A stretch of 64,000 bases of DNA from positions 62,001-126,000 of the forward strand of contig JAVTVY010039170.1 of the NCBI GenBank assembly GCA_036873755.1, given 5' to 3'. This DNA comes from Hanleya hanleyi. Lineage: Eukaryota; Mollusca; Polyplacophora; Lepidopleurida; Hanleyidae. Both the position numbers and the translations under genes were made by a program. Under the pieces are notes generated by a model. That model did no database searches. It was not told the origin of the DNA and was given only the letters and a program-made list of their open reading frames with translations. How positions within the stretch are numbered: position 1 is the stretch's first letter; every line of letters starts with the position of its first letter. Positions 1 through 64,000 of the stretch are shown here, one piece after another.

Positions 1-458
1 TATTGCGAATTTTACCATGTCTATGCATAGCATTTTTATCCATACAAAATTTTATGGATCTTAATAAATCTCTTGTGTATTAATATACAGGTGTTGTGTG
101 GTTTCTTGCCGGTACACTTCTAATTTGGACTTACACTCTGGAATTTCTTTAGCCGTGCAATTCTGGACCGAAATAACCATTGCCTTAGTAAATGTTGTAT
201 CAAATTCTTATATTGGAGTTACAAGAAGTGTGAAGAATATAACCAAATTTTAGTTTACAATGTGGAACCTCTCTACCTTCAGGCAAGATCTGTAGAATGC
301 TGGTCCATTACCTTCATATAATGATCATGAAAGAATGCATACAATTGTGAAGTATGAAGAGAACAATATGTTGGACCTAGGGATTATTTAAACGAGTGCT
401 CATTCACCCCCATGGTTCAGTCACCCCCATGGGTTAGTTTATAGGGATAGGGAGATCG

Positions 459-705
459 CGTGCAAGCCTGGCCCATGAAATCTCAGGTAGTGAAAACCCC
501 AGGTCTCCCGCCCCACCCTATCACGTGCCACACCTATAGGGATAGGGAGATTGCATGCCCTTTCTATACTACTCATCACGCACAACTCATCGCGCATGCA
601 CCGTCGACCCATTCTACTGTAGGGTGCAAGCATGGCCCATGGAATCTCAGGTGGCGAAAAACCCAGGTCTCTCGCCCCACCCTATCCCACGCCACACCTA
701 TGCGA
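459..705. repeat. Two-copy imperfect direct repeat
   Basis: A segment of about 82 bp at 459-541 recurs at 621-703 with roughly 85-90% identity by eye. Both copies share the blocks 'TGGCCCATG', 'CCCAGGTCTC' and 'GCCCCACCCTATC'. The short open frames here change between copies, so I read this as a non-coding local duplication. Confidence 0.7.
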
Positions 706-741
706 CTCGCTGTGCAGTGAGTAAAGCGGAGGAGTAGGAGT

Positions 742-2870
742 CGGACACGCCACGGATGATATTAGGGAGATGTATTAAGGCATGAACGATAGATGTCAAC
801 TATCAACCATGATGCCGTTATGGTCCATCGACAATTCTGTACATAATGCTCCATGTTTACAAAGCAGTGAGACAAGAGAAAATACTGTATTTTATTTCAG
901 AGCGGGGAAAATTAAGTAGCGTTTCATGTTTGACCGGTAACTGACGGAGCCTGACAAAACTTGTTTAGCTTAATTTATCGCATGACATGATGAAAGAGTA
1001 CATGTTCCATATTGACTGGGCAAATATACAATGTTCAGCGAGTCGCGAGAGAGGCAGCGATAATATTTCTATTCTCCGTTCATCCTGTTATTTGTAGAGC
1101 GCAGTGGAGGTAAATATTTATCTCGACCGCACTGACGTGACCTGGTCGATGCTGGCCCCTGCAATGTAAACATACATGGCTACTTATATATTTTGTGGCC
1201 CGCGACAATGCAAATTGATGATAATGTAAAACAAAAATCCCATAAATTTTTCAGATAAATTTGTTAAATGTTGTAGAAATAATACAAGGTAGCATGCGAT
1301 TACAGTAGCCTAATCATTGGTGATTAAACTGAAGAGAAATCCTCACATACATCTATGCTTGGGTTGCATGCATGGTGACTATTTGACAAAGGAGATGGTA
1401 TATTTGCATTACACTTATTTTGTCCTGTAAAATACTTGCTTAATTAATGAATAAAACTGTTTGTTCATTAAAAAAGTGTTTAATCGACAATAGCCCATTT
1501 AAGTTCTCTTCACCAAATGTAATTGACAAACTTTATGAAATTCTCATCCAATCTGAATTCTGATCATGTTTCAGCTCATTGAGTCATTTAGAGCATTTAT
1601 TGATCACTTTGCCTCTCGGTATTTTTAATGTGTTTCTTGCTTTATGTAATCTTGATCTGCTATGTACATATCTGCCTCAGTATGATAAGCATCTGGTTCA
1701 ATGCAGATTTTTTATTCTTGTTCGAGTTCAGATCATTCATAGATTTAGTACGGTAATATACTTTCACACTTGCCATATGAACTGACACTGGGATAACCTA
1801 GCTCTCATCTAAACTTCAATCACGTTTAATGATCAAAATTCACTAATCGGTCTTTGACGAGTTGTAAATTGGCTTGAGATTGTTCAATGTACACGTCAAC
1901 GGTGAAAGGGAGTGGAAATTCATAACTATTACATTAAGGCCAACAATAGTTTTGTGTGAAAAAAGGTGGTAATTATCTCGGCATGACTCGATAGAGCCTG
2001 GCGGTTGACGATCATTAAGCCACGTTCAGCTTATAACAGTTAAGGCCTATTAAGCTCGTCACTGGCATTTGTGAAGTTATGCTTGTAACCCTTGTGTTCA
2101 CGGTCTCTCTAGCACATTGTCAGTTGAGAGATTTAGAAATTCCCATGTTGCTGTTAACTCAATTACTCTATATAGGGGATGTTGCTAGTGGTTTCAGGTA
2201 TTGTACATGTAAGGAGGTGTGGCGAAATGGGTTGTACAGCATGTTCTGCCCAAATAAATCCATCCATCCACTGTAGGAGTGGTAATAAGCACTTGCCAAA
2301 TTTCATGTAAACGTCTGCATCAAGTTCAACCCTTCTCAAAATGACTCGTGTTTTTACGATCGACTCGTCAGCTTTCTAGGCACATTCGATTTGAATTGCG
2401 AGCACGTTAAATTTCCTGATATCAACCGATTTCCGTGCCAGATCAGCCTTGCTGATGACTCCATCTCCGATTATTCACTGTAAATTGAGAATGGAATGTC
2501 GTCATTTTCAAGTCTTCAGGGTATTTAATCTCTCATTGCATAAGGAGCAAAGAATAATGAGACGGATGAAAAAAATATTTATAAATTGGACAAATTCCAG
2601 ACAGGAATTCAGGAAGTATGGCGATGATCTGAGCGTAAGTCAGAAAACACTGATGCTGACGTTGATTCTGTATTGAGATTTCAGATCTTGTATCTGTGCC
2701 TATATGAGAAAGCTGTTCCAATCTTTGTGGGATGCTGAAGTTGACAAATTTCAGGAGTTAAAAAAAAACTATAGGTTTAATTTACTCATCGTAGCAGTCA
2801 GAAGCATTTCAATCTGGCTGTAATCAGACTCCTGACTCTTGAACATCTGTTAAAAAATGGATTTTCTCTA
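742..2870. other. No recognisable feature
   Basis: AT-rich intergenic-type sequence. Open frames are short and do not resemble known proteins. I see no RNA gene, repeat array or terminal inverted repeat here. Confidence 0.5.
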
Positions 2871-2875
2871 CTGTA

Positions 2876-3215
2876 TTCCATGCCATAAGAAATTCACAGT
2901 TAAACATATATTTTGATTAACTTTATAGATTATAAAGTTGTGAGAGATTCCTAGTTCAGTTTATCTTTCTAGTTTAGAAGATCTTTTTAGTCGGGTGAGA
3001 GAAGACTTTGATTTTAAAGTTGAGAGAAATTGGCTTGTTAATTAAATTTTAATGTATGTACCAGTTATTTAATGTGTTAACTGCTTTTATCACTTTTAGG
3101 TTGATGTTGGGTTGTTGACTAGCATTGCCATACTTCGTCGACATATACATGTAGCTCATATTGCTGAACATGATGTTAAATTTAAATTTTCTCTCTCTCA
3201 TTCTTTATGGAATCA
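2876..3215 (+). mobile_element. Degenerate non-LTR retrotransposon 3' end
   Basis: This stretch matches segments at about 37056-37340 and 45580-45925. All three share 'TTTTTAGTCGGGTGA' or a close variant, a following block ending in 'TTTTAATGTATGT', and a tail of the form 'ATTGCTGAACATGATGTTAAA' followed by CT-rich sequence. In the 45.5-kb copy the same region lies downstream of an RNase H-like motif, so I read it as the C-terminal end and 3' tail of a LINE. It is the most decayed of the three copies. Confidence 0.6.
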
Positions 3216-3404
3216 TACATGTAGTTTGATGGTGTTGGTGTTGTTTTTGCACATCATTTTACATACCCAGTATTTTACTGGGCTTCTACAGAAGCTGGAT
3301 TGTCTTACAATTTACTTCACGAACCAATGAAAATCCAGGATTTCTTTTTTTCAGAGCACTAAATTACATCTACCTGGCCAAGATAATGCACCCAATACTC
3401 AGAA

Positions 3405-3685
3405 ATAAGCAATTTCTGTCTGCCTCACATTAAGATGGAATGGGATATTCGGCAATATATCTGGGCCAGTTTTTCTCAAAGCATTGAAATTCCTCACAGT
3501 AAATATGTAATTTGTGCATTTTTATTCTGAAATTTCAGGGAAATATATTCAGAATCAAAGAAAATCTCCAAAACCTTGCATGTTATTTCAAAGCACCATG
3601 ATGTTGGGCTTGAATTGTTGCAAGATTGTGCCTGGCCGCTACATGTATGACGTCATAATTTAACATGCAAAATTGTCAGGGCGAA
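3405..3685. mobile_element. Left arm of an old inverted-repeat element split by the DIRS insertion
   Basis: About 150 bp near 3413-3560 is the inverted complement, at roughly 75% identity by eye, of 9940-10085 on the other side of the DIRS element. Shared landmarks are 'GGAATGGGAT', 'GCAATATATC', 'CCAGTTTTTCTC' and 'CTGAAATTTCA'. The two arms look like one foldback or terminal-inverted-repeat element into which the DIRS element landed. The family is not recognised. Confidence 0.65.
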
Positions 3686-3689
3686 ATTT

Positions 3690-3845
3690 GTGTTATTTGC
3701 GCTGAAAACTTACCTCACTTCCACTCTTTGCATTTATTGTTTCACATGAGATCATCTAGTAAGAATTTTGAATAACACAGTTCTCTCCCCTGCTAGTCAC
3801 CTGACTGCTCGATCACTTACCCATAATCCCTACTTCTTGTTTCCT
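3690..3845 (+). repeat. DIRS left inverted terminal repeat
   Basis: About 140 bp, inverted and highly similar to 9749-9888. Shared blocks include 'CTTACCTCACTTCCACTCTT', 'AGTTCTCTCCCCTGCTAGTC' and 'CACTTACCCATAATCC'. The outer 15-20 bp differ between the two ends, as is normal for DIRS elements. Confidence 0.93.
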
Positions 3846-3989
3846 ACTGCTGTGGGTCAGGACGTAAAATTGTCAGCTCCGTGAAAATTGCCTATTCCTA
3901 GCGAAATCACTAGCAGTTGGATTACCTCAGACGTCTGATATTCTTCAAGAAGTCCTTTGGGAAGTATTCTATACGTTATCAGCGAAATT

Positions 3990-4617
3990 ATGGCTCAAAA
4001 TATGTCTCAAATGTCATGTATGTCTTGTGGTGGTGACAAGCCTGTATATGACCTTCACTCCACGTGTCCCCAATGTCGCCAGGGAAGAGTATGTACCTGG
4101 GACATGGCCTGTGCGGACGCCTGGATACGACGATGAAGGGAAATCGGTAACGGAGCCAGGCTTAGCGTGGGAAAGCCAGTCAATTCCGATCTCTCGATCG
4201 GATTCGACTTATGACTATGAAAACTTGGGCAATACTAGTGAGGCGCCTAACGTTAAATTTTCATTTGGTTCCGGGATTGGGAGATTGCCTTCCTCAACGC
4301 TGTTGAGGCCTGGACTTTCCGGTCGTTCTATAACATCTACTAACACTGGAACGACTGGTTTGTCTAACTTCTCCCAATCTGCTTCCGGTTTCTCTGGTGG
4401 CCTTCCTCGCCCCCCTGCCGAGACGTTTGTCGCTACGAGCCTTCTGGCCCACCAGAGATTGAGGTTCCCACAACAACGGCAGTATGGTATGTATGCAGGT
4501 ACCTATGATATGCCAAATTTTTTACCTGCCTCTGAGACGCGGTATAGAGACCCCTCTCAAGTAGGTCAAATTATGCGGCATCCGGTTGCTAGTTTGACTT
4601 CGCCCTTGCGTGGCTAA
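3990..4617 (+). pseudogene. DIRS gag-like N-terminal part, frameshifted
   Basis: An ATG at 3990 opens a frame with a likely zinc-binding knuckle near residues 10-29: C-M-S-C-G-G, then H-S-T-C-P-Q-C. This C-x2-C...H-x2-C-x2-C pattern is typical of the N-terminus of DIRS gag-like proteins. That frame stops at TGA 4134. The protein-like sequence goes on in the next frame, from about 4100 to the double stop at 4612-4617, with a Ser/Thr-rich stretch. One indel between about 4098 and 4134 would explain the switch. Translation of an intact copy would place this ahead of the longer gag frame at 4881-6317. The assignment to gag rests on position and the Cys/His pattern, not on an alignment. Confidence 0.7.
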
Positions 4618-4637
4618 TAGCTCAAATTTCTGCTTCC

Positions 4638-4846
4638 AGTCTTTCGTTTTTGAAAATAGCTGGAGTGCTGTTAATCACACTCCTAAAGCTTGAAAAATGA
4701 TTTTGAGGAGCGTGATATCACACTCCTCCAGGTTACAACTTAGGGAGGCTTACAATTGGCGAGAGCTATTGTTCACACTCCTGAGCTAATTTTCAGGAGT
4801 GTGATGGAGTGTGATCATACTCACACTCCTCAAAAACGAATGACTG
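4638..4846. mobile_element. Small MITE inserted inside the DIRS gag region
   Basis: A 209-bp insert bounded by inverted ends of about 16 bp ('AGTCTTTCGTTTTTGA' and 'TCAAAAACGAATGACT') and flanked by a direct repeat 'TGCTTCC' (4631-4637 and 4847-4853; 8 bp with one mismatch). The inside is a series of 'CACACTCCT' / 'AGGAGTGTG' palindromic modules. An 8-bp duplication would fit a hAT-type element, but the family is not certain. Confidence 0.8.
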
Positions 4847-4880
4847 TGCTTCCGGTGGTATTCGAGGTACGGGACCGGCT

Positions 4881-6317
4881 ATGCTACGTATGATGCGTCC
4901 TCCTACATGTATACGTGCTTCCGGTTTACGACCTCGTATGCCAGTTCACCGACCATTACAGTGGCCGTGCTCACGGTCATTTGTAAGGTCCCCGAGTTTG
5001 AACACACCCCGTCAGGCCCAGCTTCCGGTGCACTCTCAAGTGACGGATCCTACGTTGGCTGCTATCCTGCGCGGAATGGAACAGCAACGTGAGGAAATGA
5101 AGGAACTGAGAGAGATTATGACCAGCCAAATAAGGAGCGGTATGCCGCCGCATCCGGTTTTGGCTGAACAGTCTAGGCAACCGGAAGCAAGATTGAAAGG
5201 GACTATCCCTTCCATTACTCCTCGTTGGCAGGAAGCCCTGGAAGCTATGGAAGTGGATAGGGACCAGTACGGTAGCTCGGAATTTAATGAACCTACCAAT
5301 ACTGATCCAGATACTAGGAAATATTACGATTTAATTTCCGGTATCTATGACTTGATTCCTGACATGCAGCTTCTGGTCCCACATGCGGGGGATATTGAAA
5401 CTGAGTCGGGAGAGTCAAATCGGGTTACGAGGTCGGTTTCCACGCTTCCGGCCTCAACTGCTATACATTCTATTTGCCACTTGTTCCATAGAACATTAGC
5501 AGAACCCGCTACGCAGGAGGAACGTGCAGTCAGGCTGAGACCTAGAGCACGCTTCCGCCCTGCGGGATCTTCTGGTCCGTTCCCAGTACAGAAGCCAAGC
5601 ATACGATCATATGACGTACATGATTCACCGTTTAGCTTCCGGTCTGCAGAGGTGAACGGCGATTTTCAGTATTTGTGTCCTGCTAATACTAAATTGCCTA
5701 GTAATCCGGATGTTCCGTTTACGAACAAACAGGCCTCCGTACTAGAGGAAACTGCCCGACAAGGAGTGGCGATCACGAATCACTTGGACTGGTTTCTTAA
5801 AGCCATTAAGAATGGTTTGTTTTCGCTGTCGGGCGCGGACAGTCAAGAGCAGTTACAAGAGGGAATTAACCTCGTTCTTGACTACCAGAAGATTGCTTCC
5901 GGTGCAGTAGAAGATTTACTGGTGCATAACGCCTACCTATCTTCTATGCTGGTGTATTTAAGGAGAAGGGCCTTCGTTCCTTTGATGCACGATTATACAC
6001 CGGAAGCAGTAAAGAGAAGCCTACTAGAAACTTCTACGGCTCCTTCTTTACTGTTTGGCGATGTCCGACCTGAAATGGATCGTATTGAACATGACAGGTC
6101 CGTGGCTTCCGGTGCTTCGACCAAGAGACCTATGGCTTCCGGGTCGGGTCCCAAGGCGAAGAAGGCTAAGAAGAACCCGCCTAGTTCCAAGGCTGCTAAG
6201 GGTGCTTCCGGCCAACAGCAGAACCAAGCGCCTGCTTCTTTAGAGCCAAGATTATCGAGCTTTGGCCATAAGAAGCAGGGTAAGGGGAAAAGCAAGCAGT
6301 CAAAGAAGAATGCCTGA
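4881..6317 (+). CDS. DIRS gag-like ORF, main part
   Basis: A 478-codon open frame between the MITE and the RT region. Residues ~62-84 form a likely short coiled coil rich in E, Q and K. The middle (~285-385) is mostly hydrophobic and helical in composition. The C-terminus (~405-478) is strongly basic and rich in Lys, Ser, Gly and Ala, as expected for a nucleic-acid-binding tail. The true protein probably began upstream at 3990, so the ATG at 4881 is only the first in the surviving frame. It precedes RT by a short overlap, the usual DIRS order. No enzymatic motif is seen. The 'GCTTCCGG' octamer recurs throughout this ORF in all three frames (see findings). Confidence 0.75.
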   Translation: MLRMMRPPTCIRASGLRPRMPVHRPLQWPCSRSFVRSPSLNTPRQAQLPVHSQVTDPTLAAILRGMEQQREEMKELREIMTSQIRSGMPPHPVLAEQSRQPEARLKGTIPSITPRWQEALEAMEVDRDQYGSSEFNEPTNTDPDTRKYYDLISGIYDLIPDMQLLVPHAGDIETESGESNRVTRSVSTLPASTAIHSICHLFHRTLAEPATQEERAVRLRPRARFRPAGSSGPFPVQKPSIRSYDVHDSPFSFRSAEVNGDFQYLCPANTKLPSNPDVPFTNKQASVLEETARQGVAITNHLDWFLKAIKNGLFSLSGADSQEQLQEGINLVLDYQKIASGAVEDLLVHNAYLSSMLVYLRRRAFVPLMHDYTPEAVKRSLLETSTAPSLLFGDVRPEMDRIEHDRSVASGASTKRPMASGSGPKAKKAKKNPPSSKAAKGASGQQQNQAPASLEPRLSSFGHKKQGKGKSKQSKKNA

Positions 6318-8408
6318 TGTCTCGGGCCATACCGGAAGCCGAGACATAATGTTTCCAGTCCCGCCACAACTAGACCTTCCGGTAGGGGGAAGGCTGCAGT
6401 TGTTTTGGCGGAACTGGATAAGGATCGGGGCGGAAGCGTGGGTCATTCGAACTATCAGATACGGCTATCGCCTATCGTTCGACACGCTTCCCCCCTTGAC
6501 TGCATCTCCCCTTCCGTCTCGTATTCCATTACGAACGGGTCATCTATCAGCGATACAGTCCTCTGTGGACAAGCTGATAGAGAAGGCTTCAGTAATAGAG
6601 CTTCCGGTTTGGGATACAACACCCAGGTTCTATTCGCCGGTCTGAAAGACACGTCCGAGATGCGCATGGTTATCAACCTCAAGCGCCTCAACAAGGACTA
6701 CCTCACTCCACCGCCACACTTCCGCATGGAGTCCTTCCGGTCTATCCGGACGGTACTCAAGCAAGGGGAATGGCTGACTTCTCTGGATTTAAGGGATGCA
6801 TACCTTCATATCCCGATACATCCGGAGGACAGGAAGTACTTGAGATTCATGGTCGGCAAACGACGCTTCCAAATTCAAGTGCTCCCGTTCGGCCTGTCCA
6901 CTTCCCCTTGGGTGTTCACACGAGTGTTTACACCAGTGGCACAATTCCTGCACAGTCTAGGTATAAAGTACCACTTTTATATCGATGACTCCCTGCTAAG
7001 GAATGCCTGCAAAGAGCAGTTAATCCTAGACACGCAGTTTGTCTTAAGGACATTGACTTCTCTGGGATACATCCCATACGAAGAGAAGTCAGAACTGACT
7101 CCGTCGCAAAGGCGCAAATTTCTGGGGGTGGAATACGATACGCTTTTAGCTCTCGCCAAACCCCCAGAAGATCGTTGGCAAAAGATAACAACGAAGATAC
7201 CTCAAATCCTCAAGTTATCTCAAGCCAGGGCTTTACACTTTGCTGCGATAATCGGCCTCTTGACGTCTACACAGGATGTAACACCAAGAGGTCGGTTGCA
7301 GCTTCGTCCCTTAATGATTTACTTCAATCATCAATGGGTCGAAAGGCAGTTGAACCCGTGGATACCTGTCACGCCTCTTGTCAAACAATGCCTCCAATGG
7401 TGGTTGGATCCACTCAACGTTATGCCGGGTGTGTCCCTACTTCCGTTTCGTCCGTCACATCACCTGTTCACGGACGCATCTATGGAAGGATGGGGAGCCC
7501 ACTTCGAGTCCAGGTCGATATCCGGGTTATGGACAATCGAGGAACGCTCGTACCATATAAACGTGTTGGAGTTTATGGCAGTGACACATGCCATCCGCAC
7601 GTGGGTGAGCGTATTGACCGACAAGAACCTACTAGTTGCGACGGACAACACATCAGTCGTGTCCTACATCAACAAGCAGGGGGGCACGAGATCTCTGCAA
7701 TTACAAAGCCAAGCGGAAATCTTTTTCGGTCTGTGTTGGGACAACAACATATCAGTGTTGGCCAGGCACATCCCGGGAATTCTGAATGTCTTAGCGGATT
7801 CGCTTTCACGACGGAATCAGATAATTCCCACAGAGTGGCAACTTCACCCAGCCATACTAAAACAAATAGCTCATGTCTGGGAGATGCCACACATAGATCT
7901 GTTCACCACTCGGCACAACAATCTATTGCCCCTGTTCATGTCGCCGGTTCCGGATCCGTCGGCATATGCAGTGGACGCCCTATCGCAGGACTGGTCAAGG
8001 ATGGTAGCATATGCGTTCCCTCCTCCAGCTATCCTAGATCTAGCGAAGATCCACGAACACACTTGTGTCGTTTATCTGATTGTTCCGTGGTGGCCAGCAA
8101 GGCCGTGGTTCCCGGACTTACTGGATCTTCTGGTAGATGTACCAAGACAACTTCCGGTGTGGCACAATCTACTGCGCCAGCCCGGAACGTCGATATTCCA
8201 CAGCCAGCCAGGACTGTTCCACTACCACGTGTGCAAGTGCTCAAGAGACACTTCGCTCAGGCGGGATTTTCAACGGAAGTTGGGCGCCGAATGGCACAAT
8301 CGATTCGACCGTCCTGTTCCGCTGTTTACGATTCAAAGTGGGCAATCTTCGATCTTTGGTGTGGAGAGAGGGATATCAATCCATCAAGAGCCACTATCCC
8401 TGAAGTAG
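6262..8408 (+). pseudogene. DIRS reverse transcriptase - RNase H, frameshifted
   Basis: The N-terminal RT part is read in one frame up to the stop at 6643-6645 and continues in the next frame, so about one base has been gained or lost near 6635. Visible RT motifs: M-V-I-N-L-K-R-L-N, S-L-D-L-R-D-A-Y-L-H-I-P-I (first catalytic Asp), L-P-F-G-L-S-T-S-P, and Y-I-D-D at 6978-6989 (catalytic pair). RNase H follows with F-T-D-A-S, N-V-L-E-F, A-T-D-N-T and a final L-A-D-S, giving the D-E-D-D set. Beyond it lies the conserved DIRS region I-D-L-F-T-T-R-H-N plus W-P-A-R-P-W-F, which corresponds to the methyltransferase-like part of DIRS polyproteins; I see no clear catalytic methylase motif. The protein would copy element RNA into DNA. 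Confidence 0.9.
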
Positions 8409-9298
8409 CAGAGTTCTTATTGCACCTGTTCCGGGATAGGGGCCTTGTACCCGCTACGGTCGAAGGGTATAGGGCAGCCATTGCTCAACCTATTCTTCTG
8501 GGTACTGGGATTAATCCCTCGACTGATCCAAATTTATCTGCACTAGATAAATCATACAAATCATAAATCAAATCAAGTCATACAAGATATCTGGTCAGTC
8601 GGTTGTTCCGAAATTGCCAAAGTGGGACTTAGCCTAAGTACTTCGGCAATTAGGGAAGCCACCATTCGAGCCAATAGAGGCTATTGATCTCAAAATGTTA
8701 TCATACAAAACTTCGTTTTTTGTTGGCTCTTGCCTCGGCAGCTCATGTGTCAGAGCTGCATGCGCTTGATAGAAGGAACGTCAGACACTCTAGGGACTGG
8801 AGCAATGTAGTTCTCACAACAGTTCCTGAGTTTGTGGCTAAGAATCAAGCCCTCTACGATTCCATATCTCGAGAGTTCACAATTCCAGCCTTATCTGATT
8901 TCCTTTCGTCCGGTCTTGAATCAGACATGTTGATGTGTCCGGTTCGTGCACTCAGAGCAGAGGAGATCAGAGCGGGTAGGAGGCGTTTAGAAATAAGCAA
9001 AAATACTATCTCAAGTTGGCTCAAAAATACGATTCGGCTAGCGTACTCCACGGCTATGGATAGACAAGCCGCGCTTGTAAACGTTTTGGGTCACGAGATT
9101 AGGGCACTAGCGGCATCATGGCCTCTGTGGACTAACAGATCAGTGACTGACATTATGAGGGCATGCTACTGGAGGTCAAACACGACATTTGCCTCTTTCT
9201 ACCTCCGGGACATGACGTTAGCATGTGACGACCTCTATTCCATCGGCCCACTTGTGACCGTACAGCGGGTATCTGTGGGACCGAGGCCAGCAAGATAG
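8225..9298 (+). pseudogene. DIRS tyrosine recombinase, inactivated
   Basis: The frame overlaps the end of the RT ORF in a different reading frame, as in other DIRS elements. The N-terminal core-binding (SAM-like) part is at about 8260-8566 and contains a W-A-I-F-D-L-W-C helix and V-E-G-Y-R-A-A-I. The linking part carries a TAA near 8632 and needs a frame change near 8716 to reach the catalytic domain (8684-9298). There the His-x-x-Arg pair (H-E-I-R) and the C-terminal W and Tyr (F-A-S-F-Y-L-R-D) are present. The first catalytic Arg, expected in A-A-R-V-S-E-L, is His here (codon CAT, 8744-8746). The intact enzyme would integrate circular DNA without making a target duplication. Confidence 0.88.
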
Positions 9299-9600
9299 CA
9301 AGATAAAGTCTGGGCGTACAGTTTTTACCCTGCTTGCTGCGGGTGAGTGCATTTTTCTCTCGATCCCTTTCGGAAAAAGGGGGGGGGGCGTATATGCGAC
9401 TCGACCTTGAAGTCAGAGTAGCGACAGAGGTTCCCCGTGTACCATAGGCATACAGGTTACGGCTGTTGTATGATCTCATGGATCCTCTTTGAGGTAGAAG
9501 ATCGGTGATTTCTACTCTGTACTAGTCGTCTTGTTCATGGCATTTATCACTTACCACGGATTGTATCAGTTTGCCCGCCAACCTTTCTGTGGCATTCTAT
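9299..9600. other. DIRS 3' non-coding segment
   Basis: Non-coding sequence between the recombinase stop and the internal complementary region, with a G-run at 9380-9388. No further feature seen. Confidence 0.6.
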
Positions 9601-9697
9601 GCAAAGAGTGGAAGTGAGGTAAGTTTTCAGCGCAAATAACAAAAAAAATTCACAGGTAAATTTTCTGTTATTAAGCTAAAACTTACCTCACTTCCAG
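9601..9697 (+). repeat. DIRS internal complementary region
   Basis: 9601-9645 is the reverse complement of the extreme left end (about 3686-3728), and 9653-9697 is the reverse complement of the extreme right end (about 9866-9909). The two halves meet near 9650-9653. In the DIRS model this region bridges the two non-identical ends so that a closed circle can form. Confidence 0.9.
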
Positions 9698-9748
9698 TGA
9701 TGCCCACCCACCTCCCCTCTGTGATACATCCTAACCATGTATCGCAGT

Positions 9749-9909
9749 GGAAACAAGAAGGAGGAATTATGGGTAAGTGAGCAGTCAGGTGACTAGCAGG
9801 GGAGAGAACTGTGTTATTCAAAATTCTTACTAGATGATTTCATGTGAAACAAGAAATGCAAAGAGTGGAAGTGAGGTAAGTTTTAGCTTAATAACAGAAA
9901 ATTTACCTC
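9749..9909 (-). repeat. DIRS right inverted terminal repeat
   Basis: Inverted copy of the left repeat, with small indels (for example a missing 'TCGA' after 'GTAAGTGA'). The last ~20 bp ('GCTTAATAACAGAAAATTT') are private to this end and are the part mirrored at 9653-9680. Confidence 0.92.
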
Positions 9910-9937
9910 TGAAAATTTTGTTTGGGTGAATTTGACC

Positions 9938-10085
9938 CAAGATTTGTTTGATTTTCATGAAATTTCAGGATAAAAATGATGATGTTCAATTGATGTGCGA
10001 AATATCATTGCTCTGAGAAAAACTGGCTCTGATATATTGCTGAAAATCCCATTCCCTCGTAATGTGAGACAGGCAGTAATAAAAT
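9938..10085. mobile_element. Right arm of the old inverted-repeat element
   Basis: Inverted counterpart of the arm at 3413-3560 (see that entry). It lies directly outside the right DIRS end. Confidence 0.65.
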
Positions 10086-10258
10086 AATATTTTCCTAGCT
10101 GTCTTCAGTTGCAAACCGTCAAAATGAAAGTGTATTCGAATTGAGGGAAGCATTCCTTTGACAGGACATCATCCTTCTGAAACCTTATCACTATACTTAA
10201 AACATTTATCCTAGAGCGGTGATTAGCTGGTGGTAGGAAGTGTGCCGTCTCATTATCG

Positions 10259-10753
10259 TCAGTCTCGTTGAACGGTTCTTGGAATTCTACAATCCTGAAG
10301 AGGATTGCATAAGGATCGTATGACAATTAATGGCTTACAGCCATTACATGCAGTATGGATAACAGCCAGATCATTGGGACAAGAATCACTTTTTGCCTCC
10401 AGGCTCAGTTCCTCGTCCTCCAACAGTCCATCAGCCATACGATACCTGGACAATGACATGCCACGTATTAACATCAGGCTCTTATATAACATCATGTTCA
10501 GTAAGTGCAATATCACACCATGGAATAATAGTGTGATCAAACGTATTGGAACTGATTTTGCTAAAACGGTAAAAAAACAGCTGATGTATTTGGTTAATCG
10601 ACCTTCAATTTCCTCTAAAGTGTATGGCCCATCATCGCCAGATACATTTACTGCTTTGAGTGCAGTCTTTCGCGTCTGGGGCCTAAATGCTAATTCTTCC
10701 CAAATTTTTTCTGATGTACTAATTTTAGTAACTGCGTGAGTCTGGTTATCCAC
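10259..10753 (-). other. Open region on both strands, unknown
   Basis: A 164-codon frame on the - strand, with a 144-codon frame on the + strand (10305-10739) over almost the same bases. The - frame has a hydrophobic stretch near residues 60-95 and acidic segments on either side. I recognise neither product, see no clear splice sites, and find no second copy in the window. It may be an exon of an unidentified gene, an old transposon fragment, or chance. A (TA)n run and low-complexity sequence follow at 10840-10960. Confidence 0.2.
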
Positions 10754-12035
10754 AATTATTTGTCAAAATGCCTTGAAACTTCACTATTGTGGTCAGTGTA
10801 AGTGGACACTTAAAGCACCCATTGGGGGCCAGAAAACAATTTATATATATATATTTTTTTGTCAAAAGGCTCTTGCTTTGTAAGTGACAAAATAATGAAA
10901 AAAGAAAAAGAAAACTAAATAAAGGGTACCATACTTAACACCCCAAGGGGCCAGGAATATGAAATATACATTTACATTTATGTAACATGTGTAAAGTTTT
11001 TCCGTCATCCTTGCAAAATGTCATTGATGGTGTCATCACTATCCATCACAGTGTCTGTCAATGTCCATGACAGTATACGTCAATGTCCATGGTCCATGAT
11101 GGTGTCCGTCAATCTCCATGATGGTGTCTGTCAATGTCCATGATGGTGTCCGTCAATGTCCATGCTGGTGTCCGTCGATGTCCTTGATGGTGCCTGTCAA
11201 TGTCCATGATGGTGTCCGTCAATGTCCATGATGGTGCCTGTCAATGTCCATGATGGTGACCATCAATGTCCATGATGGTGTCTGTCAATGGCCATGATGG
11301 TGTCCGTCAATGTCCATGATGGTGCCTGTCAATGTCCTTGATGGTGCCTGTCAATGTTCATGATGGTGTCCGTCAATGTCCATGATTTTGGTGTCTGTCA
11401 ATGTCCATGATGGTGTCCGTCAATGTCCATGATGGTGTCCGTCAATGTCCTTGATGGTGCCTGTCAATGTCCATGATGGTGCCTGTCAATGTCCATGATG
11501 GTGCCTGTCAATGTCCATGATGGTGTCCGTCAATGTCCATGATGGTGCCTGTCAATGTACATGATGGCACCTGTCATTCCATGATGGTGCCTGTCGATGT
11601 CCATGATGGCGCCTGTCAATGTCCATGATGGTGCTTGTCAATGTCCATGATGGTGCCTGTCAATGTCCATGATGGTGCCTGTCAATGTCCATGATGGCGC
11701 CTGTCATTCCATGATGGTGCCTGTCATTCCATGATGGTGCCTGTCAATGTCCATGATGGCACCTGTCATTCCATGAAGGTGCCTGCCAATGTCCATGATG
11801 GCGCCTGTTATTCCATGATGGCGCCTGTCAATGTCCATGATGGTGCCTGTCAATGTCCATGATGGTGCCTGTCAATGTCCATGATGGTGCCTGTCAATAT
11901 CTATGATGGTCCCTGTCAATGTCCATGATGGTGCCTGTCAGTGTCCATGATGGTGCCTGTCAATGTCCATGATGGTGCCTGTCAATGTCCATGAGGGTGC
12001 CTGTCAATGTCCATGATGGTGCCTGTCAATGTCCA

Positions 12036-13230
12036 TGATGACGCCTGTCAATGTCCATGATGGTGCCTGTCAATGTCAATGAGAACGCCTGTCAATATCC
12101 ATGATGGTGCCTGTCAATGTCCATGATATGTCCATGATGGTGCCTGTCAATGTCCATGATGGTGCCTGTCAATGTCCATGATGGTGCCTGTCAATGCCCA
12201 TGATGGCGCCTGTCAATGTCCATGATGGTGCCTGTCAATGTCCATGATGGTGCCTGTCAATGTCCATGATGGCACCTGTCATTCCATGATGGTGCCTGTC
12301 AATGTCCATGATGGTGCCTATCAATGTCCATGATGGTGCCTGTCAATGTCCATGATGGCACCTGTCATTCCATGATGGTGCCTGTCAATGTCCATGATGG
12401 TGCCTATCAATGTCCATGATGGTGCCTGTCAATGTCCATGATGGTGCCTGTCAATGTCCATGATGGCACTTGTCATTCCATGATGGTGCCTGTCAATGTC
12501 CATGATGGTGCCTATCAATGTCCATGATGGTGCCTGTTAATGTCCATGATGGTGCCTGTCAATGTCCATGAGGATGCCTGTCATGTCCATGATGGTGCCT
12601 GTCAGTGTCCATGATGGTGCCTGTCAATGTCCATGATGACGCCTGTCAATGTCCATGATGGTGCCTGTCAATGTCAATGAGAACGCCTGTCAATATCCAT
12701 GATGGTGCCTGTCAATGTCCATGATATGTCCATGATGGTGCCTGTCAATGTCCATGATGGTGCCTGTCAATGTCCATGATGGTGCCTGTCAATGCCCATG
12801 ATGGCGCCTGTCAATGTCCATGATGGTGCCTGTCAATGTCCATGATGGTGCCTGTCAATGTCCATGATGGCACCTGTCATTCCATGATGGTGCCTGTCAA
12901 TGTCCATGATGGTGCCTATCAATGTCCATGATGGTGCCTGTCAATGTCCATGATGGTGCCTGTCAATGTCCATGATGGCACCTGTCATTCCATGATGGTG
13001 CCTGTCAATGTCCATGATGGTGCCTATCAATGTCCATGATGGTGCCTGTCAATGTCCATGATGGTGCCTGTCAATGTCCATGATGGCACTTGTCATTCCA
13101 TGATGGTGCCTGTCAATGTCCATGATGGTGCCTATCAATGTCCATGATGGTGCCTGTTAATGTCCATGATGGTGCCTGTCAATGTCCATGAGGATGCCTG
13201 TCATGTCCATGATGGTGCCTGTCAGTGTCC
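12036..13230. repeat. Higher-order duplication within the minisatellite
   Basis: A run of distinctive variant units starting 'GATGACGCCTGTC' near 12037 recurs 598 bp later near 12635. The following order (GAGAACGCC, CCATGATATGTCC, GGCACTTGTC, GAGGATGCC) is kept. By the GAGGATGCC unit (12570 versus 13190) the offset has grown to 620, one extra 22-mer. This is a recent duplication of about 600 bp inside the array. Confidence 0.85.
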
Positions 13231-13515
13231 ATGATGGTGCCTGTCAATGTCCATGACGGTACCTGTCAATGTCCATGACGGTGAATGTCAACGTTCATGA
13301 TGGTGCCTGTCAGTGCCCATGATGGCACCTGTCAATGTCCATGATGGTGCCGGTCAATGTCCATGATCGTGCCTGTCATTGTCCATGATGGTGCCTGTCA
13401 TGGTGCCTGTCAATGTCCATGATGGTACCTGTCAATGTCCATGATGGTGCCTGTCAATTTCCATGATGGTGCCTGTCAATGTCCATGATGGTGCCTGTCA
13501 ATGTCTATGATGGCA

Positions 13516-13725
13516 CGCGTTTCGCTGGTGACCGCTAGCCTCACACCGCTGAACCAGCAGGGGTTCGAGCCCAGCTGGTCCATGTGTGAAAGTTTGTCAG
13601 TTACTTGCCAAAGGGCGGTGGTTCTCTCCGGGTACTCCGGCTTCCTCCACCAACCAAAACTGACTGTCACCATATGAGTGAAACAAACTTGAGTGTGACA
13701 TTAAGCCAAATTCCCTCCCTCCCTC
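13516..13725 (+). mobile_element. tRNA-derived SINE inserted in the minisatellite
   Basis: The insert begins with a tRNA-like head. An A-box-like 'TGGTGACCGCTAGCC' is followed at about 13560 by a B-box-like 'GGGTTCGAGCCC'. The body contains 'TACTCCGGCTTCCTCCACCA', and the 3' end is 'GTGACATTAAGCCAAATTCC' followed by (CCCT)n. Body and tail match 36751-36843. 'ATGATGGCA' borders both sides but is also part of the array, so the target duplication is ambiguous. Confidence 0.85.
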
Positions 13726-14177
13726 CATGATGGCACCTGTCATTCCATGATGGTGCCTGTCAATGTCCATGAGGGTGCCTGTCAATGTCCATGAGGTTGC
13801 CTGTCAATGTCCATGAGGGTGCCTGTCAATGTCCATGATGGCGCCTGTCAATGTCCATGATGGGGCCTGTCAGTATCTATGATGGTGCCTGTCAATGTCC
13901 ATGATACCTGTCAATGTCCATGACAGTGTCCATCAATGACAGTATGCGAGGCAATTCCCAGTGGTCAAAAATGGCAAATCTCCATCTGAAGAATGGTTTT
14001 TATGCTTGTGTTTTTATAAATAGTGTATATATTTTATACATATGGAATACAAACAGCATTGATATAGCTGTTTTGATCTCATATTCACAGTCCATTGGTT
14101 TTGTGTAAGCGCCATAATCGATACAATATGGTGTCTAGAAAGGGCAAGGAAGACTAACCGTAAATTCTCTCATAACT

Positions 14178-14341
14178 TGGGGTCCTAATATGTTAGGACT
14201 CATTTGTAAACTCACAGACACATCTGAGCCTGTCCAGCTCAGTAGGCCCTGTCACATGTATTATTACGAACGTGAAACCTGTAGTATGAATATTAATATC
14301 TGGTCACGTGTCGGTGGAATCGATGGCAGCATGCAGGACGG
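14178..14341. repeat. 164-bp block identical to 20377-20540
   Basis: From 'GGGGTCCTAATATGTTAGGA' to 'AGCATGCAGGACGG' the two blocks agree base for base in my reading. They are 6.2 kb apart. No coding potential is evident. Confidence 0.92.
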
Positions 14342-15300
14342 TTAAACACTCCCGAAATTTATTGAACTTTATCGACGATTCCGTCATCCATCCTGCATCG
14401 ACATTCCGTCCAAAGAGACTGTTATATTCCCGTAATACGTGTATGTGTTGTTCTTTTCGCGTCATGGAGAATAGAACGACCATCGGTCCTGTCTTTTCAT
14501 CAGGTCGTCTGTCGCCCGCCAAGAATGATGTCGCCAGCGTTTGACTCGAACTTTACCAAGAAACGTTGGGCGCCTGTCGACGTGAAGGCCCGCTGACTCA
14601 CCACAATATTGTACGTTTCGACTGATTCTCAATATGCCCAATCATGGGGAGTTATGGGAGCAACTTATTGTGATTTATGAAAGATCGGAGCGGGTCGAAA
14701 AACATGAGGTTTTTTCCACCGGAAGTTACATTTGTTCGCGCACATTTGGTTGCGCAGGCATTCTCCGCACATGCGTGCTGGTGTTACAAGACATCGTCAA
14801 TTCGCCTCTTTCTCAAGTGTCGATCACATGACCTGCTGGGTGAGTTCCGGTCGTTTGGCGTCGTAAGATTTGCATGGAGCACGCTAGTTTTTCGTTGACA
14901 GCGTCTGTTTCATATGAGTGAAAATTATACAAGTTGTCTTGCTTGAAAGCTAATGCATTTCTGAAATATTATCTACCAGAATCAAACTGCAAAACTTTGT
15001 TTTAAAAAAAAATCCCATTGACTTCAATGTTATTTTCGCGACCGTCAAATCTCCCGCAGGTGACGTCCCATATGCCGTCGGCCGGAACTCACCCAAAAAT
15101 GTACCACGTGACTGCACTTGTGCAACTCCCGAATGCTGAAGCCAATACGGCTCGGTGACAACCCATGCTCGTGCTCGGAAGCATGTTGGCGAAGTCATGT
15201 CTGTGGTCCACGGTTTCGGATAACAACAACAACAACACGGACGTTCCGTGGGTTACCAGAAATAGACAGACCAGAACCTGCTGTGACCTCCAGGACAATC
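14342..15300. other. CpG-richer unassigned region
   Basis: CpG dinucleotides are visibly more frequent here than in the surrounding DNA (for example around 14510-14600, 14750-14870 and 15060-15260). A 72-codon - strand frame (14304-14522) starts M-A-G-D-R-R-P-D and has a plausible amino-acid mix, but I do not recognise it. Its last codons lie in the 164-bp repeat. The region could be a promoter or first exon of an unidentified gene. Confidence 0.3.
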
Positions 15301-16560
15301 TGCCCAGATATCATGTGTAAATAGTAATTGCTGGTCCTAAGAATGTAGACCTCAGAACTTGACAACTCGTATGTTGATCACTCATCTTCCTTTTGCGTAT
15401 TACAACATTATGCTTGTGAAAGGGAAGCTAGTTGTCACGGTGGTATGCAACGTCATGTGTTTCGCCAGTACAAGTCTGATATAAGTTCCACCCATGATTT
15501 GAAAGCAACAGAAGTACTGAAGTGGCCTCCAAGTGTTTACGAAGTCACGATTCCAATAACAGTGTACATCCTCTCGGTAATAGTGCAACCCAGGAATTAT
15601 GTGCGTTATTCATATCGTGGCGGTGCTTTATAGTCAGATGGCATGCAGAGTATCAGTTGAAGAGGCAGTTTGGGAGCGGCCATATGTACTCGGATGATCA
15701 TGTGTTTGGAGCTGGTATGCCTCTGTTAGCCATTGTAACAACAAGTTCTACAGTGCGGTTGAAACAGTCGTGATGTCCTTGCTCAAGTCTCTCCTTTCGT
15801 CATCAGCCGATAACCTAATGACAGACTGCCTATATGTGGCCCTCTGTGGTCATGTCAAGAAAGTACTCTGCATTAATTTTAAAAGGGCTATATTTATCTA
15901 TCTTCCAGAGCTATTTACACGTCACAGAAGTAGAGTATAACCAGCTTGCCTATCTTGTTAGTCACCATTCCAATGTGTTGTCACTTACGTTAGAGAACAT
16001 GTGTTTTGTTTAAAATGCCACATGCAACTCAGAACTGCGCTTGGCACTTTTCTGTTCAATCTCATTAATTTGGCAGGTGCAAATCTGTTGTCAGTTATAG
16101 ATGAGGCTTCATGACGTGTAATTATTTTAGCCTCGTTTTGCTCTGCAGAGCGCTGACTAGCCCATGCTTGTATTTGTTGAGTTTCTATCGTAGGTGTCGC
16201 TGGTGTGACGTCACCCAGTGACATCTCTGTGCAGAGGTTGAGTTATCTGTTTCCAGGACATGTCGGGCAGAAATTGCCTTGACCAGTTGTGCAACTGATT
16301 CCTTTTAATTTCAGATTATTTTGATTAGGCAGTGGCAATGCTTTGAAGCTTGAACGTCTCATATTAATTCCGGATTGTTGTAATGTTATAAGAATTGTAT
16401 ACTGACTTCAATCATGACCGTCAAACTCTTCTTTTCTTTTCTGATACTCCTGCACCGGTATTATTCTTGTTCTTTTACGTCGTTCTGATGTTTAGGTCCA
16501 TTCCAATTTCGCGCTTGGCCACTTATTTGCAGTAGCGTTAATTGAGAACTCTTCAAAACA
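15301..16560. other. No recognisable feature
   Basis: Unique-looking non-coding sequence. Short frames only, and no repeats or RNA signatures noticed. Confidence 0.5.
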
Positions 16561-16568
16561 TGATCAAT

Positions 16569-19215
16569 GCTATTTGTTTTAAGCCACCGATTAACCGATT
16601 GTATGCTCCTTATTTTCATGTACAGAGGCCATTTCGGCCATGTATCTGATGTCATGTCCGATCATAAGCAGTATTGTTCGATTTGCATCGCATGAGTAAT
16701 TGTCCATAGCCGTGCATTAACTCCTTTACAAGGATACCATTGAACCGCGCTTTGCTCTGGTTAATATTAACGATGTACATGCACATTAATGTATTTACTC
16801 ACAACTATATGGGACGTCACAAATCAGATAGCAATTGTACTCTGTCCCATTTATTTTATACCGGAGCCCTGCATCGAAGGATCATTCCTCAATATGGATA
16901 CTCAGGTGATGACGATATGTGGAGTAGTGCGTCGCATTCGGACGGTCGAATTTCGATCAATGAACATTCCTATGAGTACACGGTAGTGTAGCAGATCGAC
17001 TAGTTTCGCAAAGCCTGTACATATCGTAGACGAGCATTTTTTTTGTGCTTCACCCCTATATTTCGATGGTGATTAGTTATGAACCAAGACTTGCCGTTTA
17101 GACAGTTTATTGATCCTTATATAGTTGTGCGCCATATCCATTTGGTCACCTTTAATGCTCCCTTGATCAACGATATTAGTTTGAGCTTTATAACCATGTC
17201 ACCAGGCAGTATAGTTTTTCTTTGCTCATTTCTTGCACTATTGTCTGTTTTTTAACCTACATCTAATGAGCGTAGTATGTGTTAAACGTATAAATGTGAT
17301 TTTATCTTTGACTATTTCCCATAGAGTTAACACCACTGTGTAGCACAAGGGGTAATGCATTTCATTTGGAAGCAGCCACTAGTTGTATGCCAGCTATTTG
17401 TTTTAAAAACACTGATTAACCGATAGTATGCTTCTAATTTTCATGTACACAGGCCTATGCGGCCATTGTATCTGATGTCATGTCCGACCATAAGCAGTAT
17501 TGTTTGATTTGGATCGCATGAGTAATTGTCCATAGCCTTGCATTAACTCCTTTACAAGGATACCATTGAACCGTGCTTTACTCTGGTTAATTTTAGCGAT
17601 GTATATGCATATTAATGTATTTACTCACAACTATGTCACAAACAGATAGCAATTGTACTCCGTCCCATTTATTTCATAACCGGAGCCCTGCATCGAAGGA
17701 TCATTCTCTTATGGATACTCAGGTGATGACGCTCATTATGACCTGTCATGCCTGTGCAATATTTTGTTAGATATAATTCTAATCAATGATTAGTTCCATC
17801 GTCACATTCATGTGTAGCATACGGATTATTTCGTAGAGTCCTGAATTTTATCGGAGAGTGAAAGGAGTGGTGCTTCATCCCTAGAAGTGTAAAGGTGTTC
17901 TTTGTTAACGTTGCCTGCGAGTTCTGATCAATGAACATTCCTACGAGTACACGGTAGTGTAGCAGATCGACTAGTTTCGCAAATCCTGTACATATCGTAT
18001 TTCGAAGGTGATTAGTTATGAACCAAGACTTGCCATTTGAACAGTTGTGCGCCATATCCATTTGGTCACCTTTAATGCTCCCTTGATCAACGATATTAGT
18101 TTGAGCTTTATAACCATGTCACCAGGCAGTATAGTTTTTTCTTTGCTCATTTCTTGCACTATTGTCTGTTTTTTAACCTACATCTAATGAGCGTATGTGT
18201 TAACTGTATAAATGTGATTTTATCTTTGACTATTTCCCATAGAGTTAACACCACTGTGTAGCACAAGGGGTAATGCATTTCATTTGGAAGCAGCCACTAG
18301 TTGTATCCCAGCTATTTGTTTTAAAAACACCGATTAACCGATTGTATGCTTCTAATTTTCATGTACACAGGCCTATGCGGCCATGTATCTGATGTCATGT
18401 CCGACCATAAGCAGTATTGTTTGATTTGGATCGCATGAGTAATTGTCCATAGCCTTGCATTAACTCCTTTACAAGGATACCATTGAACCGTGCTTTACTC
18501 TGGTTAATATTAGCGATGTATATGCACATTAATGTATTTACTCACAACTATGTCGCAAACAGATAGCAATTGTACTCCGTCCCATTTATTTTATAACTGG
18601 AGCCCTGCATCGAAGGATCATTCTCTTATGGATACTCAGGTGATGAAGCTCATTATGACCTGTCATGCCTGTGCAATATTTTGTTAGATATAATTCTAAT
18701 CAATGATTATTTCCATCGTCACATTCATGTATAGCATACGGATTATTTCGTAGAGTCCTGAATTTTATCCCTAGAAGTGTAAAGGTGTTCGTTGTTAACG
18801 TTGCCTGCGAGTTTCGATCAATGAACATTCCTACGAGTACACGGCAGTGTAGCAGATAGAGTAGTATCGCAATCCTGTACATGTCGTAGACGAGTGTTTT
18901 GTGTGCTGCACCCCTATATTTTGACGGTGATTAGTTATGAACCTAGACTTGCCGTTTAGACATTTTATTGATCCTTATATAATTATGCGCCATATCCATT
19001 TGGTAACCTTTAATGCTCCCTTGATCAACGATATTAGCTTTGAGCTGTATAACCATGTCACCAGGCAGTATGTTTTTCTTTGCTCATTTTTGCAATAGTG
19101 TGTTTTTTAGCCTACATCTAATAAGCGTAGTATGTGTTAACGGTATAAATGTGATTTTATCTTTGACTATTTCCCAGAGTTAACACCACTGACTGTGTAG
19201 CACAAGGGGTAATGC
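16569..19215 (+). repeat. Three tandem copies of a 0.8-0.9-kb unit
   Basis: Units start at 'GCTATTTGTTTTAA' at 16569, 17393 and 18311 (periods 824 and 918 bp). Units 2 and 3 are very similar. Unit 1 is more diverged and lacks the ~100 bp around 17720-17900, which holds 'TAATCAATGATTAGTTCCATCGTC'. Each contains 'GATTAACCGATTGTATGCT', 'GCATCGAAGGATCATTC' and 'CTTTGACTATTTCCC'. No open frame spans a unit. Confidence 0.9.
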
Positions 19216-19453
19216 ATACTAAATCATATTGATACCGTCTGTCTCCACAACAAGTGCTATTTGTGCTCACACTAATACTTGCGACTGTGAACTATATTCT
19301 TGCACAACTCCTCAAACATTTCAGCTACAAGGTCACCCATGTGGCAGTTCCAGTAACTTTGTTGTGGAATACCTTGTCAACTGAAATACCCCTATTTTTA
19401 TTTCCTCTTTGGGGCACCTCAACTAGATATTGTCATATCTAGTCTCATTTTTT

Positions 19454-20378
19454 GGGCATAACTATATGTCCCCAAAGATGTTTCATAAGGCTATCGAGTG
19501 CATAGTAATATCATATAGGGAGCAAGCTCATTAAGTAATTGGTATGTAATGCTTATGTTGGTTCACACACTTTCATATCTCTGTATAAAGTATGTTAACT
19601 CAGTATATGATCTACCATTCGCAGGGATATCCATTCACGCAGCAACTATCTGCATTCACACTCTATCCATTCACACGACAGCCATTCACACAGCATTCAC
19701 GGCAGCCATTCACATGGTCAGCCATTCGCAATGAGCAATTCATTTCACTTGGCCAGTCATTCACGGTGAGCAATTCACAGGTATAAGCCATTCGGGCGAA
19801 AGCCATTAGGGCACACCCATTCACATGCCATTCAGGCGAAAGCCACTCGGGCACACTCATTCACATGCTATTCGGGCGAAAGCCATTCGAGCACACCCAT
19901 TCACATGCCATATGGGCGAAAGCCATTCGAGCACACCCATTCACATGCCATTCGGGCGAAAGCCATTCGGGCACACCCATTCACTTGGTGAGCATTCACG
20001 GGCGAAAGCCAATCGGGCACACCCATTCACATGGTGAGCCATTCACTGGCGTAAGCCAATCGGGCGCAAGCCAACATGGCTTACGCCAATCGGGCGTAAG
20101 CCAACATGGTTTATGCCAATCGGGCGAAAGCCACTCGGGCACATCCATTCACATGGTGAGCCACTCGGGCGAAAGCCACTCGGGCGAAAGCCACTCGGGC
20201 ACATCCATTCACATGGTGAGCCACTCGGGCGAAAGCCACTCGGGCGTAAGCCAACATGGCTTATGCCAATCAGGCGAAAGCCAATCGACACCAACTGGCA
20301 GCTTAGTCTGACCCATTTGTTGGCCAAATAAATATATTTATTAATCTATACCGGTGTTTCTGTGTTGTTTATAAATTG
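19454..20378 (+). repeat. Complex 0.93-kb repeat unit, copy 1
   Basis: The unit has a unique leader ('GGGCATAACTATATGTCCCC'), a 'CCATTCAC' region, a series of roughly 40-bp modules made of 'GGGCGAAAGCCA', 'TCGGGCACACCC' and 'ATTCACATG', and an AT-rich end 'AATAAATATATTTATTAATC'. Long frames on both strands (such as 19865-20311) follow the module period and do not look like real proteins. Confidence 0.9.
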
Positions 20379-20540
20379 GGGTCCTAATATGTTAGGACTC
20401 ATTTGTAAACTCACAGACACATCTGAGCCTGTCCAGCTCAGTAGGCCCTGTCACATGTATTATTACGAACGTGAAACCTGTAGTATGAATATTAATATCT
20501 GGTCACGTGTCGGTGGAATCGATGGCAGCATGCAGGACGG
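20377..20540. repeat. 164-bp block, second copy
   Basis: Identical to 14178-14341. It begins immediately at the end of complex repeat copy 1 ('ATAAATTGGGGTCC'). Confidence 0.92.
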
Positions 20541-20774
20541 CCCACCTCTCCCACCCATTAATTCGTAGGCCTCAAAGGATACCTTGACAATTGGAAGTTT
20601 TCAATTAGAAATAGCTTTAGCCCATGAAAAAAAAAAAAAAAAAATGCTTCTTACTCTTCTAATAAGATTATGTACAAAGGTCAACTATTATATGTCTATT
20701 ATTTGTACTCAATCGTGACAATCATAAAGAGTTAACATTGCTTGAGGCAGGATGAGTGGGCAACTGGCATAACT
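20541..20774. other. Spacer with an A-run
   Basis: Spacer between the 164-bp block and complex repeat copy 2. It contains an A-run of about 19 bases near 20625-20644, possibly a retroelement tail. Confidence 0.5.
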
Positions 20775-21707
20775 GGGCATAACTATATGTCCCCAAAGAT
20801 GTTTCATAAGGCTATCGAGTGCATAGTAATATCATATAGGGAGCAAGCTCATTAAGTAATTGGTATGTAATGCTTATGTTGGTTCACACACTTTCATATC
20901 TCTGTATAAAGTATGTTAACTCAGTATATGATCTACCATTCGCAGGGATATACATTCACGCAGCAACTATCTGCATTCACACTCTATCCATTCACACGAC
21001 AGCCATTCACACAGCATTCACGGCAGCCATTCACATGGTCAGCCATTCGCAATGAGCAATTCATTTCACTTGGCCAGTCATTCACGGTGAGCAATTCACA
21101 GGTATAAGCCATTCGGGCGAAAGCCATTAGGGCACACCCATTCACATGCCATTCAGGCGAAAGCCACTCGGGCACACTCATTCACATGCTATTCGGGCGA
21201 AAGCCATTCGAGCACACCCATTCACATGCCATATGGGCGAAAGCCATTCGAGCACACCCATTCACATGCCATTCGGGCGAAAGCCATTCGGGCACACCCA
21301 TTCACTTGGTGAGCATTCACGGGCGAAAGCCAATCGGGCACACCCATTCACATGGTGAGCCATTCACTGGCGTAAGCCAATCGGGCGTAAGCCAACACGC
21401 CAACATGGCTTACGCCAATCGGGCGTAAGCCAACATGGTTTATGCCAATCGGGCGAAAGCCACTCGGGCACATCCATTCACATGGTGAGCCACTCGGGCG
21501 AAAGCCACTCGGGTGAAAGCCACTCGGGCACATCCATTCACATGGTGAGCCACTCGGGCGAAAGCCACTCGGGCGTAAGCCAACATGGCTTATGCCAATC
21601 AGGCGAAAGCCAATCGACACCAACTGGCAGCTTAGTCTGACCCATTTGTTGGCCAAATAAATATATTTATTAATCTATACCGGTGTTTCTGTGTTGTTTA
21701 TAAATTG
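20775..21707 (+). repeat. Complex 0.93-kb repeat unit, copy 2
   Basis: Nearly identical to 19454-20378 at an offset of 1321-1329 bp. The only clear differences are a few substitutions and an 8-bp insertion near 21392 ('GCCAACAC'). Confidence 0.92.
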
Positions 21708-21767
21708 AAACCGAAGCAGTATTTCGAATAAAATTTTCTCTTCTTGTGAGAGAATGTAGTGACACTG

Positions 21768-21900
21768 TCATGGAAAATCCTGGAATGTCATGGAAGTTGA
21801 AAATTCATTTTCTTGGCCTGGTAACTCGTGTAATTTTGACTCCGCGTTCATGGAATTCTGTTGAAGGTCATGGTGCTCATGTTTTGTTAATTCTGACCTT
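21768..21900. mobile_element. Fragment of a 'TCATGGAAAATCCTGGAA' element
   Basis: Shares 'GTCATGGAAAATCCTGGAA' and the following repeated 'CATGGAA' pattern with the longer copy at 30572-31110. Confidence 0.6.
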
Positions 21901-22180
21901 GTTTGGTTAGAATAACAGCCTATTACTTTCTTTGATGTATTGAATTTCTTTACACCATGTTAAATTCTTGTTTATTATCGATGCAGTGGTCAGATGTGAC
22001 ATTCATCAGTAAACCCTCTTCCATAAAAAGAAATTATCAGAACTGTCATAAAATAAACACACTACACTTCATTTTATGGAATATTCAATTGTTCTCCCAT
22101 ATATATATTCAGAGAAAATGAATGTCACCATGACAGATTAAATGTAGTACGGTGATTAAACTGACAAATGAAGTATGGTA
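21901..22180. other. No recognisable feature
   Basis: AT-rich non-coding sequence. Confidence 0.5.
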
Positions 22181-22360
22181 AGCCCTCTAATAATTCAATC
22201 ACAGGAAGTGAAATTTCCCCTCATAAAATATGGGGCAATCAAATTTATTTGGATAGAAAGTTGACAAAATCGTTCAAAATCATGCATATAATGCATTATT
22301 TTTTCATTATTTCAATGATGTTAGAGGGTTATCAAATTTATTTATGAATAGACTGTTTCA
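22180..22360. mobile_element. Family-A MITE, partial
   Basis: Begins 'CCTCTAATAATTCAATCAC' followed by 'AGGAAGTGAAATTTCCCC', then 'ATCAAATTTATT', 'TTCAAAATCATGCA' and 'TTAGAGGGTTATC'. These landmarks recur in order at 23393-23630 and 26108-26340. The right inverted end is missing here, but an isolated 'AATTCAATTATTAGAAGGATT' lies at about 22725-22745. Confidence 0.75.
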
Positions 22361-23390
22361 CCATTTCAATTTTTTGCAACTGCACAGATTCTGCTCAAAC
22401 TGCGCAGCTTTTCGTGAACTTTCTGTTTGTACCAAAGCCAAAGTTTCCATCATTGGAGAGATAGGCCGAATGTTGCAACTCTGCGTAAAATCACTAAAAA
22501 ATCTCATGGACTATTGCCAGATGGGCTGAAGAATGGCTCCAGATATTTATTTACCCTGAACACAATTTAGTTCCACAGAAAAAGTACTTTTCCTGAGATA
22601 TGACCCACTTTCAACCTGGCCAGAATACGGCCATTGGTACAAATGACCTTTTGTGACCTCGCCTTGTGCGCATGTCCAGTTACCCTAGATTTGTAATGGC
22701 GATCTCGTCTAGTTTGATAGGGAAATTCAATTATTAGAAGGATTGACATATGTTTCCAACATAATCACTACCATAGTTAAGAAATTAGCTGTAATTGCTG
22801 CGAAGGTTTCCTGTAATCTAGTAAACTTAGCCATTTATAGTAAGCCAAATTACCTCTAGGATTATATAAGGGTCGATAATAGATCACATGTCAATTGTAA
22901 TTCTGAGAAAAATGATGAAATCGTGTGTGAAAGATTGTGTCTTTGCTAGAGCTAGGTCTGAATTAAAACAAGCACGGCATTCGATCAATCACCTGGATGA
23001 TGTTATGGCACGAGTTGCGTGCATGATGAATTCGCTCAAGTGTATAAACCTCCATGGTAATACAAACCGGCTCTGTCTGGAATTCCTTTCAAGATTGTTT
23101 TTCGTGTTTGAATTCGTTTTGTTACGAAGCATACGAGCTATTTGTGTGGATGTTGAAGTGGATTTTCATCCACTCTATATTCTATAAATAATCGATAGCG
23201 GATTCTCTTTTAAGTAAAGATTAAGTCCAGCAGATTTGTCTTTTCCCACAATGCTCAACCATCCGAGAAATTGTCGATCTTTCTCGTTCGTGGAAGCAAA
23301 CAATACATAACGTTTTAATACAGATAGTTTTCAGCCAATTATACAGTTGAATGAATTTGGATGGTAGTTTTAGACATTTCTGGATTACGG
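22361..23390. other. No recognisable gene
   Basis: A 99-codon frame at 22888-23187 has no recognisable domain and no supporting splice pattern. No other structure noted. Confidence 0.45.
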
Positions 23391-23392
23391 AA

Positions 23393-23632
23393 ACCCTCCA
23401 ATAATTCAATCACTGGAAGTGAACTTTTCCACGAAATTAAGGCATGATCAAATTTATTAGAACAGGAAGTTGGCAAGCCGGTTCAAAATCATGCAGATAA
23501 TCATATTTCCTCGATAGTTCAATGATTCTGGAGGGTGATCAAATTTATTAGAACAGTGGATTGAATCTTATCCCCAAGATTGGGGGTGATTGAATTTTGA
23601 TAGGGGGATTGAATTATTAGAAGGATTACCAT
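23393..23632. mobile_element. Family-A MITE, complete
   Basis: Inverted ends 'CCTCCAATAATTCAATC' (left) and 'GATTGAATTATTAGAAGG' (right) enclose about 240 bp with 'GATCAAATTTATTAGAACA' twice. Element of the same family as 22180, 26108, 38408, 41468 and 59745. Confidence 0.85.
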
Positions 23633-24114
23633 AGCACAGTTGCTGCAGGATTTGTTTCTGACATAGGCTGCATAGAAATATTATTGAGCCTAATCATTGG
23701 GATGAGGAAATGAAGTAAAAATTTTCGTAAAATTTCTAGTATGCAGTCCACATGTTAAGCCACAACAGTATCATGATTTAGGCCTATGAATGACTACATT
23801 GAGTGATTTAAATTTAATAGATGTATATGAATTGTGAAAAAGAGATGTTTGTTGTGGAATTACATTGTGATAGAAAAAACCAACCACTTATTATAGGTTT
23901 ATAGCCAGTCATTGCCAACTGGTATACTAGTCAGCAAAGCAAAGGGGCAAATAAAACCCTCAAGGTGGAAGTATACCAAAACACACCAGTCCAACCTTTA
24001 TTGGGGAATCAAACACAACTATATTTTTATATGTATTTAACATGTTTGAGGCAAAAAAAAACTTGATAAACTCTGTAAATCCATGTTTCATTTTTTTATG
24101 TATATCACTGGATC

Positions 24115-24200
24115 AGCAGTCCAATGAGAGATTCGAACCCTATATCCTCAGAGATTGACACCAAGTAAATGCAAGCGCTCTAAACCATGCACTCCATTAC
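24115..24200 (-). mobile_element. tRNA-like SINE head
   Basis: On the - strand the sequence reads like a decayed tRNA: A-box-like 'TGGTTTAGAGCGC' and B-box-like 'GGTTCGAATCTC' about 40 bp apart. The arms do not form a convincing cloverleaf, so I call it a SINE head rather than a tRNA gene. Confidence 0.55.
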
Positions 24201-24408
24201 TTCAGCTTTACAAAAAAAGAAGTTCAGAGATCGGAGTGTAGGTTTGTACATTTACTACCCTTCTGATACAGACTTAATAATGGCACAGCTCATTCACCTG
24301 CTATTGTATACATACATCTATCTCCTTCTCTCAACTTCATCTTTTTGGGGGCATGGCCTGCTCCAAGCCATTTTTGGAGCTGGCCAAGCAAGCCGGTTTG
24401 GGTGCCCA

Positions 24409-24411
24409 CAT

Positions 24412-24442
<31 letters not shown>
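24409..24442. repeat. Poly(T) tract
   Basis: About 30 consecutive T residues. It could be the A-tail of a retroelement inserted on the - strand. Confidence 0.9.
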
Positions 24443-24444
<2 letters not shown>

Positions 24445-25165
24445 CAAATCGCCTATCTGAACATTCTGAACTCCCAGAGATTCCATGGGCTTAGACAGTC
24501 CTGTATCAACGTCTATTTCACTGTAACTTATCACACTCGATCTGCACGTACCGCTTACTGGTGCCCAAACTAAAAGTCTAGATCTGACCCTGGTGGATGA
24601 GCAGTCTAATTCTCTCATAGGACTGATTCCTCCAACACTACATGTAGTTTCTGCACTTTAAATTACCAAGAATGTGTCATCCTAAAAATAAGTCAGTATA
24701 AATATTGCCCACTTCCTGAGTGGCATGAACATATGCAGTATAGTATATAACCATTGCCATTTAGATAGTACAGCTAGGATCAGATGATAGTCCAGTTATT
24801 AGGGGATTTATTCCTTCGAAGTAGGCTATCATATGCAAATTGTCCGGTAGTCAGTGAGTGAATCCATCCGGATCCTTTCGTCGGCAAAATAAGGAGAACC
24901 GTTGACATTAGAACCTTGATTTTTTGCATGAAGTTGCATTGGGAGACTGTTACCAGCAAGTTCTGAGCTGATATACTTTTGATGAAAATTTCTGGTGATT
25001 TTTTGATGAAAATCACTGGTCATTCTGACTTGAGCTGTGCCCATCTTAATATAAGCAGGATTTTAACTTGGGGCAGGGAGATTTCCAAGAGTTCAGTGCG
25101 CGTCAAATTCCTAATGCCTACCCTACTTCGTAGGTCCTGTGACGCTAGTCACACTGCCATGTTAT

Positions 25166-25527
25166 ATAACAGTATTTTTGGTATTTTGGGATTACACTAT
25201 CTTAGTATAGCACAGATTCTAGTGCTCAACGCGAATTGTATTGAGTCCCATGCTGGATTCGAACCAGTAACCACCAGAGTAAGGCACCCAACCATCAGCA
25301 CTATATGTCGGTGATCTAAACCTAATATGACACGGCTCCAATGGCTAGATACATGAGAAGATATTTTATTGTCATTAGATAGTGATTGTTGGCCGTGTGG
25401 TTTAGATCGCGGGCATACTGAGCTAGTGGTTGGATGTCTTTGGTTGTCACTAGTGAGCATGGGATTTGACCAACTTTCAGCACTAGAATCTGTGTTCTAC
25501 TAAGATATTGTAATCTCATACTGTTAT
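25166..25527. mobile_element. Head-to-head inverted pair of tRNA-derived SINEs
   Basis: 25166-25325 contains, on the - strand, a good B box ('GGTTCGAATCC') and A-box-like sequence. 25380-25527 is an inverted, diverged copy of the same element. Shared blocks, read from the outside inwards, are 'ATAACAGTAT', 'ACAGATTCTAGTGCT', 'CCCATGCT' and 'GATCTAAACC'. The pair ends about 150 bp before the first recognised calcium-channel exon. Confidence 0.8.
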
Positions 25528-25678
25528 ACCATCACTTTCTAAGTATGTATAACACTGTGTCTCATGCAGCCTCTAAAAATACTGTCTAATACAGGCCATG
25601 GGTAAATATTATACTGTAGATTTGCGCTTGACATCTATACTTGTAATTGACGATTGTTTGACCTTTTCTATTTTTCAG

Positions 25679-25789
25679 AACTATTTGAATCGAAGGTTTG
25701 AGGTAAAGGAGATTAAGGGGAAGAAAATGTCCAAATACATGGCCAAGCAAATGGACGCTATGCTTCAGAAAAAGGTCACAGCCGTTCAT
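25679..25789 (+). CDS. alpha2-delta exon A (N-terminal region)
   Basis: 111 bp, phase 0 to 0, 37 codons starting N-Y-L-N-R-R-F-E and ending K-K-V-T-A-V-H. Acceptor 'CTATTTTTCAG' and donor 'GTGAGT'. It matches the family segment before VWA_N (pattern V-K-x-I-x-G-x-x-L/M...A-K-x-M-x-x-M-x-x-K-K). This is the first exon I can recognise, and the next lies about 11.6 kb downstream. Confidence 0.9.
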
Positions 25790-28700
25790 GTGAGTTTTTC
25801 TTCTGTCGCATCCCACTGATGGACAGGTATCCTAGTGGGCATATAAATCCTGTATAATCCTATATTTCTACAACTTTCCCATATTTTAGTATAAATTGCC
25901 AACTGGTACTATAAAAACAGATATTTTGAGGAAAATGTCAAGGAGAGAGAAGATTCCGAACCCCGTTTTGAACCAATCAAGAAGACTCGGATAAAATTGT
26001 ATGCTCCATCATCATCTATCTTTTCTAAGAAAGGTTTAACTCTGCTAGTCCTTTCATCTTTAACATTTGAAATCATTGAAATTTCTTCATAGATACTTCC
26101 CCACAGTAATCCGTCTAATAATTCAATCACTGGAAGTGAAATTTCCCACCATAATATCAGGGGGGGGGGGGGGGTTGATAAAATTTGTTACATTGGGAAG
26201 ATCACAAATCAAAAATATGCATATATTATTTCTTAGTCAATTAACTGATTTTAGAGGGGGATCAAATTTATTAGAACCATTTTGTCCTCCAAATTGGGGT
26301 GATGAAATTTTGATAGATGGATTGAAATGTTAGAGGGATTACACGTCTTTAAATCTAGATGTTTGAGAAAGTTTAACAGGTTGACTGCTGCCTATGAGTT
26401 TTATGCTAGTGCAGGGTGGTGTACCAGTTTCTGCCACTTAAGAGTATTTCTCATAGCCGGTCATTTTCTGTCGTACATGTACCTTAAACTGGTTATGCTG
26501 ACAATTTGCTCATAATGTGACAAACACAATGCTGGCAGTTTGTGAACACTATGTGTTATCTCATAGCTTGAGAGCATTACAGGAATATTGGATTTCCCAA
26601 TGGAAAGTGATAAAACTGCTATGAGTATACTCATAATGTAGCTTAAAGGTGAAATGCAAAGATTTTCATATTTTTCTTTTCATATTCTTCATGGGCCATT
26701 GAATGATTGAAATATCAGCCTAACTACTTCATTTGATTTTATATGAAGTATCTTATCTCCTAGTAGCTTTTGAAAAGTGCTTCGAAGTTGGTATCTCAAA
26801 CCTGGCCGATTTGAGAAATGATATCCTCATCGCTTATCTGCCCTTGTTTTGACGCTGCACTGATGTCACATCAGACCACCTGGCTGGTCGTCAATACTTG
26901 TAATGTTCAGTTTCCGGGCGGTGGGTCTGATGTGATGTCACAATCAAGGAAAGATAAGCGATGACGTTTTGCAAATTTGAATTCAGCTGGGCTAGGCATA
27001 CCAACTTTTAAGCAGATAATCCAGACAAGATAATTCAAATTGATCCAAGTGAAGTAGATATATATGTAACTGGTATTCCCATCATTATTCAACCTGTATT
27101 AAATGTAAAACGAAGAATTTAAAAACCATTGCATTTCACCTTTAAGTTAGCAAATGTAAATGATGAAATTGATGCATGTATACTATACAGTCAACATGTT
27201 AACTTACTCGTGATTTTTGTTCATTGAAAATTCTATACAAACATATCAAAGTGGTGCAAAAATCCAATTTTTCCTGTATTATGTTTGCTGTGGCCTGTTT
27301 GGAGGGCTGATTTCATTATTGCCATGGAAGATGATTATCTGATGGAATTGATACAGACAGGATAGGGAAATCTGTTTCGACAAAATCTTATTGACTCGGA
27401 CTACATGCTCTCTATAGTGTGTCCATTTCTTTGAGCATGTTGTGATGGCGTTTAAGATATAATTGGATCACTCGATCAATGGAGGTAGTTTGCCGGACGC
27501 CGGTCTTTTAACCGGGCCTTTGGGAACGCTTTTTTGTCCCTGGGCATAGAATTGTGATTGAGGCCAGAGGGAATTGAGGGAAGCGTGATTTGATAACCTC
27601 CATTTTAAGCTGGTAGTATGCTCCCCTTTTATATCACAGGAGGGCAGTAAAAGTGTTTGGCCTTTCTCTCCATTGTTTTAATGTTGCATGGCAATAGGGT
27701 TATACACTGAGGCTGATTTAACAAAATGTACACTTAACTAATGGAACACATATATCAGTGTAATGGCTGCAGGAAATTGCATGGTCACGACACTCACTGG
27801 AAAACGTTAACTGTCCAAAGTACACCCCAGTCCACATTAATCTAGACCTATGCCATTTCACAGACGAGGACATTGAGAACAGAAATCCACTCCTGTGATT
27901 GGCTCAATTATTTTATTGGCACATTCACACAGTGGAGTGGTTTTAATGCTTCATTTGCTGGATTTCCATTTTGTTTGTAAATGCTGTTGATAGTACTTCA
28001 TCTGGGAGGATGCCTCTCATGGCAAAATCATACGACTGCAAGGTGAATCAGTAAGAGGTGATTGGGTGAGGGAAAGAATCACAGGGTACATGTAGTATCT
28101 CAGCAAAATATTTCCATTACCCAGCCAAATGGCAATGATAAAGGCAGCATACATGTACATACAAGCAGATGATTGAGCTTGGCCAAATGTGGTATAGAAG
28201 CTTTTTGGGTACTCAGTCACAAGCCTATTGAATTTGAGTACATTGTATTGATTTTTGTGATTTCCATGATATTCATATGATGACATGAATGCAGTAGAAG
28301 CCAACTGTTGCAGCTCGAGACAATTTAGTTAAATTATTTTCACATCTTTTCCAATAAATCCAACATCCCACACTGAATTTCAACATATTTTAATATATTA
28401 CAAGCCACTGCCAAAGCATCTTCTGCACAAATCAAATATTTCAGGCTTTTATATATGCATTTTCCATTCATTGTGTACCAATATACAGTGACTGAAACTG
28501 TCTGCCTGAGGGGGGTTGCACATTTTAGGTGCTACCTCATGTTTATAATATATAAGGCCATCCACAATAATATTTTTGTTTCCAGTAACCCTTACCTACC
28601 CATATATTTTGCAATCAATAATAAGTTTTGGTAGGCATTTTGTTTTATTTCTATGTTTTTCAGCAGTACTCCATGAAATCCTATACAAAAAGGTCAAAAA

Positions 28701-31700
28701 TCGAAAAAAAAATAAAATAAAATAAAGGAAAGAACCCCCCACCTGCCTACCTACCCAACTTTTCTGAAGTTGGTTACTGGAAACACAAATATTATTGTGG
28801 ATGGCCTAACTGCATGGTTTCTTACATGATGGATATGATAATCCAGTCAAGGACATAACAAAATCATTTATTGGCTTCTAATGATGGGTGCAAAGTATTG
28901 TCTATATGTTATCGTGTGTTAGAGCTCTTGTATATCGGAAACATCTCCATATAAAGCCATTGATTTTCTCGCTAGACAGAAGTATATATTGATCATGCCT
29001 GGCATTATGCCAGCTATTTTATCAACTCAAACCACTCGGGTCTTCCTACTGACAGGCCTGGATGAAATTTCCACCTGTTAAAAAGCCTTTTCACACAAAT
29101 CGAATCACTGAAATGCTGGACGCCGTCTTAAATAAGATTTAGGCATATGAGAAAGACGGACAAATGGAACGAAGAATTCCCATTCTGCAGAGGTATTGAG
29201 CTCCACGGAAAATGTAACAGCGGTTACGCTAATATTCCTGCCACTGGGAAATTGACAGTGTACTTACAGTACAAGAACGAAGTCAACACAATACGTTGCT
29301 GACTTGATGTCAACATCGTGTTGACATGATTTTGACCAAGTTGGCACAATTTTCATCTGATGGCCACCTGATTTGTATAATTATTGGTTTGGGAAGTGTT
29401 TGGATTATTTCAGTGCCCCAGTCTGGTTTCAAATTGTCCCAGTCAGGGTTCAAGTAGCTTCAGTCAGGCTCCAGGTTGCCCCGGTCAGGTTTCAAGTTGT
29501 CACAGTCAGGGTTCAGGGTCCCTGTTGCCCAGGCAGTAGTCCGGGTCCAGGTTGCCCAGTTAGCAGTCAACCATGTTCAGGTTGTCACAGTTACGATCCA
29601 AGTTAGCCCAGTCTGAATCCAGGTTTGTCAGTCAAGGTCCAGGTTGCCCCATGCCTAGGGTTGCCACAGTCATGGACAAAATTTGAATAGTCACATGAAT
29701 AAATACTTCCTTTGTGAGTTGTCATGAAAAAGTCAGTAATTAAAATTGTTTCAGGAAGTGATAAAAAAGTCAGAAATTTCTCCCTCTAATCCTTCTCATG
29801 AAATGTTAGATGTAATCATATAAACAAGCGGTGCATTGAAATTTGTTTGGTAAATTTTCATGGGCCTTTGGCTGAAGAGATTCTCACCATTTTCTCTATT
29901 ACATGTACATGCATTTTATACAATGAAAGTTATGAAAAATGGTGGAATTTCGTCATGAAAAGTTGTGAAAATTTAGTTTCTACATGTTTTTACTGTGACT
30001 CCCTGTCACCCCAGTCAACATCCTATCAGGATCCAGGTTGCCCCAGGTTGATATATTGTCAAGCTTATTCATTGATTTCCAAGGGTGTATTCATCATTCG
30101 GAGAACTGAATGCAATTCGAAAAAGAAATTTGATTACTTTCAGAGCTGAAAGAATGTGTCACTTTGACAGCTTTGCCTTTTAGCTTTTCAGCTTCAGTTT
30201 GATAGCCGTATGAGCAAATCATTATGGATTTCCCAAGGAACAATCACATACAATTTGGGTTGCCTTAGCCAAATTTATATTGTCCATGGTAACAGGACAA
30301 CCTCAGATTTTAACCCTAGCAATAATTCTACTTGTTCAGGCATGGCTGTCATACTGGTACCTAAAAGTATGCACCTACACTTTTAATACTGTGCAAGAGA
30401 AGGGGAATTTTGACCTATATGTCGTGTAGATGAAATCGATAAAAATAAAATGTCCCAAAAATAATTCTGTGTTAATGTAACGGCAAGAGACAATATATGC
30501 GATATGTGAAAGTTCTAGATTGATTGCATATTGATTAAAGTTATCGTATGAAATTGAAATCTGTAGCATGTGCAGGGTTCCTGCGGTCATGGAAAATCCT
30601 GGAAAGTCGTGGAATTTGAAAATAGATTTTCCAGGCCTTGAAAGTCATGGAATTTTGTGTCTGGTCATTGAATTTTGTAAGAGATCATGGAAAAGTAAAT
30701 AGAACGTAAAAATGTCAATCAGGTCAATATTTCTCTTAATTTTTTTACTGAAAAGGTGACTTTCCTGAAATGTCGCATGTAGTCTACGAATTTGATCAAG
30801 GGTGCATCAGGGGAGGTAACTATGGTCTCAAACTCCCAGGGTGCATTTGGGAGGAAATGGGATTGTTCTCAAATCGCATCAGTGTGAAGTGAAATGCTAT
30901 GGAAATGCTATTCTCAGTCATCATGGCTGGGCAATGCAAATTATCGAAGATGGATCAAACGTGGTAAAATCCTGGCGAGGCCACATGATGTCAACTCATT
31001 TATATATGTAAAAATATTGGGGGATTGAGTGCCCAATGCCCCCATTATCCATAGATTATTTCTGATAGGTCATGGAAAGGTCAGGGAAAGTCATGGAATT
31101 CAATCTGAATTTCTGTGCATGTGCTATTTTCGTGAAAAAAAAGAAGGTTTAAATTGAGTCAATTCAAACGCAAAGTTTAGATATGATGGATCCCTCGGAC
31201 CAATATGCTATTCAACCTGGTGATTTTTGGTGGCATTATATCTGCACTGCTGGAAAATCTTTTTAATCCAAATCCTTCATGTCTAAATGTGTGTTTGAAT
31301 GACTCGATTCCGAAATAGCACATGATGCAATTTTCAATTTCATGTCTTAACTATAATCATAATGCAATCGAGCTAGAACTTTCACATCTTGTGTTCATAT
31401 ATATTCTCTTGCCACTATATTGAAACACAATCATTTTTAGGACATTTTATTTTTAGCCCACCATCACCAGATGGTGGGCTGTTCAAATCGCCTTTTGTCC
31501 GTGGTCCGTCGTCCGTCGTCCGTCCGTAAACAATTTCTTGTTATCGCGATTTCTCAGGAACTGCTGCATGGATCTTTCTCAAATTTGGTACACAGGTTCC
31601 CCTTGGGGTCTAGTTGTGCAAGAAACCTTTTTTGGTCCGATTCGAAAATCCAATATGGCCACCAGGCGGCCATCTTGGATTTCCCCATGAAAACTTGTTA

Positions 31701-34700
31701 TCGCGATTTCTCAGGAACTAATGCATGGATCTTTCTCAAATTTGGTACACAGGTTCCCCTTGGGGTCTAGTTGTGCAAGATACCTTTTCTGGTCCGATTC
31801 GAAAATCAAATGTGGCCACCAGGCACCCATCTTGGATTTCCCCATAAAACCTTGTTATTGTGATTTCTCAGCAAATAGTGCATGGATCTTTCTCAAATTT
31901 GGTACACAGGTTCCCCTTGGGGTCTAGTTGTGCAAGATACCTTTTCTGGTCCGATTCGAAAATCCAACATGGCCACCAGGCAGCCATCTTGGATTTCCCC
32001 ATGAAACCTTGTTATCGCGATTTCTCAGGAACTACTGCATGGATTTTTCTCAAATTTGGTACACAGGTTCCCCTTGGGGTCTAGTTGTGCAAGATACCTT
32101 TTCTGGTCCGATTCGAAAATCCAATATGGCCACCAGGCAGCCATCTTGGATTTCCCCCATGAAACCTTGTTATCGCGATTTCTCAGGAACTTCTGCATGG
32201 ATCTTTCTCAAATTTGGTACACAGGTTTCCCTTGGGGTCTAGTTGTGCAAGATAGCTTTTTTGGTTCAATTCGAAAATCCAATATGGCCACCAGGCAGCC
32301 ATCTTGGATTTTCCTTTGAAACCTTGTTATTGCAATTTCTCAGGAACTACTGCATGGATTTTTCTCAAATTTGGTACACAGGTTCCCCTTGGGGTCTAGT
32401 TGTGCAAGATACCTTTTCTGGTCCGATTCGAAAATCCAATATGGCCACCAGGCAGCCATCTTAGATTTCCCCATGAGACTTTGTTATCGTCATTTCTCAG
32501 GAAGTACTGTATGGATCTTTCTCAAATTTGGTACACAGGTTCCCCTTGGGGTCTAGTTTTGCAAGATACCTTTTTCGGTCCGAATCGAAAATCCAATATG
32601 GCCACAAGGCAGCCATCTTGAATTTCTCCATGAAACCTTGTTATCGCGATTTCTCAGGAACTACGGCATGGATCTTTCTAAAATTTGGTACACAGGTTCC
32701 CCTTGGGGTCTAGTTGTGCAAGATACCTTTTTTGATCCAATTCGAAAATCCAATATGGCCACCAGGCAGCCATCTTGGATTTCCCTTTGAAACCTTGTTA
32801 TTGCAATTTCTCAGGAACTACTGCATGGATCTTTCTCAAATTTGGTACACAGGTTCCCCTTGGGGTCTAGTTGTGCAAGATACCTTCTCTGATCCGATTC
32901 GAAAATCCAATATGGCCACCAGGCAGCCATCTTGGATTTCCCCATGAAACTTTGTTATCGTCATTTCTCAGGAAGTACTGTATGGATCTTTCTCAAATTT
33001 GGTACACAGGGTCCCTTGTGGTCTAGTTTTGCAAGATACCTTTTTCGGTCCGAATCGAAAATCCAATATGGCCACAAGGCAGCCATCTTGAATTTCTCCA
33101 TGAAACCTTGTTATCGCGATTTCTCAGGAACTACTCCATGGATCTTTCTAAAATTTGGTACACAGGTTCCCCTTGGGGTCTAGTTGTGCAAGATACCTTT
33201 TTCGGTCCGATTCGAAAAACCAATATGGCTACCAGGCACCCATATTGGATTTTCCCATGAAACCTTATCGCGATTTCTCAGGAACTACTGCATGGATCTT
33301 TCTCAAATTTGGTACACAGGTTCCCCTTGGGATCTAGTTGTGCAAGATACCTTTCCTGGTACGATTCGAAAATCCAGTATAACCACTAGGCAGCCATCTT
33401 GGATTTCCCCATGAAACTTTATCGTCATTTCTCAGGAACTACTGCATGGATCTTTCTCAATTTTGGTACACAGATTCCCCTTAGGGTCTCGATATGCAAG
33501 ATGCCTTTTTCGGTCCGAATCGAAAATCCAATATGGTCACCAGGCGGCCATCTTAGACTTCCCCATGAAATTTTTTTATCATGATTTCTCAGGAAGTACT
33601 GCCTGGATTTTTCTCAAATTTGATACACAGGTTCAATTGTGCAAGATTGTGCTTTTCTGGTCCGATTCGAAAATTCCATCTTGGATTTTTCCATGCAAAG
33701 CTTTTATCGTGATTTCTCAGGAAGTACTGCATGGATCTTTCTAAAATTTGGTACACAGGTTCCCCCTGGGGTCTAGTTGTGCAAGATACCGAATCGGTCC
33801 GAATCGAAAATCCAATATGGCCACAAGGCGGCCATCTTGAATTTTCCCTTGAAACATTGTTACCGTGAATTCTCAGGAAATATTTTGTGGATCTTTCTGA
33901 AATTTGGTACACAGGTCCCACATGGGGCCTAGTAGTGCAAGATGCCTTTTTTGGTCCGATTCGAAAATCCAAGTAACGCTTCAAATTAATTCGGTATTCT
34001 CGACTTGTGACGTTGCATCACAAGAGTCGGCGGATCAAATGGTGGGGCATATTCTATATATTGACTTTAGAGAATATCCATACCTTCACCTTCCATATCA
34101 AGGAGTTCAAATAATTCGGAATTAAAATGTATTTCTTCAAATTTTAAATCAGCTTTCTTTAGTCCATGCAGTAGCAAGTGAACTGCTCCACCCTTTCGTT
34201 TGCCGGTGGGTCGGCTACATGAAGGGACGTCACTCTTGTGACTCAACTCGACAACTGTAGACTACTGCATGTTTCGATCCAAGGGAGATAATCAGGATTT
34301 AGGCACTTTCGAAGTTTCAACATTACTGCGCAGGCCGGATCCCTTCAGTATTAAGTAGTGTACCATCTTACTATTTTCAGGCATGGTATCTTAAAAGAGA
34401 TATCTCAAAATAGCCGTATAAACAGAACAGAATTAGCACTCGTTCTTAATTATAAAATCTTAAGTATGTTTCATAGCTCATGCCAAAGCGTCAAAGAGAT
34501 TGGTCTTCGCTTCCAGTACCCAATGATGACACGTGCAAAAAAAATAAATCAAAAAAATACTACGAAACAAAGGCGAAGAATCCTCTGTACATGTACATTC
34601 ACTTTCAGACTAACTTTGCTCATTTCTCTTGTATTATAACAACCGACATATGTACAGTTTCTAGAAATCTTGAAACTTAGATTCTATCTTGGTGTTTTTC

Positions 34701-37700
34701 AGTGACCTTTTCCGATCCTCTTCGAAATTCTGTAAACAAAATTACAAATCAATCGTTTGTACTTAGTAACAATGAACAAAAAGATCCTCTAGTCATTAGC
34801 TTACAATTATCGGACAATGGTGGGCGCCAAGATCCTTCAGGATCTCTCGTTTTGATTTCAACTGCACCATGTGTGGGCCAAAATCTTACCTTATCGTACC
34901 ATCTCTTTTGAGATCAATCATTCAGCCCAGTGGAGAAGGAGATGCTTCATGTTGATTTGTAATTTAACTAATTCATGCAAAAAAATATGACTGCTTAGCT
35001 TTTTCTGGCCAGTGGAAATTAGATCCGAGTCAAGACTGATTGCAGTGGTAAAAACTTGGCGGGTTGTAATTTGAGCGAGTCAGTCTGGTGATGTTGACTG
35101 CGTGGGTTTCTAAAAAGCAACCATTTCTCGGAAGAACTGATCAATCCGTTATATCCAACAGCGAAATTCAGCTTCAAATAACCCTGGCGAGATCGACGTC
35201 AACTGCATTGGAGTGGACAGCCTTACGATAATTTGTTGAAAGGGAACACAGACCATATGATATTCAAGTGGGATATAATTAAGACCGAAAATCAAACGTG
35301 GAATAATTAATGGATACATTATTGAACCATTCTGTCTAAGATACAGTTGAAAGAGGGATAGAGCCCTTTTGATGCTGGGAATAAACACAGGAAAAGCATA
35401 CATGTGTATAAATTCAGTGTTCCTTATAGATATGGTTGAAAGAAGGAAGATTCTTTGATCTTCCAGACTGACACAATAAAACTCCCAGGAATTAAGAGCT
35501 ATAGTGGCATGAATGTCATAAAATCAGATACATGTACATATATGAAATTATTTATGGTCTGTTCCAAGGGAATTGCCAGCTTTGAAGACATACACTTAAG
35601 CTTTCCTTTCACTTTCAGCTTGTTCAACGACCAGCTGTGGTCCATCATGTCTTTCAGCGATTGTCCAAGACTTGTTTCTATTGGGTATCTCTCGAAATAT
35701 CGCCTGTTATCATACATGTTGTTTGCACTGACAGTTGTTACAGATGTATGCAGGTACACGCAGAGGGAATAATTGAATATCAGGTTACAGGAAAATGATC
35801 AATATCTGTGGTGAAAATGACATGGCGAGATATATAATATTGGTTATTTTGTGCTGTGATTGCACGTTACTGTGCCTGTCTGAATTGAATGCTATTTCTA
35901 TATGTTATGTATATTACGTTCATGCTCTTTTCTTGGAACTCATGAAAATGAGTGTGGTTTATCTTACACAGTAAATACCATGTACCATGTCAATGATTTA
36001 ACCAATCAGCATCACAATCGTGTCGACCGTGTGCATCGGTGCTTAGGTCATCAGTTGGCTCAGAGAAATGAAGGAGCAAGTTTGTGTTTCCCACCTTCTT
36101 TACCACCATCTCTTCTAAATTTATTAACATATTGGTTTGTCTGTGGCATCAAGTTAATTACATCAAGTTAACCTATACTTTGCATAACTTATTAATACCA
36201 ATTCGTTGAAACATTCTGTTCAGAATTTACAATCTCGGCCTGCAGCAACTCTGGCGTAAAATACTAATTGTAATGTTTCACTAATTATCACTATCATGAT
36301 TATATTGTATGTTTCGTGCATTTGGAACCGCTCTTACCTAGCAGATAAGACCTGTGTTCAGCGAACACCTTGTGCCCAGCGGATGTACTCAATACCTGTA
36401 TTCAGAGAATATCTTCGGTCCATCGAACAAAACTAGCTTTCTTCCTGCTAGGTCCTAGGTCTCAGGCATGTGGGACATAGTAGATAAGACCTGATCAATC
36501 CTAGGTATAAGCATAGCTGAAGATCCCCTTTTTGCCAAATAAATGATTTTATTCTACTTTCTTCTTTGTTGTGTGTTGGATAAATTAGATTTATATGATT
36601 TGATTTTGTACGTTTATGCCGAAACAGAAATTCTCTCATTTTTGGTGTTCACACGAGTCACTCTAAAACATGTTTATGCAAATACAGTGGAGCAGATTGA
36701 CTTAAATGTGTTCTTTTGTCCTGTTCATGGCAGTATTCAACATACTACAAGGTACTCCGGCTTCCTCCACCATGCAACCAAACTGACTGTCACCATATGA
36801 GTGAAACAAACTTGAGTGTGACATTAAGCCAAATTTCCTCCCTCAACATACTACAATGAAATTTGGTAAAACTTCATGAGCAATATCGATAAACTTTCTA
36901 CATGTATCCAGCTGTGAATGAGTTGATTGGATTGATGACATGTTTAGTTGTTGGTGTTTTGCTTTTTCTGGATATTTTCCCCCTTTTAGACTTGATCATA
37001 TCATTATTTTAATAAAACCTATAATTATATCTCTCATGGTGAGCCAGTCCCAAGGTGTATTCCATGCCACAAAGATCTCACAGTGAAACATATTCTTATC
37101 GACTGTATAGATTTTAAGATTGTAAGAGATTCTTTTTATCGAGCAGCTACTTTTAAAAGAACTTTTTAGTCGGGTGAAAGAAGACTCTATTTTTTGTTGC
37201 ATAAGTTTTAATGTATGTTTTAATGTGTTGAATTACTAAGTTATTAACTTGAATACTTAGAATTTTGTTTGACGTCGCTATATAGCTGAAATATTGCTGA
37301 ACGCGATGTTAAACCTTAATTCTCTCTCTCTCTCTAACTACAAGTGTATTAGCCGTATTTGTATTTATATATTCCAGAAACTTGCTGAGGCAGCAGAAAA
37401 AGCTAAAGCTGATTTCAAAGATGAAGATTACCCAGGCATTGAGGTGCATGTACAAACTACAAAATATGCTTATAATATCAGTAATAATTCAAGTTATTAA
37501 AGTTTAGGAATTGATCATTAAATTGAAAGTCATATATACAAATGGATGGACATCAACAGGGCTTTTAGATTACCTCATTGATACAGTACGTGTCCCCAAA
37601 TACATTGTGCCCAAATTAGGATGTGCCTAAATTAGAGGGAAAAAAAACATTAATATTTTCTTGCATTGAGAATCAAACTTCAGTTATGTTCATGGAGATT

Positions 37701-40700
37701 CCCCATCAATTAATTCTCATATTTGAAGGTCGATACTTCATGTAGGAAGCTATTGACTGGGTCTTTGTGTCACTGAAAAGGCTCCAGTCTAGACACATTG
37801 TTGTCTCCAGACTTGGCTTTGTATGCCATTGTCTCGTGATTCTTACATGGAGTATGAACATATTTAAATATTTGAAAGCATTCCTATTTTGTCAGAATTT
37901 GAGGACTTTTCACTAATACTGGCTCATTTTCCTGCCTGAAAAATATTTTGCCACGCCGAATAGATGTTATGCCCAAATTAGAGTAATCCAAAGCCTTGAT
38001 CGAACATGTAAATTATGAGGGAATGTCAAACGTGCATGATATCATGTGATCAAACATGTAAATGAGGGAATGTCAAACGTGCATGATATCATGTTTCAGA
38101 ATGCAGATCCCTCATTGTAACCAATGCAAAATGTTGGGATGGTAGGCCTACATTCTGACCATCGCAGTGATGTTAAATTTATCTTTCTTTTCAGTATGAC
38201 TACTACAATGCGAAGAAACTGCTGCGCGACACAGTGGCAGAGGGGCTAACGCAAAACGCCACACACGATGCAGTCGCCTCCAAGTATAAAGTGATACACC
38301 TAGAGGAAAAGTCACACTTCAATAACATCTCTGTTAATTTCACTGTCAGCACTGTTCATGTACCCACCAATGTCTTCGACAAAGGTTTGTATAACGAAAA
38401 GTTTGTCACAGAAAATACTCCATCAATTCAATCACCCTATTCAAATTAATCACTCCCAATTTTGTGAACAACATATGTTGTAATAAATTTGACCACTCTA
38501 TAAAATCATTAGAATAGCGAAGAAATGGTAGAATATTTGCATGATTTTGGACCATTTTGTCAACTTACTGCTCCAGTAAAATTTGATTGCGTGGGAAATT
38601 TCAATTATTAGTGTATTTAACATGGTTGATTTTGAATACAGGTTTGATGTGACACCTTGCTTTGAAATATAAGTTCATGTCTCAGTTTGAATCCTGAGAT
38701 TAGAAATTAAGCCCTTTATATGGACAGATTTTATCCAAATTGTGACAGTCTTTGAACAGATGCTATGGTAAAGTCTCTAATATATATATATATAACTTTA
38801 TTTATCTATAACTATAACTCTAATAAATCGATCACCAGAAGTGCAATTTGGGGATGGTCTGATTTATTATGTCTAGAGGCATTTAGTGTTTGTGCTGTCT
38901 GTCTGTCTGTCTGTCTGTCTGTCCATCCCCTTTTATTCCCTGCAAGATATCTAGAGAACCACTGTACAGAATTTCACCAAACTTGGATAGAAACTTCATT
39001 GGAATAGCCTTCTCATCTGATAGGTTTTGGTGTGTATGTGTGCATGCATCCTTGTCCTGTGTCTGCTTGTACATGTATATCCAGGCCTTGTCTGCAAGAT
39101 ATCTGGAGAAGTACTGGAAGGAATTTCACCAAACTTGGATGGAACCTTCATTCCAATTGCCACCTCATCTGATTAGCTTTTGATGTGTGTCCGTGTGCAC
39201 ATCCTTGTCCAGTGTCTGTCCACCCGCTTGTACATGGGTGTATGTGTTTTCAATATAGCGCGCCTGAGAAATGTTGAAAAGATGACTGACTTACATTGCC
39301 ATGACAAGATCTTGCTAGCTTTATAACCTAAGGGGATGAAAAGGGGAGATAACAAATATGGTTATGAGAGATTCAATGTGTCTCTGTATTACTTCAGACC
39401 AGAGACAAGATGAATGTAAAGGTGACAGACAGACTGCTGCCAAATAAGTCGCTATTAATAATTATCTTGATTTTTGTATAGTCTTTCCTACTCCTCTGGT
39501 TATGACAGATTTGACAAAGGCTTTGATAAATCATTACCAATGAGACACCTGGGTTCATATTCAGTGCTGCTAGGAATGAAATATTTTGGAAGCAATTCAA
39601 GAGTTCGCCTAAATTGCTATGGTAATATGTGGATAAAAATGGCTGATGTCTGTCAAGAGCAGGTGGTCGTTAGTTTGTCACATTAACCTCTCCTCCTTTG
39701 TCTACAATATTTCATATCATATTGCTAATTATTTTCCATTAGTTTTGTCAGATTGTCATGCATGTTGATTGTTCTGTCTGAAAACAGATCTCCCAGTGGA
39801 TGTACAGTCTATCCATTATTTCCCTGCATATTGCAGATTTTGAATAGCCAGGATTTGTTTTGTATTTGCGCTCATCGGCTTTCAAATTTAATTTTCCCTT
39901 TGTGGGCAATTTCACGATAGGTTTCAGTTCCCCCAAGAGGTATCAGACCACTTTTTACCCCTCCGGGCTGTTTCGGAATAAAGTACATGGGATTGGTGAA
40001 GATTTCTCAGGTCTATGGAATATATGTGTTATACAGTCATTTAACATTAGGAAGATAGGATAAATGATGAATGGGTGGTTCGGTTCAGAAAAAGTAGTCC
40101 TTCCCCCACCCCATGTACCCTTTTCTGAAACAGCCCTCAGCCCATTGGGCGTCACAGTGAGTTGTCTGTCAGTCACTATCTGTCCGGACAATATCTCGGT
40201 TAATATTGGATGGACAGCTTCAAAACTTACTTGGAAGATACATATTACCGTGTCGATGTGCATTGTCATGTATTTGACATGTTACAATGATTTTCCACAG
40301 AGTTATGGCTCTACATGTATATGTTGTCAGTCTTGTTGAAGCTATTCTTTCGTTCCATGTCTTGGTTACTATTTGATGCGAAGTTTTGAAGTTGTTCATC
40401 AAATAGTAACTGCGATATGGTCCGGACAAGAAATTGTTGATGGACTGATGACCAGATATACATGTAGATGCTGATGATGAGACCCTGCTGCCCGATGGGC
40501 TGAGGGGAAAAAATAAGGGATTTGTCACTCAAGTATGATTTTTTTGTGGTGAAGTGGAGAAGTGTTATTAGACAGGATATGGAACAGGTGGCAGGATTGA
40601 TCGACATTTTTTACATTACAATAATTATGAAATTGTTTGGTCTGAATCCTGTCCATTTGAAAGTAGAATTTCACTACAGTATATATATAGATACACCATG

Positions 40701-43700
40701 ACCATTGTACATGTAGAGGCTTAAGCCCGGCGCACACGAGAGCTATCAGCTGAGCTGACGGCCTCAATTGCCTGTCAGCTCAGGGGCTAGCTCTCGTATG
40801 CGGGCAGTTTTTGGTAAGTTTTTGGCCTCGCGAGGCCGGGGGAAAAATATCAAACTTGTTTGATAATTTCGCCTCGCGAGGCCAAATCCTCAGCGTGTGC
40901 GGCGAACGCAAGCCAACAGCTCAGCAGTTTTATTAGACCGGTCAATGAATCGCATGTTATTTTCACGTGATTCATACGCATGACTCTTCAAAATGGTCTT
41001 GAAGAAGACGTTATGCGGGAACTGAAATCAATTTCGTGAAACTTTTGCTCACCGTGTGCGCTGAAACCACACGAGAGCTAGCCAGGCAATTGAGGGCATT
41101 AGCTCAGCTGATATCTCTCGTGTGCGCCGGGCTTTACTTATTTTCCATATTTTTTTATTGTCTTCTTTCAGCTCGTGATGTGGTCAATGGTATAGCTTGG
41201 ACCACTGCTCTCGACAAACAGTTTGCAGAAAATGCTCAGAAAGATCCCACTTTAACATGGCAATATTTTGGCAGTTCCACAGGCTTCTTCAGGATATTTC
41301 CAGGTAACGTTATTGCCAAATTTTCTTAATGACCCATTTTATTCTACCTGGGCAGGAATTGCCATAATTCTTACATTTCTCAGGATTTGGCGAATCCATC
41401 TTGTGTGATCCTTCATTGAAACCCAATTCAATAAGAAGGTTTGTTATAGAAATAGACAATTACGTGTACGGTAATTCCCCTAATAGTTCGATCACCGGAA
41501 GTGCAGCAAAAATGGCTTATATCTGACAATATTCTTCATGGCACCAGCTACAAAGTGTCAAATTTTGTCATTAAATGACTTTTCTTCAATTTGACTGAAG
41601 AATGGGAATGTTACTTTTTCTCTTTGTTTGAATAACAGAGCTGAAAAGTGAACTTCCTGTGATTGAATTATTAGGGGAATTACCGTAATACTAGTGTAGG
41701 CTGATTTTTCGACTGAGTCCTATATGCTCACTTTGGCTAGACACTCTTTCGTTCTTTGGGCTTTTCTTCAGCCTTCTTCTGTGTTTCCTCGTATATTACA
41801 TAACCAATGATGTTACTCCATGCAATTGACTGACAAGTGGTGATTTTAAACCAATGGAATTGCATGAAATCAATTTATTTTGGCCAAATCTCCCCATGCC
41901 TAGTGTCCTTATTTAGTATGTGATTAGGTCATATAGAAGCTCCATATGTATAAGGCTTGTCACATAGCAGCCGGGTAATACTTAATAGTTATAGTTCATG
42001 TCCAAGGCTGGGTGTTCTTCATTCTTTGCCATCATTGTTGACAATGACTCCCTAGCCCATTGAGGAAGAAAAAACAATGGATGGTTACTAATGGTTACAC
42101 TTTCAAAATCTGCTCTGCCAATTATTCCTGCGCAATAAAATACTTCAAAGAATATTGATTTTGCAGAATAAGCATTTTGCACATTCTCCAATTAAACTCT
42201 GTCGTCCATCATTTTTTAAAAATATTCCTTGTTTTTAATAATATAAATTCATGTTGTCTTACATGATGGCATACACTAGGGGTTTTTTTCAGGGTGTTAA
42301 AATACTTAAAAAGGCATACCTCTAAATTGTCTGAAAACAAGGCCTAGAAATCTCAGATTTTGATCGAGTGATTTTACTTAATAATTTAACTCTGTAATTA
42401 TATTATAGATATGATATTAATTGTAAATATCTGTAATACTATAGGTATGATATCAGTTATAACTGTCTGTAATACTATAGGTATGATATCAATTATAACT
42501 GTCTGTAATACTACAGGTATGATATCAATTATAACTGTCTGTAATACTATAGGTATGATATCAATTATAACTGTCTGTAATACTATAGGTATGATATCAA
42601 TTATAACTGTCTGTAATACTATAGGTATGATATCAATTATAACTCTGTAATACTATAGGTATGATATCAATTATAACTGTCTGTAATACTATAGGTATGA
42701 TATCAATTATAACTGTGTAATATTATAGGTATGATATCAGTTAACTCTGTCTGTAATACTATAGGTATGATATCAATTATAACTGTCTGTAATACCATAT
42801 GATATCAGTTAACTCTGTCTGTAATACTATAGGTATGATATCAATTATAACTGTCTGTAATACTATAGGTATGATATCAGTTAACTCTGTCTGTAATATA
42901 CTATAGGTATGATATCAGTTAACTCTGTCTGTAATACTATAGGTATGATATCAGTTAACTCTGTCTGTAATACTATAGGTATGATATCACAGTCCTTGTC
43001 TTTTGTAAAAAGATGGTGAGCTAAAAAAAGTGTACCTAAATTAACCGAGGAGAGCTAATACGAGAGCTGAAAATCGCTCACCCAAATTTCGTGAGGGGAG
43101 TGATTTTGTTTTAATTGTTTAACCTACCATATTATATTTTTGATTAAATTATTTTATTTTTCAATTTATTTTCAAACGAAAAATTTATGAAAATAAATTA
43201 TTCTATTTCAATTTAAACAAGTCAATATCAAAAGTGATGAAGATTTCAACAGTCACCAGTGGGTAGTACGTACCAAAAGATTGAGCAAGCTCACTCTGCA
43301 TATAATACTCGTCGGAACCAATCATGCGCGAAGAGCAGTGTCTGTGGAGGTTCTCGAAAATAATCGGCCGATAGTATTTAAGTGAACGAGAAGAATGGTT
43401 GGCGAATGATCAGACGAGTCCCAGTTCAATATTGCCCAAGAGTATTGACATCCTACTGACTACAGGCTCTGTGTGCTGATAATGATGTGTAAATCATCTA
43501 CCTTTCTTAGAAAACTTCGTCAACTGCTTCAACTTGTTCAAGGAAGATTTGCTGCAGTTACCGCCATTGTTTTCAGCTCTCCGCGCACGTGGCAAATATT
43601 GCACGATTCCATGCTAGGAATAGCCTGTGCAAGAGACTGCCGATTGTCAAACAAGCGAAGAAATTATGGCCGCGCTGGAATTGACGGCGATCGTTTGCTG

Positions 43701-46700
43701 ATTAAAATTTATTGAAGGCATTTCAGTTTATTCTCACAGTGATTTTCAGTGTGGAAGAGTTCGCAAAATTAACACCAACTGTCCGTACATTTAATAATAA
43801 GGCCGTTAGCAGATACAGCCTACTTATTTCTATATTTAATCTGCTGAATCTAGGTGCGCGAAAAACAGTGTACCTTGGATATGATTTAGGTGAGCGATGG
43901 TGCGCGAGAGCGATCGCTCACCTCCAAACGCAAGGACTGATATCAATTATAACTGTCTGTAATACTATACATGTAGGTATGATATCAATTATAACTGTCT
44001 GTAATACTATAGGTATGATATCAATAATAACTGTCTGTAATACTATAGGTATGATATCAATTATAACTGTCTGTAATACTATAGGTATGATATCAATAAT
44101 AACTGTCTGTAATACTATAGGTATGATATCAGTTAACTCTGTCTGTAATACTATAGGTATGATATGGCCCAGAGGACCCAATGTGGCTGTGGATATGTTT
44201 GATTGCAGAGTCAGAGGATGGTGAGTAACTTTTTTTTCCAGTTTAATGTCGAGCATAAATCTAAGTGTTATCATTTAGATCTTCGAGAAATGTCCGTGTT
44301 ATCGTTTAGATTTTCCAGAAATCTAAGTGTTATCATTTAGATCTTCCAGAAATCTAAGTCTTATTGTTTAGATTTTCCAGAAATCTAAGTGTTATCATTT
44401 AGATCTTCCAGAAATCTAAGTCTTATTGTTTAGATCTTCCAGAAATCCAAGTGTTATCATTAAGATCTCCCAGAACAGTTTGAGAATGAGATTGAATGCA
44501 TTTAACTTCATTTTTTTCATGACCATAGAAATAGCATATTCCCTCAGTTTATAACCTCCTAAACTCTCCGTGTAACTCTCTCTGCAGCTGACTGCTTCGG
44601 GCTGAAGAATACAGCATGCATGCACAATCGGACTTGATACATTGTGATTGACACAGGAAGGATTTATCTGCATACAAGAGAAATAAACCAGTATCATTAG
44701 AAGAAAAAACAAATATGCTCCACTATTTAAGAATTACACGCATAGCAACATCCTGTTAGCTGTAATATTCTGAGCCCACTCTGCTTCATTTGCAAACGGG
44801 AAATGTTGATTGGCCGAGAGCCATGTGCGCACTACTTATGTGGCACATTTTAATCCCAGTGCAATCGGAGAGTACATATGACAGTAGGAGGAGTACAAGC
44901 TGATGCCATTAGAATGGGAAATAGTTAGTCCAATATTGTGGTTTAATATGCTGCCTTGCATCGTGTCCACTTAAATTGGATATGGAATAGAGTACGAGAC
45001 GACAGCATCTCCCTGTAAATTAATGACTGATATGAGTGTTGGTTGTACACTGATGCGAGAGAGATGGGTAATTACCCGTATACGTCGAGTTATCAGTCCT
45101 AATTTGTCTTCAGTAATGGATATTCACACTTACATAATCATTTTTACTTAAAAGCTTCCTGGAATGCATTAAGCGGTGGAAAACAAAATTTACCGCTAAA
45201 AGGTTGAACACCTACACAACTACATGTAGAAATGATATGGGTTTAGAAAAGTATAGCTGATGAAGTAGTAGTGGTCAGGGAGCTTCAAAAATTAGGGTAT
45301 GAGTTCCTTGATAGGAATGAAATATGCTGCTTATCCAATGGAACACACCATGCCCAAGTAGTGTTCTATCTAGCATGAAGAAAAATTCCAATTGGAATGG
45401 CATGCCAGTCCCTATGTCAGGGAGTTCCAACTCGGTGCATTTTCTAGTATGCCCCAATTTCAAGGAGCTCCCTGCTCTACTATCATGGCAGATGGTCTTG
45501 GACAATTTCCATGCTTGTATTTTGTTGGTTGCCTAGCCACGTTGGTATCAAAGGAAATACTGAAGCTGATGAAATGACGGACAATGTATTCCATGCCACG
45601 AAGATCTCACAGTGAAATATATTCTGATCGACTGTATAGATTTTTGTAAGAGATTATTTTTATCAAGCAGCTACTTTAGAAGATCTTTTTAGTCGGGTAA
45701 AAGAAGACTGTAAAAAAATAGGTCATTTGAAAGAAATCGGTTTGTGGCAAACAGCATTAAGTTTTAATGTATGTGCATGTATTTTGGTGTGTTTAGTGGA
45801 TTATTCTTCTGAATTGTTGGGTTGTTGACTCATTTTTGTTAGAATACTTTAGAATTTTGTTTAATCAGCGCTATATAGCTGAAATATTACTGAACATGAC
45901 ATTAAACCTTAATTCTCTCTCTCTCTTTCTCCATGCTCAATTGCTTTTTCAAATAATTCAAACATAGGAAATACAAATTAATCTGTAACCAGGGTGAGTT
46001 CTCTAGTAATTCAATTATAGGAAGTACCGGTACAAAATAATCTCTACCTACAGACTGAGTTCTCTAATAGAATTTGTTCCCCGACACCCGAAGGACTACA
46101 GTATTGGGGTTGGTCCGTGTGTCTGTGCATCCGTCCGTGCGTCCGTCTGACTTCGTTTCAGGACAATAACTTCTGAAGAACTGAACAGATTCTTTTCAAA
46201 TTTGGTATGTGGGTACCTGGCCTCAAGATCTCGCATGGGATTGTTTTTTACGCTCGTCCGCCTACAGGTGGCACCATCTGGGGGCCAATTTAAAATTTCT
46301 TTTCCGGAAAATAACTTTTGATAAACTGAACGGATTTTCTTCAAATTTGGTATGTGGGAACCTTGACTCAAGATCTCGCTTGGGATTGTTTTTCATGCCG
46401 ATCCACCTATAGGTGGCACCACCTGGGGGCCAAGTTCAAGAGATCATCAAAAAGGAAAGGTTGTGAATCAGAAAAAACTATACCCATTTCTAAGCTGTCC
46501 TATAGAAATGTGGACTTGATGAATCTCTGGTACACTGGTGCACACTAACAAATAAGTGAAAAGTGGAGCGAAGGCCTGCAGACTGACAATTAGGTTTGTG
46601 TTCTAAACAAAAGACTTGTGTATCAATACATGTTGTTTCTATACCCATCGGCAACATAATTACAACTTTTTCTGCGCCAATGGCGTTAGAAAAACACTTG

Positions 46701-49700
46701 AGGGATTTTCACTAGATAAGCTGCTTAACGTGAGAAGATCACAGATTTCTGAAACCTTAACAATGTTTTAGCAGATTAGAAACAGAGATTAAACTCGGAT
46801 AGGGTTTCAGGGCTGTATAGACAGATTTCTGATTTCTCTACCAGCGTGATGTGGAATTGCACATTTTTTGCTGAAGAAATATTACGCTGTCAATGGCGAA
46901 TTTGAGTTTATTTCTTTAAGAATTTAGTGTGAAACACTATGACGCAGATGTCTACAAAGAAAGCAATAAGATTGCACGCATGTATATGAACATTGCAAGA
47001 ATGTGCCAGTTTACATCTGCAAGTTCTCTCCCCTGATTTTGCTCCTATAAGGATTGGAAAAACTCTATCCGTCTCCTTGATGTGGGATGCATGTGGCACA
47101 TGTACTTCATATACATACCAATGAACTATATATCGCTGTCACACCTCACTCTGTCTAATTTGACCTCACAGTTGCCGTGGTTATATCAGTTGGTGAGGTA
47201 TACATATGTCCACCCAATCACATTTATAAAGGCATAGGTCTGTCACTGAAAATTATGCCAACATTGCTTCAACATTGGATGGATTTCTATGGGGCTCACT
47301 TTTTCTTGTTCTGTACAGTACTTGTAGGAACATCCACTCAAATTATATTGCAAAATTAATTTCTTTGCAGGTACATTCAGGCTGCTACATTTCCCAAAGA
47401 TATGGTCATACTTCTAGACACCAGCGGGAGCATGCATGGCTTACGTATGTCCATAGCCCGGAAAACTGTGGACGAAATCCTCGACACTCTCAGCGATAAC
47501 GATTTTTTCAACATCATTCTTGTAAGAATGCATCTTGTCTATTGTGAGGAAGAAGTTTGGGTGTCATAGGTGCATGAACAACCTCTGTTCACATAGAAAA
47601 ATTTGGTGTCAAATTTGATCAATCTTTGCATTATACTCAGCCAAAAAATAATCTGAAAACATGTGTACTATTACATCAGCTTTCTGTTATTGTCTGTTCC
47701 AATGGTTGATATTCAAATAAGAATCTATTGTTCAGACCTTTATATTAGTGAACCACCCGTCTACACTCATTCTTGTATCCAGAAACTCTTTCTTCTCTTT
47801 TGTTTTGTGACCCTTTAATACATGCAAGATGGAACATTCCAATGGCGACTGTCCGGGCTTTGAAGATTTCCCTCTTGATACAATGATAAATATTATGCCC
47901 AAACTATGATGTGCCCAAATTAGAGAACAAAAAAAAACTATTTAGAGAACTATAAAAACTATGTCATATATGAGTCGAAACTTACCTATTTTGTCAGAAA
48001 TTCATGAACTTCAGATTTTCACTAATTTGGGCACATTTCCCTGCCAAAAAACATTTTGACGTACCGAATAGAGGATGTGCCCAAATTAGGGTAATTTGAT
48101 ACCCTTACTCACACATTTTCTATCGGACACACGCAGTTAACCTTCAGTGTGGTCTCATCATAATGCTCCTGTTCTGTATTCGCCATTCCTAGATAGACGA
48201 GTTTGAATGCAGTTCTGCACACATCCGCATTTAGAACAAGGTCAATGCTGTTGTCACCATGGCATTCATGGAAATTCACGTAATTCAGGAACGTCATGGA
48301 GAACTCTGCAATGTGAGGGTGCTCTGTGACATTGTGACGGCGCCAATTATGATGTTGAAAAGTGACTCTTTAGAACCGCACATTCGTTCTCAAAATGAGG
48401 TCAAAGCTCCCTGACATCCATTTTCGAACTCGCCAAAGAAAGGATATGGCATATGGCTTGTCATACAATAGTCCAGAGAGAATGACAGGGAACTGCTATC
48501 GGTGTTGATCAGAACACTACACTGGGCATAGTGTATCTCATTTGGATAACTGGCATATTCCATTCCTTTCAAGGAACTCATGCTCTAATTACAAGAAGCT
48601 CACTTATCAAGTCCATCATCAATCAGTAACTGAACAGTACCAAATGGTCACCTATCAGTAACTGAACAGTACCAAATGGTGACCTATCAGTAATCACACA
48701 GTTTATTGATGGTAACCAATCAGTAACTGACCAGTAGTCTTCAAGGTAGAACAATACTGCAATTAAAGTTAAGACCGTGCAGGCTACCAATTGGTCGTCG
48801 ATCAGTTTCTGGTTAGTAACTAGAAAAAACCTGTCATTTACTGCCACAGGATAATTGTTCGGTACATGTTAACTGCACAATACTGTTCAGTCGGGACTTC
48901 ATGGTGCCAAGCTTAAAGATGTAATCAGCCTCAAAATCTAGATTGCCATCAAGTTTTCTGAAACTCTGTGAGAGTGACATATGTTACAACAGATACAGAA
49001 TGAAGTACATTTGACCACATTAATCTCAACTTGTGGCTAGGGTTCATGAGAAAATGGGAGGAAATGATCATCAAAAATGAATGTCATGGCATGCCATTTA
49101 TTTTTTCAATGGCTACTGTGTGGCTTGGTTGTCAACATTGCAACGTCACAGTTGAAAGTGGGCATCATCACTCACTGCTTGTTGGATGATGTCATAAAGT
49201 AGAGTGTCATCAAAGTGGACTAAAATTTTCAACTTTCTCTGACTGATATTCTTGCTTACACTGTATATATTGACCTTGCTGTTATTGAAATAAAAAAAAA
49301 ACTATGCTGCCTCAGATGCTTCGATGCTGAAAACAGTGTAGTTGAGAGTTGAAAATTTTCTCCAATCTTGATACTGATTACATTTTTATCATTTCTGTGC
49401 TGTACCAAGAGGTTATCATTTCTGTGCTGTACCAAGAGGTTATCATTTCTGTGCTGTACCAAGAGGTTATCATTTCTGTGCTGTAGCAAGAGGTTGCCAA
49501 CAGGAAACTGAGCAGTACTTAGTGGTGCAGATCGATGAAAGTATACCTTTCTTATGAGAGAATTTATGGTAGCTGAATTCACTTTCACTTTCTGTTTCCA
49601 GTTTAATAAGACCCCATCATATTTGGATGACTGTCTCAATAGGACATTGGTCCAAGCTAATGCAGACAACCGGAGACGTCTTGGAGAGGCCATTGCTAGC

Positions 49701-52700
49701 GTGAAAACTAAATATGTGGCCAACTTTGAGAAAGCTCTCGTAGAAGCATTTGAACTTTTTGAACATGTGAGTTTTTGTATTCTGTTTCTTCATGTCAAGA
49801 TGAACTATCTCTCTGCTAGTGACACAGATCTGACAGTCATGAATAAGGACAGATAATTCCTATATTATTACAACATTCATACCTGTTATTGTATTTTCAG
49901 AAATCTTCCTATAAAAGGATATATTTTTGGGAAAATCACAAAGAATTGTTCTAAAGAGAGACAATCCAGGCCTTCAAGTGACTTCTGTATTTCCTATAAT
50001 TCCTATGTTTTCCTCTATGTAGGCCAAAAGCTCCTATATTTCCTATATTTTGATATTAATATATCAAATATATAATTAATATTTCTTCAGCAAAAACTTC
50101 CACTAATGCTCTGAAATGAGTGAAATTGACAAAAGATTAAATACATTAATTTCAGAAAAATTTGTTTGCCTTGTGCTCCGCTCGAAAAATAAGAAATACA
50201 ACATCATTTAAATCTCTCTTTGTTGAACCAAGCAGCAGGGTCTCCTCAATCTCCACCCCTATCACCGCATTCAGTGGAAATAATTTGATTAAACACCGGT
50301 AAACTACCAAGTTTGGAACCTACAATGTAGTAGTGACCCATCTTACACTCCTTTATTTCATATATTTTAATAAGAAAATTCCTATATTTCCCGTATATTT
50401 TGGCAAATTTTCTGCTAATTTTCTCCTATATTTTCAGTGTTAGCCACTTGAGGGCCTGACAATCTCATATACTTCTTCTCATATTGTACTATGATCTCTG
50501 GCCTCATTGATTTGAGACCTGCATGTCCAGGCCTGGGGGATAGAGGGCCATTTTGCCCCCCTCCCCTCCTAAATATTTTTCTTACCACTTGAGCTAGGGA
50601 GCTGAAATTCACCACACTATACCCTTGGGTCGAGCTCTGATAGAAAATGTAAAAAAAAATCCAAGATGGCCACCATGATGACATCACAGTGACGTCATTT
50701 TCAAAAAAGCATATTTGTTTGTCTTTGCAAAAACTGTATGATAAAAATAAAATGTGAAATAAAATAGCTTTCGCTCACATTATCTCACAGAAAAGCAGGA
50801 ATTTTTAAGAAAACATCACTTTTCTGGTATCCCACATGGTCGCCATTTTGATCTACCCATGATCCTCTGCCCCCAGGGATATATGCAAATAGTCTCAAAA
50901 TGACCCCAATATGATAAACTACAGTCATGCAATTCCCTCCCCCCAAGGCCTGGTATGGTTAAAAAGACTTTGGATGTAACACAGCATGACCTATCTTATT
51001 GAAACATTTTGTTCCAGATTCCCATACTTCCTTTGTACAGTTTCCGATGTCCTGCTGGGCCTGGCAAAGCAAGTTTATCTATTTCACAACAGAGTTTTTT
51101 TCCTGGTCATACCCATATCCCTATTAACACCCTCGATCCCTCTCCTTCCTTCCTTTTAAACCTTTGAACCCTAGAGTTTCCACATCTATTAACCCCTGAC
51201 ACTGAGTTTCCTGCTAAAATAGAGATAAAAACGACAATTTTGTCAGAAGCCTCTCGGGTATATACATTTTCTGAACAGCGCTGTTCACCCCTTTCAGACT
51301 CTCGGAGTGGCTGCATATCCCATTTGGACTTGGGCGACCAAACTATATCTGTGAAGCGGATAAATGACCCGGCCTCTCAGGTTCTAAGGCTTAAAGGATT
51401 TTAAGTCCTCGTCGTCTTGCACAGTTTATCATTATCCTGGAATAATCAAGTACTTAATACTAGCTACTTGCAGGGGATTTCAGGGTCATGTTGATATTCA
51501 CTGAAGTGTATGTCAAGATAAAAGGGGGGGGGGGGATGTTAACCTTCTTCGCAAACAAGCTGACATGTTATAATGCTATTATGTTTATTACAATTATGTA
51601 TTTTCATTTTTCTAGGCAAAGAACGATTCCAGGGGTACAGGCTGCTACACGAATAAAGTCATTATGTTGATCACCGACGGGGCCCCAGAAAATTATGAAT
51701 GGGTCTTTAAAAAATACAACTGGGGGGAGAATGATACTGTGTATGTGAGTGTACATTTCTATCCAATTTTTCTCCGACATTTGTTTAATGTTGATGTATT
51801 AACTGGTCATTCTGTCTCATGTTTTACTCAGTTTAATTTCAAATTAATGCAAAGAACTGTCATGATATTAGAGTAGTTTCAAATTGATGTTATATTCTAG
51901 AATAATATATGCAAAATTTGATTGTTTTAGATTTTTTTTTTTTTTTCCAGTTGTTAGTTCAATGGCAAAATCAATTTATGATAATTGAAAGTGTGAATAC
52001 ATATCTTTTAAGAGCTTGTGATGAAGAGATTAGTCACTGAATAAATTATAATTCAGAGTCCCGGGCATCATGGGATATCTTCCAGTTTTAAACATTTCAT
52101 TGGTCAGTTCAAATTTTCAAACCTAAATCTGGTATTTCAATTGGCTTGTACAGACAAATGAGAGAACATCCAGTCAATCACAAAGTTTCTGTAGAGATCC
52201 ATTGGTTCATGCAGCTTCTGATAGTTTCTGTGGCATTTTCTTCCCAGGTGCGAGTCTTCACATATTTAATTGGCAGAGAAGTATCGGATAGTCGACAAGT
52301 TCGCTGGATGGCATGCGCTAATAAAGGTTTGTTCATGTGGTCATTCTATTGTTGTCATAGAAGCCTAAGGCGAGATCAAGCTCCACTACTTGCTTTGCTT
52401 CGCCAGATTGGGCTCGGTATTACTGTGAAGATCAAATGCTAGGTGTGCATTGCATTGCCTAATCATATGCCGCTTTACAGATACACGTCTCCCACTTCTG
52501 TTATTGATATCACCTCGCTGCCACAGGAGGACTATTATGGCTCCCCTGATTGGTTCTTCAAGCTAGACAGGAAGGATAACTCATACTCCATGACTTCACA
52601 CACACACGGTGGTGCCCCTCTTTTCCATAACGCAGTGGGCAATAGTAAGAACAGGTGAAGCAGAGCCTGTAGAAGGACCTGCCTTGTCTCAAGGAGACAA

Positions 52701-55700
52701 GTGGAGCCTTTTCACAGAAACAGCTATTGGAGCCATTCCATAGAAACAGCTAGGTGGCCATATCCATAAAAACAGCTAGTGGAGCCATTCCATAGAAACA
52801 TGTTGTGCAGCCATTCCATAGAAACAGCTAGTGGAGCCATTCCATAGAATCATGTTGTGCAGCCATTCCATAGAAACAGCTAGGTGGCCATATCCATAAA
52901 AACAGCTAGTGGAGCCATTCCATAGAAACATGTTGTGCAGCCATTCCATAGAAACAGCTAGTGGAGCCATTCCATAGAAACAGCTAGGTGGAGCCATTCC
53001 ACAGAAACATGTTGTGCAGCCATTCCATAGAAACAGCTAGTGGAGCCATTCCATAGAAACAGCTAGGTGGAGCCATTCCATAGAAACAGCTAGTGGAGCC
53101 ATTCGATAGAAACAGCTTAGCTAGTGGCGCCATTCCATACAAACAGTCAGTTGAGCTATTCCATAGAATCGGCTAGCAGCCCACACAACTCAGAAAAGTT
53201 ACCCCGGCAAAAATAATGTCATATTAAAATAATTCCTATTTAACACCATGTTAAATATTGCTGAGGTGAACTGATTATGCCACGGCATTTACCTCAGCAA
53301 TTGCCGATTGCTGAGGTGAATTGTGTGGGCTGGGCTAGAGCCATTTCTGTTGTTGCCAAAGAAACAATGGAACTATTTCTTTGTTGCCATCGAGCAGTTG
53401 GACAGTTCTTCTGTTGCCACATAGAGAGGGGCCATATTTCTTTGTTGCCATGGACAAATGTTGATGGATGTTCAGACAATTTTAGAATTTCTTGATAATA
53501 ATAACTTTATTGCAGATATTCATACTTGTACTGCAGAAAAAAAAGAAGAAGAAAAACGTTGTTATGACACAATTTCACATCTCGCATCACATCAAACTCG
53601 GCATGAATAGTGAACTGTTCACCCTATTACGATTGGCAAGGCAGCAAATGAACTGACAACAGTATTGTCACAGCACAGGGCTTTATTTCTTTAACTGTTT
53701 ATAGACTTCTTCCATATTTTGTGAAAGGACATTATTGTTTTTTACGAAGATTTGAGAGGCACTATTACGGCTTGTAAGACCCAACAACCATCTAAAGACA
53801 TTGTTATAACATACATGTACAGTGATTCTTGCACATTGTAGACTGGACAAAAGTACTCCCAAGTTCAGAGCAGTAGAGATTTTCAGCATCATGTCTTAAA
53901 AATATGGCATTGGATTTCCACAGAACAACTGAAAAATCTACAAAGGAGAAAATTAACTCTGATACAGAGAGAGATCTAGAGAGAGAGAGAGAGAATTAAG
54001 GTTTAACGCCGCAGAGCTTAATTGTCAGTGATACATAAATGAATTGAATACATTTGACAGTGCTCATTTCGAGAAATACTTTCTACACTTTTGTAAAGTT
54101 CCTGAACAGGTCAGAGAGAACCAACCTCTCTAAAATGGAGGTAAAAAAGGTCATTTTTGTCCAATAAATTCAAGAATATATTGAATGAAGAGACATCTGT
54201 CCTAGGTGACCATGGACATATATATCCGCATTGGATGATAATGAAAAATCAAATTGTCATCTTTGTAATTTGCATAAGAATAGACATGATCCGTTCTCTA
54301 TTAACAATTAGATTATGCACACTTTCATTGGAAAAAGACAGTTACGTCAAAAGTTATGAAAGCAAAAACGTCCTTTTTTAACTCCATTTTAAAGAGGTAG
54401 TTCTCTGTAATGTACTGAAAGACTTGCATGAAATAGCATGATCTGTGTTGATACTTTACAGGCTACCATACCCATATCTCAACAATGGCAGATGTTCAGG
54501 AAAACGTACAGGTTAGTGCACAATTCAATTGCTATATATATATAATTTTTTTTAGCTCATCCGGGCCGAAGGCCCGATGGGCTAATGTCATGGCGTGATT
54601 GTCCGTCGTGCGTCGTCAGTCGTCCGTCGTGCGTAAACATCTTATTCTCTGAAACCACTTGGCCAATTAAGCTGAAACTTGGCATGCATGTTCCCCCTAA
54701 TGAGTACACCAGAATTTGTTCATGCGGTGTCGATATGATTTTAAATATGGCGGCCATCTTGGATTTCCCCATGAAACTTTGTTATCGCGATTTCTCAGGA
54801 ACTACTGCATGGATCTTTCTCAAATTTGGTACACAGGTTCCCCTTGGGGTCTAGTTGTGCAAGATACCTTTTGTGGTTCGATTCAAAAATCCAATATGGC
54901 CACCAGGCGGCCATCTTGGATTTCCCCATGAAACTTTGTTATCGCGATTTCTCAGGAACTAATGCATGGATCTTTCTCAAATTTGGTACACAGGTTCCCC
55001 TTGGGGTCTAGTTGTGCAAGATATCTTTTGTGGTCCGATTCTAAAATCTTGGATTTCCCGTGGAAACATTGTTATCGCGATTTCTCAGGAACTACTGCAT
55101 GGATCTTTCTCAAATTTGGTACACAGCTTCCCCTTGGGGTCTAGTTGTGCAATATACCTTTTCTGCTTCGATTCGAAAATCCAATATGGCCACCAGGCGG
55201 CCATCTTGGATTTCCCCATGAAACTTTGTTATCGCGATTTCTCAGGAACTACTGCATGGATCTTTCTCAAATTTGGTGCACCGATTTCCCTTGGGGTCTA
55301 GTTTGCAAGATACCTTTTGTGATCTGATCCGAAAATCCAATATGGCTACCAGGCAGCCATCGTGGATTTCCCTGTGAAACTTTATCATGATTTCTCCGGA
55401 ACTACTGGACGGCTCTTTCTCAAATTTGGTACACCGATTTCCCTTGGGGTCTAGTTTGCAAGATACCTTTTGTGATCTGATCCGAAAATCCAATATGGCC
55501 ACCAGGCAGCCATCTTGGATTTCCCCATGAAACTTTATCCCGATTTCTCAGGAACTACTGCATTGATCTTTCTCAAATTTGATACACAGGTTCCCCTTGG
55601 GGTCTAGTTGTGCAAGATACCTTTTCTGGTCCGATTCGAAAACCCGATCTTGAATTTCCCCATGAAATTTTGTTATCATGAATTCTCAGGAAATTACTGC

Positions 55701-58700
55701 ATGCATGGATCTTTGTCAAATTGTGTACACAGCTTCCCCTTGTGATCCAGTTGTGCAAGATACCTTTTTTGGTCCATTTCAAAAATCCAATATGGCCGAT
55801 CTTGAATTTCACATGAAACTTTGTTATCATGAAATCTCAGGAAATTACTGCATGGATCATTTAGTGTTCAGGGGAGACAACACAAGTTAGAAACTCATCT
55901 ATTGCAGTTCTTTAGTAAAAATTTCTTACAGCTACTTTCTCCAGTTACAGCCAGATGAGCTACAGTGCCGTGGCACTATCTTTTTTAGCAAATTTAAGCT
56001 GCTACAGCAATCCTGTACATTTGATTTTCAGGTGAACAGATGTGAATCTTCTTTCAACAAACATATGGTTCATGAGGCACAGATTGTATTCATACTTGTG
56101 GGTACTAAAGTCATTTATACAAAAATAATGCACTCTGGTACCATGTTGGTTGGTGCCAAGTGATATGTTGTTTTAAGGGATGTGAAACTCCTGTAGAATG
56201 ATTTATACGAATTGTGCTGGTTTTATACAGAGGTATGTACAAGTACTGAGTGGGCCGATGGCTCGATCGCGTAGACGGAAACGGTCCGTTCATACCATCT
56301 GGACTAGTTTGTATGAGGATGCAGGGGTAAGAGTTAATCTTGGTTTAACCATCCCCTCTAGTGCTTGTACAGGCCATCGTTTTTAGTTGTAGTAAGTAAT
56401 TTTCACCAACTTATTAGTTATGCCTACCAGCAACTCCCCGGCTTTATAAGCAAGCTGCTTCTTGTTTCAATATGTTGTAGGACAATATGCTATCAACCCT
56501 TTTAGTGATCTTGTATTATTTTTCTTTCCCATTGAAGTTGATGTGTAAGCCGGCATCAAGGATGTTTATCAGATTCAACATAAGTGTAAATAATCCAAAT
56601 AATTTGAAAATCCCTCACACCCAGTTTGTCGATCCTGATAAAATTTTTAAAACTTTTTGCTAACTGTTTTCAATTCAAGATTATCACCCAAAATTATTCT
56701 CACCAAAGCTTTGGTTCAGTTATCTTCAAGACCATTTGATTTCAATTAAAAGATTCTATTCTTTTGAATAAATTTAATTTATCCAGTGCCAGTGTACATT
56801 GCAGCTAGTATTAACTGGGTTGAACTGGGATGTTTTTGTGCACACAGTAAAAATAGATCAGACACTTCTTGTAAGAGGTGACTAACTGGGGCACCCTTAG
56901 AATTTCTGAGTGTGAAAAGGAATAGGACCATTGGGGTCCTGGGTGTTAAATGAAATAGCTATTGGTTTTCCGGGTGTGAAAAGTAATAGGACCCTACCTT
57001 AAACTGGGGTGGATTCGGGCGGTTTTTGAGGGTTTTTTTTTATGTAGGACTTTCATTTTTCATAAAAAATTGACCATATGTAGCAAAACTGTTAAATGAG
57101 ATATAGAAAATAAGACATGCAATTTTCATCCATATCAGAGTATTATTAATTGTGTTAATTTCGTCCAAAGATTGTCATCTCACTGGATGGAGGGAAATTC
57201 CTTCTGCGGGGTATATTCGGACACATAGGCACTACTTAAAACACTTTAGAAAATATGTGATCCGTTTTACTAGATTCTGAGCCAAAGGGAGTGGTCAGGG
57301 ACGGGCCAGAAAGGTGGGACAAAAATGAACCAAAGGGAGATAAATCTTGACTTGCCAAAATATTATTTTTTGCCCTGTGAACTTACAATTGTTGAATAAT
57401 TCCATTTTAAAACCTCTTAAAAAGACTGGCACCAACAATTCCGAGGCTGCAAAGCTCATCACTGATTGAAAATATTCCCCAAACTGTAGACCTAGTAAAG
57501 AGAGGAAAGGTATGAACCACAAATTTAAACTGGGAGCCACATGTCAATGCACCCATTGGTGCACTGGGGCAAACTTTGTTTTAGAATTAAATTGAGAAAG
57601 ATCCATTAATCTTAGCCTGTGTGACTTCCATTCAGTGTTAATATTAATTACTCCACTGCTTTGTGCCTGCATGTTACCTCTGCTTGATCGTTGCTTTGCA
57701 GAAATATATCAAAGTGCTGAGCAGACCTACACTTAAGGAGGCAGATAGAAATGTCGCTTGGAGCCCTGTTTATCTCGACTACCTCCAGTCTTTGGAGGAC
57801 GCCGCAAAGGTGCGTTATTCACCGAATCTGTTGGGAGAATTTTTTTTTTTTTCAAATTTAATAAATTTGACCCAGTAGTAAAATGAGAACAAGCTTATAA
57901 AAAAAGGAATCCATTATTATATGTCGATTATACAATGGCCTGTCCAATTCCTGTCTCCTCAACTTTCTCTGCCTGCATATGCCCAAAGAACTCTAAATCT
58001 CAAATGAAATATATGGACATGATCCGTGGGAAAATACAATGGATCTTCACCAAAACTCTATGATTGGCTGGATTCCAAATTTCTCCTCAACCAATGAAAA
58101 TGCCAGATTTCATTTTGAAAATTTGAATTAGCCAATCAACTATTTAAAACCTGGAAGTTACCCCTTAGTGAATCAAATTTTCTTAAAAATACACAGAAGC
58201 AATTATTATGGTTTATCAAAGGAGCACATAGTCATAACACATTTTGTTCCTTAATTTGCATGCACAGTACTTTTTTACATTTTGTTCTATTAATTGCACA
58301 GCTGGAGAAGATGACTGCTAAGGAGGTAATCAAAGTTGATCAAAATTGTGTTGTTTCATTTGATTGATTATCTGTTTTGTTTATTGTGTTGTTTGATTTG
58401 ATTGGTTTATCTGATTTGTTTATTGTGGTTCAATTTGCTAAGGCCAGTGGTTCTCTTTCCCATTGCTTCACTGTTGGACACTGTATGTCCCTGGGTTAAG
58501 ACTCGTGCCATCAATAAGTGCATATTCAGTGCCATACCAAAAAATGTTTTGCTATAGTGACCATTGCTTATTTATGGGCATTAGATATAAAATGGCATAA
58601 ACTAAGGTGATTTTCATGGCACTGACAGTAGCAAATGAATCAAAAGAAGTACATTTTTACCCAGAATGTCAGCGTGTGATCAGATATATTAAATGGAATT

Positions 58701-61700
58701 ATACAAAAACAAGACTTCATCTACGTATATGTAATTTATACTACATTTTAGGAGGTGATCAATTTTATTGCAATGACTGACAGCCCTGCAAGTGCCTTCT
58801 GTATTTCCTATATTTTTAGTCATTTCTATATTTTACTCAATACCTCCTATATTTTGATGAACTCTTTCATGAGGAAATAGATTTCAGAAAAAAAATTTGA
58901 TATGAAATATGGGAACATTTAAAACTCTCTTGTTGAACCAAGCAGCAGAACGGGTCGAGTTCAATCGCCACCACTATGACTGCATTCAGTGGAAACAATT
59001 TGATTAAACACCAGAAAACCACCCAGTTTGGAACTTGCAATGTAGTAGTGACCTGTCTTACACTCAGTTATCACCTATATTTTCCTACATTTTGCTGCAA
59101 TCTTTAAATTGTGAAATGACCCCCTTTCCCATGTGCTGTTACGCTGAGGTCAGGCAAAGAGCCATTTGTTTACTGGTGCAGGCAATGTTTTTTGCATGCA
59201 AGCCATTATTTTACTTTGAGAAAAACCTTTTCAAAGTTGTTTGGATGTTGCCGATGTTAAAGCATGTTACAGTACCTGACTTTGGTGCAATGTCACCTGA
59301 TCAATAACATCGTTTCAAGCCTTTCACTGCCATGTTTAATCGGTTATTAAAAGTCATGCACATTTTGTATTTCAGACAGTGGCAAATTGTACACATATTT
59401 GTCATACACACATGCAATAATAAAGAGCCTGGGTGTGAAAAGGAATAGGACCCAAATGTCATGATATCACTGAAATATTGTTGAAAGCAACATTAAATCA
59501 TGCTCACTCCCTCACTTACCATTATAGTAAACAATCCAATTAATGATAAAATCTGATATTTGATAAAATGCAATCAGTCTTTTTGATGAATGTGATTGCC
59601 CTAGTAAAATATGAAATTGAGTTATTATTTCTGATAATAAGCTTCGACCAATACCATACTATAAACAATAGCAAATCACAATTTTCCATAACCTGACATT
59701 GAGAGCAAAAAAAGATTTTTTTTTAAAAAATTTTTTATTTGCGGTATAAATTCTCCTAATAATTCAATCACAGGAAGTTCACTTTTCAACTCTGTTATTT
59801 AAACACAGAGAAAAAATAACATTCTCATTTTTCATTCAAATTGAAGAAAAGTGACATAATGACAAAATGTGACACTTTGTAGCTGGTGTGATCAAGAATA
59901 TTTCTAAATATAAGCCATTTTGCTGCACTTCTGGTAATGGAATTATTAGGGGAATTACTGTATATATATATATATATATATTTTTGCATCAAGAATCAAT
60001 GTTCAGTTTATGTTGATGGAGATTCGCCATCAATTAAGCCTTGTATTTCAATCAAAGGCTACAATGTACCTGTTTTGCCAGAATTCGGGAACTTTGATAC
60101 TTCACTAATTTGGGAGCATTTCTCTTCCTAAAAAATTTTGCTGTGAGGAATAGAGGGCGTGCCCAAATTAGCGTAATCTAAAGCCCTGGTCATTCACAAC
60201 CTTCCGTGGGATGATTAATCCAATGAAAAGTATGTTCTGACAGGTTAATTGTCTCATGAGTGTATGTTCTTAACTTCTGTAACCCTGCTTTAATAGTTTT
60301 GTGAATTCTGTATGGTGCTATATAAATATATCTATGTACAGTGGTGAACCTCCTGCTTGCATACATTACATGTTGGCTGATCCTTCCCAAACAATCTTTA
60401 ATGTTTACTTCTGCTCTGTGTTTTTAGTTTCCCCCAGGACAAACTTGTATTAGATTGTATATTACAGCAACTACTGTTGTCTCTATATATTTTATTGATC
60501 GGTTTCAGCCAAAGACAAACATTTTCAAAGCTAATTTGACAATGTTTAACTTTTCATATGGCATGGTTTGTCATTTGATCAAAAAATGTATTGGTGCTGA
60601 GAAAAAATACCTTATTGGGGCAAATGACTTAGGGAGGAAGGTGGAAATCTGCACATCGTCAACAACAACAGCATATGTTTTTCTATATTCAAGCTGGACT
60701 CCTGTCTACAGATAACATTGTGTGTTAGTAATGTTACATATTTTGATCAGATGCCAGTAAATTCTATTTACGTGTTGCTGATGAAATTATGCCAAATTTC
60801 CATTCCGCTTATGAACTTAGTTTCTCTCTGCTTTTGTTCTTATCAAGACGGATGAAATTTGTTCAACAACTTGATTTCATTTCACAGAAACTGTTCTTTG
60901 ATCATGCATGTGAAAGTTTCTTGAGATATTAATATAATCTTATCACTCAGGGGTTGCAGTTAATGACGTCAGTCGCACAGCCTGTGTTTGACAGGATCAA
61001 TAAAACCGTAAGTAATATAAAGTATTTATACCATTTGCTCATTTACAAGTAGGATCATTATGAGAAACATAAACTGCTTTAGTACAGAATATGTTGACAT
61101 TCAGTTTGTCAAAGCCACATTTTAAGGTAAAAATATTTCTCTTTGGATTTTAAATATTATTATGTACATAGATTTTGCATACTATTATGTCTCTCAAAAA
61201 TGAAAAGTTAGTTAATGAAGTCACCATGAATTCTTAGAAAATTTTCTCTCAAAGCTGACAGTTTATATGACTGACTTTTGGCAGAATTAATGATGTAAAT
61301 TGATATTAGTAGGGGAAAATGAGGAAATACTATATATTAGTATATGGACAAGTAGAGAGATCCTTGTGGTGGGGGAGTTACAATAGTTATATAGCCTACC
61401 ATGATGTTGCTGACCATATATTTTTTGTTTACAATACTTGAAGTTACTGGGAGTGGTTGGCACAGATGTGGCTATATCTGAACTGACAAACTTAACACCC
61501 AAATATAAGGTAAATACAATAAGATATAACTGATATACACATGCAGTGTTGTTACATGAGGTATTCTCTCTGGTAACCTATTTTTGTTCATAACTCTTCT
61601 CAAGGTAACCTGTATGGGCTATGCACATTCGGAGACCTGTTATTATAAGAGTTTTATATATATAGGTAACCCATTTGGGTCCTCTTTAATCAAGTTTGCA

Positions 61701-62875
61701 TAACCACAAGACAACCCAGTTCAGCCATTCACCATAACATAACATTGCTGACATGTCTTAATATTGAAGCTACTTCAGTTGAATTCAGACAACAAATTTG
61801 CATGATCTACCTCAGTTCGATCATTCCCTATCTGAACCTGTCTCTTTTCAATAGTCCTACATGAATGACTTCTATAGATGATGGATGTGCATTCATTTGT
61901 TGAAGGGATTTCTCTTGTTATTAAACTATATCTGCAAATCACAGAAAGATACCAAGTGGATACTATGTTTTTCTGTCATTAAAATGATCTTTCATGTAAG
62001 TTACCATTGTTCTGGCCTTTGTATTACTGATTGCCCTCATGTATAGACAGGGCCTGATCTAGATTTTTATTTTGGGCACTCACGGTGCAGGGTTTGATAA
62101 GTTATAGTGAAATAGGCCTCAATGTGGGACTGTCGAGGCCCATGGAAGCTGTGTGAGTATTAAATGGTCTAAATACATCAGGTGATAACTTAATATTTGG
62201 CAACAGTACTTGAATTAGTATTGGTTTCGACCTGTTCAGAGTGGAAATTTGAAACAAAAAAGAGAAAAATTATTTAAATACATTTTTCTTTCTTTTCATT
62301 TGGCCAACCAATTAGTGTCTCTAATAATCCAAAATATCTTCTCCTTTCAGCTGGGTGTTAACGGGTACTCATTTAGTGTAACGAATAATGGATATTTACT
62401 ATTCCATCCAGAGCTGAGGCCTGTGGTAAGTATGACATTAGTATGGAAATTAATGTCCGATATACTGGGTACTAACTGTATTGGATAGTGAACTTCTACA
62501 ACAATATGTACATGATCTAATATATATGTATAAATGTGCCACCCCAATCCCCTGAATCAAGCTTCACCCGCATCATAACCCCATATTTTCTAAAAGCTCA
62601 CATTTAACAAACTTGAGATCGACACTACCACTGTGGGTTTTTTGAACCCACACTGCCTAAAAAATCAAGCTATTTACATCTATTTACAACAGCATATATG
62701 AATTGAACACAGGGAGTTGCACTGACTCCAATGGGCTCACCAGTGCTGCTCTAATTTGAAATTACCTGTCATTAAGTTAGCGGTTTCTTATGTTTAACAG
62801 AAATGGAAGAAAAGAAAACCGAACTACAACAGCGTGTTATTAACAGAGGTAGAATTAGGAGATAAAGCCCAAGAG
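25679..62875 (+). CDS. CACNA2D3-like: Voltage-gated calcium channel alpha2-delta subunit (alpha2-delta-3/4 type), internal part
   Basis: Alpha2-delta is an extracellular auxiliary subunit that brings high-voltage-activated Cav channels to the cell surface and presynaptic sites. Seventeen exons with compatible phases encode a continuous family-typical protein: the end of the N-terminal region, VWA_N (W-Q-Y-F-G-S), the VWA domain with MIDAS D-T-S-G-S and M-L-I-T-D-G, the V-L-S-R-P linker, and early Cache ([20 protein letters not shown]). Motifs such as Y-I-Q-A-A-T, T-Y-L-I-G-R-E and R-K-P-N-Y-N-S-V fit the alpha2-delta-3/4 subgroup better than 1/2. The start with its signal peptide, and everything after early Cache, were not found and probably lie outside the window. 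The span includes introns; exons are listed separately. Confidence 0.95.
26108..26342. mobile_element. Family-A MITE in intron A-B
   Basis: Ends 'GTAATCCGTCTAATAATTCA' and an inverted, diverged right end ('GGATTGAAATGTTAGAGGGA'). An internal G-run of about 13 lies at 26161-26173. Confidence 0.82.
26647..27141. mobile_element. TTAA-flanked MITE
   Basis: Inverted ends 'AGGTGAAATGCAA' and 'TTGCATTTCACCT', each flanked by TTAA (26643-26646 and 27142-27145). The TTAA duplication is that of piggyBac-like transposons. The centre (26818-26975) is itself a long imperfect palindrome around 'TGATGTCACATCAGACC'. No transposase is present. Confidence 0.85.
27146..28552. other. Intron A-B, no further feature
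   Basis: Intronic sequence without recognisable exon, repeat or RNA. The 95-codon - strand frame at 28017-28304 has no recognised similarity. Confidence 0.45.
28556..28806. mobile_element. Harbinger-like MITE
   Basis: 251 bp with ~35-bp inverted ends beginning 'GGCCATCCACAATAATATTT', flanked by TAA on both sides (28553-28555 and 28807-28809). GGC-type ends plus a 3-bp TAA duplication are typical of PIF/Harbinger. The interior holds an A-rich stretch and 'CCTACC' runs. Confidence 0.88.
29403..29690. repeat. Degenerate minisatellite ('CCAGTCAGGGTTCAAGTTG')
   Basis: About nine imperfect units of roughly 30 bp. A further unit pair appears at 30004-30055. No coding meaning. Confidence 0.8.
30572..31110. 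mobile_element. hAT-like non-autonomous element ('CAGGGTTCCTGCGGTCATGG')
   Basis: Starts 'CAGGGTTCCTGCGGTCATGG' and has several 'CATGGAA' modules. A related, inverted-type end lies near 31075-31105 ('GGTCATGGAAAGGTCAGGG'). The right boundary is not precise. The same family is found at 21768. Confidence 0.55.
31455..33975 (+). repeat. ~157-bp tandem repeat ladder, about 16 units
   Basis: Begins with the palindromic leader 'AGCCCACCATCACCAGATGG' and a 'GTCCGTCGTCCGTC' run, then repeats a ~157-bp unit containing 'TATCGCGATTTCTCAGGAAC', 'TTTGGTACACAGGTTCCCC', 'GTTGTGCAAGATACC' and 'ATATGGCCACCAGGCAGCCA'. The many open frames here follow the repeat and are not genes. The same unit recurs at 54740-55870. 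Confidence 0.96.
33976..36730. other. Intron A-B, no convincing feature
   Basis: Several frames of 70-105 codons (34702-34911, 35455-35772, 35149-35403) have no recognised domain. An acceptor-like 'GTGTTTTTCAG' precedes 34702, but the alpha2-delta phase would meet TGA at once. No repeats were recognised. Confidence 0.4.
36751..36843 (+). mobile_element. 5'-truncated SINE copy with 13-bp target duplication
   Basis: Matches the 3' part of the SINE at 13516-13725, from 'GGTACTCCGGCTTCCTCCAC' to 'GCCAAATTTCCTCCCT', and lacks the tRNA head. It is flanked by perfect copies of 'CAACATACTACAA' (36738-36750 and 36844-36856), which shows insertion by target-primed reverse transcription. Confidence 0.9.
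37056..37340 (+). mobile_element. LINE 3' end, 5' truncated
   Basis: From 'TATTCCATGCCACAAAGATC' to 'TATAGCTGAAATATTGCTGA', then 'TTAAACCTTAATTCTCTC' and (CT)n. It matches 45580-45925. Its tail ends only about 40 bp before exon B. Confidence 0.85.
37378..37443 (+). CDS. alpha2-delta exon B
   Basis: 66 bp, phase 0 to 0, 22 codons (K-L-A-E-A-A-E-K ... Y-P-G-I-E). Acceptor 'TATATTCCAG'; donor 'GTGCAT' is weak. It matches the family's V/L-x-E-A-A-E segment that follows exon A. Confidence 0.88.
37557..37998. mobile_element. Family-B MITE ('CTAATTTGGGCAC' type)
   Basis: Ends 'CAGGGCTTTTAGATTAC' and its diverged inverse 'GTAATCCAAAGCCTTG', with internal inverted copies of 'GCCCAAATTAG'. Related copies at 47850-48105 and 59985-60188. 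The CAGGG ends recall hAT elements, but no clear target duplication remains. Confidence 0.75.
38195..38384 (+). CDS. alpha2-delta exon C (start of VWA_N)
   Basis: 190 bp, phase 0 to 1, 63 codons plus one base. It starts Y-D-Y-Y-N-A-K and contains [10 protein letters not shown] and V-H-V-P-T-N-V-F, hallmark residues before the calcium-channel VWA_N domain. Asn in N-A-T, N-I-S and N-F-T are candidate N-glycosylation sites. Acceptor 'TTCTTTTCAG', donor 'GTTTGT'. Confidence 0.96.
38408..38622. mobile_element. Family-A MITE, diverged
   Basis: Contains 'CAATTCAATCACC', 'TGCATGATTTTGGACC' (inverse of the family's 'TTCAAAATCATGCA') and an inverted end 'AATTTCAATTATTAGTG'. It begins just after exon C. 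Confidence 0.65.
38895..39350. repeat. (CTGT)n followed by two diverged ~160-bp units
   Basis: A CTGT microsatellite at 38896-38922 is followed by two related units sharing 'GCAAGATATCTAGAGAA', 'GAATTTCACCAAACTTGGAT' and 'CATCTGATAGGTTTTGGTGT'. The design resembles the longer ladders at 31.5 and 46.1 kb. Confidence 0.75.
39945..40140. repeat. Imperfect palindrome
   Basis: 'GGGCTGTTTCGGAATAAAGT' near 39965 is inverted near 40110-40135 ('CCCATGTACCCTTTTCTGAA'). Probably a foldback or MITE remnant. Confidence 0.55.
40150..40505. repeat. Imperfect inverted repeat
   Basis: 'TGTCCGGACAATATCTCGGT' at 40181 and 'GATATGGTCCGGACAAGAA' at about 40413 are in opposite orientation, each beside 'AAGTTTTGAAGTTG' or its inverse. 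Foldback remnant, family unknown. Confidence 0.5.
40724..41133. mobile_element. Harbinger-like palindromic MITE next to exon D
   Basis: 410 bp with inverted ends starting 'AGCCCGGCGCACACGAGAG', flanked by TTA on both sides (40721-40723 and 41134-41136). The inside is CpG-rich compared with the intron and contains two 'GGCCTCGCGAGGCC'-type palindromes and a second nested palindrome (AGCTGAGCTGAC / GTCAGCTCAGG). Its right end is 38 bp from exon D. Confidence 0.88.
41172..41303 (+). CDS. alpha2-delta exon D (VWA_N)
   Basis: 132 bp, phase 1 to 1. It encodes [11 protein letters not shown] through [15 protein letters not shown]. The W-Q-Y-F-G-S core is a signature of VWA_N in calcium-channel alpha2-delta. 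Acceptor 'TCTTCTTTCAG', donor 'GTAACG'. Confidence 0.97.
41468..41694. mobile_element. Family-A MITE, complete
   Basis: Perfect-looking inverted ends 'ACGGTAATTCCCCTAATA' and 'TATTAGGGGAATTACCGTA' enclosing 'GGAAGTGCAGCAAAAATGGC' and 'AAAGTGAACTTCCTGTG'. About 227 bp. It is the sharpest copy of the family along with 59745. Confidence 0.88.
41700..42404. other. Intron D-E, no feature
   Basis: Unique AT-rich intron sequence before the 36-bp array. Confidence 0.5.
42405..42989 (+). repeat. 36-bp minisatellite carrying a copy of the exon E splice acceptor, left block
   Basis: About 16-17 units of the 36-bp type 'CTGTCTGTAATACTATAG' + 'GTATGATATCAATTATAA', some shortened or with 'CAGTTAACT' variants. 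Each unit contains 'TACTATAGGTATGATAT', the same bases that form the 3' splice site and start of exon E at 44157. The left block is cut off from the right block by the insert at 42990-43939. Confidence 0.95.
42990..43939. mobile_element. hAT-like non-autonomous element inside the minisatellite
   Basis: 950 bp with inverted ends 'CAGTCCTTG' and 'CAAGGACTG', flanked by 'ATATCA' on both sides (42984-42989 and 43940-43945). Because the array itself contains this string, the true duplication length is uncertain. Sub-terminal 'GGTGAGC' / 'GCTCACC' motifs are also inverted. It has higher CpG than the intron, with no recognisable transposase; the 80-codon frame at 43473-43715 is unassigned. Confidence 0.8.
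43940..44156 (+). repeat. 36-bp minisatellite, right block ending at the exon E acceptor
   Basis: Six acceptor-like 'TAG' junctions end at 43976, 44012, 44048, 44084, 44120 and 44156, exactly 36 nt apart. The last is the acceptor of exon E. All five intervening units are open in the exon E frame (12-residue period [12 protein letters not shown]). Confidence 0.95.
44157..44220 (+). CDS. alpha2-delta exon E (between VWA_N and VWA)
   Basis: 64 bp, phase 1 to 2. Joined to exon D it reads G-M-I-W-P, then [17 protein letters not shown], matching the family pattern (P-G-x-x-W ... D-x-x-D-C-R-x-R-x-W-Y-I-Q). The acceptor is the 'ACTATAG' at the end of the minisatellite; donor 'GTGAGT'. The alternative AG at 44172 would break the frame. 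The first ~9 exon bases are themselves part of the repeat unit. Confidence 0.9.
44268..44475. repeat. Second minisatellite just after exon E
   Basis: About six units of roughly 32 bp of the type 'CCAGAAATCTAAGTGTTATC' + 'ATTTAGATCTT'. It begins about 50 bp downstream of the exon E donor and is unrelated to the array upstream. Confidence 0.9.
44480..45300. other. Intron E-F, no feature
   Basis: AT-rich intron sequence without recognised elements. Confidence 0.5.
45480..45925 (+). mobile_element. LINE fragment with RNase H-like motif
   Basis: Near 45523-45572 a frame reads G-C-L-A-T-L-V-S, and the neighbouring frame reads [17 protein letters not shown], a classic RNase H C-terminal motif of I/Jockey-type LINEs. 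It is followed by a C-terminal tail region and a 3' end shared with 37056-37340, closing with (CT)n at 45913-45930. Internally deleted and dead. Confidence 0.8.
46078..46440. repeat. Two ~145-bp tandem units with 'GTCCGTCCGTG' leader
   Basis: A leader 'CATCCGTCCGTGCGTCCGTC' is followed by two units sharing 'TTCAAATTTGGTATGTGGG', 'CTCAAGATCTCGC' and 'GGTGGCACCA'. Structurally like the 157-bp ladders, but a different sequence family. Confidence 0.85.
46560..47370. other. Intron E-F, no feature
   Basis: No repeats or coding segments recognised up to exon F. Confidence 0.5.
47371..47521 (+). CDS. alpha2-delta exon F (VWA, MIDAS)
   Basis: 151 bp, phase 2 to 0. It encodes [15 protein letters not shown] then [12 protein letters not shown] and [16 protein letters not shown]-x-S-x-S is the metal-ion-dependent adhesion site needed for alpha2-delta to traffic Cav channels. 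Acceptor 'TTTCTTTGCAG', donor 'GTAAGA'. Confidence 0.98.
47522..47849. other. Start of intron F-G, no feature
   Basis: Intron sequence with nothing recognised. Confidence 0.5.
47850..48105. mobile_element. Family-B MITE copy
   Basis: Contains 'ATGTGCCCAAATTAGAG' and the inverted-type end 'GTGCCCAAATTAGGGTAAT', plus 'CACTAATTTGGGCACATTTC' and 'ACCGAATAGAGGATGTGCCC', all shared with 37557-37998 and 59985-60188. Confidence 0.75.
48600..48850. repeat. Degenerate repeat ('CAGTAACTGAACAGTACCAA')
   Basis: A ~35-bp unit is repeated twice clearly (48628-48690) and then more loosely to about 48850, all with 'ATCAGTAACTGA'-like cores. Confidence 0.7.
49390..49495. repeat. 27-bp minisatellite, four units
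   Basis: Unit 'AAGAGGTTATCATTTCTGTG' + 'CTGTACC', four nearly identical copies, about 110 bp upstream of exon G. Confidence 0.95.
49602..49766 (+). CDS. alpha2-delta exon G (VWA)
   Basis: 165 bp, phase 0 to 0, 55 codons: [19 protein letters not shown], then [11 protein letters not shown]. It corresponds to the family segment ending in C-L/F-x-G/R-T-L-V-Q-A and continuing through the middle helices of VWA. N-K-T and N-R-T are candidate glycosylation sites. Acceptor 'TCTGTTTCCAG', donor 'GTGAGT'. Confidence 0.97.
49967..50458. mobile_element. hAT-like MITE
   Basis: 492 bp with inverted ends 'CAGGCCTTCAAGTG' and 'CACTTGAGGGCCTG', flanked by 'ACAATC' on both sides (49961-49966 and 50459-50464). 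The interior carries 'TTGTTGAACCAAGCAGCAG' and 'TGTAGTAGTGACC', shared with a second copy at 58771-59110. Confidence 0.85.
50470..51610. other. Intron G-H, mostly featureless
   Basis: Contains 'CCAAGATGGCCACCATGATG' and 'CACATGGTCGCCATTTTGAT' around 50650-50850, in inverted orientation, suggesting another dead element. A G-run lies at about 51525-51535. No exon recognised. Confidence 0.45.
51616..51744 (+). CDS. alpha2-delta exon H (VWA)
   Basis: 129 bp, phase 0 to 0, 43 codons: [25 protein letters not shown], then K-Y-N-W. M-L-I-T-D-G supplies the later VWA strand with the metal-site Asp. Acceptor 'TTTTTCTAG', donor 'GTGAGT'. Confidence 0.98.
52248..52326 (+). CDS. alpha2-delta exon I (end of VWA)
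   Basis: 79 bp, phase 0 to 1: [13 protein letters not shown] then [16 protein letters not shown] and W-M-A-C-A-N-K-G are signatures of the family. Acceptor 'TTCTTCCCAG', donor 'GTTTGT'. Confidence 0.98.
52443..52658 (+). other. Coding-like segment of unknown origin in intron I-J
   Basis: A 71-codon frame with a protein-like composition (for example [16 protein letters not shown], then [12 protein letters not shown]) ending in TGA. An acceptor-like 'CCGCTTTACAG' lies inside at 52487. The frame does not fit the phase of exon I, and it is not alpha2-delta sequence. It may be a processed-gene fragment or an unrelated terminal exon. Confidence 0.3.
52690..53170. repeat. ~27-bp minisatellite ('GGAGCCATTCCATAGAAACA')
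   Basis: About 17 units alternating between variants ending 'GCTAGT', 'GCTAGGT' and 'TGTTGTGCA'. The order of variants suggests a higher-order pattern of three units. Confidence 0.93.
53171..53510. other. Low-complexity intron segment
   Basis: Contains inverted 'TTGCTGAGGTGAA' / 'TTACCTCAGCAA' motifs (53258-53322) and repeated 'TTTCTTTGTTGCCA' blocks. No gene seen. Confidence 0.5.
53683..53892 (-). mobile_element. LINE reverse-transcriptase C-terminal fragment
   Basis: On the - strand a 69-codon frame contains [12 protein letters not shown] then N-S-A-S-Q-I-F-V, matching the conserved Y-N-N-x-F-R-x-L-x-x-L ... S-A-S-x-M-F segment at the end of CR1/Jockey-type LINE reverse transcriptases. 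Only a fragment remains. Confidence 0.7.
53975..54015 (-). mobile_element. LINE/SINE tail, reversed
   Basis: Reverse complement reads 'GCGGCGTTAAACCTTAATTC' followed by (TC)n, the same 3' end seen at 37300 and 45900. Confidence 0.75.
54462..54511 (+). CDS. alpha2-delta exon J
   Basis: 50 bp, phase 1 to 0: with the base from exon I it reads [17 protein letters not shown], the family's [12 protein letters not shown] motif. Acceptor 'GATACTTTACAG', donor 'GTTAGT'. Its donor must join one of the two alternative exons K and L. Confidence 0.97.
54555..55985 (+). repeat. ~157-bp tandem ladder, second locus
   Basis: A palindromic leader ('AGCTCATCCGGGCC' ... 'GGCCCGATGGGCT') and 'GTCCGTCGTGCGTC' precede about eight units of the same ~157-bp repeat as 31455-33975. 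The right edge is near 'GAGCTACAGTGCCGTGGCAC' (~55958). It sits in the intron between exons J and K. Confidence 0.93.
56231..56326 (+). CDS. alpha2-delta exon K (alternative version of exon L) with polybasic site
   Basis: 96 bp, phase 0 to 0, 32 codons: [21 protein letters not shown] then W-T-S-L-Y-E-D-A-G. Acceptor 'GTTTTATACAG', donor 'GTAAGA', both good. It aligns with exon L (K-Y-I-K-V-L-S-R-P ... W-S-P-V-Y-L-D-Y) and with the family's Y-x-x-V-L-S-R-P...W-T/S-x-x-Y-x-D segment, so it is a tandem duplicate of that exon. R-R-R-K-R-S fits the furin/proprotein-convertase consensus. Exon K is CpG-rich relative to its intron, like real coding sequence. Confidence 0.88.
56327..57701. other. Intron K-L
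   Basis: Around 56870-57000 there is a 'TTGTAAGAGGTGACTAACTG' motif and two 'GTGTGAAAAGGAATAGGACC'-like blocks, also seen at 59430, so a dispersed repeat is present. No exon recognised. Confidence 0.5.
57702..57809 (+). CDS. alpha2-delta exon L (alternative version of exon K)
   Basis: 108 bp, phase 0 to 0, 36 codons: [20 protein letters not shown], then [13 protein letters not shown]. Closer than K to the usual family sequence. Acceptor 'GTTGCTTTGCAG', donor 'GTGCGT'. Same phases as K, so either can join J to M. Confidence 0.95.
57810..58301. other. Intron L-M
   Basis: Short intron with a T-run near 57840-57853. No other feature. Confidence 0.5.
58302..58325 (+). CDS. alpha2-delta microexon M
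   Basis: 24 bp, phase 0 to 0, encoding L-E-K-M-T-A-K-E. Acceptor 'TTAATTGCACAG', donor 'GTAATC'. Vertebrate members show no obvious equivalent between the Y-x-D and L-M-T-x-V-A-x-P-V-F segments, so it may be optional. Skipping keeps the frame. Its small size makes it less certain than its neighbours. Confidence 0.65.
58326..58770. other. Start of intron M-N
   Basis: Contains a short direct repeat of 'TTTGATTGATTATCTGTTTTG' type (58355-58435). Otherwise featureless. Confidence 0.5.
58771..59110. mobile_element. hAT-like MITE copy, truncated
   Basis: Matches 49967-50458 through 'GTGCCTTCTGTATTTCC' analogues, 'TTGTTGAACCAAGCAGCAGA', 'GCATTCAGTGGAAACAATTT' and 'TGTAGTAGTGACC'. The right inverted end is missing. 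Confidence 0.8.
59427..59515 (+). mobile_element. SINE/LINE tail fragment
   Basis: 'GTGTGAAAAGGAATAGGACC' (also near 56915) is followed by 'ATATCACTGAAATATTGTTG' and '...ACATTAAATCATGCTCACTC', the tail type of this genome's retroelements. Confidence 0.65.
59745..59962. mobile_element. Family-A MITE, complete
   Basis: Left 'TCTCCTAATAATTCAATCAC' and right 'AATGGAATTATTAGGGGAA'. It is in the opposite orientation to the copy at 41468-41694 and aligns with it along nearly its whole length. Followed by a (TA)n run. Confidence 0.87.
59985..60188. mobile_element. Family-B MITE, truncated
   Basis: Shares 'GTTGATGGAGATTCGCCATC' and 'CACTAATTTGGGAGCATTTC' with 37557-37998, and ends 'GTAATCTAAAGCCCTG'. 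Confidence 0.75.
60190..60950. other. Rest of intron M-N
   Basis: No recognised element. Short frames such as 60455-60715 are not supported. Confidence 0.5.
60951..61007 (+). CDS. alpha2-delta exon N
   Basis: 57 bp, phase 0 to 0: [19 protein letters not shown]. It matches the family's L-M-T-x-V-A-x-P-V-F-x-x-x-N-x-T before the Cache domain. Acceptor 'CTTATCACTCAG', donor 'GTAAGT'. Confidence 0.95.
61008..61443. other. Intron N-O
   Basis: Short AT-rich intron without features. Confidence 0.5.
61444..61509 (+). CDS. alpha2-delta exon O (start of Cache)
   Basis: 66 bp, phase 0 to 0, 22 codons: [14 protein letters not shown] then T-P-K-Y-K. G-V-V-G-T-D-V is the opening strand of the Cache domain. 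The acceptor ('ATACTTGAAG') is weak; donor 'GTAAAT'. Confidence 0.95.
61510..62350. other. Intron O-P
   Basis: No repeats or exons recognised. Confidence 0.5.
62351..62425 (+). CDS. alpha2-delta exon P (Cache)
   Basis: 75 bp, phase 0 to 0: [25 protein letters not shown], the family's T-N-N-G-Y-I/L-L-x-H-P-E/D-L-R motif. Acceptor 'CTCCTTTCAG', donor 'GTAAGT'. Confidence 0.98.
62801..62875 (+). CDS. alpha2-delta exon Q (Cache)
   Basis: 75 bp, phase 0 to 0: [26 protein letters not shown]-x-L-x-E-V-E is a strong family match. Acceptor 'TATGTTTAACAG', donor 'GTAAGA'. The next exon must lie beyond the array at the window end. Confidence 0.97.
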
Positions 62876-63242
62876 GTAAGATGAGAAGATCAGTGGATCC
62901 TCCAATAGATCAGTAACCAATCGTTTTTGACCTGAGATCAGTGACTGCTCCCCCATGTTCAAATCAGCCAATCAGCATTCCCATAGCAAGAAAATATCAC
63001 AAGATGCAATGGCATTTCTGGAATTGTCAATTTGAAGAAAAAGTTAGGAAAAATAGTATTCTGCATTTTAATAGTAATATTGTATTGAACTTTTTAGCTT
63101 GAAGTAAAATGTCTTTAGAATGTCGTCCAAATATTTATTTTCTGAAAATTTTAGTATTTGGTCTAAACTTTGGTGACATTGAAATTTCTCTTAATCAGAT
63201 AAGCTAGTGTATGAATGTTCAATGTGCTTATTGAAAATGAAA

Positions 63243-64000
63243 ATACCACTGAGAATTGTCTTGTGAATTGATACCATTGCAGTCTTGTGAATTGATAATA
63301 CCACTGCAGTCATGTGACTTGATAATACCACTGCAGTCTTGTGAATTGATAATACCACTGCAGTTTTGTCAATTGATACCACTGCAGTCTTGTCAATTGA
63401 TAATACCACTGCAGTCTTGTCAATTAATAATACCGCTGTAGTCTTGTTAATTGATAATACCACTGCAGTCTTGTCAACTGATAATACCACTAGTCTTGTC
63501 AATTGATAATACCAGTGCAGTCTTGTCAATTGATAATACCACTGCAGTCTTGTCAATTAATAATACCACTGCAGTCTTGTCAATTGATAATACCACTGCA
63601 GTCTTGTCAATTAATAATACCGCTGTAGTCTTGTCAATCGATAATACCACTGCAGTCTTGCCAATTGATAATGCTACTGCAGTATACTGCAGTCTTGTCA
63701 ATTAATAATACCACTGTAGTCTTGCCAATTGATAATAACACTGTAGTCTTGCCAATTGATAATACTACTGCAGTCTTGTCAAATGATAATACTATGCAGT
63801 CTTGTCAATTAATAATACCACTGCAGTTTGTCAATTGATAATTCCACTGCAGTCTTGTCCATTGATAATACTAATGCACTTTTGTCAATAATACCACTGC
63901 AGTCTTGTCAACTGATAATACCACTGCAGTCTTGTGAATAATACCACTGCGGTCTTGTGACTAATACCACTGTAGTCTTGTGAATAATACCACCGCAGTC
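63243..64000 (+). repeat. 27-bp minisatellite running off the window end
   Basis: At least 28 units of the 27-bp type 'TTGTCAATTGATAATACCAC' + 'TGCAGTC', with later units shortened to about 20 bp near 63930-64000. It lies in the intron after exon Q. Open frames on both strands are an effect of a unit divisible by three. Confidence 0.96.

Follow-up and report, generated by a model that had tools for sequence, protein, structure and literature searches.

A 36-bp minisatellite containing the acceptor of an exon in an alpha2-delta-like calcium-channel subunit gene

Where the acceptor of an exon is also the core of a tandem repeat, did the repeat grow out of the splice site or was the splice site taken from the repeat, and which of the copies is used? 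These questions are raised by exon E of a calcium-channel gene in the window analyzed here, a stretch of 64,000 nucleotides (bases 62001-126000 of a 173,165-base contig from a 2.48 Gb genome). The initial annotation left the direction of growth open and suggested that array length could tune protein length or splicing efficiency. The account we favor, with a probability of roughly three in four, is that tandem duplication of the 3' end of the D-E intron together with nine coding bases produced a minisatellite of the 'mirage' type, that an element was then inserted into it, and that splicing mostly joins exon D to 44157.

The gene and its repeated splice junction

The gene appears from its sequence to encode an alpha2-delta-3/4-like calcium-channel subunit. 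Exon D matched alpha2-delta-1 chains in phmmer searches (best E 2.1e-8), the joined D+E peptide aligned with alpha2-delta-1 across the junction (E 0.001), and exons D to F combine homology to the family with the conserved PGxxW that precedes the VWA domain. Further exons were placed by local tblastn using human alpha2-delta sequences as queries, with borders set by homology and GT/AG signals. Sixteen exons including E join into a single open frame with no stop, and four further downstream pieces were placed to give 20 modelled exons, the model being incomplete beyond 67323. Because the 16 exons form one open frame and the D|E junction yields the conserved PGxxW, exon E is well supported as a predicted exon; it is also required, as skipping its 64 nt would shift the frame. 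The gene identity and exon E given in the initial annotation were thus borne out by homology and the 16-exon frame, while 41304, named there as the donor of exon D, is where the donor GT starts, the exon itself ending one base earlier (Table 1). Among the best 120 of 1559 matches, the top hits of the partly joined protein were two annelid and two mollusc proteins. In a 14-row tree, built on an alignment in which the window row occupies 46% of columns, the gene was placed with Solemya and Haliotis (support 99/95) in a spiralian clade and apart from Branchiostoma; in the same data, however, Capitella, an annelid, showed the highest identity (59% across 457 columns) and the shortest path. The source of the gene would be a spiralian, perhaps a mollusc or a near relative.

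Table 1. Features of the D-F region, in window coordinates.
Feature	Position	Strand	Description
Exon D	41172..41303	+	ends in phase 1; donor CAG|GTAACG at 41304; phmmer matches to alpha2-delta-1 structures; open joined frame
Left block of the 36-bp minisatellite	42386..42989	+	15 exact AG|GTATGATAT junctions; mixed periods of 34/36/38/68; also degenerate units
ATATCA, left copy of 6-bp flanking direct repeat	42984..42989	+	
Inserted element	42990..43939	.	950 bp; short terminal inverted repeats CAGTCCTTG...CAAGGACTG; splits the array
Right block of the array	43940..44165	+	acceptor ends 43976, 44012, 44048, 44084, 44120 (decoys) and 44156 (exon E)
ATATCA, right copy of 6-bp flanking direct repeat	43940..43945	+	
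TTAAC, putative branch site	44133..44137	+	A lies 20 nt before the intron end; weak predictor
Exon E	44157..44220	+	64 nt; first 9 nt are GTATGATAT, common to every junction; donor ATG|GTGAGT
Separate 31-bp minisatellite	44257..44475	+	starts 36 nt past exon E; donor not included
Exon F	47371..47521	+	start of the VWA domain; finishes the codon opened in E (TG|G)

The array was called by TRF at 42386-42989 and 43938-44165, the right block overlapping exon E by 9 nt. Its repeat unit is GTATGATATCAATTATAACTGTCTGTAATACTATAG, with a variant carrying CAGTTAACTCTGTCTG, and the core of the minisatellite is the exon E acceptor plus the first nine coding bases of E, so that in each unit an acceptor abuts a donor-like GTATGA. 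The junction AG|GTATGATAT occurs in exact form 21 times, the final occurrence being exon E's own acceptor. Intron-end positions in the right block, from 43976 to 44156, are spaced by exactly 36, which confirms that the acceptor is the core of a 36-bp tandem repeat with evenly spaced junctions. The same junction had been reported at all six positions; the spacing holds, but 43976 reads CATGTAG and not TACTATAG. About 16 more units had been described upstream, and the left block does contain such units, although with mixed periods and some of them degenerate.

Allowing at most 3 mismatches, the window contains 21 copies of the 17-mer TACTATAGGTATGATAT, where 0.29 would be expected; none of 100 shuffles reached 21. 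All 18 exact copies lie inside the array, and the 2.48 Gb genome yielded one further exact match, on another contig, with no surrounding array in the 3,017 bases read there (L001). The E acceptor has 19 copies within 10 kb at up to 5 mismatches in 24, and none of the other 39 of the 40 modelled exon borders (20 exons) has any nearby copy.

The contig is generally rich in tandem repeats (36,437 of 171,165 bases). Four borders of this gene have an array within 40 nt, compared with 0.96 expected (P 0.013), and six within 110 nt, compared with 2.6 expected (P 0.045); with both distances picked post hoc and a gene model incomplete beyond 67323, this enrichment is only a hint.

Direction of growth

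The bases common to unit and exon, G|GT ATG ATA T, encode G-M-I and the first base of W. Exon E begins at the conserved PG|xxW site, and all 120 listed homologues (the best 120 of 1559) have PGxxW. In the same set, the stretch that leads from the P up to the following conserved block spans 11-17 residues in every case and 13 in 115, and it is 14 in the gene here; the spacing pattern used for this count fits 120/120 and replaced a first pattern that fitted 13/120. Because the nine shared bases encode conserved protein, it is strongly suggested that the splice junction gave rise to the array, with coding sequence copied from exon E, and this is the most likely of the two directions left open initially. 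That exon E once began elsewhere and recruited a unit of a pre-existing intronic array as its acceptor is very unlikely. Such an origin would account for the contiguity of E with the array and for its atypical acceptor, and homologues differ in the two residues that separate PG from W, which makes overwriting possible. However, E starts at the conserved position with the spacing kept, and an independent array would hardly be expected to hold those coding bases.

The inserted element that had been noted within the array was also borne out. Flanked by direct repeats and bounded by short inverted repeats (Table 1), it looks transposon-like; its longest open stretch is 88 codons (of 42990-43937), and no second copy was found in the contig stretch at E 1e-3. 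Since the element sits within the array, the array is the older of the two. Tandem arrays are hard to assemble, and an assembly artefact or a dead gene copy could be invoked, but the 16 joined exons are open, the array units carry shared variants, and an element flanked by direct repeats interrupts the array, all of which make this explanation highly improbable. In the favored account, the 3' end of the D-E intron and the first nine coding bases of E would have undergone tandem duplication and grown to about 22 units, the array would later have been split by the transposon-like insertion, and exon E's own acceptor would be the last unit.

Choice among the copied acceptors

How strongly does the sequence mark the acceptor of exon E? 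On a small matrix, built from only 20 acceptors, it scored 0.77, the weakest of the 20 modelled. The D-E intron, 2853 nt long, holds 137 AGs, at least 30 of which outscore it, and all exact array copies rank below ten AGs outside the array and one in a degenerate edge unit (42409). Left-block junctions 42765, 42833, 42943 and 42979 match the E acceptor on both sides, upstream over 35 to 54 bases and downstream over 9. As judged from these sequences, use of decoy acceptors is plausible, because no other of the 20 modelled acceptors is as weak as that of E and four left-block decoys share at least 35 upstream bases with it. No YTNAY branch motif was found in the scanned stretch before right-block decoys 44013, 44049, 44085 and 44121, while 43977 has one at -40. 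This motif accompanies 16/20 modelled acceptors versus 45% of 3857 control AGs, and the TTAAC of the last unit also occurs in 5/15 left-block units. The branch motif was consequently rejected as decisive, and with four left-block matches and TTAAC recurring in that block, local sequence does not single out 44156. Predicted RNA structure across the right block and exon E was ordinary (z 0.18).

In leave-one-out scoring of the donors, E's donor (9.70) ranked fourth of 20 and D's (1.58) was the lowest. Because this E donor is strong and the acceptor weak and non-unique, exon definition through E's donor would be the likeliest reason for correct splicing. As to which acceptors are used and how, we infer that in most transcripts D joins 44157, probably through exon definition by the strong E donor together with the good branch site of the last unit. 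Splicing may occasionally pick an upstream copy of the right block and give in-frame +12n proteins, and use of the left-block copies would lead to decay-prone RNA or to re-splicing.

Read from any of the five upstream right-block acceptors, the sequence remains open and in frame, and 12, 24, 36, 48 or 60 residues would be added, so the claim that upstream acceptors would lengthen the protein without a stop was confirmed for these copies. The 12-residue period quoted for the repeat applies less exactly, the unit adjoining E encoding a slightly different peptide. Each right-block unit would add one cysteine. On the other hand, 15/15 left-block junctions meet a stop when the sequence up to E is retained; a left-block unit could, however, be included as a cassette exon of 36 nt that runs from its own acceptor to the next GTATGA.

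These observations bear on whether acceptors 44121, 44085, 44049, 44013 and 43977 form a functional ladder that lengthens the segment between VWA_N and VWA by 12 to 60 residues, with array length setting the isoform range. The open frame of all five, their exact 36-nt spacing and the weak E acceptor, which makes competition plausible, are as this reading would have them. Yet an open in-frame 36-nt unit is expected by chance in about 15% of cases (0.46 open in shuffles x 1/3), and openness was rejected as a sign of selection on this ground. Furthermore, none of the 120 listed homologues (best 120 of 1559) has an insertion of at least 12 residues at the E position, every unit brings a cysteine, four of the five right-block decoys lack YTNAY, and the left block is unusable in this way. 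We consider such a ladder quite improbable, and the suggestion that array length tunes protein length or splicing found no support, given the chance expectation, the homologues and the left-block stops.

Another possibility is self-erasing recursive splicing, in which joining D to an upstream copy rebuilds CAG|GTATGA and this donor is re-spliced to a later copy, yielding the same D-E mRNA. The 36-nt step from 44121 alone would be too short to remove, given an assumed minimum intron length, so the +12 form would be the commonest leftover. As a donor, the array unit TAG|GTATGA scores 4.72, a value equalled or exceeded by 7.3% of the gene's GTs. The rebuilt D|E donor CAGGTATGA reaches 6.67 with the full matrix, above six of the 20 used donors (leave-one-out) including D's own, and 2.2% of the gene's GTs equal or exceed this score. 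GTATGA nevertheless differs from the donor consensus, GTAAGT, at two positions, and AG|GT follows simply from an exon starting with GT, with no need for selection. The rebuilt donor is weaker than E's own, and E should therefore be kept. Recursive splicing is defined by acceptor-donor pairs, and its ratchet points and RS-exons, as portrayed in excerpts of PMC8605326, resemble exon E, as far as sequence goes, in having an acceptor directly followed by donor-like sequence (E begins GTATGA); they differ from the present case, with its many tandem copies, its intron of 2853 nt and a rebuilt donor weaker than that of E. In excerpts of PMC8184009, splice sites rebuilt at junctions are re-spliced when free of the exon junction complex, which normally blocks them. 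On balance, recursive splicing seems unlikely, though with a small real chance. It is a long shot, on sequence grounds, that the approximately 20 serial acceptor-donor units act as a self-correcting splice buffer, which would converge on one mRNA and leave mainly a +12-residue isoform whose share varies with individual array length.

Relation to known splice-junction repeats

The closest parallels, as portrayed in excerpts of the sources cited here, are the amphioxus 'mirage' minisatellites at exon-intron borders of Adh3, BflGb6, BflGb9, TnC and PGBD5, which carry AG/GT in many units; those of Adh3 are cited as having units of 10-72 bp (PMC3087553, PMC3902484). Regular splicing was suggested by Adh3 data and globin RT-PCR, and BflGb6 has two haplotypes with copy numbers of 6 and 3 (PMC3087553). 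The second source added the PGBD5 mirage and cited Adh and TnC (PMC3902484); across the two, normal splicing was inferred by the authors for PGBD5 and reported for Adh, globin and TnC. The array described here spans an exon-intron boundary (1 of 40 modelled borders) and its units carry AG/GT signals (21 junctions), so it appears to fit the mirage description on both sequence features compared. Unit size is comparable, AG/GT signals likewise occur in many units and, as in BflGb6, the copied stretch runs from the 3' end of an intron into the start of the following exon. Unlike the amphioxus examples, the array lies in a spiralian gene whose neighbors in the tree are two molluscs, its roughly 22 units are split by a transposon-like element, and its open 36-nt unit creates an in-frame series of acceptors.

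Other systems share single features with the array, again according to excerpts of their sources. The VNTR in intron 18 of human ABCA7 is also an intronic minisatellite whose unit holds the real splice site of a neighboring exon, and retention of one unit via a cryptic donor was observed (PMC5954066). There, however, the site is the donor of exon 18, the unit is 25 bp and the frame is shifted, whereas here the copied site is an acceptor, the unit is 36 bp and the frame is kept; the E donor has no copies in the 20-exon border comparison. Tandem duplication of AGGT segments is the Rogers model of intron gain, with ATP2A1 and a 24-bp fission yeast case as examples (PMC4974935). Each tandem copy here similarly holds AG|GT, so two copies could serve as donor and acceptor, but AGGT duplication creates a new intron while these copies extend the end of an existing one. 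NAGNAG tandem acceptors (PMC3250501, PMC2951375) are competing in-frame acceptors just upstream of an exon, as here; their two AGs lie 3 nt apart, in contrast to the 36-nt spacing of whole signal sets in this array, and the origin differs. The miR-137 VNTR was rejected as a parallel, its splice sites being described as lying in pre-miR-137 sequence.

In sum, the observation is well founded, the functional reading given to it initially was overstated, and the kind of repeat is known, though little known. Because the gene here is, by its sequence, spiralian, the mirage type of repeat is apparently not limited to cephalochordates. Splice-junction minisatellites would thereby extend beyond the cephalochordate and ABCA7 cases compared here to a spiralian, where the gene concerned is conserved and neuronal and the repeat unit preserves the reading frame. 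The array may also inform how introns and exon extensions arise via tandem duplication. As a naturally occurring run of 3' splice sites that are almost identical and regularly spaced, it would allow a clean test of the rule by which the spliceosome picks one of several equal acceptors, with first AG, exon definition, branch site and re-splicing as the candidates.

Repeats bordering other exons

Tandem repeats make up 36,437 bases, or about 21%, of the contig stretch analysed (171,165 bases), in 85 merged arrays. Two of these lie close to other modelled exons of the alpha2-delta calcium-channel gene. A 27-bp minisatellite occupies most of the intron preceding the exon at 67252 and ends 19 nt short of its acceptor. 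The other, a 22-bp minisatellite, starts 16 nt downstream of the exon whose last base is 99615. In a search for copies of exon borders within 10 kb (up to 5 mismatches in 24), no copy of the 67252 acceptor itself or of the 99615 donor itself was found. The length of the 27-bp unit is a multiple of three, as is that of the 36-bp unit at exon E, and the unit contains CTGCAG.

Other repeats and features in the window

The two 15/30/40/60-bp repeat blocks are very similar to each other and are spaced about 1.3 kb apart, and the pair looks as if a larger unit had been duplicated.

Repeats and other features of the contig (window numbering, continued past 64000 on the same contig)
Feature	Position	Details
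Open stretch	6989-8563	+ strand; 525 codons
15/30/40/60-bp repeat blocks	19674-20287; 20995-21616	pair
Satellite-like family	31537-33972; 54749-55858	period near 157 bp; one family, two places
Inserted element	42990-43939	ends CAGTCCTTG/CAAGGACTG; 6-bp flanking repeat
27-bp minisatellite	63271-64000, on through contig to 67232	~150 copies
22-bp minisatellite	99632-99724	past window
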